DNA of 64,000 nucleotides from Macrocystis pyrifera (taxonomy: Eukaryota; Sar; Phaeophyceae; Laminariales; Laminariaceae). Every line of letters starts with the position of its first letter. The first letter of the stretch is position 1. Of the stretch, positions 1 to 64,000 are shown piece after piece. The DNA is taken from NCBI GenBank assembly GCA_031763025.1, contig JASSKH010000022.1, positions 1,833,232 through 1,897,231 on the forward strand, given 5' to 3'. Made by a program: the position numbers and the translations under genes. The notes under the pieces are model-generated. The model was not told the origin of the DNA. It was given only the letters and a program-made list of their open reading frames with translations, and did not search any database.

Positions 1-2510
1 CTCCACCGTCAAAGGGAAAAAATACAGCAGGATCAAGGGGGAGTGAGGGAGCACAACAGTACCAGACCGCGTAGGACCATACCCTCTACTCCACCGTCAA
101 AAGAGAGAATACAGCAGTATCGAGAGGGAGTGAGGGGGCATAACAGTACCAGACTCCGTAGGATCATAACCTCCACTCCACCGTCATATCGAGAGAATAC
201 AGCAGTATCGAGGGGGAGTGAGGGGGCACAACAGTACCTGACCCCATAGGATCACACCCTCCACTCCCCCGTCAAAAGAGATAATACTGCGGTATCGAGA
301 TGGAGTGAGGGGGCACAACAGTATCAGACCCCGTAGGATCATACCCGCCACTCCACCGTCAAAAGAGAGAATACAGCAGTATCGAGAGGGAGTGAGGGGG
401 CACAACAGTACCAGACTCCGTAGGATCATAACCTCCACTCCACCGTCATATCGAGAGAATTCAGCAGTATCGACAGGGAGTGAGGGAGCACAACAGTACC
501 TGACCCCGTAGGATCACACCCTCCACTCCGAAGTCTGAACGAGAGAATACAGCAGTATCGAGAGGGAGTGAGAGGGTACAACAGTACTAGACCCCATAGG
601 ATCACGCCCTCCACTCCACCTTCAAACAAGAGAATACAGCAGGATCGAGAGGGAGAGAGGGGACACAACAGTACCAGACCCCGTAGGACCATACCCTCTA
701 CTCCCCCGTCAAAAGAGAGAATACAGCAGTATCGAGAGGGAGTGAGGGGGCGCAACAGTACCAGACCCCGTAGGGCCATACCCTCTACTCCCCCGTCAAA
801 AGGGATAAAACGGTAGTATCGAAAGGGAGTGAGGGGGAACAACAGTACCAGACCCCGTAGGATCATACCCTCTCCTCCCCCGTCAGAACGAGAAAACCCA
901 GCAGCATCAAGCGGACGGGAGGGAGCACAACAGTACCAGACCCCGTAGGACCATACCCTCCACTTTAACGTAAAGACGGGAGAATGCTGCAGTACGGGAG
1001 AATGCTGCAGTATCAAGAGAGAGAGAAGGGGCACAACAGTACCAGACCCCGTAGGACCATACCCTCTACTCCCTCGTCAAAGCGGGAGAAAACAGCAATA
1101 TCGAGAGGGAGGGAGGGGGCACAACAGTACCCGACCCCGTAGGGCCCTACCCTCCTTTTTTAACGTCTAAACGGGAGAATGCAGCAGTATCAAAAGGGAG
1201 GGAGGGGGCACAAGAGTACCAGACCCCGTAGGACCATACCCTTTACTCCATCGTCAAAGAGGGAGAAAATAACAGTATAGAGAGGGAGGGAGGAGGCACA
1301 ACAGTACCCGACCCCGTACGACCATACCCTCCACTCCACCGTCAAGACGCGAAATAATACTGTATCAAGAAGGAGGGAGGGGGCACAACAGTACCCGACC
1401 CCGTAGGACCATACCCTCTCCTCCCCCGTCAGAACGAGAAAATCTAGCAGCATCAAGCGGGAGGGAAGGGGCACAACAGTACCAGACCCCGTAGGACCAT
1501 ACCCTCCTCTGAACATCCAAGCGGGAGAATGCAGCAGTATCAAGAGGGAGGAAGGAGACACAAGAGAACCAGACCCCGTCAGACCATACCCTCTACTCCC
1601 CCGTCAAACGGGAGAAAACAGCAGTATCGAGAGGGGGGGAGGGGGCACAACAGTACCCGACCCAGGATCACACCCTCCTCGCCATCGTCCAACGAGAGAA
1701 TACAGCAGCACCAAGAGCATACAGCAGTATCGTGGGGGGGCACAACAGTACCAGACCCCGTCAGACCCTACCCTCTACTCCCCCGTCAAGCGGGAGAAGA
1801 CAGCAGTATCGAGAGGGAGGGGGGGGGCACAACAGTACCCGACCCAGGATGACACCCTCCTCGCCACCGTCTAACGAGAGAATACAGCAGCACAAAGAGC
1901 ATACAGCAGTATCGAGGGGGGGGTGGGGGGGCACAACAGGACACTCCTCTCCCCTCCCCGTCTAAGCCAAATCGCGGCCTCGTACTGTAGTCAGTACGAG
2001 GCAAAAAATAAATGCAAATGTATTCTGTACTCAGTACGAGCGAAAGATTGCCGCAGTATCGAGGGAGACCCTTCGATCCACCGTCCAACGAGAGAATACA
2101 GCGGTACAACGAGGGAATACGGCCGTAACGAGAGGGAGTGAGGGGCACCACAATACCCGACCAGGATCACACCCTCCTCGCCACCGTCAAACGAGAGAAT
2201 ACAGAAGTACAAAGAGCATACCGCAGTATCGAGGGGAGTGGGGGGGTACAACCGCCCCCCCCCCCTTCCTCTCCGCCGTCAAAACCAAATCGTGGCCTCG
2301 TACTGTACTCAGGACGAGCGGGAAAATGCAGAAGTGTCCTGCACTCAGTACGAGCGGGAGAGTGCAGCAGTATCGAGGGAGAGCCGTGAGTGAAAGGACA
2401 CCGCCGGACCCGGCACCTCGCCATCCGCCCCTCGACTCCACGGACCAGTACGAGCACATACCACCATCTCGGGTAACTCGAGTACCCTCCGTATACGCAC
2501 GTCAATTGGC
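1..2510. repeat. ~87-bp minisatellite array, open at left edge
   Basis: Tandem array with a unit of 87-88 bp. The landmark CAGCAGTAT, or a one- to three-base variant, recurs at 112, 200, 287, 374, 462, 550, 637, 724, 811 and 899. After about 960 the units diverge, and a short block (GGGAGAATGCTGCAGTA) is doubled at 978-1013. From about 1,930 a second-order structure appears: two similar ~45-bp blocks start near 1,957 and 2,274. Because 87 is a multiple of three, long reading frames stay open by chance on both strands (up to 202 codons on minus). I do not regard them as genes. The array starts before the window. Confidence 0.93.
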
Positions 2511-3560
2511 AGGGAGTGAGAGGGCATAACGGGATCGTAGCATAATACGCTCTACCTCACACAATCCTCGATACCAATCTGTGTCCCCACGTACTCAATC
2601 TCCGATACCAATTTGTCTTTGTCGCCCTGTACCCGTTTATTGTTGGTGATCTACGGCCAGCGGGACAGCGGCGCCAGACCAACCCAACCTCGTATACGCG
2701 AGAAAGCGGCAAACGCACTCGTACCTCAGGGGGGTGCGTGGGTGTAGTGAGGCCGATAAGCTCGTGATCATCCTTGTTCCCTGATTCCGTAGGATGAACC
2801 TACGGGGCCCCACTCGGACCAGCTCCTCCCGCCCCAGACGAGCTCGCTCCAGCCGAGGCACTCCCAGCGTTCGCCCCACCGGCGATTTCGACTGCCTCGA
2901 ACGGGGCCGCACGTTCCATCCTCCCCGCAACATCTGCTCCGACTCCCGGCTGAAGGGCTGCACCTTCCTCGTCTGCTCCGTTGAGCAGAACACAGTGCTC
3001 CGACTCCAGGAGGATACCGAGGACCGGAGCAGGTCGACATGTGTCCCACTATGTGTCCCACCAATAGGCTGGTGGCTTCCGCCTCACGGTACTCACGTGA
3101 GGTTTCGGCCCGAGCGGAGGTGGCCAACCTTTCCGCGGCCTCCAGTACTTGGGGCCATGTGTCAGAGCCTGGGCGGGGGGGCACCTTGGACGCACGCAAC
3201 CTCGTGCCGCGACCGCCGCACAGCTGCTGCCCGTGACCAGGAAGACACGGGTGAGGTCCAGCACCGCACCGGCTCCCAACGCACCTTGCTTGAAGCAGGG
3301 CAGCTGCTCCAGCGGCGTGGAAGAATCCACCCAGGTCGCCAACGCCCTGTTCGGGTTAGGGCGCGGCGCCTCCACGGGCAACGCCGCGACCGGGGTTTGA
3401 CGCGGTAACAGCCGCCGCGGCTGCCGAGAGGGTCGGTGATGAACGCGTGGTTCGCGGCATCCTCCAATGCTCTCAAGACTTTCGCGACCGATTCGTAAAG
3501 CTTACGAGGTTTCGGGAGGAAAGGAAGAGGTGACCTCGCTTCGATACCAATTCCGAGACA
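2511..3560. other. GC-rich stretch, possible decayed coding sequence, no gene assigned
   Basis: Clearly more GC-rich than its flanks, with overlapping open frames on both strands. On the minus strand three successive frames read with amphipathic, protein-like composition (around 3,381-3,180, then 3,199-3,040, then 2,993-2,640). This could be a coding sequence broken by frameshifts, such as an old gag-like fragment. No domain or motif is recognisable, and the plus strand has a competing 204-codon frame at 2,794-3,408. I therefore name no gene. Confidence 0.2.
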
Positions 3561-4499
3561 TTTCGATATAATCAATGCTTCCAATATTTGTGCCAAATTT
3601 GAGTCCATGGATTGGATCTCCATTTTATTGGCAGTGGTGTATAGTGTGGCAGCAGTATACTGGTCATACCTCAACCCATGGTACAGCGTAGTTACTTGAC
3701 CTCTCTGTTTACCATGAGATTGTCTGTGGTGTGTGAGCGATTGGTCATGCTCTAGCAATAAAACTATAGTAGTAGTACAATTAGTAGTCGTAGTGGTATC
3801 CTGTGCAGGGTAGTATTTTGTAGAGTGCATGCTTCTTTTACCTGTACTACATCTGCGTAGTGGTGATAGTGGTGTATAGTAACAGTGTAGTAGTCAACCC
3901 ACGGTACCGCGTGCATGTAGTAATGTAGTATTCACGACAGCAAGAGTAGTACTCATTTTCTGCCTGATACTTTTAAATTAAAATATTTAATATTATATTA
4001 CTCTTTCTTTCGAGCAATACGCTAAACCATGGTTCGTGTTTCCGCGAGAAACAGCCATATATACGTGTGTTCACTGTGTGACTCCCTTTTCGCCTGGTGA
4101 CCCCCCGGGTTTTCACGTTATTATCTACATCCCGAAGGGGAATATTGTATCTTGGTATTACATACCCTGGTATGATATGTTGTGTGTAGTCTTCACATTG
4201 ATCGCCGTTCTTGTCGGAGAGCTTTCCCCCCCCAGAATTCCAAAATTTGTGAGATGATTTCCCAATTTGCGACAAAATTTTGATATTCGTGAAATAATTT
4301 AGAAACTTGTGAAACTTGACAAAGGGGAAAATAAGTCGAAGTTAAAAAGAGGAAAAACAATCAGGAAAGCTCAGTTTCACGCCCTGGAATTTATTTCACA
4401 AATAATATGGGTATTATCAAGCTGTCCGATAACAACTTCACAAACACGGAAAAAAATTGCTTGAAAACGACGGCCCAAAAACCGTTCCTTCTACCCAAC
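3561..4499. other. non-coding, TAG/GTA-rich low complexity then AT-rich
   Basis: 3,640-3,960 is dominated by GTAG and TAGT words, with two similar segments around CAACCCATGGTAC (3,672) and CAACCCACGGTAC (3,896). 3,970-4,480 is AT-rich with several GTGAAA/GAAATAATTT words. I see no supported gene. Confidence 0.5.
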
Positions 4500-4640
4500 T
4501 ACACCAGTACACGCAGTGTCCGTCCTGATTCCTTGTCTTTGAGAAATATTAATTGTTATGTGTTCAGACTGTGAGACAGGGAAAAAACAACACCACAAAT
4601 GGGCGAACAAGTGAAATACCAACGTACCGAGTACGAGAAC
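4500..4640 (+). repeat. dispersed repeat, copy 1 (partner at 36,327-36,480)
   Basis: Shares the ordered words ACCAGTACAC, CAGTGTCC, TCCTGATTCCTT, CAGACTGTGAGACA and GTGAA(A/G)T(A/G)CCA with 36,327-36,480 in the same orientation, separated by diverged bases. The match is too ordered for chance. It is a short interspersed repeat of unknown type, and no terminal repeats were found. Confidence 0.7.
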
Positions 4641-6339
4641 AAAGACGAGAACACAGCACAAAGCAGGCCTGGAAATAACAGCTAAAAATGCAGTAAACAT
4701 ATGAATTATGAAATGAAGCAGCATATAAGTGACGCAAGGAGATCGTAAAAGATGCTGCTGATAGAAGAGAATCAAACCTGCTGGAGGAAAACGTATAGCG
4801 GTGGCACCGACGACGATATCGGCGCAACGACTGCGGCAGGGGAAGAAAGCAAAGAGGCAAACAAGGCATAATCGAGGCAGAAGAGAGAGAGAGAGAAAAG
4901 AGAAAATTGTACTCGAGGCGGGGGTGATAGTAACATGGGTTCCCGCCTCCGCTACCAAATAAGTGATTAGGGGACTTCGTCACGCGCTGACCTGTCTCAT
5001 TTCCACTCTCGTCAGTAGCGGTGTCAATTGTCACTACTGCCGTTGTTGCGCCCCCCCCATTAGACAACTCAACTAAAACAAACGATTTTTTTAACGGAAT
5101 TCAAGAGCTAGTCAAACCGATACCTTGCCATCCGATCTATTTTCATTGCTGCATTCGTCGGAGCTGTTTTATCAGTACGGCTGCCCCCTTCCTCCCTTGT
5201 CGCCGCTCTGGGCACCCTGAGCTGCGTGACGTAGCCCCTCTCCGCCTCGCCCCGGGGCCACCTCGCCATGGAGCAGCCCACCGGTTCGACGACCCCACGA
5301 TATCGCTTCCCACTCTTCTTAGCCGCCCTCGGCCATAACACTGTATCTGCGCCGAATAGCAAAGGGGAGGCTTCCGTGGACCCCTCAGTGGCTTGAATAG
5401 CCCTGAATTCGACAGCTAGACATCGGGCCTACAGTAATTCCTTTCTTGTCGGCCTGGTCGCCAACCGTCGTCCCGAGCAGCACCTGACGGGTCAGCCGTC
5501 ATTGATCGTCCGCTCTACGCCCCCCGCGGAGAGGAGACGTCGTTGGTCGATGGTCGTCTCAACTTTTTCGCATTGTGCCTTCTCTTGAGGGCCTGGGCGA
5601 ACGACACGATAAGGTGGCCGGTGCGTTGTCGGCGCTGGAAGCCAATGATCGCGTATGTGTTTCGGTCTGTATTGCGTATCATACAGTCTCGAATGGCTTT
5701 CCTGTTGCATATACCAAGTACACACCGGTATATGTGTCCGTACAGCTCACTAAGATATATGCAAACTGTCGACGAAGCATACATGGTATGTGCTATGAAG
5801 GGCGCCGGGTTTCTCTCCTCTCTTTCTCCAGGTTAAACTCTCGCCTTTTTAACTCTTTCCTGCAACCACATGCTTTGCCCTCTCCCGATGCTGTGTTAAA
5901 ATTTATTCAGACTTTGTTCTCTTCCCTTTTTTCTGTTTTTTTTTTTGCTCTCTTCATATCCCTGATGGGATGGGCGTAGGGAGGCGACTTTAGTTCTGAG
6001 CAGGTGATCGACCATGTGGTAGCGTTGCCCTCGAAACCCATGCTTGGTGCTTCCTTGACTTGTCTGTTTTCTTCTGGTTCGTTGTGCTTTGCCTCTATTA
6101 CACCACACCTTAGACTAATGCCTTCCACAAAGGCTATTATTGGGTCTATATGTACGGTCTACGAGTATGCGATGCACCAAATTTACTCCTGCACTTTTTT
6201 TTCTCTTCATAATTTTTCTGTTTTTTCGTCTTTTTTTTTTGCAACTGGTATACGCTGCATGAAAATTCTCCAAAACTAATACGTACCAGGGTATAGAGTT
6301 GGGGTTTACAAAACATATTTCAAAATCATGTTCTGTAAG
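4641..6339. other. no gene recognised
   Basis: Contains only short competing frames (up to 167 codons on minus at 4,564-5,067, rich in S, L and F from CT-rich sequence). There are poly-T/poly-pyrimidine patches at 5,920-5,950 and 6,190-6,240. I see no domain, RNA gene or repeat boundary. Confidence 0.5.
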
Positions 6340-6740
6340 GTTCATGGTATCCGGTTATGGCGTAGAAGTCTCACAGGACGTTCAGAAGTATCGGGTACGG
6401 GTATGGAAGCCTTAGATGACTGACATTAGTTCCGGGCAGATATATAAATGTTGTACCCGTAGCCCGGGTATTGTGGTACGGGCGCACATAACTCACAGAA
6501 GTTCCAGGTACGGAGACGAATATCATACATAACTCGCAGATGTTCCTGGTACGGGTATGAAAATCTTGAAGAACTCACAGAAGTTCCGAGTAGTTGTGCA
6601 AATGTTGTACCCATACCCCGGGTACTGTGGCACGGGGAGTACACAACTTACAAAAATTCTGGGTACGGGTATGAATGCCGTACAGAGCCCACAGAAGTTC
6701 TTGGTACGCGTATCACCCGGCCGGGTGAATGTTCTTCGTG
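6340..6740 (+). repeat. degenerate GTACGGGTAT-containing repeat cluster, copy 1
   Basis: Several diverged units share the words CACAGAAGTTC, GGTACGGGTATGAA, AATGTTGTACCC and GGGTA(T/C)TGTGGYACGGG. They occur at about 6,384-6,500, 6,535-6,660 and 6,655-6,720. The same words in the same order reappear at 8,664-8,790, so this is a dispersed family as well as a local tandem. No coding capacity is evident. Confidence 0.8.
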
Positions 6741-6843
6741 AGGGGGCGAATCAACAGCAGGATATCTGGTGAACAAATACTTGGTACATAAAATGCATTT
6801 GGTATACTGCGAATGGTACGTTGGACATACTGATACATCTTTC

Positions 6844-7075
6844 TATTACGGGGGATCATAGTAAATAGGACCTGTGGTAAACACAAAAACCTATACAGTT
6901 ACTTATTGTTACCCACAATATTTGGTCTTCTATAGTAAATAGGACCTGGTCCTCTATAGTAAATAGGACCTGGTCCTCTATAGTAAATAGGACCTGTGGT
7001 AAACACAAAAACCGATATAGTTACTTATTTTTACGCACAGTATTTGGTCCTATTTACTATGGTCCTCGGTAATAA
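6844..7075. mobile_element. MITE-like inverted-repeat element, composite copy
   Basis: The left end (TATTACGGGGGATCATAG) is the reverse complement of the right end (CTATGGTCCTCGGTAATA) apart from a few changes. Both continue into TAGTAAATAGGACC or its complement. The interior (CACAAAAACC ... TTACTTATTNTTACNCACA) occurs twice (6,882-6,927 and 7,004-7,050), separated by three 24-bp tandem copies of TATAGTAAATAGGACC (6,931, 6,955, 6,979). It therefore looks like two nested or tandem elements. Simple copies of the same family lie at 14,310-14,421 and 15,611-15,718. It carries no reading frame and would be a non-autonomous DNA element. Transposase source and target-site duplication were not determined. 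Confidence 0.85.
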
Positions 7076-7214
7076 AACATAACATGTATAGACCATTTGC
7101 AGCCCATATGGTTTTGTTGATGTTGCTGCCTTCTACGGTTTCCACGAAGATTATCGTTATAATTTCCTGGGAAACGAATTCCGCGGTCACAGGTCTAAAT
7201 CTTAAAAATAACAG

Positions 7215-8071
7215 ATAAACAAATCTATAACCCACCCATCCATTCCCTCACAACAAACCCAAACTTCTCTATAATCATCCACCCCCTTCCACCCACATAT
7301 CAAAACACTCAATTCTAAACATAATATATCTAAAAATTCTAAAACCCTATCTACAAAAATAACTAACTATCTATCTTATCTCTCTACTACTACTATCTAA
7401 CCAAACCAAAATACAAATACTAAATCTAAATTCTATAACTATTCTAAATCTATCTACCTAACTATATTCCCTACTAAATAATCTAAATTTCTAACCCAAA
7501 TTCTAATATCTACTAAAAATAACCTCTCTATACTAAATTCTATCTAAAATTCAAGATAATATCTACTAAACAAGTCCTACTACCGCCACCAAACCCCCAA
7601 CCCCTCAATAAAATAAAATCTTTCTTAACCACAACTATCTAATTCTAGCTAAACTAATCACAAAACAAACCTCCTAGTTACTTATTTTTACGCACAGACA
7701 TACATATACTAACCCAAACCAACCAACATTAACTTCTCTACTCCAACAATCCAACTTAATCTATCTATTCTATCTAACAACCCACAACCAACCACCAATC
7801 ACCAAATAACTATATCTACAAAATAAAAACCAAATCTAATTCTATCTCTAAACTCACTTCTAATCTATCTATCTAAAACTTCAATATTCTAACTATAACC
7901 AACTAACTAACTATATCTACCTACCCCATTTCTACTAAAAACTAATCTATCTAATGCACTCACCAAAACTAAACAAAAATTCTATAACTATACTAATTCT
8001 AAAAAACCTCCTAAATAAAATCCCCCCCCCCCCTAACCCCCCATCTATCTATAAACAACCAAATTAAAACA
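7215..8071. other. G-depleted (minus-strand C-depleted) tract of ~857 bp
   Basis: By direct count only about eight G residues occur on the plus strand between 7,215 and 8,071, while C is plentiful; A and T make up the rest. Recurrent words are CTATCT, TTCTAA and AATTCTATAACT. The composition switches abruptly: 7,040-7,214 and the sequence after 8,072 have normal G. Three of the few G residues lie inside a 23-nt segment (7,675-7,697) identical to the interior of the adjacent MITE (7,018-7,040). There is no reading frame of note. Nothing here resembles a gene. The tract looks like normal sequence in which nearly every minus-strand C has been replaced by T, or like an unusual G-less satellite. 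Confidence 0.9.
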
Positions 8072-8663
8072 AAGCTACTGACACCACCACAGGACCGAAA
8101 GGTATTGCCCCAAGAGCAAAACCTTGCAACACAGTAGTACCACTGCATTCTGGATGGTATTATTGATGTCTGCAAGGCCGAAAATTCTTTCAAGCGCGTA
8201 ATAAGCGGAAAAGCCAAGGAAAATGTAAACCGATGACTATCACAGCAACAGCAGATCAATCAATTAAACCTATTAAGAATACGAAAATAAATACAAAGAG
8301 GCACACCGGGCAACCAAAAGTCGCACTTCAAGCGTCAAACAACCGAGAAGCAAATGCGAACACATATTCATACTTGCACAAGCGTGTCTGATATTGTTGA
8401 GTCCCACCGACAAGACTGCTCAATGAAACAGGCGAATATTGATTTGCAGTACACCTGCAGACTGCTTGTGAGAGAAGGGGTTTTCTGTGTGCTGGTATGG
8501 TGTATTTTCGCGTTCGGTGTGTGACTGATGGAGAGACGTGGCGTCACAACGCATATAGAGCATACGCGGGCACTCCTGGGGTTGAACCCGAATACGTACT
8601 GGACTCCGGGCATTGCGGCAAAGGTGTGCTCGTACCCCGGGCAATCTGAAAAAGTCTTACAAA
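8072..8663. other. no gene recognised
   Basis: Normal base composition returns. Short frames occur on the minus strand only (74-101 codons at 8,368-8,673), without motifs. Confidence 0.5.
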
Positions 8664-8800
8664 GCTTGCACAAGCCGGGTACGGGTATAAATTAAGTGCA
8701 TAGCTCACAGAAGTTCCGCGTAGGGGTGAAGAAGTCTTTCAGGACTCGGAGAAGTTCCGGGTATTGTGGCACGGGCGTACACAACTCCAGAGGTCGTCGG
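8664..8800 (+). repeat. GTACGGGTAT-containing repeat cluster, copy 2
   Basis: Shares with 6,340-6,740 the ordered words GGGTACGGGTAT, CTCACAGAAGTTCC, GGTATTGTGGCACGGGCG and ACACAACT. It runs directly into the 43-bp minisatellite. Confidence 0.75.
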
Positions 8801-8840
8801 AGTACCAGTCCTCCGGGTACTACTGTAGTCATGTCGACTT

Positions 8841-9216
8841 CTCGTACCCTTCGGACTGATGGTACTCAGTCCTCTCAGGCCCCAGGTACCCTGAGGACTA
8901 ATGGGACTCAGTCCTTTCGGCGCCCCTGGTACGCTGAGCGCTGGTGGGACTCAGTGCTTTCAGCCCTCCAGGTACCCCTAGGACTGGTGGGACTCAGTCC
9001 TTTCAGCCCCCCAGGTACCCTGAAGACTGGTGGTACTCACTCCTTTCAGCCCCCCAGGTACCCTGAGGACTGGTGGTACTCACTCCTTTCAGCCCCCAAG
9101 GTACCCTGAGGACTGGTGGTACTCAGTCCTTTCAGCTCCTCAGGTACCCTGAAGACTGGTGGTACTCACTCCTTTCAGCCCCACAGGTACCCTGAGGACT
9201 GGTGGTACTCAAGCTA
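8841..9216. repeat. 43-bp minisatellite, about 8.7 units
   Basis: GGTACC (or GGTACG) recurs at 8,885, 8,928, 8,971, 9,014, 9,057, 9,100, 9,143 and 9,186, exactly 43 bp apart, with a partial unit on the left. Each unit contains GAGGACTGGTGGTACTCA followed by GTCC or CTCC. In the GTCC variants GGACT and AGTCC can pair as a small stem. Units differ only by substitutions, so the array is young. A unit of 43 shifts the frame every repeat, so coding is unlikely. Confidence 0.97.
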
Positions 9217-11049
9217 TCTAACGCACCCCCGGTGATACGCAACATGCACGGAAGCCCCGCAGCTAGGAAGTGGGGTCGTGTGGCGGTGTCATAACGAGGG
9301 GATGTGCTGAGGGTTGTAATGATTGCTGATGAGCTTTAAAAGACCTCGGCCAGACCGCAGATGGCGTGCCAACAAGGGAGTGTTACAACATGGGGTCGAC
9401 AACAAAGGGGCGATACCGACGACAAGGGGTGCGCTAGCATGTGAGATCCTTTGGTCTGAAACCATCTTGCTTTTCCATTCACACGCAGAAATGCTGGTAG
9501 TGGTAAAGACACGCCTGAAACCGGAGATGACAGCACATATCCCCTCCTTGCTTGAATGCCGTAGAACGGTCACCGGTTGGGTATGAAGTAGCTTTGCACG
9601 GGCGCGACTTCCGGGTTGGAAAGGCAATTGAAGCATTTTTTGTTTTCGCTGCGGTTGGAATAAATGTTTTAGGTGTTTCAGCACGATTTGTCAAGTGGTT
9701 TTCGAGTTTACATTAACCCAACAGTCGCATTGTTTGCCCTCCGTCGGCCCTCGGGGGGGGGGGGGCTGCACGCATGCGGCGCCTGAGCGCAACACGCTTT
9801 CCAGCTCCCGCGTGCTTCACGGAACAGACGCCGGAGCCCTAAATTCCGTGTGCCCTGGTTACGGTTACCACCAGAGGATATTAGGGATGTCAAAACTGCC
9901 GAATGTGTCACCCTTGTTCTTCTGAAGAACTAACTGCTGCCATAAACATTTGAAACCGAGTCACCCCACGGTAAGGGTTGCACGTTTTGGGAGAAAGGTC
10001 TCTGACCGATTGAGATTCCTAAGTGAGGAACTACCAGTTAGGATGAAAAATGTACTCGTTTATTCGTTTTAGGACTAGCGCAAAGAAGTGCCGGTCAAGT
10101 GGCGCGAACAAATTTCTTCCAAGCATTTTATTGGGTGAGACATTAAGCTCCTAATGTGAGAGGCTCAGGAACTTCTGGTGCACCCCTGCCGTGGGATGAC
10201 TCAACTCTTGTTTCTAGCCGACGCCCCGAGCAATACGACACCGTAGCATTGCGCACTGGTTCGTTTCCGAGAAAATGCTACGAGAACACGCGACAAATCG
10301 GTGATTGCCCACAAACCTACTACCGGCGCCGATGGTTGGGGCTTAGGGCACACCAAGAGGAGAACTAGCAGTGTTGTGGGCGATCGACATCCATTAGGTG
10401 GTCTGAAGGCGTTATTTTGTTCGATGTTGTTTTCAGACGCAGGTATGGTATTCAGCGTGCCCCCGGTGATGAAAGCCACGATCGAAAAACGAACCAAAAC
10501 GTATGGCACCCGGTGTGGTCATGTGGGGGTGTGCGTTATGTAAGGGTGTGTGGTTTCTTCCGTATTGTACGATACGACCTTTTACGACAGTTTTTTTTTC
10601 TCCAATTCAATTGGTCGACCACACTGAAATCTTGAGAACCTTACAAAAAAATATTCCCCGATTTCCAATTTTTACCCTAGATATTAGTTCAGTGGTGCGG
10701 TAAAGGCTACTGCGAGCCGGCTTCCACTGCACCAGGTACCTGGTACACAGCACACTCATGGACACCCTCCATCGAATCGATGTAGTACTATAAACCCGCG
10801 GATACTAGAGTACCTCCATATAGTTGTATGCGAATTGAACTACTCGATCCTTCGTACTATAAAGACCAACTTCATACATCACAAGCATAACCTCCGTTGT
10901 CCGATCAAATTCCTAGTATTCATGGACCGCTTCCAAAGTCGATTGTCCGGACAGTTCCGATCGATTGGCAGTAGCCAACATTAGTTGTCCGGAATCTATT
11001 GCCTTGTCCCGAAGTCATGGCTGCGATTGAACGACGTGCTATCGTCCAG
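9217..11049. other. no gene recognised
   Basis: Short overlapping frames only; the longest is 131 codons on minus at 9,289-9,684, opposed by an 87-codon plus frame, and neither has a motif. A G13 run lies at 9,753-9,765. TACCWGGTA occurs at 10,737-10,745. If the downstream exostosin relic once had a first exon it should be here or further upstream, but I cannot find one. Confidence 0.45.
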
Positions 11050-13657
11050 GTTGCCTAGGACTTCTCACCGAATAGCGTCATCGACATCGAGGACAACGGT
11101 AAGGTGTGGTCCGAGGAGGCATCCGTCTACGCCGATAAAAAGCCTCGCAGCAGGTGGGTACAACAAGCACAAACAGGCACGCGTGGCGCAATGCTCATGT
11201 ACACGGAGAGGGGTCGCGCGGGGGGGGGGGGGGGGGAGGGGGGGGGCTGCTTATGCTTCGTCAAACGGGAAGAAATACTCGTGTGTTGGGGTCGTTGCTC
11301 TGTCGTATGTTAAGAGCTACTGTACGTAGATTTACATCCACTGTATGTAATTATGTTCGTGCTTGCCAGGCAGTTGCTCGCTTGGTCGAGATCAACACCC
11401 TTCGTTTAGCCCCGCTTTTCTTCCTCCTCGTTTGATGTCCCAGCATCTGCTTGTGGCGGGTCGTTGCTCTCATGTAGAATTTTGTCTTCCCGTCGTCATG
11501 GAAATGCCCCGTAGGGCATGCATATTTTTGTGTGTTTCTTGCCAGAGTATAGTTGGTACCCGGTATTCATCAGCGCTGCCGACGTACGAAATACTAACTA
11601 TGCCCTGGAGGGTAGCAGTCGCTGCTCCTTGTGATGACTGCGCGGAGAAACGAAGTTCTCGCTTTGCCTCAGCCTCCCACCGTTTGTTAAGACCCCGAGC
11701 GCAACCGAAGACGTGCTGAGCCCCATGCTTTCGCTTGATCTGGACGCAGGTTTTGTTTCTGTTCGAGGGGAGACTCGATGTCCAGATACCCGTCAAAGAA
11801 GCTCGCATTCTTCCCTTCTTGCGGTAGGCGAAACCTGAAGGTCTACCGCGGCGCAGTTGCTACAGCTACCTGCAGCACCTTTTAGTTCACCGGTTTTGTA
11901 TTCTTTGGCGATGTGGCACGGCTATGGTAGAGTTGGGTTGAGTGCGGCCGAGTGTCGTCGTGCGACAGTTATCACGGTCATTTCTTGATGCTTTTCTGTC
12001 GCCGGTAAAACTTCGGTTCACGATGGCTTCACCGCAAGACTTCGGCCTCCACATAGTAACTGCCACGGCAAGCATCACACCAGACAAGGCAGTCACCTTA
12101 CTTCTCGCGCTGCTTGCTCCACGCCCCATGACCGTACAACAGTCCAAACGGAGGGTTTGCCTGTATTTGGTCGGGCAGGCATAGTGCTTTTCAACAGTTG
12201 TTTTTTCAGTCGGGCCGGGACCGATCTGCGAACAGACCCCACCGTCCCGCCGTAAGCAGCCTATCGGCACCAACTATTGCTCAGAAATTGAACGGGGGCT
12301 CTAGTGTCTGCGCTGTTGCACTGCAGTAAGATTCACGGCGCTGCGTGATGCACCTGCTAGGAATTGGCGGCCGCCTCCGCTGGACTAGCACGATAGCACA
12401 TTTGCTTCCTCGATACCTGGTTCTATGGGCGATGACATCGCGTTTCCCCCGTTTCTCGTACGGTTGTGCTAGTTACTGCTGGTGCTGCCATTGCTGCTGC
12501 TGTGCGGTAGGAAACCACGGCACTGCAGACACCCTCGACAGTATTCCTCGGCAGCTCCCTTTTTCTCCCCGCTCTCTGATATCTCTAGTGTGCAAGCTAA
12601 TAGTTGTTGTAACCACCTGTTGGCACCCCTTCGGACGCAGTACTGGTGCTGTATTTGCTGGGTACGCGCACCTCCTGCTGCAGAATGTGCGCGCGCTCGT
12701 TTGGTTTCGCCGACATCAGACACCGCAGCCGGATGCGGACCGGGGGTGTTGCACGAAGTACATCATAATGCTTTGGGCGTGCTCAAACCCAGGTTGAACA
12801 TAAATTCGCGTCGGTCACACATCCACGGCGGGAAGAAAAGATAGAACAGTACAAGCAGTGGTATATACGTTTGAGTGCTTCTTAAGGTCGGCCTCGGAAT
12901 GAAGTGGTGGTGCGCGATGATCCCATTCCATGGTGGTTTATTTTCATCGATCAGTTGTGATAGGACCGGGCTAAACGACTCTGAATTCGTCGTGGTAGAG
13001 GACATGAAAGGCTTCAGCACCACGCAGAGCGTGGAGGCCATTGTGATGGAGCTCTCCTCCAGGTACGTATTTGCTTGTTTGGTCAGGGGGTCGGCCAGTT
13101 CGTCGCCCCCGGACCCTGTGCTACGCTGGTTGGGCTTGTTGCTTGGTTGGTTGGAAATCAGCTGTTTTTTTCGTCGGTCGCCGGTTGGTTTGTCGGTAGC
13201 TATGGAGGGATTAACGCACACTTCGATGTGAATCGATCGCACTGTCGGCCTAGCGGCTGACCAATCGATTGCTTTGAAAGCGAAGCTCAGTAGGAAACGA
13301 TCGCCCCTTGATTGGTCGTCGTTTTTTGTCTTCTTTGTAGCGCTCCCCGTACTATGCTCTACTCGCACGATACTTTGGTTGTGCTCGGGAACAGGTGGAA
13401 GGGGGCAAGAAAAAATCCGACCGCCGGGCTTGTTCCGTATGGTTGCTCCTTTGTTTGTCAGTTCAAAATCGTTGTTTGACATCGGATTTTGACACCCTTA
13501 CACTCGCGCGTGACAACGGTAGATCATATGAAGAGCTGACAACGCTTCGCGAAGGTTTGGCGCGGCGAAAATCTTCCGCAATAAACGGAGTGAGTACGGA
13601 ACCGGAACTTTCAGACATGAAACCGTCCCAGACACGGCATCAAGGTTTCTACAAGAG
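11050..13657 (+). pseudogene. exostosin (GT47) relic, exons 2-5 of a dead copy
   Basis: Four exon relics match the intact exostosin gene at 39.6-42.0 kb in order, orientation and splice-site position. They are 11,050-11,153 (104 nt, same length as its counterpart), 11,750-11,823 (74 nt against 117), 12,964-13,062 (99 nt, same length) and 13,523-13,657 (135 nt against 136). All keep AG and GT borders. Damage: an in-frame TAG at 11,056-11,058 where the intact copy has ATG; a net 43-nt loss in the second relic that removes the FDAIxAGCIPV donor-binding signature; and a 1-nt deletion near 13,640. FCFCSRGDS, KEARILPFL and DFSPNSV remain readable. Exon 1, with the membrane anchor, is absent. A protein cannot be made. 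Its neighbour is the sulfotransferase relic at 17-19.2 kb. A 239-codon minus frame at 12,763-13,482 is antisense shadow of the third relic. Confidence 0.88.
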
Positions 13658-14309
13658 GTGCGCATTAGGTGTCATTGCAGTGCGCTGTCGAGGCGAGCCC
13701 ATACAAAAATTCCCTCCGCAGTGTATACACTCGTGGAGTTTGGTAACATTTCTTAAAAGCACACGGTAACAAGACGTGATAGTGCTGATTCGCCTAAAGC
13801 TTCGATTTTCGTTCGCATAGAACTCAATGGTAGCAGTTCGCCAACAACGAAACAATGCCACAAAGGGAAAATAAACTGACCGAAACAAATATATAGTCGC
13901 AAGGAAATATTACCCACAGGTATCCTTCTCGCTGAGTGCTGGCGACTGTTTTGCTCTTCATCAGGGCTGATTATCAATTTTGGGTTCATCCCCTTTTGCT
14001 CACCCAGAATTGCCGAATGCCAGCACTGTCGCACCACTAGGATTGCTTTTACGGTACTCCCGCGCATTTTCCCGGCCATGTCAGGAGATAAGCACAAGGG
14101 TTATCTTCAACGATGTATCGCGCGCAAACTCGCGTGTGGTACCATACGGGAACACTCCGAGAAAAAAAAAAATCCATCACGTGTACCTGGTATAGATCAT
14201 CACGGTGTGTCACGTGCTCACCGAATGTCTGCATCTGGTTCGTTCAGCCTGAATTGCACAGCAGCCAAAACTATAACCAAACCAGAGAGCTTCGCATACG
14301 ACAAAGCAC
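13658..14309. other. no gene recognised
   Basis: This is the region downstream of the exostosin relic. A GTGCGC donor-like sequence at 13,658 matches the donor GTAGGC of the intact copy, but no terminal exon is identifiable here. Confidence 0.4.
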
Positions 14310-14421
14310 GTAATACGGAGGTCCATAGTTAATAGGACCTAGGATATACATAAAAACCTATATATTTGACTATTTTTACTGACAATATTTGGTCCTATTT
14401 ACTATGGTCCCCCGTAATAGT
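14310..14421. mobile_element. MITE-like element, copy 2 (simple)
   Basis: An element of about 112 bp. The left end TAATACGGAGGTCCATAG and the right end CTATGGTCCCCCGTAATA are inverted copies, each extending into AATAGGACC or its complement. The interior ACATAAAAACCTATATA...CAATATTTGG matches the interior of the 6.85-7.07 kb element. A TA dinucleotide borders each end, which would fit a TA target site, but this is not proven. Confidence 0.88.
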
Positions 14422-15610
14422 ACGCACGCACCCCCTCGTGCTAAATCCGCTGGTCCTCAAAACGCGAGTGTCGTCACCAAAGGTCGTTGTCCTTGCTGGT
14501 TGTACTCATTACAGTATTTTTTGATTGCATTCGCAGGGCGATGAATGTTGCGGGCCCGATATGGATCTGGAAGGCATAGGTTGAAATTACTGTAGTGTCG
14601 GGACACGTTTCACCACGTCCCCGGGGTCCACCATCTCGGGGGAATATTTCCTTGAATTTCTGAAATGTGTCGTGCTTCCCATCTCCCAATATTGTCGGTA
14701 TCCACCAACACCCTTTACTGCTGTAGTCGATACTATGAATCACGTCTATCAGTACCAGGTACCGTATGTGTCTTTACGTTATATGCATGTACGGGATGTT
14801 TCTCGTTTGACTGTGATACTCCTGTTACACGGGAATACCAAACACGCTATTATTTTAGCGCTTTACCAGTTGGGATTCCCGGCTAGAGAAGACATATTAT
14901 CGACGACCCCACTCGACGAGTTTTATGCACTTAACGACAGCGAGGTGATGTTATCAAAGAGGGCGTGGGAAATATAAGGGATCGGCTCGTGGGGTTGATA
15001 CCTCCGAAGAATATCTGTATCAAAAATAAGATTGCGAGCAGGGACGAAATATTATCGGTGCCATGGCCGCCGAACCGATCACAACCAGAGTTATCTCGAA
15101 TTGAGTATCCGAGCCGAGGCCGAAGCACTTCACTACTGAGTAGTGCGGCGTGTGTGCGTGCCTGGAGAGGGTTTTTTCTTGCACATATTCGTTCGTACAT
15201 ATAGTCTTAGTTCCCCCCCTCGTTCTTGATTGATGCAGAAAATCTTGGTATACCGTCTAGAGTGTCGCAAAGCTGGGTTTTCTTGGAACATATCCAACTT
15301 GGGGGGATATGACGATGGCGTTCTTAGTTGTACAGTTGATGTAAGCGAGGAGTTGATGTAAGCGGGGTTTCCGGTCGAAGCGCAGAAGTTAATATAATGA
15401 GGGCAATCACACGTCAATCCCGGAGAAAGAAGCTCTGCAGGCTATTCAGGTAGGCCGCGTGTAAATCACATGACACACACTTCTGTCCTTTTCCTCGCTT
15501 TTCCTAGTGTCGCTGACCAGCTATGGCAGAAGAGAGACGGACTGTAAGCGATACGACGCCCTCAGGGAAACCGCCGGAGTGTTTCCCAACGGACACCTGC
15601 CTCCTGATAT
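14422..15610. other. no gene recognised
   Basis: Only short frames occur, none longer than about 100 codons. It contains TACCWGGTA motifs at 14,184-14,192 (just upstream) and 14,753-14,761. Confidence 0.4.
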
Positions 15611-15718
15611 ACTATTGCGGGGGACCATTGTAAATAGGACCTATGATCCGCACAAAAACCTATGTATTCACATATTTTTACTCATAATATTTGATCCTCT
15701 TTGGTCCCCCGTAATAGT
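15611..15718. mobile_element. MITE-like element, copy 3 (simple)
   Basis: Ends ACTATTGCGGGGGACC and GGTCCCCCGTAATAGT are inverted copies with one mismatch. The interior contains CACAAAAACCTATGTA and TTTTTACTCATAATATTTG, as in the other two copies. Length is about 108 bp with no coding capacity. Confidence 0.88.
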
Positions 15719-16982
15719 GTTCACCCAACATCACCTACAGTAGAGACAAACATGCATCATTTGCCTGGTGTGTGTCGTATGTTTCGTGTCGCGTATATCA
15801 GAATATCTGTCTCTGTCTGACTGCGTGAGTCCTGCCAATGCCACGAGAAAATACCCAACAACAGTCCTAAAACCTTAGATCGACGTGATTTATAGAGTTG
15901 CACTCCTCTGTTGTCCCCTCATGAATTTTCCTCGACCACACAACTTTGAACGCACGGAATCCCAGGTGAAGATAACCTTGGACACAGGGGGCTTCTGGAA
16001 GTTTCCTGCGCCTGTTCTCGGCAACTTACTCGCTCCGAGGTCGTCGGCGACTTTCCCTATGCGCCAAGACGAAAGGTTGGGATCTGTTTTTTTCGCCCGA
16101 ATTTCCCACTAAAGTTGAAGAAGTGCCGCTGATCCTCGGTAGCCCCGCTAACCCCAGTGACTGGGTATCAGCGGGACGCAATTTGTCGATATTCTTTGTG
16201 TCCATAGCCCCAGGCCCGAGCGTGGATGTTGGGATGAACGGCTACCCAAACCTTGCCAAAGTCGTTTTGGGTGGCTCACTATCTCTAGCGGGGGCTCATT
16301 GCTGGCAGTCTCCTGTCCTCCGCCTGCTTCCAGAAAGATACCCTCTTCGTGTTTCCATGCTATCGGGCTTGGGCGTGGTGATTTCCTATGACGCCAGGCT
16401 TGCAGAGAAAGTACGATAGCATAACGACACGTATTGAAAAGGGTGCCATGTGACCCTGCACCGTTGTTTCCTCAACCGCGGTCCGGCAATGAAGCACTTC
16501 CCCGAGGTTGTTTCGCCGCATAGCTTGGACATTTGTTACCGCTACCGCAAAAACAAAATCGGAGTGCGTCCACTCGCTCCATCCCTTCAATGTCATATGG
16601 ATATACCGCTTGGTGGTGGGCGCCTGTTTCAATGTGTTTCTGACGATATGGGCGGGCGGTTGAAAGGCACAAGTTGTCGTCACTGCTCGGGAAAAACAAA
16701 TGTAGTTGCGTTGACCGCACCTCTGTACCGTGATTGACCACCTATCCACCTCGATCCTTCAAGTCTCTCTCTCACCAAAGCATTGCGCCACACAGCAACC
16801 ATGTTTGAACGAAGTTGCTCAGTTTCCCACTGCCACCCGGGTAATAGTGGGCCAGATACAGGCGTGTGGGCCATGGTCTTAACCGTGCCCAGGAAGAAAT
16901 AGAGTCGGCGTCTGCGACCCCCATCGCTTGCACCCCCCACTGTTCTTTTCCTGGACTTCCAACTGTGCGCCCGGTTAACCAG
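15719..16982. other. no gene recognised
   Basis: Holds competing frames of 70-130 codons on both strands (for example 16,123-16,419 plus and 16,360-16,749 minus) without motifs. Upstream exons of the sulfotransferase relic could lie here, but the equivalent exons of the intact copy are also unidentified, so there is nothing to compare. Confidence 0.35.
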
Positions 16983-19217
16983 GAGGCAGTCTGCTTGAGT
17001 CAGAGACGATCGTGAACATGGAGCACTCTCTACTATTCTGCGCCCCGCCCAATATTGGCTCGCTACAGTTCAGGATGCTCACAAAACGCATGGAGGTGCG
17101 TTCCTTTCTGTCCATTTGAATTCGATGACTCGAAAATGCAGGAAATGGAAAGGGGTGCCAATGACTTACTCTTTCGGGTAGATAGATTGCATGTAGTTCG
17201 TTTGGTTTTGTGCTGTTTCATGTGGTCGCCTCGAGAAGCAACATTATATCGCTATGCTGCTAAAATCAACTGATGTCACCAGCCGTGGTATCAATAGTAT
17301 CAGCGGATACATGAGTGTTGGCGTCGTGGCTTCGATCGGAACGCAGGTAACATCGTCTCCAGATACCACGAAACGCTGTTGGCATATGCGACCTGCCGCT
17401 GTTGACCACGAAACACGCTCGCGGGCTGATTATCCGCCAGGGTCGCCCCCCATACCTGCCCGCATGCAGTTTCTTTCTTTTTCACGAACTGTTTCCCAAT
17501 CCGCTGACCCCCCGTGACACGCACAACGCATTGAAGGGCGTGGCTCACTGATCGGTGTCGAACGACCAGTCATTGCTGTTCGATGCCGTGGCTTCGAAGC
17601 TTTCCCTGCTAGATTTGAACAACGGCCGATTGATGGAGGACATCTACACTAGCAATGATAGCGGCTGGGTCAAAATCGGAGTCGTTCACGACCCTGTCAC
17701 GAGGATTATTTCGGCGTATCTCGACCTCATTCGCGCTTGGCCGTCTGGGGCGACGGGGTGGCCATCTCGCGACAACGATCGACGCAAACGACATCGCGGG
17801 TTGGGAATTGGCGACGACTGGGAGTGGTTCAACGCCATCAGAAGTCTTCCGGGCTTAAAGGAGGAGGGAGACCACGAAGAACAACCGGAAGGAGGAAAAC
17901 AAGAAGACGTACGAGCGTGGGGGAATGGCGATGAAGAAGGGCGACCAAGGGGGCGCGGGAATCCGTTCCGTGGCTTGCCGGATACAGCCGTACCTACTGC
18001 CCCGACCTTCGAGGAACTACTAGACTTGCTGGTAGTTTATTCATGGGCGGTGCCTCAGCGTTCAGGCCAGCCGCAAGCCTCTGTGGGATGTGGAAGTCGC
18101 CGTTCGACACCATCATCCCCTTCGAGATTCTGCAGGTGTGTGAGGCACACGGGCAGCAAGTACTATAGTATGTGTCACTATAATACAACAATCTGCGACA
18201 AATAGTTGTGCGTTCTTGTTTCGACAGTACAATCACCAGTGCAACACACACAGTGTGCGGCCCTGACTGGTATCAGGCAGTGCGATCACACTCCCACGTC
18301 AATCTAGAGGATGAAACGAAGGAGGTTAGTTGACAAACGGATAAAGGATCGATACATGCTTCATCACTGCGCAGGATCCGTTTGCAAACTAAAGCGCGTC
18401 CCTGCTACATACCCAAGGAGTCGTAGCTCTAGGCATGCAAGCTATGGTTGAGATTCGTTTTTTTACATTGTCTTCGTAGTCCTGGGCACGACGCTGGACG
18501 GGCGTTGAAGTGGAGTAGATAGCGTACATATAAAACGTCGAGCAGTACAAGGCGAATACAATTAAGCACTGGCTGGCCTCATAAGTTTACTGCCACTCCC
18601 TGTACGCGTGTGGCATACGCACCCTTGATGTCCGAAATAGATAATTTCACATTACTACAACTTCTCTGCGCAAAAAACATCCCCGCTACATAAGCTCCCC
18701 TTGTCCGCGCTGCAGAAGCCGCCCTGCCGGTACGACTGTGGTCTAGGTATACTTGACAGTAATCTCGATCGTTTCACTACGATTCGTCCGCCCCACAGCA
18801 AACATCGACAAGGGTGCTCAAATCTCTACCCGGCGAGTTGTGGCGCTTGTTCGGGAGTCGGGGTGGGGTCCCGACGGAAAGCATGTGTTCATGGAGTACG
18901 ACTACGGGACCGCCGCGCGGCAAGACGTGCACGTTGACGAAGATGACGCGGGTCGCCTCTCGGGAGAGACTACTGTGGAAGAGGAACAGGACACGTGGCA
19001 CCGTCGGGAGGCAGAAGCGCCGGGGTCAGCCCCGCCAACGGTATCACCCCGCGCCGGCGACATGTTCACGTCGACGTGCGCGTGGATCGAATACTACGAT
19101 GACCATGACATGCTGGAAAAGGTCGGTGACCTGTACAGAGCGAACTTCGACTTGTTCGAGTGGTACAATCTCGACGCGTGGCGGGCCAGGCTGGAGGCGT
19201 GTTTGCAAGGGGCGTAG
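16983..19217 (+). pseudogene. carbohydrate-type sulfotransferase relic (dead copy)
   Basis: Three exon relics match the intact sulfotransferase at 44.06-46.63 kb with the same splice borders: 16,983-17,095, 17,537-18,135 and 18,799-19,217. Both PAPS-binding regions are still readable: EHSLLFCAPPNIGSLQFR in exon 1 and VVHDPVTRIISAYLDL in exon 2. Damage: a 2-nt loss near 17,000; TGA at 17,549-17,551 where the intact copy has TGG; a 1-nt loss near 18,056; and a 1-nt loss near 18,855. Exon lengths 113, 599 and 419 against 115, 597 and 423 confirm net frame changes. In the second PAPS motif the intact copy has VVRDP and the relic VVHDP, so an arginine is also lost. It lies downstream of the exostosin relic, mirroring the intact gene pair. 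Confidence 0.9.
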
Positions 19218-22200
19218 ATACAAATGGGCAGATGTTTTCAGGCGTACCCGTGTTAACTGGGCTGGTCCGTGTCTAAAGCGGTGTATCGGGTGGTTGTTTG
19301 GGGGGTCAATTGTCTAGTGCTCAGGATACTGCTGAGTGGGTACGAGAGTCTAGTAAAGATGACACCTGACTCCTCAATAATAAGTTCACCCCCGGAAAAA
19401 GCCATTTACTTGTATAATTAGTACGATTAGTATTGATGGCGCGCTTGGTCACGGAGATACGTTACCTACACATGTTTACACCAGTTCGGTCAGAACGAAC
19501 GTCATGCATACTGGAGTGTGAACTATCGCCGTGTCCATTTTTTCTGCGCAACTAGGATTGCTGCCGAGCGACCTCCCGTTTTAATGATGTTGTTTTGGTT
19601 TACTGAGTAACATTTGTTGATGGTTGGTTTGGCGTTTTCTCGCTTTCTCTTGGATGGCTGAAGGCGCAGCGCGGGCAAGCGCGAGCGTTGTCGCCCACAG
19701 TGGGAAGAGGCACAACTCTGCGCCTTTATTCTTTGTATACACGGATGTTGTCGTGTTCTGTTGCACGTGGCACCCTTTGCCTTAGGTTGGCTTGCCACGC
19801 AATACTGTAGAGAAGGCTAGCTGTGCAGAAAGCGTTTGCATTCGTGGCCGACTCTCAAAGCACCACAGTTGTTTCTCTCGAAGTGAGAAGCAGTACGTAC
19901 AAGTAGATGCATTTCGTGTTTGGCTTGGAGCTGAACAGATATATGTTACTTTTTTTGTTGTGCGCAGCTCTATGCGCCATATTGACTTCGGTGAACAATG
20001 GCGCAGGTAAACCCAGCTGCGCAAGGGACGTTTGTATACACCACCGGCTGCATTCTTCTCTTAATGAATGTAACGGGTGCCCTTCGTTTTCGCTTTTCCA
20101 GTCGACTACTTTAGTTCGACACACGAGGTGGGAAGCCACCGGATATTTACTCTCCGTACTACCGTGGGCGCTCAGTCATGTTCAGTGTTTTAGATTTGCC
20201 TCGTCGTGCGCACCCTGGCAGTGCTCGGGGGCATCGGGCTCGTCGTACTGAAGACACGTCCTCCGGGGGATTCAGAAGCGGCGACGATGCGTTCAAGGAT
20301 GGGTTATATTTTTCGCTGAAATGCTTCCAGTATGCGCGTCTGAGCGTTTTCTTCTTAGTGCCGGTTGTTGTGTGTACGATGGCGTTCGTGGTCTTGTAGA
20401 GTATCAATCCGCGCTTGGTGTGCCCAGGTACATATTAGCGTGCCGTGTTTTGTTCATTGGTTTCCTTGCATATGTTTTTTCTACCCGAAATGCCTTTCCG
20501 AGGAGAAGATTCATCAGTCGGGGTTCTGGCAATGCATTACGCCTGCGATTATGACTGTATCGCCCCGTCTTCTACTTTGATGCAGAGCGCACTTCAGGCC
20601 ATCTATAATGTGATAAGCAGGTTTGGGTCTTGTTTGTAGGCAGGACGCGCTAGGGGGTTGTGGCTCTACATTAGGTCCCGTTCTAAGCCACCCTCATTGC
20701 GTAAGATTAGGATTCAGTAGAAATCGGAGGGGTGTTGTTGAAATCTGAAGAACAGCGCTAGGAAGCTGCCTCTTAGCAGGATCGCAAGGTGCTTCTTATG
20801 GCAAAGTGTGGGGGCGTCGGGTGCGCCAGACGACAGTCGTAGGCAGCGAAAAACGACTCAAGAGGTGTTTTCGTGTATTCGAAGTTGCGAGCGAAAAACA
20901 CGAAAAGCTTGCAAAAAAGCTAAAATTGTTTAATTTCACGCAAGGGAGCATAGCACAACGGTTACATATCACTGATGAAGAAATGACCTTCACTAAAATA
21001 TTGCTGTTCTCCAGGCGGATGATGTATCTCTTCAGTAGTCGTCGTCCAAAATGCTGCGGGGAACTAAACAACGTTCCCATGATGGGTAGTACGTTATGGG
21101 GCCCAAAAAAGGGAAAAAAAGGCAAAAAAGCTCAGGATTCTTGTAAAATTGCATCAACTACGAACCAGGTACAACTGCGAAATACGGATCTTGGTTGAAA
21201 CCTTACTCCAATTCCAAGTCGTATGTATATGTTGCCGAACGCGCGGGCACTTGGCGAGGTGTTCTTGGAGGTGCCAGGGTCCCCTTAACCCTATTAGGAC
21301 TGCAGTCCCGTTTTGGGGACAAACCGGTCAAAATTTAGGTAGTTTGTCCCTACAACAAGATTGCAGTCTTGAAAGGGTGAAGCGGCCTGCGCTATCTCTC
21401 AGCTCGATTCACACGGCTGTTGCTACATGGTCAGAGTAACGACAGGGATAAGCGCGATACGACGGACATAACAACAGTAGTAATGTCGCCTCAGACGTGG
21501 TCCACAATTATGTCTTTGTGCCACCCACGGTCGCACCTAGACGCAGGGCACTGTACCGCGTGTGTACGTGACAGACGGAGAAGGTCTCCCTAAGTCTGTG
21601 TGAGCGTACTGCGCTTACTGATCGCCGTCGAAGCTCCGCCCTTAAAACAACAGCCAGTATCATGTCTGCAGCGCAGAACAACGATATGTATCTGTCGTTC
21701 AATACGTCTCCAAGAACCTGATACTAAAAAAAAAAACAAAAATGCCAAATGGAACAGTATATTCAAGTATTCAAGCATAACCAGCAACCTGGGTTTAATC
21801 ATAAAAACGCAAAAATGGGCCAGCATATTCAGGCCTGTGTATGAACAGCGGCAATCAATATGGATGTAGTCATGTCCCCAACTACGCGTGGTGTAAACAC
21901 CAGCGAGAGAAGCTCCCAACAAAAAGCCCACACGCGTTTGCTGTGTGTTCAGCATGGGCTTGGTGGAAACTACACAATATTTTCTGCAACAGACATGACA
22001 AAGCTAAGATCCAATTGAAACCGCAGCAGTGGAGTAAGACAGTCACTATGAGCGACGAACCCTCTCCCCTCCCGCCTGTTGTGTTCCTCGGCCATGTCAT
22101 GCTATACTGAATTACTACGATGGTACTCATTTTATCATCGCACTTGAAAGCTTTCTTTATTGATCGAGTTTTGTCCAGTCGATGCGGCCTCAAAACTACA

Positions 22201-23075
22201 TTGCCATTTTTGAATATATGATGAAGTATCACGTGTAGAAAGTTGTGGGTTCGGATAGATCTTCCTGCCAGGGCAGGCGGTCTCACCCGTAGCTAAATGT
22301 ACTGTAGACTGCTTGCCTCTACCTGGTCGTTTACGTAAGACGTGGCTTTTGGTCTCCTTCGTTATTTGGCACACTCCACCAGTGTTTTTGGACCATACTT
22401 CAACGACTACTGTAATAGCAGTGCCGCAAGCATCAATTCACTGCCACCAGGCGCTACTGCGCCTGGCTGGTACCATACGAATACGCAGTTGCACTTTGTT
22501 TCCCCTCTCCCATCAGTCGCCCCCCTGTCAGTGCAAATATCGAATAAAAGGAGGGCTGCGAGGGGGGCTTGGAACGAAACGCTCGTCGTATGTTATACCA
22601 GGTATATGATACAATTCCACGTATGCACATATTTTCCCGCCCGAATTTGGGACTGTTCACACCAGGTATCAGCTTTCTGCTTTTTTTTTTGGGATAGAAT
22701 AAATCAGTAGTAGCGCACCGAGGGTGGTTTATACAGTACAAGCACCGTATTTCGGAGTATTTTGGGGTCGAGGTACGGGCCGCGCTCGAAATCTTACTAT
22801 GTCATGTATATATCGTATGAAAGTACGGGCTGAAATGGCGAAAATGCCATGATGAGTGGAGCCGACGAGATAGTTGTATAGCCAACACCTATTTCTAAGA
22901 ACCACGAGGTACGTGTAGCGATAGGCAGCAACTACTGCAACAGCGACGACAACAACAACAGCAGCAACACAATTCGCCGGTCGATGCTTGCAGCGGGTCA
23001 AGTTGCTCAAAAGAAAGAGCAACTATTTTTTAGTGATTGTACTTTCATGGTGTTTGATTCGCACACAAAAAAACA
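19218..23075. other. no gene recognised
   Basis: About 3.9 kb with only short competing frames. The longest is 134 codons (minus 21,882-22,286), followed by 130 codons (plus 20,806-21,198, Lys-rich C-terminus); neither has a recognisable domain. It contains TACCAGGTA at 22,596-22,604 and a T10 run at 22,681-22,690. I see no RNA gene. Confidence 0.45.
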
Positions 23076-24936
23076 ATAGAGCAGTGAGTGGCCAAAATCG
23101 GGTATACCGATGCCTTCGTGGCCAAAATAGGTTACCTTATTATTCCAGTGACCGCGACGGCCCCAGGACACCATCTCATTGGCCAAAGCTGGCCACCACC
23201 CGATGCTGACCATGCGCCGGGTATACTCGACTTTGGCTACTTACCCCCAAGATGTACCCGACTATGGAACATACCTGCCCGAAAATGGCCAGACTACAGT
23301 TATCGGCCACAACGACCAACCACCACCTCGGGGTTCATGCCTCTCGCCTCGACGAAGACGGCCAAGAACCATCGGCATGATAGCCAATATTATAGGTTCA
23401 TTCTAGACCAACCACTTCATTCGCTCTCTTTGCCGTATCAACCACACACAAACCATCGCTCTCCCTCCCTCTCCTCTCTCCTCTCCCAGGCCAGAGTTAG
23501 CACAGCCCTCTCTCCCCTTCTCCCGAACCAAAAGTAACCTAAGCACAGCAGCAGTAGTGGTGACAGATCATGGGCGACGCTACCAACTTGGTGACAAATA
23601 ATGTGTTATCCAGGCACAAAGAGTGAGCATTGCTATCCAAGATCTCTTCTTATCTCTGGCCACGAGGAATTCTTATGTAAGGCAGGGTGTGTCTTACTCC
23701 ATTTTTCAGTACAAAAAATGCCGTTTTCCTATTTTCGTTCGACCTTCGAGCCTATAATTCTTAACAGTCAATCTCGTACGGGTAAGTACTGTCGCGTACT
23801 GTAGTCATCATGCATCTTTTTTGACACGCACGCGCCGTGTTTTGTTCGGTTCTTTGAGCAGTATACACATCTGGAACGAAAACATTCATATAATAACAGG
23901 TACCGAAATGTTGGACGATGACGGACGAACTAATAATACTTGCTCGTACGAGGGGTACGAGCTATGAACGAGTGAACTTGTTAGGAAGTTAATGTTGCGT
24001 ATCGTCAACTATTTTGCGGGCACATTTACTTCCCAACAAGTTCACTCATTCATAGCTCATACTCCTCGTACGAACGAGTAGTTCGTCCATCATCGTCCAA
24101 CATTTCAGTACCTGCCTGTTTTACGAATGTTTTGTATTTCAGATACCTATACTGCTTTAAAGCACCGAGCACAACCCGGCGCGTGCGTGTCGAAAATATG
24201 CATGATGACTATATTACGCGACAGCAGTTACCCGTACGAGATTGACTGTTACGAATTTCGGGCTCAAGAGTCGGACGGAAATAAAAAAATGACATTGTGT
24301 GTACTGAAAATAGAGTGGGACACATCCTGCCTTACGTAAGAATTCCAGCGTGTCCAGAAATAATAAGATATGTTGCATAGTAATGCCCACTCTTTGTGTC
24401 TGGACAACACTTTATTTGTCACGAAGTTGGTAGCATTGCCCATGGTCCGTCACTTCTACTGCTGCTGTGCTTTGGTTGGTTTTGGGTCGGGAGAAGGGGA
24501 GAGAGAGGTCTATGCTAACTTTGGTCTGGGAGAGGAGAGGAGAGGGAGGGAGAGCGGTGCTTTGTGTGTGGTTGGTACAGCACTACAGCAGAGAGAGAGC
24601 GAATGACCTGGTCTAGAATAAACCTAATCATGGGCATCACGTAGATGGTTCTAGCCCGTCTTCGTCGAGACGAGAGGCATGAACCATGAGGTGGTGGTTG
24701 GTTGTTGTGGTCGAATAGTCTGGCAATTTTCGGGTAGATGGGTACAATAATCGGGTATCTCTTGGGGGTGAGTAGCAAAAATCGGGTATACCCCGCGCAA
24801 ATGTGGCCAGCATCGGGTGGTGGCCGGCGCTGGCCTATGAGATGGCGTCCTGGGGCCGTCGCGGTCACTGCATTAGAAAGGTACCCTATTTTGGCCACGA
24901 ATGTATCGGGTATACTCGATTTGGGCCACTGCTCTA
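23076..24936. repeat. ~1.86-kb imperfect palindrome (foldback structure)
   Basis: The left arm (about 23,076-23,994) is the inverted copy of the right arm (about 24,023-24,936), with a 28-nt loop. Matching landmarks: TAGAGCAGTG at 23,077 against CACTGCTCTA at 24,927; GCTACCAACTT (23,580) against AAGTTGGTAGC (24,424); GTTGGACGATGA (23,908) against TCATCGTCCAAC (24,091); and GAACTTGTTAGGAAGT next to the loop against ACTTCCCAACAAGTTC. The arms differ by many substitutions and small indels, roughly one base in five by eye, but stay collinear over their whole length. Frames of about 150 codons in each arm encode the same peptide-like text because the arms are copies; no domain is recognised. It could be a foldback transposon, an inverted duplication, or the source of a long hairpin RNA. 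Confidence 0.9.
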
Positions 24937-25575
24937 AAAAATGACTTCGCTGTGCACGTGCTCGACGTTCCACGTGTGATTTTACAGAAATATCTGTCTA
25001 CTGTACGAGTAGCAGTGCACCGTAGTATAAGGTACAAAAAGTACTTCCATTCTACACAACAACAGCCATGCAACAACCAACGTATAAATATTAAGAGAAA
25101 AAACAGACGTTTATGCCATTTATGGAGGCCGCCCCTCCAACGATGCCGGGTTTGTCTCGGTCTTGCACGGGTTCACCTGAGGCCTATTAATAGACGACCT
25201 GCTTCTTCGTACACTTTGGGCAAAGACATGTCTTCTGTCCTCACAACTAAACCCGCCTCGAGTCAGGCGAGAAATGTACGATTTATATATCCCAATCATA
25301 CATTTGTAAAAGGGGAGAAGTTGGAGCGTGGGGTTGATCTCGTGGATGACCCTTCACCTTCACTCGCGGGCTCACGGGTGCGTTCCGGATTCATTCATGT
25401 AATTTACTCCGAGCGTCAACCATTTTTGAAGACCCATCGGTATGGAGGATATACCATAGATCGGGCTCTTGCCAACCCACCTCTTATTGGTTGTGTATGT
25501 TCGTGTCATGCAGATATTGACGGTATATCTGCGCACCCGGCCCCCCACGTGCTCACGTGTCGTTGCCGTTGTTAA
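24901..25575 (+). CDS. hypothetical 224-codon reading frame, uncertain
   Basis: This is the longest plus frame in the 19-28 kb stretch. It begins inside the outer end of the palindrome's right arm and continues into unique sequence, ending at TAA. The predicted protein is basic and Cys-rich at its end (HVLTCRCRC), with no signal peptide, membrane segment or recognised domain. GC content is not clearly different from the flanks. A chance frame is a real possibility; a splice-containing gene is another. No function is proposed. Confidence 0.2.
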   Translation: MYRVYSIWATALKNDFAVHVLDVPRVILQKYLSTVRVAVHRSIRYKKYFHSTQQQPCNNQRINIKRKNRRLCHLWRPPLQRCRVCLGLARVHLRPINRRPASSYTLGKDMSSVLTTKPASSQARNVRFIYPNHTFVKGEKLERGVDLVDDPSPSLAGSRVRSGFIHVIYSERQPFLKTHRYGGYTIDRALANPPLIGCVCSCHADIDGISAHPAPHVLTCRCRC

Positions 25576-25959
25576 TGTAGAGTGTGTTTCTGATATCACC
25601 GTACCTCGTAGACATCAAGACTCTCCTTGCCGTTGAGACCTGCTGGGAAGGAACGTGATACCTTACGATCGCAGCCATCTACCGGGTTGAATACGAGACT
25701 TGAAAAGTAGTACTTTGTAAGTATGCACTACTGCACCAGGTACAACCATATCGCACCCAAGACAGCACACCCCATGGACACACTTTCCGAGCCGATTCTA
25801 TCGAAACACAGGGGGCGCACACGACGAAAATGGGGGCTATGGAAATATATCGTCAATCATAATCCTCTCGGGGGTCAGGTCGGGTCAACATGCCCAAACT
25901 CCAGGGGTAACACCAGCCTGTTCTGATGTTGCAACTGGAGCTATGGGCTAAATTGACAC

Positions 25960-26040
25960 ACGACACGAAATTAGAACGTGGAAGTGTGGTGACTCGAGCT
26001 TAAGCTTTATTTTGACCAATCCGCCGGAGGATTAACAAAA
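25960..26040 (+). repeat. dispersed repeat, copy 1 (partner at 44,740-44,820)
   Basis: GACACGAAATTAGAACGTG, AAGTGTGGTGA, GAGCTTAAGCTTTATTTT and AATCCGCCGGAGGAT appear here in the same order and spacing as at 44,740-44,820, in the same orientation. It is a short interspersed repeat of unknown class ending near an A-rich run. Confidence 0.8.
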
Positions 26041-26220
26041 AAAAAAGTCAGTCATAATCTTCCCTATAGATGCATCGCTTGGCGTCTGCACTCTACCTGT
26101 TGACGACAAAACCAGTATGAAAGTTTGTCTGACGAGGTACGATATCTTGGGTGTTACAGACGTATCGGGTCTCTCGCAAAAAACTTGCAATAATATTTTA
26201 GGCTAATATCCATATTCTGG
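26041..26220. other. no gene recognised
   Basis: AT-rich sequence between two repeats. Nothing is supported. Confidence 0.4.
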
Positions 26221-26436
26221 GGGAGCGAGACAGGGGTAGATTTCTTGCGATTTCCTCTAGACGGCGATCGCCTACTTGTAGGCTATAGATACGTTCTTGC
26301 TTTGATGTAATTCTATAGGTTAGGTTTGGGGAGCGAGACAGGAGTAAATTTCTTGCGATTTCCTCAGGCGGCGATCTCCTACTTGTGAGCTACCGATACG
26401 TTCTTGCTTTAATGTATTTCTAGGTTAGCTTTGTTT
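26221..26436. repeat. 108-bp tandem duplication
   Basis: GAGCGAGACAGG(G/A)GTA followed by TTTCTTGCGATTTCCTC, CGGCGATC, CCTACTTGT and GATACGTTCTTGCTTT occurs at 26,223 and again at 26,331. The two copies differ by scattered substitutions. Confidence 0.9.
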
Positions 26437-26518
26437 AGCTCGTACTGTTTTCTTACTATTTGATAGAGGGCCGATACTGAACACGATAACATAAAGTCCT
26501 ACCCAGAGCAATACTTAA

Positions 26519-26543
26519 CCCCCCCCCCCCCCCCCCCCCCCCC
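26519..26543. repeat. homopolymer of 25 C
   Basis: An uninterrupted run of 25 C. It is the longest of several G or C homopolymers in the window. Confidence 0.95.
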
Positions 26544-28396
26544 ACTCCTCGGATAAGAAAGTGGCGAGATGGTCGGGACGAACAGGTCGACAGATGTCCA
26601 TATCCCGCGATTGAATTGCTGTCTCCATATTCCCATGCCTGCCCAAACTTCGTTCCAACGACCGTGGTGGCAAGGAGACATGCTTTGCGGACCCACGCTC
26701 AGCAAGTACAGTAGCTTCGGCGTTCTTGAAAATTTGTAAACGCTCGAAGTGAGCTTTGCGAATCCGTTTTCCCGACAATGAAATGCCCAATATACAGTAC
26801 CTGGTATAATAGGTGTGAAGGATGCTGCTGCACTAGTAGGAGTGGAGATGCTACAGGGGCAGCTCTACGCTACGGATTAACCTACCGTATTATTTCATAC
26901 CAGCGCTACTGTACAGAACAGTGTGACATCGTATTTACACCAACATGTATGCTGTAATACTCCGACCCCCTTCTGTCTCGCTCGTTATATTCTCCCACCT
27001 CATGGTCCTCCTCTACCCGTTCGTTCTTTGAAAAATCATACCCACCGCAGCTCAGCTATACTAGCACCAAGATAAATATTCTACACTAATTTCAACTTTT
27101 CTTTTAGAGTAGAAAAAAAAGTCGAAATATGGGTCTTCGAAGCTTGCGTCAGAATCGAAAAGCAGTCAAAACTGAGCGAGATCGCCGCTCCTACACGAAA
27201 TTCAAGACGAATTTTTTATTTTGTTTTGTAAAACATACCAGGTACAAAAAAAGGATTTTCGGAACCCGAATCTGAATCGAAAGCAGTCAAAACCAGCAGG
27301 TCAAAACTGAGCGAGACACAGCAGTGGTAGCTCTGCCATACGTACCCAAGATAAGCGGTATCATATCGTACGAAATACGAAGTACCAGGTAGTTTAGCGT
27401 ACCAGGTAGTTTAGATTAAGAAGCACGTACCATATCCAGCTCCGCTCGGCTCAGCTGGTATCAGATCAGCAGAGCGCAGCGCTCGCTGACTCAGCTCAGC
27501 AGCACAGCAGCGCAGCGGTAGCTTTCGCATACCAGGCACATGTTTCTATCATGCACACCAAGTACGAAGTACCACATAAAGTACAGTAACAAGAAAGAAA
27601 GACACACCCAGCTCAGCTCATCTCACGCAGCAGCACAGCACAGTGCAGCACCATGCGGTGCTGTGCCGTGCTGTGCCTTTTCTTTCGTGCACATCACAAC
27701 AGTATGTACGCACAAATCATACGTGCATGCAGCGTCGGGGTTATTCTCCTTGAGCATGGAGCTCTTGGCATTTGCAAGTCGCCTGTTTGCACCTGGTGTT
27801 TTGACCATCTATATGTTGCGTTCTATTCTTGCTGGTGAGCGAGCGTAAAACCGGCGGAACCGCCCGCTACGCGAAGCGACTTGTATCTACTATCACATTC
27901 TTAGTATTCATCACCAAACCCAGCGTATGCGCTTCGTACCAGGTACCTTCAGACAGCAGTATAAATGTCTACAGTAGACCCTGTCCAGCAGACGATTTCA
28001 AAGGGTTTCCAATCGCGGAGGGATCCTCGGCAAACCCTCGGCAAACCTCACCTTGGTTGCTGCCTCCGGCTGATACGAAGGGGGACAAACAAGTACTGCT
28101 GTGCACCGTAAGACCCGCAAGGCAGAGGACTGGTCCATGATTAGGTGGTACAAGGAGGGGGCGGCGAGGAGCAAGCTACGTCACGCAACGACAGTGGAGA
28201 GTGGCAGGAGTGGCGGAATGGGGGCAGGGGGTGCACGCGACAGTACAACAACGGTGTTAACACCGCTCTCGATGATAACAAAGGTACATGTTTGGCAGAT
28301 TGTGTAGCAAGGTTCCGGCTCGACTGTATATGTAGCAGTCTACAAGGCTTTCCTTCGGAGTGGGTATTCCGTCGTTTCGTGTACATATAACTGCAA
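26544..28396. other. no gene recognised; CAG/GCT-rich patch and repeated AGCAGTCAAAAC words
   Basis: AGCAGTCAAAAC and GTCAAAACTGAGCGAGA recur at about 27,160, 27,280 and 27,300. 27,430-27,680 is rich in CAGC/GCTC words. Four exact TACCAGGTA motifs lie within 27,236-27,945. Reading frames are short and unremarkable. Confidence 0.45.
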
Positions 28397-29065
28397 TTAA
28401 TTGGTGACATAGCCCAAAGCCAACCAAACTAAATGTATTTGTGTAAGAAACGGTGAAGGATGTAGTAATAATCGCGTAAATTTATGATGTAATGTGAAAC
28501 GTAAGATCGGGTGACGCAAGAGTAAGAATGAAATTCGTCTAATAATAAGAATAACATCTTTCATCAGTGTGGGGAGAGTGGAGTAGTGCTTGGCATGTGG
28601 ATGATATACAACATACAGGCTGTTGTTTAAAGGAAGGTTTGGGACAGGAGAGAAAGCAGCAGTGCCGGCAACGACAACGGTTATGGAAATGTTGTATAGT
28701 TGCTGGGCGGCCGCGACTTCGATGTAGCCAGCATAGGAGTTTGGATGAGACATGATATGTAAACAGTCTTTCAGGATGCTGTAGTAACGAGGCGGGAGGC
28801 CCAGAATGTGGATCTGTTCGCTGTTGAACCCGTTGGATATGTGTAGGAAGAAATAATCGTGATTTTGGGAAATGTGGGAAGCAATTTGTTTCCTTTCGTT
28901 CGTCCTGGATGGCGACAAACTAACTGCTTGGCGTATACTGCTTCGGAATTCCGCGAAGCCCTGGAGCAGGCGAAATGGAAGGGAGTCTTTTTTGCGCTTG
29001 ATGATCATGTCTCCGTCTTTGATGGTGGAGTCCGTCAGCCGGCAGTTGTAGGACTTGCCACGGAC
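28397..29065 (-). CDS. probable OTU-like protease-fold protein, 3' exon
   Basis: Minus-strand frame of 223 codons, opening after a plausible acceptor (TTCGACCAG/GTCCG at 29,066/29,065) and ending at TAA. The first ~30 residues (CRLTDSTIKDGDMIIKRK) resemble the end of a ubiquitin-like or UBX-like domain. The text YAGYIEVAAAQQLYNISITV followed about 40 residues later by HAKHYSTL matches the second half of OTU deubiquitinases: the G-I-E strand and helix, then the catalytic His in H-Y. OTU1/YOD1 has this order, a UBX-like domain then OTU. The expected D-G-x-C-L-F motif is not visible; DSLPFRLL stands near its place with no Cys, so the protein may be inactive, or the nucleophile lies in an unrecognised exon. 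The tail after the OTU part is hydrophobic and may be spurious. Upstream exons may be at 30.96-31.24 kb. Confidence 0.5.
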   Translation of the reverse strand, partial: VRGKSYNCRLTDSTIKDGDMIIKRKKDSLPFRLLQGFAEFRSSIRQAVSLSPSRTNERKQIASHISQNHDYFFLHISNGFNSEQIHILGLPPRYYSILKDCLHIMSHPNSYAGYIEVAAAQQLYNISITVVVAGTAAFSPVPNLPLNNSLYVVYHPHAKHYSTLPTLMKDVILIIRRISFLLLRHPILRFTLHHKFTRLLLHPSPFLTQIHLVWLALGYVTN

Positions 29066-29136
29066 CTGGTCGAAGTAAATATATATAGGGTGCGCGGGGC
29101 GGGAGCGGCGTGCAGGGAATGGCGGGGGAGGGGGAA

Positions 29137-29152
29137 GGGGGGGGGGGGGGGG
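29137..29152. repeat. homopolymer of 16 G
   Basis: A G16 run on plus. On minus it is a C tract about 70 bases upstream of the proposed OTU exon acceptor, and might serve as part of an extended pyrimidine tract. Confidence 0.9.
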
Positions 29153-29214
29153 CAGAGTTCATTATTTGTACTACTCTACAGCGGCACAACATCAGTACGT
29201 AATCGCTTGCTATA

Positions 29215-30620
29215 CGACGGCAGCAGCAGCAGCAGCAGAAGCAGCAAGTACGTAATTTCATTGACGATACAGAAATATGTACACACACAAGTGTAGTACA
29301 GTACACACACAAATCACGTCCAGCATGATGTACGGCAACAACGCAGCAGCACCACAAAAAAAATCATTGACGATACAGAAACATGTACACAAGTACAAGT
29401 TTAAGTGTAATAGACACACAAATCATGTCCAGCATGATGTACGGCAACAACGCAGCAGCGCCACAAAACGACCAGGAAACACAATTATCCGAGTACATAC
29501 AAACATTCGGTGAATATTGCGGCAGCACTAAAAGCAGAGCAGCAGCAGCAGAAGCAGCAACGGATCGCCACAGCCTTGGCAGCAGCAGCAGCATAGCAAC
29601 GATATGAAAAGAAGGGAGAAAAAAAGTATGTACCCCGAGGCCGTCCGAAAAGTATTTTTGGTACCTCACTATAGACCCACCTCCGCATGCTGTACGGCAA
29701 CAACGCAGCAGCAGCATAGCAACAATACGAAATACGAGAAAAAGTAGTACGTACGCAAAATGCAGGAGCAAAACGACCAAAATATTTTTTTGACGTATCA
29801 AAAAAACATTTGGGTACAAAAATGGCCAATAAAAACAATAATCCGCGTTGGCAGCAGCAGCATAGCAACGATATGAAAATAAGGAAGAAAAAAAGTATGC
29901 ACCCTGGTATGCCGCAATCGCAAAACCTACGGAATTTCATTGACGATACCGAAATATGTACACACACAAGTGCAGCATGATGTACGGCAACAACGCAGCA
30001 GCACCACAGCAGCAGCATAGCAACGATATATATGAAAATAACCAAGCCAAAAACGAGAAATTGCAGTACGTACGCAAAATGCAGGAGCAAAACGACAAAA
30101 ATATTTTTTCACGTATCAAAAGGAACCATTTGGGTACAAAAAACGACCAAGAAAAACAGTAATCCGAGTACATACGAACATTCAGTGGATATTGCGGCAG
30201 CATTAGCAGCAGCAGAAGCAGAAGCAGCTACAGCATTAGCAGCAGCAGAAGCTGCAACGAATCGCCGCAGCGTTGGCAGCAGCGTTGGCAGCAGCAGCAG
30301 CAGCAGCATAGCAACGATATGAAAATAAGGAAGAAAAAAAGCATGTACCCTGGTATGCCGCCATCGCAAAACCTACGGAATTGACTATCCGAAAATATGT
30401 ACGCTTGCAGCATGATGCACGGCAACAACGCAGCAGCACTACATACAGCAGCAGCAATTGCACAGGAGCAGCAGGTGCACAGCACGGCAACAACGCAGCA
30501 ACACTACAACAGCAGCGAGTGCACAGGAGAAGCAGGTGCACAGCAGCAGCAGCACTCATGGCGTGGCGCTGACAGCAGCAGCAGCAGCAGCGGCAGCCGA
30601 AAACGAGCAAAATGAGTACG
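29215..30620. repeat. CAG-rich higher-order repeat array (~1.4 kb)
   Basis: Composite units alternate GCAGCAGCAGCATAGCAACG, an A-rich stretch (GAAAATAAGGAAGAAAAAAA), ACCCTGGTATGCCGC, CAAAACCTACGGAATT, GACGATACNGAAATATGTAC and AGCATGATGTACGGCAACAA. The block around CATAGCAACGATATG recurs near 29,590, 29,866, 30,017 and 30,307. Interruptions of pure CAG/GCA runs occur at 29,220, 29,545, 30,195-30,310 and 30,570. Both strands stay open for long stretches (Q/S/N-rich on plus; L/C/A-rich on minus), which is expected of CAG repeats. It appears to lie within an intron of the minus-strand gene. Confidence 0.9.
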
Positions 30621-30955
30621 TGGGGTCACCAAAACATGTACACACAGAAATCGTGTGCATGCACCGAAAATGCACCACAGTAGCAGCAGCACTCACGTCG
30701 TTCGGTGCAGCGGTGACGGCGACAGCTGAATCCTCGGTTCCTTCGTTCACGTCCCGCAAACAGTTGTGCATGTGCGCGTTCGCGTGCACTGTGTGTAAGA
30801 GGAGCCGACGCAACGCACGAAGGGGAAAGAACGAGCATGGATGAGTAAAAAAAAAATAAACGCTTTGACGTAGGTTTGTATGCAAAAAGGCAATTGAAAA
30901 CCCCCCAAAAACGTACTGGCAACATACAGCATGCACAATAGACATAAGACACTCA

Positions 30956-31237
30956 CCACTGTCAGCAGTCTCGAGGGAGTACGAGACAGTCCCTTCCTTG
31001 ATCGGGCGAGCACAGAACTCGCAGTCGGTTGCCCTGTCAGGATGATCCCGCCACCACGCACGTGAGATCCTTGCAGGTGGCGAAGGACACGTTTTTGCCA
31101 CCAGGCGCGGGGTTCTTGACCAAGTGCTGGTCCGTGCACTGGTCGCAAACAACAGCCGGCACCAGGTCGGTCTTTGTCGTTGCCGCTCTCTTGCCAGAGG
31201 GCGAGGACCACGCGCCTCTCGACGAGGGGGAGGTGAG
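30956..31237 (-). CDS. candidate upstream exon(s) of the minus-strand gene, Cys-rich
   Basis: On the minus strand one frame reads LVPAVVCDQCTDQHLVK and then FATCKDLTC. A second frame, close downstream, reads ATDCEFCARPIKEGTVSYS and runs to a good donor (GTGAGT at about 30,955). The paired Cys-x2-Cys spacing suggests zinc binding. The two frames need a very short intron, a frameshift or a sequence error between them (about 31,040). An acceptor-like CCCCCTAG precedes the first segment at about 31,238. Joining this to the OTU-like exon is an inference from strand and proximity only. Confidence 0.3.
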
Positions 31238-31259
31238 CTAGGGGGCGTGGAGAAGGGAG

Positions 31260-31940
31260 AGGCGGGGGTTGCAGCACCAGCAGGTTCGCCACCGACAGCA
31301 GCAGCCTGGCCGCCGACAGCTGCACCTATCTATGCCGTTCGTCGAAGGCGAGACGCCTCTTTTAGGCGCCGTGCGAAGAGCTGTCTATTGGTTGGCAGTT
31401 TGCGGAAGAAGAACGAAGAAAGGTTGTTTGGCTGTTCGGCTGTTTCAAAGAAAAAGGGCTGTTTGCGAAGAGCTGTCTATCAGTCGGTCTGTCTGCCAAG
31501 AGCTAGCAAGTGACAACGACCCCAAAAATCGTAATTATAGTTGTATTTATATACACAGTAGTAGTAGGCATAATGCATGCTGCTACGGTCAATCGTTTGC
31601 TTCGCCTTGGCCGTATTTCTTGTTGTTTACAATTGCTGTGTGTGAGTGCTGTGTTTCTCCATTCTCCTCTCCTGTGTGAGATATGTCACCTCATCTCGTG
31701 AAGCGCAGTTTTTCTACTTCATGCGAATAATGAATACTCTAGTCTTTTTCCTTCTCCCTCTTATGTTGTTAAGTTTTGCCTCGAGTGTTTCTTTAGTTAA
31801 TAAAATCAACGAGGTATGTAATAATTCTAATGTAATATAGCCAAGATGTCGATCGATTCTGTAATGGACCAGCCTAGGATTTAATGTGGAATTGCACACT
31901 TTCTGCGAAAGCGATGTAGAACACCCTTAAGTCCATCGAT
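31260..31940. other. no gene recognised
   Basis: Contains a short imperfect direct repeat (GCGAAGAGCTGTCTAT at about 31,373 and 31,467). After 31,520 it becomes AT-rich with short frames and no motifs. Confidence 0.4.
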
Positions 31941-31944
31941 TCCT

Positions 31945-32840
31945 GCAACAGAAACAGGTCATTTTCGACCCGCACACAAAACTAAGTCAATTTCGATCCC
32001 CACACAAACCAAGTCAACTCTGACCAATACGCTACAGTAAAACCAAGTCCTTTTCGGCACGCACCCAGAACCCAGATCAATTTCGAACCGTTAGACAAAA
32101 ACCGAGTCAATTTCGATGCTAACACCAAAACCAAGTAATTTTCGATCCCCGACACAAAAATCAAGGTACTTTCGATCCCCCGGACAAAAACTAAATCAGT
32201 TTCGACCTCCGCACTAAAAAAAAGTCAATTTCGACACCGCACACAAATTAAGTTAATTTTGAACCCAGCACTAAAATTAGGTCACTTTCGATCCACACTA
32301 AAAACCTAAGTCACATGCGATGGCCAGACGCAAGAACCAAGTCAACTTCGACCATCCGCACTAAAACAAAGTCAATTTCGGTCCCCACAATGAAACCAAG
32401 CCGATTTCGTCCACCCACACAAAATCCAGGTCAATTATCATGCACACTCTAAAACCAAGTCATTTTCGGCCCGCACACTAAATCCAAGTCAATTTCGATT
32501 CACACACTAAAATCAAGTGTAGGTCGATCTCCGACACAAGCACCATGTTGGTTTTAATTGCAACACACTGAAACCAAGTGAGTTTCAATCCACAACCTTA
32601 CACTACAGTAAGTCAATTTCGAGGTACCGACACGAAAACCAAGTCAATTTTGACCCACCCACACTACATCCAAGTCAATTCCGATCCCTCAACTGAAATC
32701 AAGTAAATTTCGATCCCTTTCACCGAAATGAAGGCAATTTCGACCACCCACACAAAAATCGAGTCAATCGATCCCCACACTAGACAAAAGTCATTTTCGA
32801 CCCGCACACGAATCCCCAATCGATTATGATCTCTTGACCT
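31945..32840 (+). repeat. degenerate ~29-bp satellite, about 30 units
   Basis: About 30 units, each variable between roughly 26 and 35 bp. The core is AAGTCAATTTCGA, followed by TCCCCACAC or a variant and an A-rich spacer (AAAACC). About 30 cores in ~890 bp gives a mean near 29-30 bp. The TTTCG centre is the best conserved part, while spacers vary freely in sequence and length. It is not CRISPR-like, since repeats are degenerate and spacers are short. The array ends about 95 bp before the 323-bp tandem duplication. Confidence 0.92.
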
Positions 32841-32930
32841 CATACGGCTCGTAATTCGTTCGGACGTGATGCTAACCCAATTCGTCATGGCGGAGAGGCC
32901 ATTATAATCCCTGGTATGATACAAACAATG

Positions 32931-33576
32931 ACTATCATACCCCTGGTTTGATGCTTGTTTCATGGTTTTGTGTTGTCGCTGCTATCTTGCAACATGGTCC
33001 AGTAGATATGATACTAAACTATGATATGTCAACCATACACACGCGCTGTAGTCAAACACGTACCTGGTACTTTGGCACCTGATACCATATATACGTACAA
33101 GCAGAACACACATAAGTAAGCTGCTCTCAACCTTTGTGGTGCCGTGACTCAACAGGAATACAATACGAACCCAGAGCGTACCTGAGAGCTTCGTATTCAC
33201 GAATGGATGCTGACCCCCCCCATCCCCCCTCTGGCTCGGCGATGATCCATGCAACTATCATACCCCTGGTTTGATGCTTGTTTCATGGTTTTGTGTTGTC
33301 GCTGCTATCTTGCACCATGGTCCAGTAGATATGATACTAAACTATGATATGTCAACCATACACACGCGCTGTAGTCAAACACGTACCTGGTACTTTGGCA
33401 CCTGATACCATATATACGTACAAGCAGAACACACATAAGTAAGCTGCTCTCAACCTTTGTGGTGCCGTGACTCAACAGGAATACAATACGAACCCAGAGC
33501 GTACCTGAGAGCTTCGTATTCACGAATGGATGCTGACCCCCCCCATCCCCCCTCTGGCTCGGCGATGATCCAAGCG
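32931..33576. repeat. 323-bp tandem duplication, almost identical copies
   Basis: ACTATCATACCCCTGGTTTG starts at 32,931 and again at 33,254, and the text then repeats for about 320 bp. I found one substitution (AACATGG at 32,991 against ACCATGG). It ends about 210 bp before the exostosin start codon, so it probably doubles the upstream regulatory region. Each copy contains TACCTGGTA and a short C-rich run (CCCCCCC-ATCCCCCC). Minus frames of 72 and 90 codons across the copies are the same text and are not convincing genes. Confidence 0.97.
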
Positions 33577-33784
33577 TTGTATTTACATCACAACGACGGA
33601 CCGGAAAGTTTTCAGTACCTTGCGAAGGTGTTCAACAACCGAGTTGATTGCACGTACTTTACGACTCCACAGTGCCCCTCCTCTCGCACTATCGTACTTC
33701 GAGGCCGACCACGGCAGCAGCACGGCAGCTAGGGTGTATCTCAAATAGCAGCACCGTGCGATAGGGTCTATTGCACTGGGAAGA

Positions 33785-36700
33785 ATGCGAGGACTCGCTG
33801 TCCGGAGCGGTAGGCGTATTATGCTCATCGCTCGAGCCATTCTGCTAGCTTCGATAGGGGCAATCATGCTTTCGCGCGAGAAGTGCTATCTTGCGACCTC
33901 AAGCGAAGCAGGACTTCAGCTGCAGGTCGAGGACACAGACCGGGTGAATGTCTACGTCTACGAGGACCCCGTGTTTGACCACACGGCATTGATACAGTGC
34001 TACCGCGACCTTCACAACGGCGTGGCTCCTTGGCAAGACGAACGTGCTGACATGGCCCAAGACATGGGAGAAATTTGGCTACACCAGTCGCTGCTTTCGC
34101 ACCCATGGCGCGTTTTAGATCCGGAAGATGCGGACGTTTTCTTCATCCCACTGTACCCCGTGCTGGGTTTGAAGCTCGTAGGAAACCGGAAGTCTTGCTG
34201 TGGGATCAATCATCAGCAGAGAGTAACCAGGACCATCATGCACCTCGTGACGAACAGCACCTATTTCAACAGGTTCGGGGGGGCAGATCACGTCGTTGTG
34301 TGCGCGTGGTGGAACTGCAAGCGAGCTCTCAGTCCACAACACCGGATGCTGTTACGGCGCGTGATGGTGGGCATCAACCAGAATGTCAACGCCTGGTCGA
34401 AGTGGGGCTGTCGGCAGAGGATGGTGACCGTCCCATACACAGCGAGCAGCGCCTTGACGACCCCCGGGGCGATTGGCGGGCGGAGTGCGAAGGAAAGAGA
34501 CATCCCTTTTACTTTCGTCGGCGCATCGCGCGGAAGGCCCGAAAGGAAAAACTTAAAGGTGAGTGGGTGGATAGGAGACTTATCAAAAGGCACAGCAGTA
34601 CAGAGCAATCGGCTCAGCAGCTATTTTGTGTATGTATGTCCACGTCGCTTAGGGTGGGTGCTCCGGGATCCCGCAGACCACGAATCTTGTACATATATCA
34701 TGGTCCTCTGGCAGCCTATAGGAGGTACTTTCGGCACTATCGAAAACGTTCTAAACTTATCGTAGTCATGGGTGTGTACGCTCAAAATAGATTGTGTCGG
34801 ATGTCATGACTCGGACAGTAGGTATCTACCTTTGGTCTTGAGTAGGATATGGTCTACTAATAGAAGTCATAACACGTGGAGATCACCTGGGGTAACGTAT
34901 GGCTACTGCCGTAGATGGTGGGATACACTGTGACCAGGGCGATATACTGTATTTTGTGGGGCAGCTATCAGTGTGCATACGTTTCCGTGAGCACAGCTTA
35001 TCGTCGTAGCAGCCGGCATTATGAAGGCGAAGTAGTTGTTCAGGAGCACACAACTGACCACGAGTCAGCGAACCCGCGCAACTGGTAGCAGGGTCTCACC
35101 GGAGGCATAAAACGTGAAGCTTTCTTTGGTCGCTGCTCTCAGTGATTTGGGGAGGGTTGCTTGCATGCTGAGTGGAGGAATACGGCGGTTTTGCGTCCTG
35201 TCACAACAAACAACTACAGTAGAGCAGTGATACTATTTTTAATAACTACCAGCGTATACTGAACCATTTAATCGGCCGTACTCACAGCTTACGTTTTTCT
35301 CTTTAAAATGAACTTTATCAACGATGAAATACGTCAGCTGTGAGTTCGTAAAATTTTAATGGTTGACACTCTACTTTGCAACCTGCGTAATAGGCCCTGT
35401 CTACACACCATTATTTACTGAATTTTACAAGGTGTATTTATGAAATATGTAGCTGTGAGTTCGACTGATCGAATTATTGTCGATATTCACAGTCAACTTT
35501 GAAGGCTGCGTCAAACGTCTTTTCTATATTTTGTTTATAGTATGGGGGTTATGCACAATTCATGGTGCATTTATGTAGGACTTGGTATTACAGCAGTAGT
35601 ACTGAGTTTTGCACGTTTGTAAATTTTTAGAAGATTTCCCTCTGGATTGTAACGGTTAGACGAAATAGTACAATCATAGGAGGTGTCACCTAACGTACTC
35701 CAGCAGGTATGAAAATATTCAAACCGAGCTGCACACAGGAAGGTACTGTAGATTAGGTTCTCAGAGGGTGACGCAAGAGTGGCCGCGCAAGAGACATGCT
35801 ACTTCGAATTACCAGGTATGCAAGTGCCACACACGATGTACCATGTATGCTATTGATCGAGCAGTTCAAATTGGGGCAACGCAGCAAGATAAATACACCC
35901 TACGACAGAGCAATAATGCAGAGCAGCAGCATCAGAGAGGAGCATACAGTCAACTGGTACGACTATACTGGAGGAGGTGTCGACAAATAATGTGTAACAG
36001 GGAATGCTTCCGGTACCAGAGACAACAAGTTGTGAGGGGGTATATGTATATCATGGTTGTGCGGCTACTATACGCACTTTGCTGCACCACACCTGAACTC
36101 ACATCAGTACATCAAAAATTAGTGCACCAGCTATTGTAAGATGCATATACAGCAGCAACCAGTACTTGTATTACGATCGTCAGAGAACTTTCTGCAAACC
36201 AAGTACACTTGAGAACTATTTATTTTCTGTGGCACAAAGTATAACGCGGCGTCAGCTATTATAGTCGTACTTGTGTGTATACATTATCTGCACATTAATA
36301 AATCGCTTGTTTTACCCACAGCTTCACCAGTACACCCAGTGTCCATCCTGATTCCTTATCCTAGAGAGATACGACTTCTGTGGTCACAGACTGTGAGACA
36401 AAGTAATACCAAAATAAAAAATGAATCGCAACTTCATGAGTAAAGCAGGTGAAGTGCCAGCGTGCCAGCGTATATCGCCTTCGGTCGTCTTGGTACCCTG
36501 TTTGCAGTCCTTTAAACCCTAAAGCCCCAAGGCTCTGTTTGTTTTTTGTTTTGTTTGTTTTCCCTCTCTCTCTCCTCTTCTACTCGTCCACTACAATATA
36601 GTGTCGATTATTGGGACTCACAAATCGCTCTAGAAGCTAAAACTCTGGATATCCGTGGCCCCGAAGATCCACTACGGTCCCCGCGGCTGCCGATCGCACT

Positions 36701-39700
36701 GCCTTGCCGAAATGGAAACCAGTTTTAGATAAGACCTCCGCCCTTATAGCAGTTGCACTACCCTTGATGCTGCTCGTAGGGTGCGTGAAGAGTCAAATGA
36801 AACCTCGCCGCATCGTGCGTAATACATGCCCAGTTACACATCATGCCGCACAGAGCGAGGTATCGTCCTGTGTAATACGAACCCGGTCCTCGGACATCTT
36901 CTCGTTCTGAGCTTGCCCACGCATGTTTCCTATCAAGCACTCAATACAGGCGGCGCGACAGCAATACTGACTGGTATTCCTTGCTTCACCGGCACCTTCA
37001 CGTGTCGTTGTTTCTCTTCGTCATGCTTCAATTAGTTGCGTGTACTGAACGACTCGAGACCAAACTACCTGGTTTCTCGACTGGGTCCCGTTCTGCATTC
37101 TTGCAGACATATTGCCATACTGCTGGACGTGGCCAGGCGTGGTTTCGAAACACACTCATCTTCGAGTAACTTCGTCGCAACCTCGCCTATATGCGTTCCG
37201 CAAGAATGATATCACTGCCCTGCTTCGTTGGATTTTGGGCACATACATGTACCACTAGGTATGTGGCAGTGGTGAAACTACAGCGTGATCCTATATCTCG
37301 CCAACGCACTTCTTACGCTCTCGAGATGTATAAACACACAACCTACATGTCATATCACATTTACCTATATGGGTGTTGGTATTCTCGCATTACCTCATCG
37401 TCATATGATATGTCCATGTGGGATTTGTCGTATATCTTGCACCTGGTACCTGGTAGCCACTTTGTCGAAATTTGAGAACACTGGCTCGGTACGAGGGGCA
37501 TGAAGACGGAGGTACATATCGTCGTGCTTATGAGGGTCCTGGGGTCAACAGACGTCCCGACGAGAACCCATGCGTGATCCTACAGCAGTTTTACTGCTTG
37601 GATGATAATCCCATCTTGTACCGTAGTATAGAGCGTACCACTTATTCTAGAAAACGAGACACAGAGACTCTAATAATTGCTAACCGATTGTTCACTGGGT
37701 CTGGTTCCACGGTTAGGGTTTTACTGTAGGGTTACTTACATTGGTCTCGTACGCACCCCTAAACTATTTTCTCGAAAAAATGCTAAATATAAACACGTGT
37801 AGCGTCTGTCTGTCCTTCCGCCTTTGAAGGGGTCTCCTACTCTATATGTAATGAACTACATGTATGTATTGCGTATATACGAGTTATCAACCAAACGATA
37901 CTTCGTGGGCTCGTTTTTCGCTACATTTTTTTCCCTTTTCTACGTGACGTAGTATGCGGTCCTACTTAACGACTTTCGTATTCCTCATGGAAACTATGTG
38001 ATGGAGTAGCATATCTATCGTATAGGAACGTACATACTCGTTTGCGAATCTTATACGGTCACGCGTAGCGTTTTGGGAACATACCTGTTCGCGAATCTTG
38101 CATGGTTACACGTATGTAGCGCTTTGGGAATCTTCTTTATGGCAATGCTCGTATCTGCATACGAGGCCAGGCTAGTTTTAGTCGACGTCTGGGCTGAGTT
38201 GTGTTCCTGGTTCCTGGCGAAGCCCACTATCGCTCACTCGAGTGCTCTCCCTTTCTCTGAACTCACTTGAGGAGCATTAATAAAAAGGGCCAAAGCACAC
38301 AAATAATATACCTGGTATGCTGTATCAAGGTGTTCATCTCTCGATTGGGGTTGCTTCGTACGAGCAGACCTCAGGTCCCATATTCTTATTTCGTCTTTTC
38401 TTCTGCCTCTTGGCCCCGAGAGCATCACCTTTCAACATCGCAATTTCTTCCTAGAGAAGCTCACGAACCCGCCTAACAGCAGCAGCTGAACAGTATACCC
38501 ACAACAACACGGCGCAAGCTGTGTATGACCCTCTAACTCCGTAACGTTACTAGCCAGACTCCCCAAACATTCAAGTTTTACGTACGTGTGGTTATATATA
38601 CGCCTCAGCAGTGTCGTGGTTCCAGCAACAACGCCAAAAGGCAGAACGGTTGCAGCAGCAAGCAGTAGAGAAGCAGCGAATGACCCACATGCCGAAGGAC
38701 CAGATGGGATATCAAGCGGCAATGAAACTTCAGTCATCATTCATTTTTTTCATCCGTAAGGACTAGAAAGACCGTAAACAGCCAGCAAGGGGGTTTTCGA
38801 GGGTTCAACATGCTGGCTACAAAGGATGGCTTGTAATCAAATCGGAACTGCACCTGTCGTCAAGGAAGGATGCAGGTGGCAGGGCTATCGGGTAGATCGT
38901 GAATTGACATCAGAAACAATTTCGTAGTGTGGTGTGGTGCAGGTACTTTGCTTGACGGCGAGCTGATTCGAGGTGAAAGATCTCGGCTAAGTGAGTATTT
39001 GACCCTGGGACTCCTGCCAAATTCGAGGCGCGAGAGCTCGGCACACATGGCACGTGCTCGGGTGCGTTCTTCGGTTCCTCGATCTTAGGATCAGGGTGTC
39101 GAACCCCGAAAAAATGGTTTCCCGCGATGTATTTCCCGCGAATCTGGTAAACTCGATCTTCAACTCGCCCACAGAAAGGCAACAAAACCGAGGCTACTGC
39201 TGTGCGGCGTCGAACACAAGTCCAATTTACAACTAAATCATGGTACAACCGTAGGTTTCTCTGCTGTTTAGTTGTATTATTAAGAGTAGCGAACACACCC
39301 TGGTGATACCACGCTGTGGAGCAACACTTTCGAGCGTGTATTCAAGCACGAGGCACACACGCTAAACGGATACACCGATGTAGCAATTGTTCACGTTGTT
39401 GTCCCTTGCGCGCGTGGTCTCTAAATACCATATTTCGTACCCTTGATAACGAAAGAAAAGTTATTGCCGGTGCAGGTGCTCATACATTTACGATAGAATA
39501 CCGCATTATCCCGTCCGCTACAGTAACGATACTCCTTCCGTTTTCGCGTGGGTTTTCCCTTGCTGTGACCTTGCGGTTGGCTGGTATATGGGTTGCTTGT
39601 GGCTGCACCGAAACGACACATTTTGTGCAGGTTGCGATGGATATTTCGCCAAATAGCGTCATCGTCCTAGGAAGTAAGGCCAAGGTCTGGTCCGAGGCTG

Positions 39701-42555
39701 CATTGGTCTACGCCGACAACATGTCCCGCAGCAGGTGAACAATAAGGGGTCCCACAGCAGAGACAACCAGACCTAAACGACGCGTAATACAGCGCACGAG
39801 AGATCGTGAAGCGCGCGTGTTTGGTTACAGTAATTGACAGAAAAAAGTATGGTTCGGCAATAACAACGTGGGATAGGCTCGTTTACCCGCGGTACGTACC
39901 GTGGGTGGTGTGCGCAGTATCGAGCTATATCCATGAAAGTATCGTGGTGTGCGTTGCCAGTGGGTGTTATTGTCGGGCTTGGGGTCTGTGCCCTGTTATT
40001 TTCTGGTTTGCTATCCCCTCTGTTTTTCACTAGGGTACGGGAACTTTTTCAGGTCGGAGCCCTTGCTGGGTCCAAAAGAGACGAGCTAAATCCTCCGTTC
40101 GTCTATCAAAGTTTTGTCAACTTCCTCCGCTTCATGCATTTTCAGGATCTTACTGCGCTGCTCCTTGCGCCGACCGTGCAGATGCATCAAAACACGCTTA
40201 GAAATGGAGGTGTAGCTAAATTCAACCCAGCGCCGTCGCACGTTTCGATCTGCGTTGTTCACTTTTCTGACGCAGGTTCTGCTTTTGCCCAAGGGGAGAC
40301 ACAGGCTCCAGCCGTCGAATTTTCGACGCGATCTCGGCCGGGTGCATACCTGTGCTCACCGTTAAAGAAGCCCAGACCCTTCCTTTCTTGCGGTAGGCGT
40401 ATTACAAGATTGCTACAAAACTGTTGCTGCCGCTATCTGTAACGCCTTTCTTGTTTTCGGTTGGTGTTGTCAGCTGACGTGGTGACACGGCAACAGTGTG
40501 TGTGGAGTGGTGTTGGGCTACGTTGTCGTGACGGGGGGTCGCGATATTGTATTGGCGGATTTCACTGCCGTTGTCAGCTAGGCATTAATTTGTGATGGCG
40601 ACTCGCAAGCGTAACGCTTCCACACCTCGGCCCCACCTTACCGCAGTGAGGATGATACGAGACACGGCAAGGGCCATGCTTCTCGCGCTGCTTGCTATGA
40701 GCTCCATAGGTGCGCGGCATGAAACCCAGATTGCCTTCTATCGGTCGGTTGAACATGAGACTTGCCAACATGCTGCGTGTCGGTGACCAGGGGTGAACGG
40801 CGGACAGTGCTCAACCCCCATTGCGACAGCCGAACCTCCGCACAGCGTCTGAACATGCAGGAAGGCACAGGCCCTCGCTTTGATGAAACGCTTTTATGAG
40901 TAAAATGGACTGAACGTTAGCGGTATGTGCCTTCGCATCTACTCCGAACTTGTTGTACCGTATCCCCCAGCCCACCCCCCCCCCCCCCCCGACCCCGCTG
41001 TTGCTGGAATTTCTGTTTTTGCCGCCATCGATAAGTCTGTAAGCGTCCGCTTTCTTTGAGTTGCTAGTTGGCGAGGGACCGTCACTATTCGACTATTTCC
41101 CCCAATCGTTATGTTTCCGTTGCCGATCACGTCAGGACTGGGCTGAACTACTCTGAATTTACCGTGGTAGCGGAAAAGGGAAGCTTCAGCACCTCTTTCC
41201 GAGTGGAGGCCATAGTGAACGATCTCTTGTCCAGGTGGTTTGTACATACCGTTGACTTGTTCGCGGGTGGATCGATAGTTCGTATAAAAATGCGTATATG
41301 GGTTTGGTGATTGGTCGGTTGGCGAAATTTATTTGTCGATCGGTCGATCAGTTGGTTGTGCTAGTTGGTTGTGTAATTAATCCATTGGCTGATCGATTTA
41401 TTGGTTAGTTGCTTGTTGTATTGGCTGATTTGGTCGTTGATTGATTGGTCTGTCGAACAGCAGCTGGTTGGTCGGTCCGATCGGAAAAGCTCCTGCACTG
41501 GGTTACGTAGATTTATCGCTTTGCCAAACAACGAATCGGTCAACCACCGTTTGTGGTAGGTCCGAAGGATGCATACCGATTGGTTGGCTGGTTGGTTGAT
41601 CCAGGGCAATTACCGCCACCATCACGACCATGCACTCGCGACTTACCATCATGATCATGCATACACGACTCTACTCCAATCTACCGTACTCGCTCAATGA
41701 TTTCATGGTGTAGGTTAAGTGCTGGCAATCATATCCCAGCGTAAACATGGCCACCTAATACTCCCTCGGCTGCCCTGCTGCTGCCGATTGCTTGTCAATT
41801 CGATGACATTGTTAACGCGGTACGCACATGCACGTAACGACGACAGATCGGACGAGCAGCTGTTGATGCTCCGCGAAGGTCTCGTGCGGAGCCAATCTTT
41901 GATCGTGTACGGAATCAGCAAGGGACCGGCTCTTGCCGACATGGAACCGTTCCACGGCACAGCTTCAATGTTTCTACGAGAGGTAGGCTTGTGTACTAGC
42001 CTTCAAAATCTATCGCTAGATGATCAGATTTCCCAGAACAGCCACGAAGGCCTCACGAGTTCGTTGATATTATCGCTTCCCCGTATGACGCGCTTGTGCA
42101 CAAATATCGCTGTTTTCGTCCGCGAGAAACGTCAAAGATTGCCGCACATGTCGTGTCTCGTCCTGAGAGGGTGTTTCTGCCGGCCGCGCACCGTATGTTT
42201 GGTGCTGCTTCGCTGTGCGCATGTGAAATACTCGCCAGTTTTTTCCTCTCCTGCTCCCAGCCCTACACGTGGCACGGAAATACAGGCGAGGTTCCTGGTG
42301 TTTTCCTTGTGGGTTCAGCCCAACACGGACAGTGGCAAACGTTCTTGTAGGTCTAGGTCATGACGCAACCGTGAGGCGCCCAGGGCAGACGTACAGCCAC
42401 TCCTTCTCCACCACCCCCGCGCCCTCCATCGCCCAGCTTGAGCCCTTGTCCCCAATCTGATGCGTGCGCCTGATGTGGGTTTGTCTTCAGAAACAAATTT
42501 GAGGTAATATGTTTCGTTTCCTCAGATGCCTTGGTCGGTGGCCCAAAACGCTTGA
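33785..42555 (+). CDS. exostosin-family (GT47) glycosyltransferase, six-exon model
   Basis: Proposed exons: 33,785-34,558, 39,631-39,734, 40,276-40,392, 41,136-41,234, 41,847-41,982 and 42,526-42,555. All internal borders are GT-AG and the phases agree. The model gives about 419 residues, usual for the family. Residues ~13-29 (IMLIARAILLASIGAIML) form a single signal anchor, so this is a type II Golgi protein. Exon 1 has the N-terminal exostosin region (VNVYVYEDP; DADVFFIPLYP; HVVVCAWWN). Exons 2-5 have ADNMSRSR/FCFCPRGDTGSSRR/FDAISAGCIPV and ELPF-like TLPFLR, the donor-binding signature. The family transfers sugars from nucleotide-sugar donors in heparan- or cell-wall-type polysaccharides; the substrate here is unknown. 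Exons 1-5 are well supported. The last exon (MPWSVAQNA, stop) is an inference; alternatively the frame reads on from exon 5 to 42,363. A sulfotransferase follows, and a dead copy lies at 11-13.7 kb. Confidence 0.85.
34559..39630. other. intron 1 of the exostosin gene, ~5.1 kb, repeat-containing
   Basis: Bounded by AAG/GTGAGT and TTTTGTGCAG/GTT, phase 0. It contains a degenerate tandem pair around ATGAAATA(C/T)GT...AGCTGTGAGTTCG (about 35,323 and 35,441), the dispersed repeat copy at 36,327-36,480, and TACCWGGTA motifs at 35,810, 37,447 and 38,309. No second gene is supported within it: minus frames of 102 and 128 codons at 38,432-38,740 and 38,910-39,296 lack motifs. An extra small exon cannot be excluded. 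Confidence 0.7.
36327..36480 (+). repeat. dispersed repeat, copy 2 (partner at 4,500-4,640)
   Basis: ACCAGTACAC, CAGTGTCC, TCCTGATTCCTT, CAGACTGTGAGACA and GTGAAGTGCCA occur in the same order as in the first copy. This copy lies inside the exostosin intron 1. Confidence 0.7.
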
Positions 42556-44062
42556 TGCGTACGCCCTCAGGTGCAGACAACCCTGAACAACGGGGGGCTG
42601 TGGAATTGCCCGTCGTCTGGTCTCGATGCGGAGTTTCTCTCTCCGAGGACGACGTCGAAGTTTCCCCCCAAGAAACACAAAAGGTAGGGAACTGCACGTT
42701 TTCGCTTGCTTTGATGTTCACGGAGGTGACCTTTCGCTGCTTCTTGGTGGTTTCGCAAACCCGAGCGGCGCGCCGTTGGAAACTCCTCAGAGATATTGCT
42801 CGTGGCCGTAGACTTACGTCCAGGTGCGGATGGTGGTGTTTGCCCTGCCCTAGTCTCGCCATTGCCTTTCCGCTTGTCACGCGCGAGCAATTACTAGCAG
42901 GGAGGTACAGCGGAGGTTACATATATTAGCTCCCGCGAAGGTTGCGATGGGCGGGTTGCACCAGGATTTCAGGGCAAGGCTTCTATCTTGGGTACGAGGC
43001 CGACGTGCAGACGTGACGGGGCAACAAGGGCACGCAAGGATGCGTGGATAGTGGGCAGCAAAACTGCAATGAGACGGCACTTTTGCCCTTCGATGACGGC
43101 GTCAAGGAAAAAACCTCTACAGACAGGCTTGACTGCAAAACCTGGGGACTCGGAGTAAAAATCCCCGTTTTTTTTAAAACGCCTGTTCATAGAACTGAAA
43201 ACCCATAAAGGGTATTTATGTTGTGTTGTTTTCGCGGTTTGGTCTACAGTACATCTACACAATGACAGGGTTTTCTGATAAGTTAGTCGAAACGTTCGAC
43301 CCAACACATCACAGCAGCATAAATACAGAGATCAAATACAATAAAAGTAGGGGTTTCCACTCAAGGAATGAGATGTTTTCCTACCGGATATAGGGGGAAA
43401 TCCGTCTAGACGGATGGAGATGCCTTGATTGACGGCCTTGACTGATTGACAGCTTGACAGTTGCCCGTCTATTACATCTTTGGCATGCAATGCTGTCTCT
43501 CTGAAGAACGGTCCGGTGCAGAACGAAAATTCTTTGACAAATTTGCAACATTTTCAGCAAACAAAAAATCACCCAAAACAAAGTTCTACCGGGACACTTG
43601 CGGAGCAAGTTATATTAAATAGCTCGTTTTTCTCGTTCTTCCGTACCTGGCATGGGACTAGGGCAAAACGTCGTCACTGTCGGCGTCTCTATGAACGTAT
43701 TCATACTCTAATTCGTCGGGCGGGCGGGCTGGCGGGCAAGCGGGTGAGAGCCCAACGCTTGACCAGGTTTAATATCGCTGCGCTTTCTCGTGTAATGCTA
43801 GCGTGGTTCAATCCTGCACCGCCATATTCAAAGCGTCAAAACGTCCCTATTTAACGTCGTCTAGTCCCGCGTTAAGAACGTATCGTGCCTGAGGTTATCA
43901 CGGCAGGAATGGAGGGGTACCACGTACGGCGACTAATGCTATCTAAAAACGAGAATCAAGAACGTCAAGCCTTCGTGTCCGTTTTCCTCTTGTCCTCGCC
44001 CCCCCCTCTGCCACCGCTGTCCTTGAATCGCTGCTATCGCAACGTGCGGCCCTGTCAAGCAG
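42556..44062. other. region expected to hold the 5' exons of the sulfotransferase; none identified
   Basis: A possible exon at 42,526-42,683 (acceptor TTTCCTCAG, donor CAAAAG/GTAGGG) is open in the frame reading ALVGGPKRLMRTPSGADNP and could belong to either neighbour. It overlaps the proposed last exostosin exon in another frame. A 175-codon minus frame at 42,353-42,880 opposes it. No start codon with a signal anchor was found for the sulfotransferase. Confidence 0.3.
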
Positions 44063-46633
44063 GAGGCAGTGGTTGCACGAGTCCGAGACGATAGTGAACA
44101 AAGAGCACTCGCTGCTGTTCTGCGCCCCGCCCAACGCTGGCTCGTTACAGTTCAGGATGCTCGCCAAACGCATGAAGGTGTGATAGTATTCTGTCCGTGT
44201 ACTTGTAGACAGAAGCGATTCGAACGACGGAAGGGCGGAGTGGAGCGCAAGAGGCCGCCCCCGCGAGTAGTTGGATGTCGTTCGTTGGTTAAGTTGCTGT
44301 TATGCCGCGTGCTTATGTGATCACCCAATACAATACAAGTCTAGCGTATAGTGCCGCCAAAAGAATATTATATTGTGTCACCAGCGCTGAAGCACTATGA
44401 GCGGTAAACGTGGTTCGGTCGTTACGCCGATAATATCGTCGGAATATTTACGAAAGGCGTATCGGACGCGCCCGTCGGCTGCTCATCTTGCGTGTGTGAT
44501 TCGGGCTGCCAGCGTAAAGCAAGATGTATTTCAAGGTGTATCACGTACGCAGGTCACTGTCCTGGCTTTCTGATCAAAGCAACATTTCAACCAGCTGTAG
44601 AGCGCTTTACCGAAGCCTCGAACTGTACGTCTTGTGTCATCGGCAGATCTACACTAAGTTCCGTCGGCAGCCCACGTCATATGTGACCTACTGTAGTTGA
44701 CAGACGGGTGACAAGCTTTTTGGCTGATAATTAGTGATGACCTTCGATACGAAATTGGAACGTGAAAGTGTGGTGAGCTTAAGCTTTATTTTTACGAATC
44801 CGCCGGAGGATAGAAAGAAAGAAAGATAAACTTTGACCTTCTCCAAGTACATGCGGACCCTTCGTCCCCTGCCCTGCGTTGCTTTTGCTGTTTCTCGGTC
44901 CGTGCTCATTCGGAACCGTCTACCACTCATGCTACATACACAACATACAATGAAGGGCGTGGATCACTGGGCGGTGTCGGATGATCCATCGCTATTGTTT
45001 GATGCGGTGCCTTCGGAGCTTCCCCTCTTGGACTTGGATGACACGCGGCTGATGGAGGACATCTACAAGGACAACGGCAGTGGTTGGATCAAAATCGCAG
45101 TCGTCCGCGACCCTGTGACGAGGCTTCTATCGGCGTACCTCGACCTTGTTCACGTGTGGCCGTCCGTGTCGACAACGTCATCATCCCCCGACCACGACCC
45201 GCGTCAGCCTTATGACGGATTGCGGAGCGGTGATGGCTGGGACTGGCTTGATGCTATCAAGAAGCACCGGGGCTTGAAAGAAGATGCATCCGTAGGGGAG
45301 GCATCTGAAGCAGGACAGCACCGACGATCACGAACGGCGGGAGAGTACAATTTAAAAGGGCCAACGAGAAGCGGGTATAGGTCACGCAGCTTGCACGATA
45401 CAACCGTGCCTACGGTCCCGACCTTCGGGGAGCTTCTCGACATGCTGGAGGCTGATATAAGGGCGGTGCCGTCATCGTTCAGGCCAGTCGCTAGCCTTTG
45501 CGGAATGTGGCATTCGCCGTTCGACACACTCATCCCTTTCGAAACTTTGCAGGTGCGTGTAAAGAGAACCCGAACGATATACACTATAACTCCGGCGAAT
45601 ATTTCATACACTCTGGTTCTTGCTGCACGTTTGTCAGCACCGCAGCATGTGCGCGTTCGATTGTTTTCCGACCACGCACGAAATGTCACGCACTTCAAGG
45701 GAAAGTGCGCTAAAGGCCACGTTGGGCGGGGACGAGCAGATGTTAGCTCGGGATTGACTGTGAAAGTGACATTTGTGTCACCACAGCGCGGCATTCGTTT
45801 GTGAAGTCGAGCGGACGTCTATACTTGTGTATATATATCTGAAGTTCAGGTTTGAGTGAGCTGAAGTGAGTTTCGTACGTTGACGTTGTTTTCCGACCGT
45901 AGTCATGGATACGACGCAAGACCGCTTTGTGACGCAGTCGATAGTGTACAGAGATACCACCGAACAAGACTAGGCAAAAACCAGTTGTCACTGCCTTACC
46001 CCACATACGTACTGTCGTCCCCTGCGCGCATACACCAAGCGTGCTCTGGAAACCCCGACTTAAAAATCAACAAGTCCTCGATGCAAAAAGAATGTCGCCC
46101 CAACAAGGTTGAAACCCGTTCTGCAAAATAAGTCCAACCGATTCGAGACCGTAGTTACACTTGGCAATGAATACGTTCGTTCTCACTGAACCGATTCGAC
46201 CGTTCCACAGAGAACGTCGACAAAAGTGCTCAAATCCCTACCCGGCGATGTCTGGAGCTCTTTCGGGGAATCGGGATGGGGTCCTGAAGGCAAGCACGCG
46301 CTCATGGAGTACGACTACGGGACCGCCGTGCGCCACGGCATGAACGCGGACCAATACGAGGCAGGTCGTCTCTCGAACAGGACCATGGAACGGGAACCAA
46401 ACGAGGGACATGGCGGGGGGGCAGGAGTTCAAACGTCTGATCCGCCGACCACCTCTCTTCGTGCCGGAAACCTGTTCTCGGCCGGCTCGTGCGCGTGGAC
46501 CAAGTACTACGCCGATCAGACGATACTTGATAAGGTCGGTCACCTGTACAGCGTAGATTATGGCTTATTTGGGTGGTACGATCTCGACTCGTGGCAGAAG
46601 AGGCTGGAGGCGTGCCTTAAATGGCGTGAATAA
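44063..46633 (+). CDS. carbohydrate-type sulfotransferase, three 3' exons (5' end not found)
   Basis: Exons 44,063-44,177, 44,956-45,552 and 46,211-46,633 have GT-AG borders and consistent phases (both introns phase 0) and give 377 residues plus an unknown N-terminus. Exon 1 holds the 5'-phosphosulfate loop LLFCAPPNAGSLQFRMLAKR (residues ~17-36). Exon 2 holds the 3'-phosphate motif VVRDPVTRLLSAYLDL (~87-102). The C-terminal exon has the LY...D...FGW pattern common in Golgi carbohydrate sulfotransferases (SCAWTKYYADQ...KVGHLYSVDYGLFGW). Such enzymes move sulfate from PAPS to polysaccharide hydroxyls in the Golgi lumen. A variable charged insert (about residues 105-170) separates the motifs. 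It lies 1.5 kb downstream of the exostosin gene on the same strand, which suggests a shared pathway. The dead copy at 17-19.2 kb confirms the exon borders. Confidence 0.9.
44740..44820 (+). repeat. dispersed repeat, copy 2 (partner at 25,960-26,040)
   Basis: GATACGAAATTGGAACGTG, AAGTGTGGTGA, GCTTAAGCTTTATTTTT and AATCCGCCGGAGGAT match the first copy. It lies within the sulfotransferase intron between exons 1 and 2 and is followed by a short GAAA repeat. Confidence 0.8.
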
Positions 46634-49600
46634 AGACGATGACCGCAAGCCTACGCGCACCCCGACGAGTGTGGTTCGTTGCGAGGTACACGGGATACAT
46701 CCCGGCCCTCACAATGTCGGCTGCCGAGTTATTGCGAGACACCCGGGTGAGCGCGAGATCCAGCGTAACGATAGTCGAACACGTTTTCCCGTGGGGTTGG
46801 GACGGGCGATGGTGTGCGAATAGGAGTATACGTGTGTCCCTTTTGCCTTGATGGTTTTATCTTCCTCGAGAAAACATTTTGTTGGGCTGTAGTGCATGTG
46901 GTCAGACTGAGGGATTCCATGATGTTTGCTTTAGACTCCAAGAAAACAGGGAGGGAAGAGTAGTGTCTGAAATTCATGCATTCTGGGGCGTTAGCTGCTC
47001 TCGTACGTTTTCTCTGCGGTGTCTTGCACTCGGGTCAAGTGATTATCCTCACGGTTATTCCATTCAGTATAATTACGGAATACGCTATAGTGGGAGTTTG
47101 TTGGGCGCGCGTACTTCTCCCCTCAGGCAGACGAGGGGAAGATCGCGGACAATCTTGAGGACCGTTGTTGCGGTGAGTCAAAGCACATACTCTGGTCGTA
47201 TGCGGTGTAGGCAGAGGGTGGACCAATCGAGACGGTCACGTTGTGCTTTACGCAGCACGTCTCCGCTTCAAGCGTCCTTTACATAGAAGCAGGGTAAAAT
47301 CACGTCTGTATCCCACCACGAAGACTACCTCACGTCACCAGGTAGACCCGAGACGCGTTCACCGTCGCTAGCTCTTGAACTGACACGCGGGGTGATAGCC
47401 CTTTATAGTGTGAGCGCTTGAAAATCATTGATACGTTGTTGTTATTCGGCTCTATTACCAGATAACACTCGAGCGTATGTCTAAGACTCCGCGCTTCGTC
47501 TCCGGCTCCGGGAGATTTAATAAATACATGTAGTATGTGCGGTTTTCAAGCCGGTTTCAGTTACCGTTGAGTTAGATGAGCGCGTTGGGAAAATGTTCTC
47601 CTGCTTTGATATATGAATTATACGCTGCAGGCGCTTGGTGTTGAGCAGGTTATCACAAGTTTCTTTCTTGTTGGTCGGTGTGCGCGTACGGTTGATTCTG
47701 CCATCGAGCATTTGATATTCGCACTTTTGTCTCGCGCACATTCCCAACGTGTGCAGGCGTTATGAGAAGGTCCAGCAACACAATTCAATTGCTGCCTCTC
47801 TAGCCCTAACATTACCAAATGGTCCCCGTTCGAAAAACCAGTAGTCACAGTTGCGTCGAACGTGGAGAGACAGCCTGTTGATACAGGGCCCTGAAGAAGT
47901 TCACAGCTCGTCCCTGGGAGTGTTTTCCACCCCCCAAAATGGTATAAGTGCGCTTCAGAGACGTGCTTTCGACTCTACAGTGCCATCCGTGTACAGCGCT
48001 GGCAGGTAGTCGAGACTCTGACTCTTTGGGGTTATAGCGCTCTCGTAAAATCGAGGCTGACAACCTGTTGCAGAATTATGATCACACGCACGACTGTCTT
48101 ATTAGACGTCGAACAAGGGGCGCTTTGTCTGCTGCTATATAGGTACGTCCGATTGGGGGCTTCAGTTCAGAACAAAGAAACATGCCGCGCTGTCGGGCCC
48201 GGAAATATGAAATTGTGAGGTTAACGGAGTGTGCCTGGAGCACGCTTGACACAGCTGGAATAGTCAAATAAATCTAAACAAAATCAAACCGCGTAGGCAC
48301 GAAATGAAGGCAAAGCCGATGACTATCGGATCTCGTTGGTCGGTCAGACCTGTTCTGCGGTTTTCCAACTTCTGAAATTCCATGGAGGCGAAACGGTGCC
48401 AGTCAATACATGGGTATTGGACGTACCGCATAGATGGATCTAAATTTTTAGTAGTTCGGCCAAACCGACTCAGTCTGGTGTGAGTCTCGTCGTATCCGGT
48501 ACGTTGGCTTTTCACACGCTTACGCAGATTAATCGGCGATGACTGCATTTTATAGTTATCACGGTCTGTGACAATGTCACTCGTACTAGGTATTTCTCTA
48601 GGGTGAAGAGCCAGCACACGGACACTTGGCGTGCTGGATGTCGATGGGTAGAAGTACCGGTTGAATGGGAAGGCAACACACTTTTGGTACTGCCGCAGCA
48701 TCGTACAGCTTAATCGAAATCATAGACGGCGACCGGATGTGCTATCGACCAGCAACTCGATAGGCTGATGTTAGGGAAGTGTCCGCATCTGGCGGACGCG
48801 CTATCAATATCCCAAACACTTGCGAGAGCCGTTGTCAAGCTGGCTCGTGAGTTTCGCTCAGATACAACGTGCCGATCAGATGTTGACGTTTGGCGCTCTC
48901 TGGGCCAAAGACCAAAGGTGGAGAAAAACCCAGGATTACACGAGGGAAAGAATGAGCGAGTAGGCGTGACTATCCGTGACCAATTTTGCAGTACCAAACA
49001 TCAGTGCACAGACAGATTATCAGCAACGTTCCTTGTTGCCTGCTTGCGGAGGGTGGTACTTCTTCGAGGCAAATTGCTCTGTGCTGATAGCAACTCCTGA
49101 CGAAACCGCACGTTGTGTGCTTCTACGTGCGACCCCCCTGAAATACTACTGATAGTACTCTGCGCTACCAGGTACTGGGCATCTCTTTATTTTGTTATGA
49201 TCAACGATTCGGCGGACTACTGGCTGCTGCGCTCCTGCTGCTGCTCCTCCTGCTGCTGCTGTAGCAACATACTTATAAATATCACGACCCCTCGATGGCG
49301 GCGATAACGTACAATTCGCTTCCTCTTTGCCGCGACACATCATCAATCCCGTTCGTGTCTCTCTTGCGACGGGTGGTCAGCCTTGCTAGAGCTAACGCAT
49401 TACCTGCAACGCAGCAATGTGGCGACATAAAGCTAAACATCGCACCTGTGACATGATTGAAGCAGGAACGAGCTTTGCAACAAACAAAGCATGCCCATCA
49501 TTACACACATGGCGTCCAACCGCACGGATGCCACCACAATAATTACCAGACAGGCATACTTGTACCGACTAAACGAGGTTACTCGGTAACATACAAAACA

Positions 49601-50409
49601 GTAGAAACTACCAGGTGTACTGTATTAACAACAGCAGGACGCCATTGCTGGCCACGTGTTTCACTTCTGCAAGATGATCAGACGAAATACTATGTCAACT
49701 AGCGATAGTCTGCTTATCAGAACAGCCACCACTCATCATGCTGCCATGGTGGCGTAGTGCCAAAAGGGTTGCTAAGCACATGGATACAAGTCAGATCCTG
49801 TAGGCAAGATGTACTACAACATAACTGAGATCGAAACTGCATCCCAATAACCTACAAAATTTCATCGGTCACTGCTGACTAAGGAATAAAAATGTTTGAA
49901 GCATGCATACGATATTGTTGCGCACCCAGTACAAATACAGCCTTTGGTGCTCCACGATAAATTAATGTTGCCTTCCAGCTGGTGCGACCCTAGGGGATGA
50001 GAATACCCCGGGTCCAAAGATGGTGAAGCAGCGAGCCCAGGCGCCATGTTTGGTACTTCCAAAGGACGGCACTACGGCTGGTCTGTCTCCTCCGTAGTTC
50101 CAAGTGATAGTACTGTGGCCTGATTCCGCAGAACGTCTCTCTGGAAGCCGCACGACAACGTCGACTCGATTCCGGAAAACGAGTCCCGGTAATCCCACGA
50201 CGAACGACCTCAGACCACACAACGCTCTTGGACCGCATTGTTGGGGCCTTGTAATACGGTAACCGAAAAAAGAGAATACAAGTTTCTTCGATCCGGTCTA
50301 TCTTATGTGAAGGCGAACAGGTAGTCGCAAGCATGGAAGACGGAGGATACACCAAGTGAAAGGAATCCAGGTAGTCGTAACCGTAAAATACGCACGATTT
50401 ATCATGTGG
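46634..50409. other. no gene recognised
   Basis: Unique-looking sequence with frames up to about 145 codons. The most protein-like is minus 48,264-48,701 (145 codons, basic), with no recognisable domain. Plus 48,768-49,100 is similar in quality. A short GCTGCTGCT-rich patch lies at 49,225-49,262 and TACCAGGTA at 49,166-49,174. Confidence 0.4.
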
Positions 50410-51146
50410 CTGGGACTCGCACTGTACACCTGTGTTGCACTGCCCCCAAACAAAGCTGAAATCCACAAACGTCCCGACAACAACGACACTGGAAGCACGT
50501 CTGCCGCCGTTTTTATCCTGAGGTAGTTTCGTTTTTCTGCGCAACCCCGATCGTTCATTGCGGGCCAAAATTTGGCAGACCGGATATGAGCTCCTTGGTG
50601 CACTCCCGTGAGTGTCCTAAAGTGACAGCCCTTTTCGTGTCCTCCTTCGGGGCGGACCTCGTCGCTGACGTTTGAAAATGGTTCCAGCCGCTTGAATTTT
50701 TGGCTTCTTTGTACTGTAGCCAAGTTTTTTTTCTGCTGAAGAACGAGCAGGAGGGACCAAGTTTTTTTTTCTGCTAAAGAACGAGGGGGAGGGACCCAGA
50801 AGTTATGTCTCTCCTGCTCGTTCTTTAGCAGAAAAAAAAACTTGGCTACAGTACAAAACACCTGAAATTCAAGCGCTTGGAACCACATCTCGAAACGTCG
50901 GCGACGAGGTCCGCCTCGAAGGAGGATACGAAAAGTGCTGTCACTTTGGGACGCTCACGGGAGTGCACAAAGGGAGCTCATATACGGTCTCACAATTTTT
51001 GACCCGCAAGGAATAGCCGGGGTTTAACAGAAAAACGAAAAATTCTCAGGAATAAAACTGCGGCAGACGTGCTTCCAGTGTCTTTGTTGTTGGGACATTT
51101 TTTGTGTTTTGTGGGCAGTGCAACACAGGTGTGTAACTTTCATCGT
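50410..51146. repeat. ~0.74-kb imperfect palindrome (foldback structure)
   Basis: The left arm, about 50,410-50,754, is the inverted copy of the right arm, about 50,810-51,146. Landmarks: ACACCTGTGTTGCACTGCCC on the left against GGGCAGTGCAACACAGGTGT on the right; GGAAGCACGTCTGCCGC against GCGGCAGACGTGCTTCC; and GTACTGTAGCCAAGTTTTTT against AAAAAACTTGGCTACAGTAC. The loop-proximal part contains an extra direct copy of the CAAGTTTTTTTT...GAACGAG block (50,757-50,790). A 196-codon minus frame at 50,298-50,888 spans much of the left arm but has no motif. It differs in sequence from the 23-25 kb palindrome. It is possibly a foldback element or hairpin-RNA locus. Confidence 0.9.
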
Positions 51147-52440
51147 TAGCGCGAATACGCGAACGGGCAAGTGCACTCTGGGTTTTGTCTGACGCAAACC
51201 TTTCTTCTACATGTTCAACGGAAAAGCAGTGTAGGTCGTGGTAAGGCACATGTCGATTGCGAATGCGATGCAGACGCAGCTGTTTGGTGTCAAAAGAGCG
51301 GCGCGCAAAATCACGCGAACGCCGTGAAAGGACAAAGCGGGACTGGGGGGGCGCCGTTGAGTGCTTCGAAGCACCGCTGGAACTATTCGACGTGGACCCC
51401 CCGCTTCCACAAGTCGAAGAACTGTCCACGACGAGACCACGTCACTTGGGTGGAGAGTTCCCACGGAGACGGGAGCGGTAGCAACGCTTAAAGCAATGGC
51501 TATGTCTGGCATAGTCCACTTTGCACTCGGGAATATTGGGGGGATATCAACTGGTAGCGGGGTAAGGGGTCCCAGAATTGGAACGTCCAGCGGGCAGGTA
51601 GATCACTGTAACGAACTTGCATGGCGTACGTGCGGAACAAATTCGGTCTGCGTCGTACCCTCGACGGCAGGGTGGAATAACGAGTAGTAGTTGGAGTAGT
51701 AATACTTAAATATGAGACGTTCAGTTAGTGTGCAGGCTGTTTTTATAATGTGATAGTTACACGGGCCTGCAGGAGATAGGGCGGGGCACAACTTCGGGTT
51801 ATCTTGATGCAATCATCTTCGTGGGGTTTCGTGGTGAGTACAAGGTTCCCTTTCGGGATGTCGTTGACTTGGAAATCCGTGGGTGCCACAAGTTGACAAG
51901 GGGGGACCAGCATCATCGTCAAGCCTCCTTGTCAACTCCGAGTACTGCTGGATACTGCTGTTTATCAGGACGAGGATCGACGACGTGTGCTGTATTTCAA
52001 CCCAAATTGCTGTGTCTCCCAGTGAACACTGCACACACATAAATACCAACGTGGTGTTGTACTGCTGCCGCTGTCGCAGTGCGTACCGTGGTTGTGCGGT
52101 TGCGTTTTAATTATCGACTAAGTGTGAGTTTGTACGAATCGTCGTCCTGCCCCCTGACCAGCATCCAATTGCACTTTTCTTGAGATCATGTACGTACCCC
52201 GTATGTATTCATTCCTACTTCCTAGACCGACAGTATTCACGGCCTACACACGCACTAGCGCAAAATGTGCTGTCCGTGGCAGTCACAAAAAGAAGAGCTT
52301 AGTGAGCGACTGCTGCTGCTGTTCCATTGCTGCCTCGTTGTGGAGAGCTCGAGGGACGGTGTGATTAGACATAATACAGCAGCAGCAGTCAGCAGCCAAC
52401 AATAATAGACGAACATCTTATAAATTGGGGGTTTTCATTG
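51147..52440. other. no gene recognised
   Basis: Only short frames (up to 108 codons at 51,361-51,687 plus) in several overlapping frames with no motif. GCTGCT patches occur near 52,310 and AGCAGC near 52,380. Confidence 0.4.
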
Positions 52441-52443
52441 TCT

Positions 52444-53945
52444 TCAAAAAAGGTGTTTCATTGTCTTGCTTGGCTCTAGCAGATCGGATCTGTTCTTTTC
52501 GATTGTTCCAGCAGTGACGGTTACAGGTTGTAGAGGGTTGCGCAAGTATTTCTCAGGCGTTATGATGAATTGTGCCGTGTGCTTATCCAGGGGAGATTGA
52601 GCACTCCGCTCTCCCTCTCCTCTTCTGTCCTCTAATACAACGACAATAAACAATCTCATCAGACCACGTGGTGATCAGGGCACCCAGACTTGGACTTTAC
52701 GAACACTGTATTGACTTGAACGCTTGAGGCTGGCACCAGAAGCCAAGGATGTCTTCGAAGGGATCGGCTCCAGAAGAGCACGCTTCTTCGGGTGAAGTTC
52801 AAGAGCTGATACGTGAGGTCAAGCTGGCGTTGGAGCACCGTCAGGCGTCGATGTAATGACCATGAGGGATATGAATGCTGAGTTCAAGAGGGATGACGGC
52901 CGATCGAAGTCCGGCAACGATGAGGGTAGCGCTGCTGTTGGAATGATCCCGCGCAGGACAGTACCCAGAGACCCCTGCTACTTCTGTAGGCATATGACGG
53001 GACATAGCAGCAGGACGAGAGATATATTTACGTAAGAACGTCTCGCGAAATTCGTGAGCAACGGCAAGCGCAGGAACTGCGTTGCCTATCGAGGTTGGCT
53101 CACCGAGGAGTCAGCCAGACCAGCCAGACAGGGCTGGAGAATGGGGTCCATACCCTGGCGGTGAGTTGGGCAGTGGATTTGATCCGCCTCTCTCGCGCCA
53201 TTCGGCGCATAAGCATACTGCTGTTTTATCGTTTAGTGGGCTGAAATCTGAGTTAAACCCCAGACAAGAGGCGCTCGGTAATGGGCAAACGTTGTTGGCT
53301 TCGTGTCTGGCTTCGTGTCGAATATACCTCACATAGACGAATTGGACACAGAAAACGCGGTACGTGCCGCTAGGGGGTTTAGCCGTGACAGTATGCTGAT
53401 GCATACACTGACGTGTAATTTCTTGTCGACGGCTCTCAAGCGCAAGAGTGACTAGAGTATACTGCACAGGTCTACGTGGCAAGCGTGGGACGCTCTCCTT
53501 GCGTGGTGCGACCCTCAAACAACGGGAGGCAAATCCGGCCTTTCTTGGTGTCTCAATAGTCTGAAGAAAATGCCGGGGAGCAACCCGGTCGAGGATATGG
53601 CTAGGGTCGAGGATATTGCTGCGGAGATGCGTAGAGCAGGACTATAACTTGACGACCACATCACCATTTTCATTGACGCTCTGCCTGTCGCACACGAGGT
53701 GGAGGCACGGAACGTGGCATCTTGTGACAGCATCGGCCGCGATGACATCATCAGGGCTGTTCGAGAGCGACATCACCGACTATGTGGGAACAGGAAGAAT
53801 GGGTCCAACGTTGGCCATACAGACCATGCGATGTACGCCGGCGGCGGCGGTGGCGGTGGCCACGGTGGAGATTCAGGCAGTGCCCGAGAAAATGACGGGA
53901 CACTCGTTCGGTTGGCTTCACAAACAGATTTCCAAGGGCGTTGAT
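52444..53945 (+). mobile_element. truncated, decayed Ty1/Copia relative (LTR + gag part)
   Basis: Collinear with 58.75-60.15 kb. It has an LTR-like segment (TTCCAGCAGTGACGGTTACA ... CATCAGACCACGTGGT), a primer-binding-site-like TGGCACCAGAAGCC at 52,731, and a gag start at 52,749 reading MSSKGSAPEEHASSGEVQEL. Gag continues through LSFSGLKSELNPRQEA (about 53,230) and EVEARNVASCDSIGRDDIIR (about 53,700), ending in a Gly-rich stretch. The frame is broken many times (for example TAA after EHRQASM at about 52,853), and homology stops near 53,945. Zinc knuckles, protease, integrase, RT and RNase H are all missing. It is the same family as the downstream element but a separate, older-looking copy. 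Confidence 0.88.
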
Positions 53946-56900
53946 ATGCCCCCGCGACACGTGTGCGTACTGGGGTGCTTAAGGAAAATCCCTGTCACCT
54001 GAGCTTCGAAGTGTCGCGCAATCCATGCTGGGTGCTCCTGCCTCTGTATCAGAGCTTGAGCGTGACTGCTGTGTTGCGGTCAAATGATTTCGAGACAATG
54101 GGACTCCCTGGACCGGATTTTTTGTGGTGGTGCTGCTCGTTTTGAGAGGTGCCATCGACTAGATTTCGTGCGGATTTCCGAAGCTCATAGACGAGAAAGC
54201 GGCTACCGCTATTCCTGAGAGACTGCGCGACGCTTCTATGGTGAACTGTGACAGCACGGTACTGCTCTAAGACCCTCTTAAGAACCTACTCTCGGTAGAT
54301 ACCTGAGGCCGGCTCACCTGGTGTTTCATAGATCGAGGGGTGCCCTCGCCCAAGGAGGATCGGGCCACGCAGAAAGTGAATCGATGCTAGGCAGTAGTTA
54401 CAAGCAGCCAGAGCAAACAATCAACGAAACAACAGGCACGATAACAAGGCACGACGGGCAAGGCAGAGTCCAAGGGGCTGGGGGTTGATAGAACAAGCAC
54501 CTCAGATCACTCGGCTTTGACTTTCTTTGGGTCATTTGGTAGCGTTACGAAGCGCTGGGCGTTCCCAGAAGCTTGCTATCGGCTATTTACCCGAGATCGA
54601 GGGCGTTCCTGCACTAGGGGTCCCTCCTGTCCCATTAAATGCGACCGAAGGAGCCGGACAAAGCTTACCGTCTGCCCATTCAAATATACCCGACGCGTGA
54701 CACTTCAAAACAGTTGTCTCACGCTGAATTATTCTCGTCATGGTACTGGACGCGACAGTCGCAACGCTTTGAACCATTCGCCCCGGCGCCCCTTGCAGTC
54801 ACATCCCCCCTGCCCTACGCATAACCATCGTCGGCACAATACGAGCACCTTGGTACTAGCCCGGCGACAGCGTGTGTGCCTTCTTCCTGAGTCCACTGTC
54901 ATCAGCAAGGCGTTTGTAACACCCTCCGACGCCTAATACTCGACTCAGGGCGGGCTTTCTTGCCGTTGCCGTCAGGTGCGCTTTTTGTCCTCAGCACCCC
55001 TATCATTGCAACCCCCCCTCCAGCCCGGCGCATGTGAGCGTCGCTTTCGTGCGGGGATTACGGTAATTAACCGATCCCCCTTTCCTCTTCGGCTCCCCAT
55101 CGCTGTATCACCCCCCCAGCTCACCTCATGTCAGTGTCGGTGTCAAGTAGACCATACGGCGACTCACTGATCTTCTGTTCCTCCTCAGCACCCCCGCCAG
55201 TGTAACTTCTCCCTATTTACTATAGATAAGTTGGGTTGGCGTCGGTTGGCAACGACAGTGTAAAATATGCCGCTCTCTACGTGAGCTAGATAGCCAGGGC
55301 GCTGCTTTTAGTTTTTTCTGTTTTTCTTTGGCGGTCGTCACAACTGGTGGTCGAGTTAGATCATTTGTACGGGGTGGAGAAGCTTTTCTTCGCACAAGGG
55401 GAATGATCGTATCACGTAGAGTTTTGGGGTAAAGCACCCAAGAGGCAGTTACATAGTACTCCCATTGCTGTCTCTAGAAGTGGCCACACCGGAAAATATG
55501 TTAACTCAGTGACGATATCATCCTTATGCAAGTCGGCCTCATAAACGTTTCTTAGTAGGATGAAGCTCACTCTTCATGCAACTCGCTCAAGACCTCATTC
55601 ATGGCGCTTCGATCCTGGTGCAAGCATTGTCTGCCTGGTCGGTGGCAACCCGACGTGATCCGTCCCGGCATTGCAGGGATTCGAGGGTCTCTGGTCATAC
55701 GACCACGGCTATGTATGATATCGAGTACACCCTCCCCCCGACACATGTCAGCGTTGGTGCCTAGCGCCCATCACGATTATGGATCACTGCAGCGTGTGCG
55801 CCTTCCTCCTCCCCCTGTCTCCGTCTGCTAGGTGTTGCAGCGCGCCTTGTTTGCGCGGTGCTGCCCTTGGACGGTGGTAAGGAGAGACGCGGTCCTGACC
55901 CTTGTCTGAACATTTTTCAGCCTTCTTCCATCCATCACCGTCGTTCCTATGCTACAGCGTCTCTACTCTCCACGGTGCTGACCTTGGACGGTGGTGAGAA
56001 TAGAGACGGTCCTGACCCTCGTACATTCTTCAAGACTTGCGACCGCCAGCACCGCATCCGTATAGCACGCTTGGAGACTGTTTTCATCGGTAAAAAGGCT
56101 GCTTTCCTTCCCGCCTCAGCTGCATCTGAGATAGGGAACCCTTGTCGAAGGCTTCCATCTGCACATTGACCAAACCTACACGTTTGCCATTTTGGCTATT
56201 AATAGACACATATTCCACTGTAAGCTACTATCGTATTACGACACAACCCCATCTCCACCCGAGACTACAGAGAGTTCTGCCAGTCTTTCATCGGATGGCT
56301 ATACGTGGCCACACTGTGTACACACTGCGGTGAATGACTACTGTGCCCCTCTCTATATACCTACGCGCTTGACTTTGTCTTAACTGCTGTAACGGTTCAC
56401 CGATTGATACTCAAAAATTACTTGCGCACTGCACTGTGTCGGTATTACAACAGTTCACGTACCTTATGTCAGACTTTTCAAACTGCGCACTGGACTGTAT
56501 CGATACTGCGACCACTCACCTAGTTTCGCCAGTCGTTTCTCAGTGTGCCTTCAATAAACCGTTCTGCGTTAGTTGATATCCATTTGCCTCTCCGAAGCTG
56601 CCTGAGATATCTCTAGTCTCGTTGTGCGGATAGCATATTTTCTTGTATCGTACGCTTTCCCTGTGGCGATGATCTCGAAACGTCTCTGCACTGAGAGTGG
56701 AAGCTCTTTGTGAATGCGGAGGTGGATTTTCTTTATCGATTTACCACGTACTGTAAGAAGTTCATGATGAGTCCTCGTTTTGCTTTGGTCTCTTCTTATG
56801 GTATATACTTCTATTTCGTGTACTTCGCGCGCTTCAACTTACTGGCAGTACCCAAGTTTATTGCTTGATCCCAAGTGAGTAAGCCGTTTGAAGGTACTGA

Positions 56901-58744
56901 CGTGTACGCCACCCCCCCAGCACGAATGCTGTCCACTGGCGCGACTCTTTCGTGTTAAAGTCAAACATGAGTTCTAAAACGACGTTCATCTACAACCACG
57001 TTCAAAACGTACTCCTCGCAAATAGGGTTTGGTGGAAGTAGGAGTAGAAAGGTGTTACTAATAGTGACTGACACCCCCCCCCCAGCACGGAAACTGTCCA
57101 CTGGTATTTGAATCACACATTTTGATTTGTTTATTCAACCGTCGACCACTGCACTTAACGCTTCAACTACAAGTGATGGCTTGTGCCTATGCGACCTCTT
57201 GTTTCGGTGTTGGACGTTCGGGCCGGGGAAGATGCCCAACCGACATTGGGAAACGGCGTCAAGATCGGATGACGTAAACGTAGTATACGATTCAGCATTC
57301 CAGCACATGATGTTCACACACCCCGATTGTGTATATTCGAACTATGTTTTTAAACCCCCAATACTCGTGGTCTTCGAGACATGCTGCGGCACGTACCGGT
57401 AACCCGCTGGAAAAAAAAACGCGCTTTTGCGCGAAATCGACCTTAAAACGCATGACCGGCCTAGAAAAGAGTATCCCTAACTTGGTGACACAGTTTACTT
57501 GTTTGAACTTGCGCCATTCCGAATAAGTGGGCACAAAAAAAAACTGAATGGGTCAGGCCCTGGTGTGCCGCCTTTTCAGAACTCGTACGGTACGGTGTTG
57601 ACGCTGAATTAGGCCGTAGGTTGCCTTCTTGTAAGTATCCCCGATCTTGACCATTCGCTGCTGCAGCCCAGTAGACCAACTATTTTTTTTGGATTACCCG
57701 GGGACGTGGCTTCTCTAAAACCCCAGTATTCAGATATCACTTATATACGGTACGGGGCCTAGCACAAGTAGTTATTGTGTGTTACTCAAATTCAAACAAT
57801 ATTGAAATCCTTCGACGTCCAGCAACCATGCAGTCTTTCTTAACAGGAACTCTGCATTTTTGGCGTGTGGTGCGCGGCTTCTGAGATACGTCAGGCAGCT
57901 CGCGGTGGAGCTAAGCAATATTAGCTGAGCTTTGCCATCTGGTTGCTGCGTATATTAACCCCTAGCTCAGAAGGGCATGTTACAAAAGAAAGGCTCTCAG
58001 GCCTGTTGTATTACTATCGGTATTGTCGGACAGGACAGGATGGAAGGAGATAAGAGGGAGATAAGCAGAATAAACGAGTGGGCGTGCAAACGCTCCTGTT
58101 GTTCTGCCAACCTTGATGATCTCAAACAGAGACATGCACCTCCTATTAATACGATGACCTTCGTCAGTTAATGGCACAACCGTAACCGATCCTTTACGAC
58201 CTACGACGACTTCGTCAGGTAATGACACACCCGTTGCCGATTTTTTACGGATTCCTTTTGCGGTAATATCTACACTACACCGAACAATTGAACCACATAC
58301 GACAGCCAACCCAGTGTTCTGTAAAGTATGTGCTACTTGGTGTAGTGTCGTTCCATACGCGGTTCCTCAGCAGCTAAGCCACATACGACACAGCAGACAC
58401 CAGGTACGACGATGTGTTTGGTACCTTAACGGCTTTGCAATGAACATCGTACTGGTCACTATTGGATCTCTCGAGGATCCCACCCTTGAACCATATACTC
58501 CCAGATTATTCCGTGTTATCCAGTGACGACAAAATTATAGCTACTGGCAAGCAACATCTCTAACAACGAATACCCTAGATCAACCTGTAGACATACAACA
58601 CACCCGTTTTGCTGATGTAGCCTACGTGCTACAGACGGCTTATGTTACCGATCAGCGACTTGGTATAGGCTACTGGCTACTGCTGGGTAGCGTGGTAGCT
58701 ACCTTCAATATGAACTCTCGATCGAGGTGACATAATCAAATTTG
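53946..58744. other. no gene recognised; short local duplications
   Basis: Contains a 117-bp tandem pair (GTGCTGCCCTTGGACGGTGG at 55,858 and its variant at 55,975). A doubled GCGCACTG(C/G)ACTGT...ACT(C)AC block lies at about 56,425-56,520. CCCCCCCAGCACGRA...CTGTCCACTGG is repeated at about 56,915 and 57,070. The 54-55 kb part could be a remnant of the truncated Copia, but no pol domain can be read. Frames are short (139 codons or fewer). Confidence 0.4.
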
Positions 58745-59030
58745 CTATATTTCGTCTGGATCGTTCCAGCAGCGACGGTTACAAGTTGTAGAGGGTTGCG
58801 TATATCTTCGCAGGCGTTAGTATGAATTATGCCGTGTGTTCACGAGGAGAGTTTGAGCACTCCGTTCTCTGCTCCGTTCTCTGCTCCGAGCTACGAGCTA
58901 GGCTCCGCTCTCTCTCCCCTCCTCTGTCCTCTCATACAACGCTTATAAAGAAACTCATCAGACCACGTGGTGGTCAGGGCATCCAGGCTTGGACTCTACG
59001 AACAGACCAGTGTCTTGAACGTTTGAGATC
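58745..59030 (+). repeat. 5' LTR-like segment of the Copia element
   Basis: Shared with 52,444-52,730 of the truncated copy over its whole length, immediately before the primer binding site. It holds CT-rich sequence and TATAAAG at 58,944-58,950, a plausible LTR promoter TATA box. The exact 5' boundary (TG) and 3' boundary (CA) were not fixed. The 3' LTR needed to define them is not in the window. Confidence 0.65.
58944..58950 (+). promoter_or_regulatory. putative LTR TATA box
   Basis: TATAAAG lies within the LTR-like segment, 85 bp before the primer binding site. The equivalent position in the truncated copy reads ACAATAAACA. Promoter function is inferred only from position. Confidence 0.35.
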
Positions 59031-59046
59031 TGGTACCAGAAGCCCA
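59031..59046 (+). other. primer binding site of the Copia element
   Basis: TGGTACCAGAAGCCC directly follows the LTR-like segment. TGG followed by a CAGA-containing sequence resembles the initiator-Met tRNA complement (TGGTATCAGAGC) used by many Copia elements. The truncated copy has TGGCACCAGAAGCC at 52,731. Confidence 0.7.
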
Positions 59047-59048
59047 CG

Positions 59049-60510
59049 ATGCCCTGGAAGGGATCGGCTCAAGAAGAGCGCAACTCTCCAAGTGACGTTT
59101 AAACGCTGCGACGCGAGGTCGAACTGGCGATGGAGAACAGAGAGGCATCGATGCTGAACACCATGAGGGACATGATGGCCGAGTTAATGAGGAACAACGG
59201 CCGATCGGAGTCCGGCAGCGCTGTGAGTAGCGTTGCTGTAGGGGAGAGCCCACAAGGGGCAGTACCCACTGCTGTAAGAGAGATTGCAGCAGAAGAAGAG
59301 ACAAATTTGCGTGAGGGCGCCTCGCCAGATTTGGGAGCAACTGGACGCGGAGGAACTGCGTTGCCTGTCGAGGTTGGCCCACCGAGGGGTGAGCCAGACC
59401 AGCACGGGAGGACATGAGGATGGGGTGCATACCCCGGCGGTGAGTTGGGTGGTGGATTTGACCTGCCTCTATCGCGCCATTTGGCCTTCAAACACACTTC
59501 TGTGCCATCGTTTAGTGGGCTAAAATCTGAGTTCAACCCCTGGACAAGAGACGCTCGGTATTTCGCCAAAGGAGTTGGTTTCTTGTCTGCTTTCGTGTCG
59601 GATCCACTACAGTACATTCCCGTAGGGGAATTAGACACCGAAAACTCGATGCTTGTCGCTAGGGGGTTTAGCCGCGAAACTGTGCACAGACATACACTGC
59701 CATGGAATTTCCTGTCGACGGCCCTCAAGAGCAAGAGCGATAAAAGCATTTTGCACCGGTGTACCTCGCCGAGGCAAGCGTGGGACGCTCTCCTTGCGTG
59801 GTACGGCCCTCAGACGACGGGGGCCAAATCAGACCTCTCCCGACGCCTTAACATTTTTAAGATGGCGCCGGAGAGCAACCCGCTCGAGGAGATGGGCAGG
59901 ATCGAGGATCTTTGCGCGGAAATGCGAACAGCAGGAATGCCAGTAGACGACCACATGCTGTACACCATCTTTACTGACGCTCTGCCTGCCGAATACGAAG
60001 TGGAGGCTCGGAACCTGGCATCACGTGACAGCATCGGCCGTCATGACATCATCAAGGCTGTTCGAGAACGGCATCACCGACTTTCTGGAAACAGGAAGAA
60101 GGGGTCCAACGCTGGCCACGCAGGCCATGCTATGTACGCCGGCGCCGGCGGCGGTGGCGGTGGTCGCCGGAAAGGTGGAGGAAATGGCAAAGAAAAAGGT
60201 GGACGACGGGGTCACGGACGAGGCGGTAGATGCTCCAACGAGGACGGTGGTGGCTCGGTCGCGGCTGCTGGTGGCAATGGTAGCGACGCCAAAGCCGCCA
60301 GCGGAAGTACTCGAGTGGGCAAGTGTCATAGGTGTGGCAAGAAGGGCCGTTGGAGGAGCGAGTGTACGGCGAAGCTATGCAGTCGATGCCAGGGACGCGG
60401 GCACTCTGCCGATGCCTGTCCCATGTCCACGGATCGATGCAGTCGATGCAACGGGCTGGGGCACGCTGCTGATGTCTGCCCCTCATCGAAAGGAGAAGCT
60501 GTCATGGCAA
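59049..60510 (+). pseudogene. Copia gag with three CCHC-type zinc knuckles, interrupted
   Basis: The gag start is probably ATG at 59,049 (MPWKGSAQEE), followed by a stop after 17 codons. A second frame runs 59,130-59,417 to an in-frame TGA, then the same frame continues from 59,418 (FSGLKSEFNP; EVEARNLASRDSIG; Gly-rich hinge). The nucleocapsid part spans 60,324-60,480 and has three knuckles. The first is CHRCGKKGRWRSEC, where the zinc-binding His is replaced by Arg. The second is CSRCQGRGHSADAC and the third CSRCNGLGHAADVC, both intact. The protein would form the virus-like particle and bind element RNA, but the stops prevent a full product. Confidence 0.9.
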
Positions 60511-61010
60511 TGACGAGTAAGGGTGGGGCAAGGGACGACGACCCGGAAAAAGGTACGGTCCAGGCCTCAGTTTTCAAGGCCGAAGAGACAGGCAAGTGGA
60601 GCGATGATTCGGGGGAAGGGGAGTCTGCTTGGCAGGTAGGAGACGAGGCTTGGATATGTGATAGTGGTGCGTCTACTCACATGACGCCCTCCGTTGACTG
60701 CATGATCAATTATAGAGAATGCAACTTGACTCTCCGAATCGCTGACGGATCCACCCGAGCGATCGAAGGTTATGGTGACGTGAGTGTTGTATTTCGGTCC
60801 GGAAACGGTCCCGTGCAAGTGCTGCTTACGAACGTTGCGCACGTGCCGGATCTCCGCTACCACTTATTTTCCCTGCCCACTCTGGTCAAAAACGGCCAAA
60901 CTTTCGACGGGCGCCCCACGGGGGTTGTAATCAGGCTCAAGTCGGAGCGTTCGATCGTGTTCTCGTTGAGTGGGACTCTCCACAGCCTGTACGGCTACCG
61001 GGTCGACCGT
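60511..61010 (+). pseudogene. Copia aspartic protease region
   Basis: In frame with gag: AWICDSGASTHMTPS carries the retropepsin active-site D-S-G, followed by IADGSTRAIEGYGDV and VAHVPDLRYHLFSL, all typical of Copia proteases. The frame is lost near 61,000, where the reading moves to another frame for the GAG-pre-integrase part. Confidence 0.92.
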
Positions 61011-61807
61011 TTGTGGAGAAAATGCCTGTGCTGTACTCGCCCCGGGACAACTGCCCAACAAGTCTGCAATAAACATAAACGATTTCCACTGCGCTGCTGG
61101 ACACTCCCACGAGGTACTAGTACGCAAGACCGCGGAGCAGCAAGGGATTGTCTTCGAGGGAAAGCTGCTGGAGTGCAAAGGGTGCTCCATGGCAAAGGGT
61201 CTCCGCAAAGGTATCAAGCAATCCACACACACGGGCAGATAAGAAGCTCGGGAGGGTTTTTGTGGATTTGAGTGGACCAAAGGTGGTAGAGTCTCTCGGG
61301 CGGAAGCGGTATACTCTCATCGTGCGCGACGATTGTTCACGATATACGTGGGTGTACTTTATGCGCCACAAGTCGGACGCCGCGGAAATGTTCGAGCAGT
61401 TCCTTGCGGATTCTCGTGTAGACGGTGTCCCTTCTACGGTGGTAATCGTCCGATCTGATGGGGGTGGTGAATTCCGCGGGGGAAAGTTCGACGACCTGTG
61501 TAGATCACGAGGGATCAAGCAGGAATTCACGACGGCCGACAGTCCCCAATTCAATGGAGTAGCAGAGCGCGCGCTAGGTTTGATAGAGACGGCCGCAATG
61601 GCGGGCCGAATCCAGGCTCAAGAGCTTTTTCCTGGCGCGAAACTCCCTGCCACGACGTCGTTGTGGGCGGAAGCGTCCCACTGGGCGTGTGACACCTTGA
61701 ACCGCACAGCAACAACAGCTAACCCGCAGAGCAAGTCGCCGCATGAGATGTGGCATGGTAGCCCCCCCCCGGTAGTACTACTGCCCTTCCTCAAGCCTGG
61801 CTATTGA
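61011..61807 (+). pseudogene. Copia GAG-pre-integrase and integrase, two frameshifts and a stop
   Basis: The zinc-binding pre-integrase domain reads FHCAAGHSHEVLVRK...LLECKGCSMAKG (H-x3-H-like and C-x2-C) in one frame to about 61,220. The integrase core continues in the next frame: FVDLSGPK (first Asp), VRSDGGGEFRG (second Asp), FNGVAERALG (Glu), then LWAEASHWACDTLNRT. TGA at 61,805-61,807 follows LKPGY and is in frame with the downstream part (KRENKSQAKAQECFYLGP). The catalytic D-D-E is complete although the frame is broken. Confidence 0.93.
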
Positions 61808-63087
61808 AAGGTGAAGAGGGAAAACAAGTCACAGGCGAAAGCGCAAGAGTGCTTTTACCTTGGTCCTGCAACAAACTACCCCGGAGACTCAGTACGAGTG
61901 CTGACAAAGAACTGCACTGTGCTCATAACGCGCAATGTTACCTGGCAACGCGTGTCGCCTGCACCACCTGTACCTGCCCAGGCGAATGACTCCCTGTCTA
62001 CGGAAAAGGGGGGGTCAGAGGCAGATGACGTGAGTACGTCGGATCGAGGTGGTGGGGGGGTGGTGGATGAGCTGGACGACGGTCTGGCTCACTTGAACAA
62101 CCTCGACGTGACGTGGGGTTTTGACCTGGACGCGTTTATGCTGGAGCGCGCACAGCAGGCACCTGCCGCCGGCGAGGCCGGCGGCGAAACACCCGAAACG
62201 ATGGGTTCGTCTCAAGGGGGCGCCGTGGACGCCTCCTCGGTCCCGGCAGGGAGGGCCGAAACACCCGAGACGATGGGTTCGTCTCAAGGGGGCGCCGTGG
62301 ACGCCTCCTCGGTCCCGGCAGGGATGGCCGAAACAGCCGAGACGATGGGTTCGTCTCAAGGGGGCGCCGTGGACGCCTCCTCGCTTCCGGCACGTGGGGT
62401 TTTGACCTGGACGCGTTTATGCTGGAGCGCGCACAGCAGGCACCTGCCGGCGGCGAGGCCGGCGGCGAAACACCCGAAACGATGGGTTCGTCTCAAGGGG
62501 GCGCCGTGGACGCCTCCTCCTTACCGGCAGGGAGATCCGAAACAGCCGAGGCGATGGGTTCGTCTCAAGGGGGCGCCGTGGACACCTCCTCGGTCCCGGC
62601 AGGGAGGGCCGAAACAGCCGAGATGATGGGTTCGTCTCAAGGGGGCGCCGTGGACGCCTCCTCGGTCCCAGCAGGGAGGGCCGGAAACGACCCGGGCGCA
62701 GCATCAGCCTCCGACACCGTCCAAGGGAACGGTGAAGATCCCCCCGCGGTCCTGTCGCGGAGGACCGCACACGAGCTCAGCAGCTGGGGCCGGCCCCCCC
62801 CGACAGTACGGGGCCGGACCCGAGGTCAAAGCCAACGCCTGGAGGGTGAACCTGCTGTGCACCAGGTAAGGATGGATGAAGGAGCCGCAGACGCGCTGCT
62901 TGCGGCAGCGTACGAGTCGTGGACGAAGCCTGGGAGTATGCTGGATCGTACGTCTTGGACGACGGAGGACGCAGTGGCTTTGATGGCCGGAGGACCTGCT
63001 GTGGAGAACAAAGGGGAGTTGAGCGTGTGCATGCCGAGTGGTTTCCCGGAAGACGTCGAACCGCCCCCACAGTCCGTAGCAGTGTAG
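61808..63087 (+). pseudogene. Copia linker with 72-bp tandem repeats and a 281-bp duplication
   Basis: After a conserved stretch (YLGPATNYPGDSVRVLTK) the frame runs into 24-residue repeats with core ETMGSSQGGAVDASS, at 72-bp spacing (ATGGGTTCGTC at 62,201, 62,273, 62,345 and again after 62,480). A block starting GTGGGGTTTTGACCTGGACG at 62,113 is repeated at 62,394, 281 bp away. Since 281 is not a multiple of three, the second copy is out of frame and a new frame opens (62,419-63,087). A variable linker between integrase and RT is usual in Copia; this degree of repeat expansion is not. Confidence 0.92.
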
Positions 63088-64000
63088 GTCTGACCCGTGT
63101 GTGTTTCGCATGGTTGTGGACGGCAAGGTAGAACTGATCATGGCCGTTCATGTAGATGACATCGTGATCGCAGGATCGGATGCGACATGTAGAGATTTCC
63201 ATGCCGCGCTAGCTATGAAATTTCCCACGAATAACCTCGGCGAACTGACTTGGTACACTGGTTGTGCTTTCAAACGCGACTGGGAACTGGGAACATTGGA
63301 GATTACGCAGAAGGCGTTCATTGAGAGCATGCTGAATCGTTTTGGTGTTCACTCATCCTCTGATATCCCCGCGACCCCCGGTGTGGAACTAGGTCCAAGA
63401 GAGGAGGGCGAACTTGGAGGAGACTGGCCGTACAGGGAGGCTGTGGGTAGCTTGATGTGGCTGTCGACCATGACGAGGCCGGACATCTCGAACGCTGTGC
63501 GTGCTGTGGCGCGCTACTCCCACAACCCAACGGAGAGGCACTGGAAGGCAATTTTGAAGATTATCGCTTACCTCCACGGGACGAGGTTTATGGGATTGAC
63601 TTTTGTACGGGGCTCGGGTTTGGATTTGACTGCGTATAGTGATGCTGATTGTGTGGATAAGTCGAACGATAGGCGCTCGGTATGGGGGACGGTAATTACC
63701 CTAGGGGGTTCGGCCGTCAGTTGGGCAAGTAGCACGCAGAGGTGTGTTACGTTGTCGACAGCAGAAGCAGAGTATGTCGCCCTGGGTGAAGGGGTGAAGG
63801 AAGCTTTGTGTATGGGCACGGTGTTGTCGTTTATCTGTCCAGAGCCAAGCGGATTATGCGTCCGGGTTTTCGAGGATAACCAGGGGGCCATAGCGTTGGC
63901 TGAAAACCCTCTTAGTTCTGCTCGGAGTAAGCATATCGACGTGCGTTTTCATTTTGTCAGAGAGCTACTTCGTGCTAAGAAGATCGACATTCAGTTCGTA
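63088..64000 (+). pseudogene. Copia RT C-terminal half and RNase H, open at window end
   Basis: Begins abruptly inside RT at DPCVFRMVV. HVDDIVIAG is the catalytic D-D motif in the YVDD position, with H for Y. It continues with FPTNNLGELTWYTGC, VGSLMWLSTMTRPDI, then RNase H (AYSDADCVDKSNDRRSVWG; TLSTAEAEYVAL; EDNQGAIALAENP; RSKHIDVRFHFVREL). The fingers and N-terminal palm of RT, about 150 residues, are absent between the stop at 63,085 and this segment. The frame is open to 64,000. Confidence 0.93.

What the first reader, a model, noticed from the sequence alone, without database searches (positions are those of the whole stretch)
7215..8071. An 857-bp tract in which one strand has lost nearly all its C
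Direct reading shows about eight G in 857 plus-strand bases while C stays abundant; both borders are sharp. Read from the minus strand, the tract looks like DNA in which nearly every C became T. Candidate causes: deamination of a long exposed single strand (for example during resection or R-loop exposure) fixed by replication; a programmed strand-specific editing process; a G-less satellite; or a chemically converted read in the assembly. The first two would be new biology for this kind of genome. I know of no standard repeat class with this pattern.
Basis: partly seen in the sequence, partly recalled or inferred. Interest (0 to 1): 0.85.

Follow-up and report, generated by a model that had tools for sequence, protein, structure and literature searches.

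The report
Nearly guanine-free insertion in kelp DNA
A unique 887-letter piece of what appears to be giant-kelp DNA has almost no G on one strand, and it turns out to be an insertion, most simply patched into a chromosome break, rather than resident DNA that was chemically changed where it lay.

Summary
In detail: 8 G in 857 bases. The genome's size and piece count match the giant kelp assembly. The tract is an insertion: the three homologs found that reach its left junction are empty there. The insert (7195-8081, 887 bp) shows no target-site duplication and ends within 20 and 8 bases of the G-poor borders. Inside it, a 23-mer (7675-7697) equals part of a MITE 657 bp upstream; no other genome site is closer than 2 mismatches, and it keeps its three G. 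That looks like end joining with local filler, and suggests the surrounding segments were already G-poor when joined. Deamination of resident DNA is therefore unlikely; flanks show no strand bias. Composition fits G→A better than G→T, G→C or G deletion, though not comfortably, which would suit captured single-stranded DNA that had been deaminated. Four degenerate probes found no unconverted source, and two deaminase-family searches were uninformative. An assembly error cannot be excluded without reads. The end-joining frame is ordinary; the origin of the G-free DNA is unsolved.

The parts
7195..8081 (.). 887-bp insertion, nearly G-free on the + strand (11 G in all)
   Evidence: Absent at this point from three homologous loci; one place in the genome; G positions
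7215..7554 (.). G-free segment 1 (340 bases without G)
7555..7674 (.). G-poor middle part with 4 scattered G (7555, 7574, 7585, 7648)
   Evidence: four of the five non-filler internal G lie within 94 bp, P about 0.02
7675..7697 (+). 23-bp filler identical to 7018-7040 of the neighbouring MITE, with 3 G kept
   Evidence: only two exact places in the genome, next best 2 mismatches
7698..8073 (.). G-free segment 2 (376 bases, one G at 7956)
6846..7072 (.). MITE-like element with imperfect inverted-repeat ends of about 27 bp and TA on both sides (read from the sequence); holds the likely donor of the filler; also absent from the closest paralog
7073..7194 (.). left flank, homologous to C203:1.204 Mb (6 of 118 aligned bases differ), C204:4.430 Mb and C223:11.620 Mb
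8082..8600 (.). right flank, homologous to the C203 paralog (40 of 434 aligned bases differ) and, less clearly, to C204 and a short stretch of C223

Best explanation
The tract is an insertion made when a chromosome break was joined. SHOWN (if the assembly is right): it is an 887-bp insertion without target-site duplication, and it contains a 23-bp copy of sequence lying 657 bp away. INFERRED: a broken end briefly copied the neighbouring MITE (polymerase-theta-like or other template-switching end joining) and captured one or two ready-made fragments whose + strand had no G. INFERRED, least certain: those fragments were single-stranded DNA (reverse transcript, displaced strand or foreign ssDNA) in which nearly every cytosine had been deaminated. 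After capture and replication, those cytosines would read as T on the minus strand and A on the plus strand. The few G outside the filler may have arisen later by ordinary mutation.
For: Empty site in three homologs. No TSD seen; about 1-3 bases at the ancestral junction are lost or changed. Filler: 23 of 23 identical to the local MITE; of 79 genome sites within 3 mismatches, only these two are exact. The filler keeps 3 of 3 G while the 258 bases directly after it have none and the part before it has few. A excess (42%) fits G→A: order-0 rank 20 of 296 host segments, whereas G→T and G→C rank 0 of 296 at orders 0-4, and G deletion ranks 23 of 214 at order 0 but 0 of 214 at orders 1-4. Five G at 834 non-filler sites of 7215-8071 is below the about 13 expected by mutation since the paralogs split, P about 0.01, so the segments could have been born with no G at all.
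Against: No unconverted source: four A/G-degenerate probes of 32-35 bases with up to 3 mismatches found only the tract itself. Near-complete, context-free conversion exceeds what known deaminases leave in vivo (recalled). At Markov orders 2-4 the tract sits at the extreme tail of G→A-converted host DNA (ranks 7, 1 and 4 of 296), and the reversed tract fits about as well. At one site of a copia element 212 copies were counted: none of the 100 listed is hypermutated (112 not listed), and a fully converted probe found none. APOBEC_N and NAD1 gave no match, with silent controls.
Confidence: 0.4

Rival explanations
1. Capture of DNA that was natively G-free (foreign DNA, an extrachromosomal element or an unsampled satellite), joined at a break in the same way, with no deamination involved.
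For: Same insertion and filler evidence. The tract is rich in CTA and TCT (81 and 55, against 24.2 and 12.5 expected from converted host DNA) and lacks the host lag-2 and lag-3 signal, so it need not come from host DNA.
Against: No related sequence found in the genome, no exact match in IMG/VR for two probes or in GTDB genomes for one probe, and no BLAST match among phages and plasmids. No native DNA free of G over hundreds of non-repetitive bases is known to me (recalled). The excess of A over T is not predicted.
Confidence: 0.2
2. Assembly or sequencing artefact: a stretch of false consensus from PacBio long reads (Canu, Racon).
For: No reads could be mapped. If the genome is the one of PMC10498591, it was assembled from PacBio reads with Canu and polished with Racon (passages; which reads were used for polishing was not seen). 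The tract has no relative anywhere searched.
Against: About 100x coverage of a haploid clone. Both junctions run cleanly into flanks that align with the paralog. The tract contains a 23-mer copied from a neighbour. Dropped-G base calling does not fit the composition at orders 1-4 (rank 0 of 214).
Confidence: 0.15
3. In-place conversion of a formerly ordinary insertion, confined to the insert because only the insert was exposed (for example as a single-stranded loop in a heteroduplex with the empty allele).
For: G-poor borders coincide with insertion borders within 20 and 8 bases, and both halves lost the same base on the same strand.
Against: The filler in the middle kept 3 of 3 G and would have to be later. 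Flanks show no strand bias: paralog to window G>A 19, A>G 16, C>T 18, T>C 18 in 1234 aligned sites.
Confidence: 0.12
4. De novo, largely untemplated synthesis at the break by an end-joining polymerase that did not use one nucleotide.
For: Sequence without known relatives. A lag-4 signal (z 4.8, host 95% bound 2.4) and more repeated words of length 8 and 10 than the 95% bound of order-2 simulations (299 against 259, 58 against 48) could reflect slippage.
Against: Repeated words of length 12 only equal the 95% bound and those of 14 and 16 lie below it. The filler contains all four bases, so the nucleotide pool was not lacking one. Hundreds of untemplated bases lacking one letter are unprecedented as far as I know (recalled).
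Confidence: 0.1

Closest known systems
Filler-DNA insertions of polymerase-theta-mediated (alternative) end joining, and captured DNA such as T-DNA or organelle fragments
   Same: No target-site duplication, tiny target loss, short copy of nearby sequence in the insert
   Different: The captured DNA is nearly free of G on one strand and has no identified source; involvement of polymerase theta not tested
APOBEC3-type G-to-A hypermutated reverse transcripts
   Same: Loss of G on one strand with excess of A; would act on single-stranded cDNA
   Different: Near-total rather than partial loss (comparison recalled); no unconverted relative found, no context test possible, no deaminase identified (inconclusive)
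Kataegis or strand-coordinated clusters in break-induced replication
   Same: Cytosine loss confined to one strand, linked to a break
   Different: Those are scattered changes in resident DNA (recalled); here the changed DNA is an insertion and the flanks are normal
Fungal repeat-induced point mutation
   Same: C to T change of selected DNA
   Different: Acts on both strands of repeats (recalled); here one place and one strand

Membership tests
End-joining insertion with templated filler | Insertion relative to an empty ancestral site | tested here: met
   Three of the three homologs listed that reach the left junction are empty; right flank clear in C203, gapped in C204, short in C223
End-joining insertion with templated filler | No target-site duplication, small target loss | tested here: met
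   Junction comparison with three homologs, by eye on the alignments
End-joining insertion with templated filler | Short copy of nearby sequence within the insert | tested here: met
   23-mer at 7675-7697 equals 7018-7040; the only two exact places in the genome
End-joining insertion with templated filler | Dependence on polymerase theta | not testable with these tools
   Needs an experiment
APOBEC-hypermutated DNA | Strand-specific G to A relative to an identified relative | tested here: inconclusive
   No relative found with four probes; composition compatible at order 0, at the tail of host DNA at orders 2-4
APOBEC-hypermutated DNA | Deaminase gene in the genome | tested here: inconclusive
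   APOBEC_N and NAD1 gave no match, but the controls were silent as well; other deaminase families not searched
APOBEC-hypermutated DNA | Sequence-context preference | not testable with these tools
   Needs the unconverted source; 4 of 8 retained non-filler G precede C, P 0.19
Satellite DNA | Tandem or many copies | tested here: not met
   One place found in 537 Mb; no tandem array reported within the insert; halves not significantly alike under order-2 simulations

The most novel reading that the evidence does not exclude
Brown algae possess a very efficient, context-free cytosine deaminase acting on single-stranded DNA (a defence against reverse transcripts or invading ssDNA), and this locus is a fossil of one fully deaminated molecule caught in a chromosome break.
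Probability: 0.25. Interest if true: 0.85.

Novelty: new variant of a known kind. Interest (0 to 1): 0.5.

Why it matters
If the G-free segments are deaminated DNA, they would be a record of near-complete one-strand cytosine deamination in a lineage where no DNA-mutating deaminase is known to me (recalled). They would also show that such DNA can enter the germline through break repair. It can be tested by looking for more such inserts and by resequencing other kelps. If it is an assembly error, it warns that consensus stretches lacking one base can survive in long-read genomes.

Tried and rejected
Satellite: rejected (one place found; no tandem array in the insert). Relation between the two halves of the tract: a collapsed BLAST gave 70% over 162 columns and raw BLAST 85% over 39, but order-2 simulations reach the alignment score in 92 of 400 trials (order 1: 8 of 400; order 3: 97 of 400), and the best ungapped self-match, 26, equals the simulated 95% bound, so no relation is claimed. 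Unconverted relative in the window and the 70 kb of sampled genome: the best G→A-collapsed hit (44.1 bits) was no better than that of the reversed tract (45.7). With G deleted the forward tract did slightly better than its control (44.1 against 39.4 bits), and with G→T likewise (39.4 against 34.7, one of the three forward hits being the filler's match); I take none of these as homology. G→T, G→C and G-deletion models fitted worse than G→A (in one search G→A also beat a no-G conditional model). The reversed tract scored about as well as the forward tract, so the composition test does not show that the source was host DNA. Coding origin: no 3-base periodicity (lag-3 z -1.0). Known RNA family at 6000-9500: none. 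Literature searches on the subject returned capped lists in which I saw no title reporting a one-base-free insertion, on read artefacts, returned no paper. Only listings were seen. Passages, not whole texts, were read of PMC10498591 and PMC11836290.

Full report
What was checked. The tract is as described: 8 G in 857 bases while C stays at 253. Its longest G-free run is 340 bases, against 45 elsewhere in the window. The chance probability is negligible (log10 P about -94). The G-poor stretch ends at 8073, since the next G is at 8074.

Where it is. The window lies in an assembly of 537,376,219 bases in 223 pieces. This matches the published giant kelp (Macrocystis pyrifera) assembly: 537 Mb, 35 scaffolds plus 188 contigs, haploid female gametophyte, PacBio Sequel II at about 100x, Canu and Racon (passages of PMC10498591).

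It is an insertion. Searching the genome with 6200-9200 gave a second copy of the flanks on the same scaffold, 0.63 Mb away (C203:1,202,986-1,204,703, minus strand), in which window positions 7194 and 8098 are only some 15 bases apart. The fetched sequence, aligned, shows the flanks meeting at GGT, one T, then CACCACC. Two more distant homologs, C204:4.430 Mb and C223:11.620 Mb, were fetched. They also lack the tract at this point, although the right flank of C223 is recognisable only over a short stretch and that of C204 is gapped. These three are all the matches listed that reach the left junction, apart from the window itself; that search scored 40 of 5318 candidates, so more may exist. Three of three being empty, the window copy most simply carries an insertion of 7195-8081. 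I see no target-site duplication.

The filler. Inside the insert, 7675-7697 is identical over 23 bases to 7018-7040, which belongs to a MITE-like element at 6846-7072. That element has imperfect inverted-repeat ends, lies between TA dinucleotides, and is also absent from the closest paralog. Of 79 genome sites within 3 mismatches of the 23-mer, only these two are exact and the next best have 2 mismatches; the backward control pattern had 1 site. A copy of the neighbouring MITE is therefore far more likely than an independent capture. Copying of nearby sequence into the joint is a known mark of polymerase-theta-type end joining (general knowledge; listings).

What the filler says about the G loss. 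The filler has three G and kept all of them. The 258 bases directly after it have none; the 120 bases before it have four, and the 340 bases before those have none. A process acting on the whole insert in place, or a polymerase short of one nucleotide, should have touched the filler too. The simplest reading is that G-free segments existed before they were joined. The way out is that the filler came later, in a second break; this cannot be excluded. The four G at 7555-7648 cluster near the filler (P about 0.02), so the middle part may be more filler of unknown source. Both segments lack the same base on the same strand, which is a mild point for one source molecule or for a process acting at the locus.

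No sign of conversion outside the insert. Between window and paralog flanks, 1234 aligned bases differ at 9.8%, with G>A 19, A>G 16, C>T 18 and T>C 18 (paralog to window).

Age. On the flanks, 30 of 953 sites that are not G in the paralog are G in the window, so about 1.6% per lineage if split evenly. For 834 non-filler sites that predicts about 13 G if the insert were as old as the duplication; 5 are seen (P about 0.01). The insert is probably younger than the duplication, and its stray G may be later mutations. This assumes equal mutation rates.

Which kind of G loss. I modelled host DNA with G changed to A, T or C, or deleted. At order 0 the tract lies within the converted-host range for G→A (rank 20 of 296) and for deletion (23 of 214). 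G→T and G→C are outside it at orders 0-4 (0 of 296), and deletion fails at orders 1-4 (0 of 214). G→A is therefore best. Even so, at orders 2-4 the tract is at the extreme tail (ranks 7, 1 and 4 of 296), being rich in CTA and TCT. Forward and reversed tract fit about equally. So a G→A origin is favoured by composition, but an origin from host DNA is not shown.

Search for the source. DNA search found the tract at one place in the genome. Four probes of 32-35 bases in which A stood for A or G, with up to 3 mismatches, found only the tract itself (4 of 4 negative). They cover about 136 of the 887 bases. No exact match was found to shorter probes in viral contigs (two probes) or in GTDB genomes (one probe), and no BLAST match in phages or plasmids. 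Organelle DNA of the kelp may not be in the assembly and was not tested separately; other eukaryote genomes could not be searched.

Is there a genome-wide G→A process? At one 35-base site of a copia element with 212 copies, the 100 copies listed show at most a few A for G (the other 112 were not shown), and a fully converted form of that site has no match within 3 mismatches. Pfam APOBEC_N and NAD1 gave no match, but the control genomes gave none either, so this is uninformative.

Verdict. The end-joining insertion is well supported (I would put it at about 0.75). That the segments were G-free before joining is likely (about 0.6). That they were deaminated single strands is the best single reading but remains unproven. 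Artefact stays possible (about 0.15) because no reads could be examined.

Noticed in passing
window 1-1890: Diverged minisatellite with a unit of about 87 bp.
   Followed up: no
window 8844-9211: Minisatellite with a 43-bp unit, about 8.6 copies; related stretches occur on many scaffolds.
   Followed up: no
window 32931-33572: Tandem duplication of a 323-bp unit, 2 copies 99% alike.
   Followed up: no
window 59418-63087: Copia-type LTR retrotransposon pieces (gag, Pol_BBD, integrase core); 212 genome copies counted at one 35-base integrase site.
   Followed up: partly
window 33749-34765: Reading frame with an exostosin GT47 domain.
   Followed up: no
window 44830-45804: Reading frame with a short Sulfotransfer_2 match.
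   Followed up: no
window 8089-8094: ACAGGA stands where the C203 paralog and C223 have CGAAT-like bases, next to the right junction; it resembles the CACAGG just left of the insertion and might be another small templated patch.
   Followed up: no
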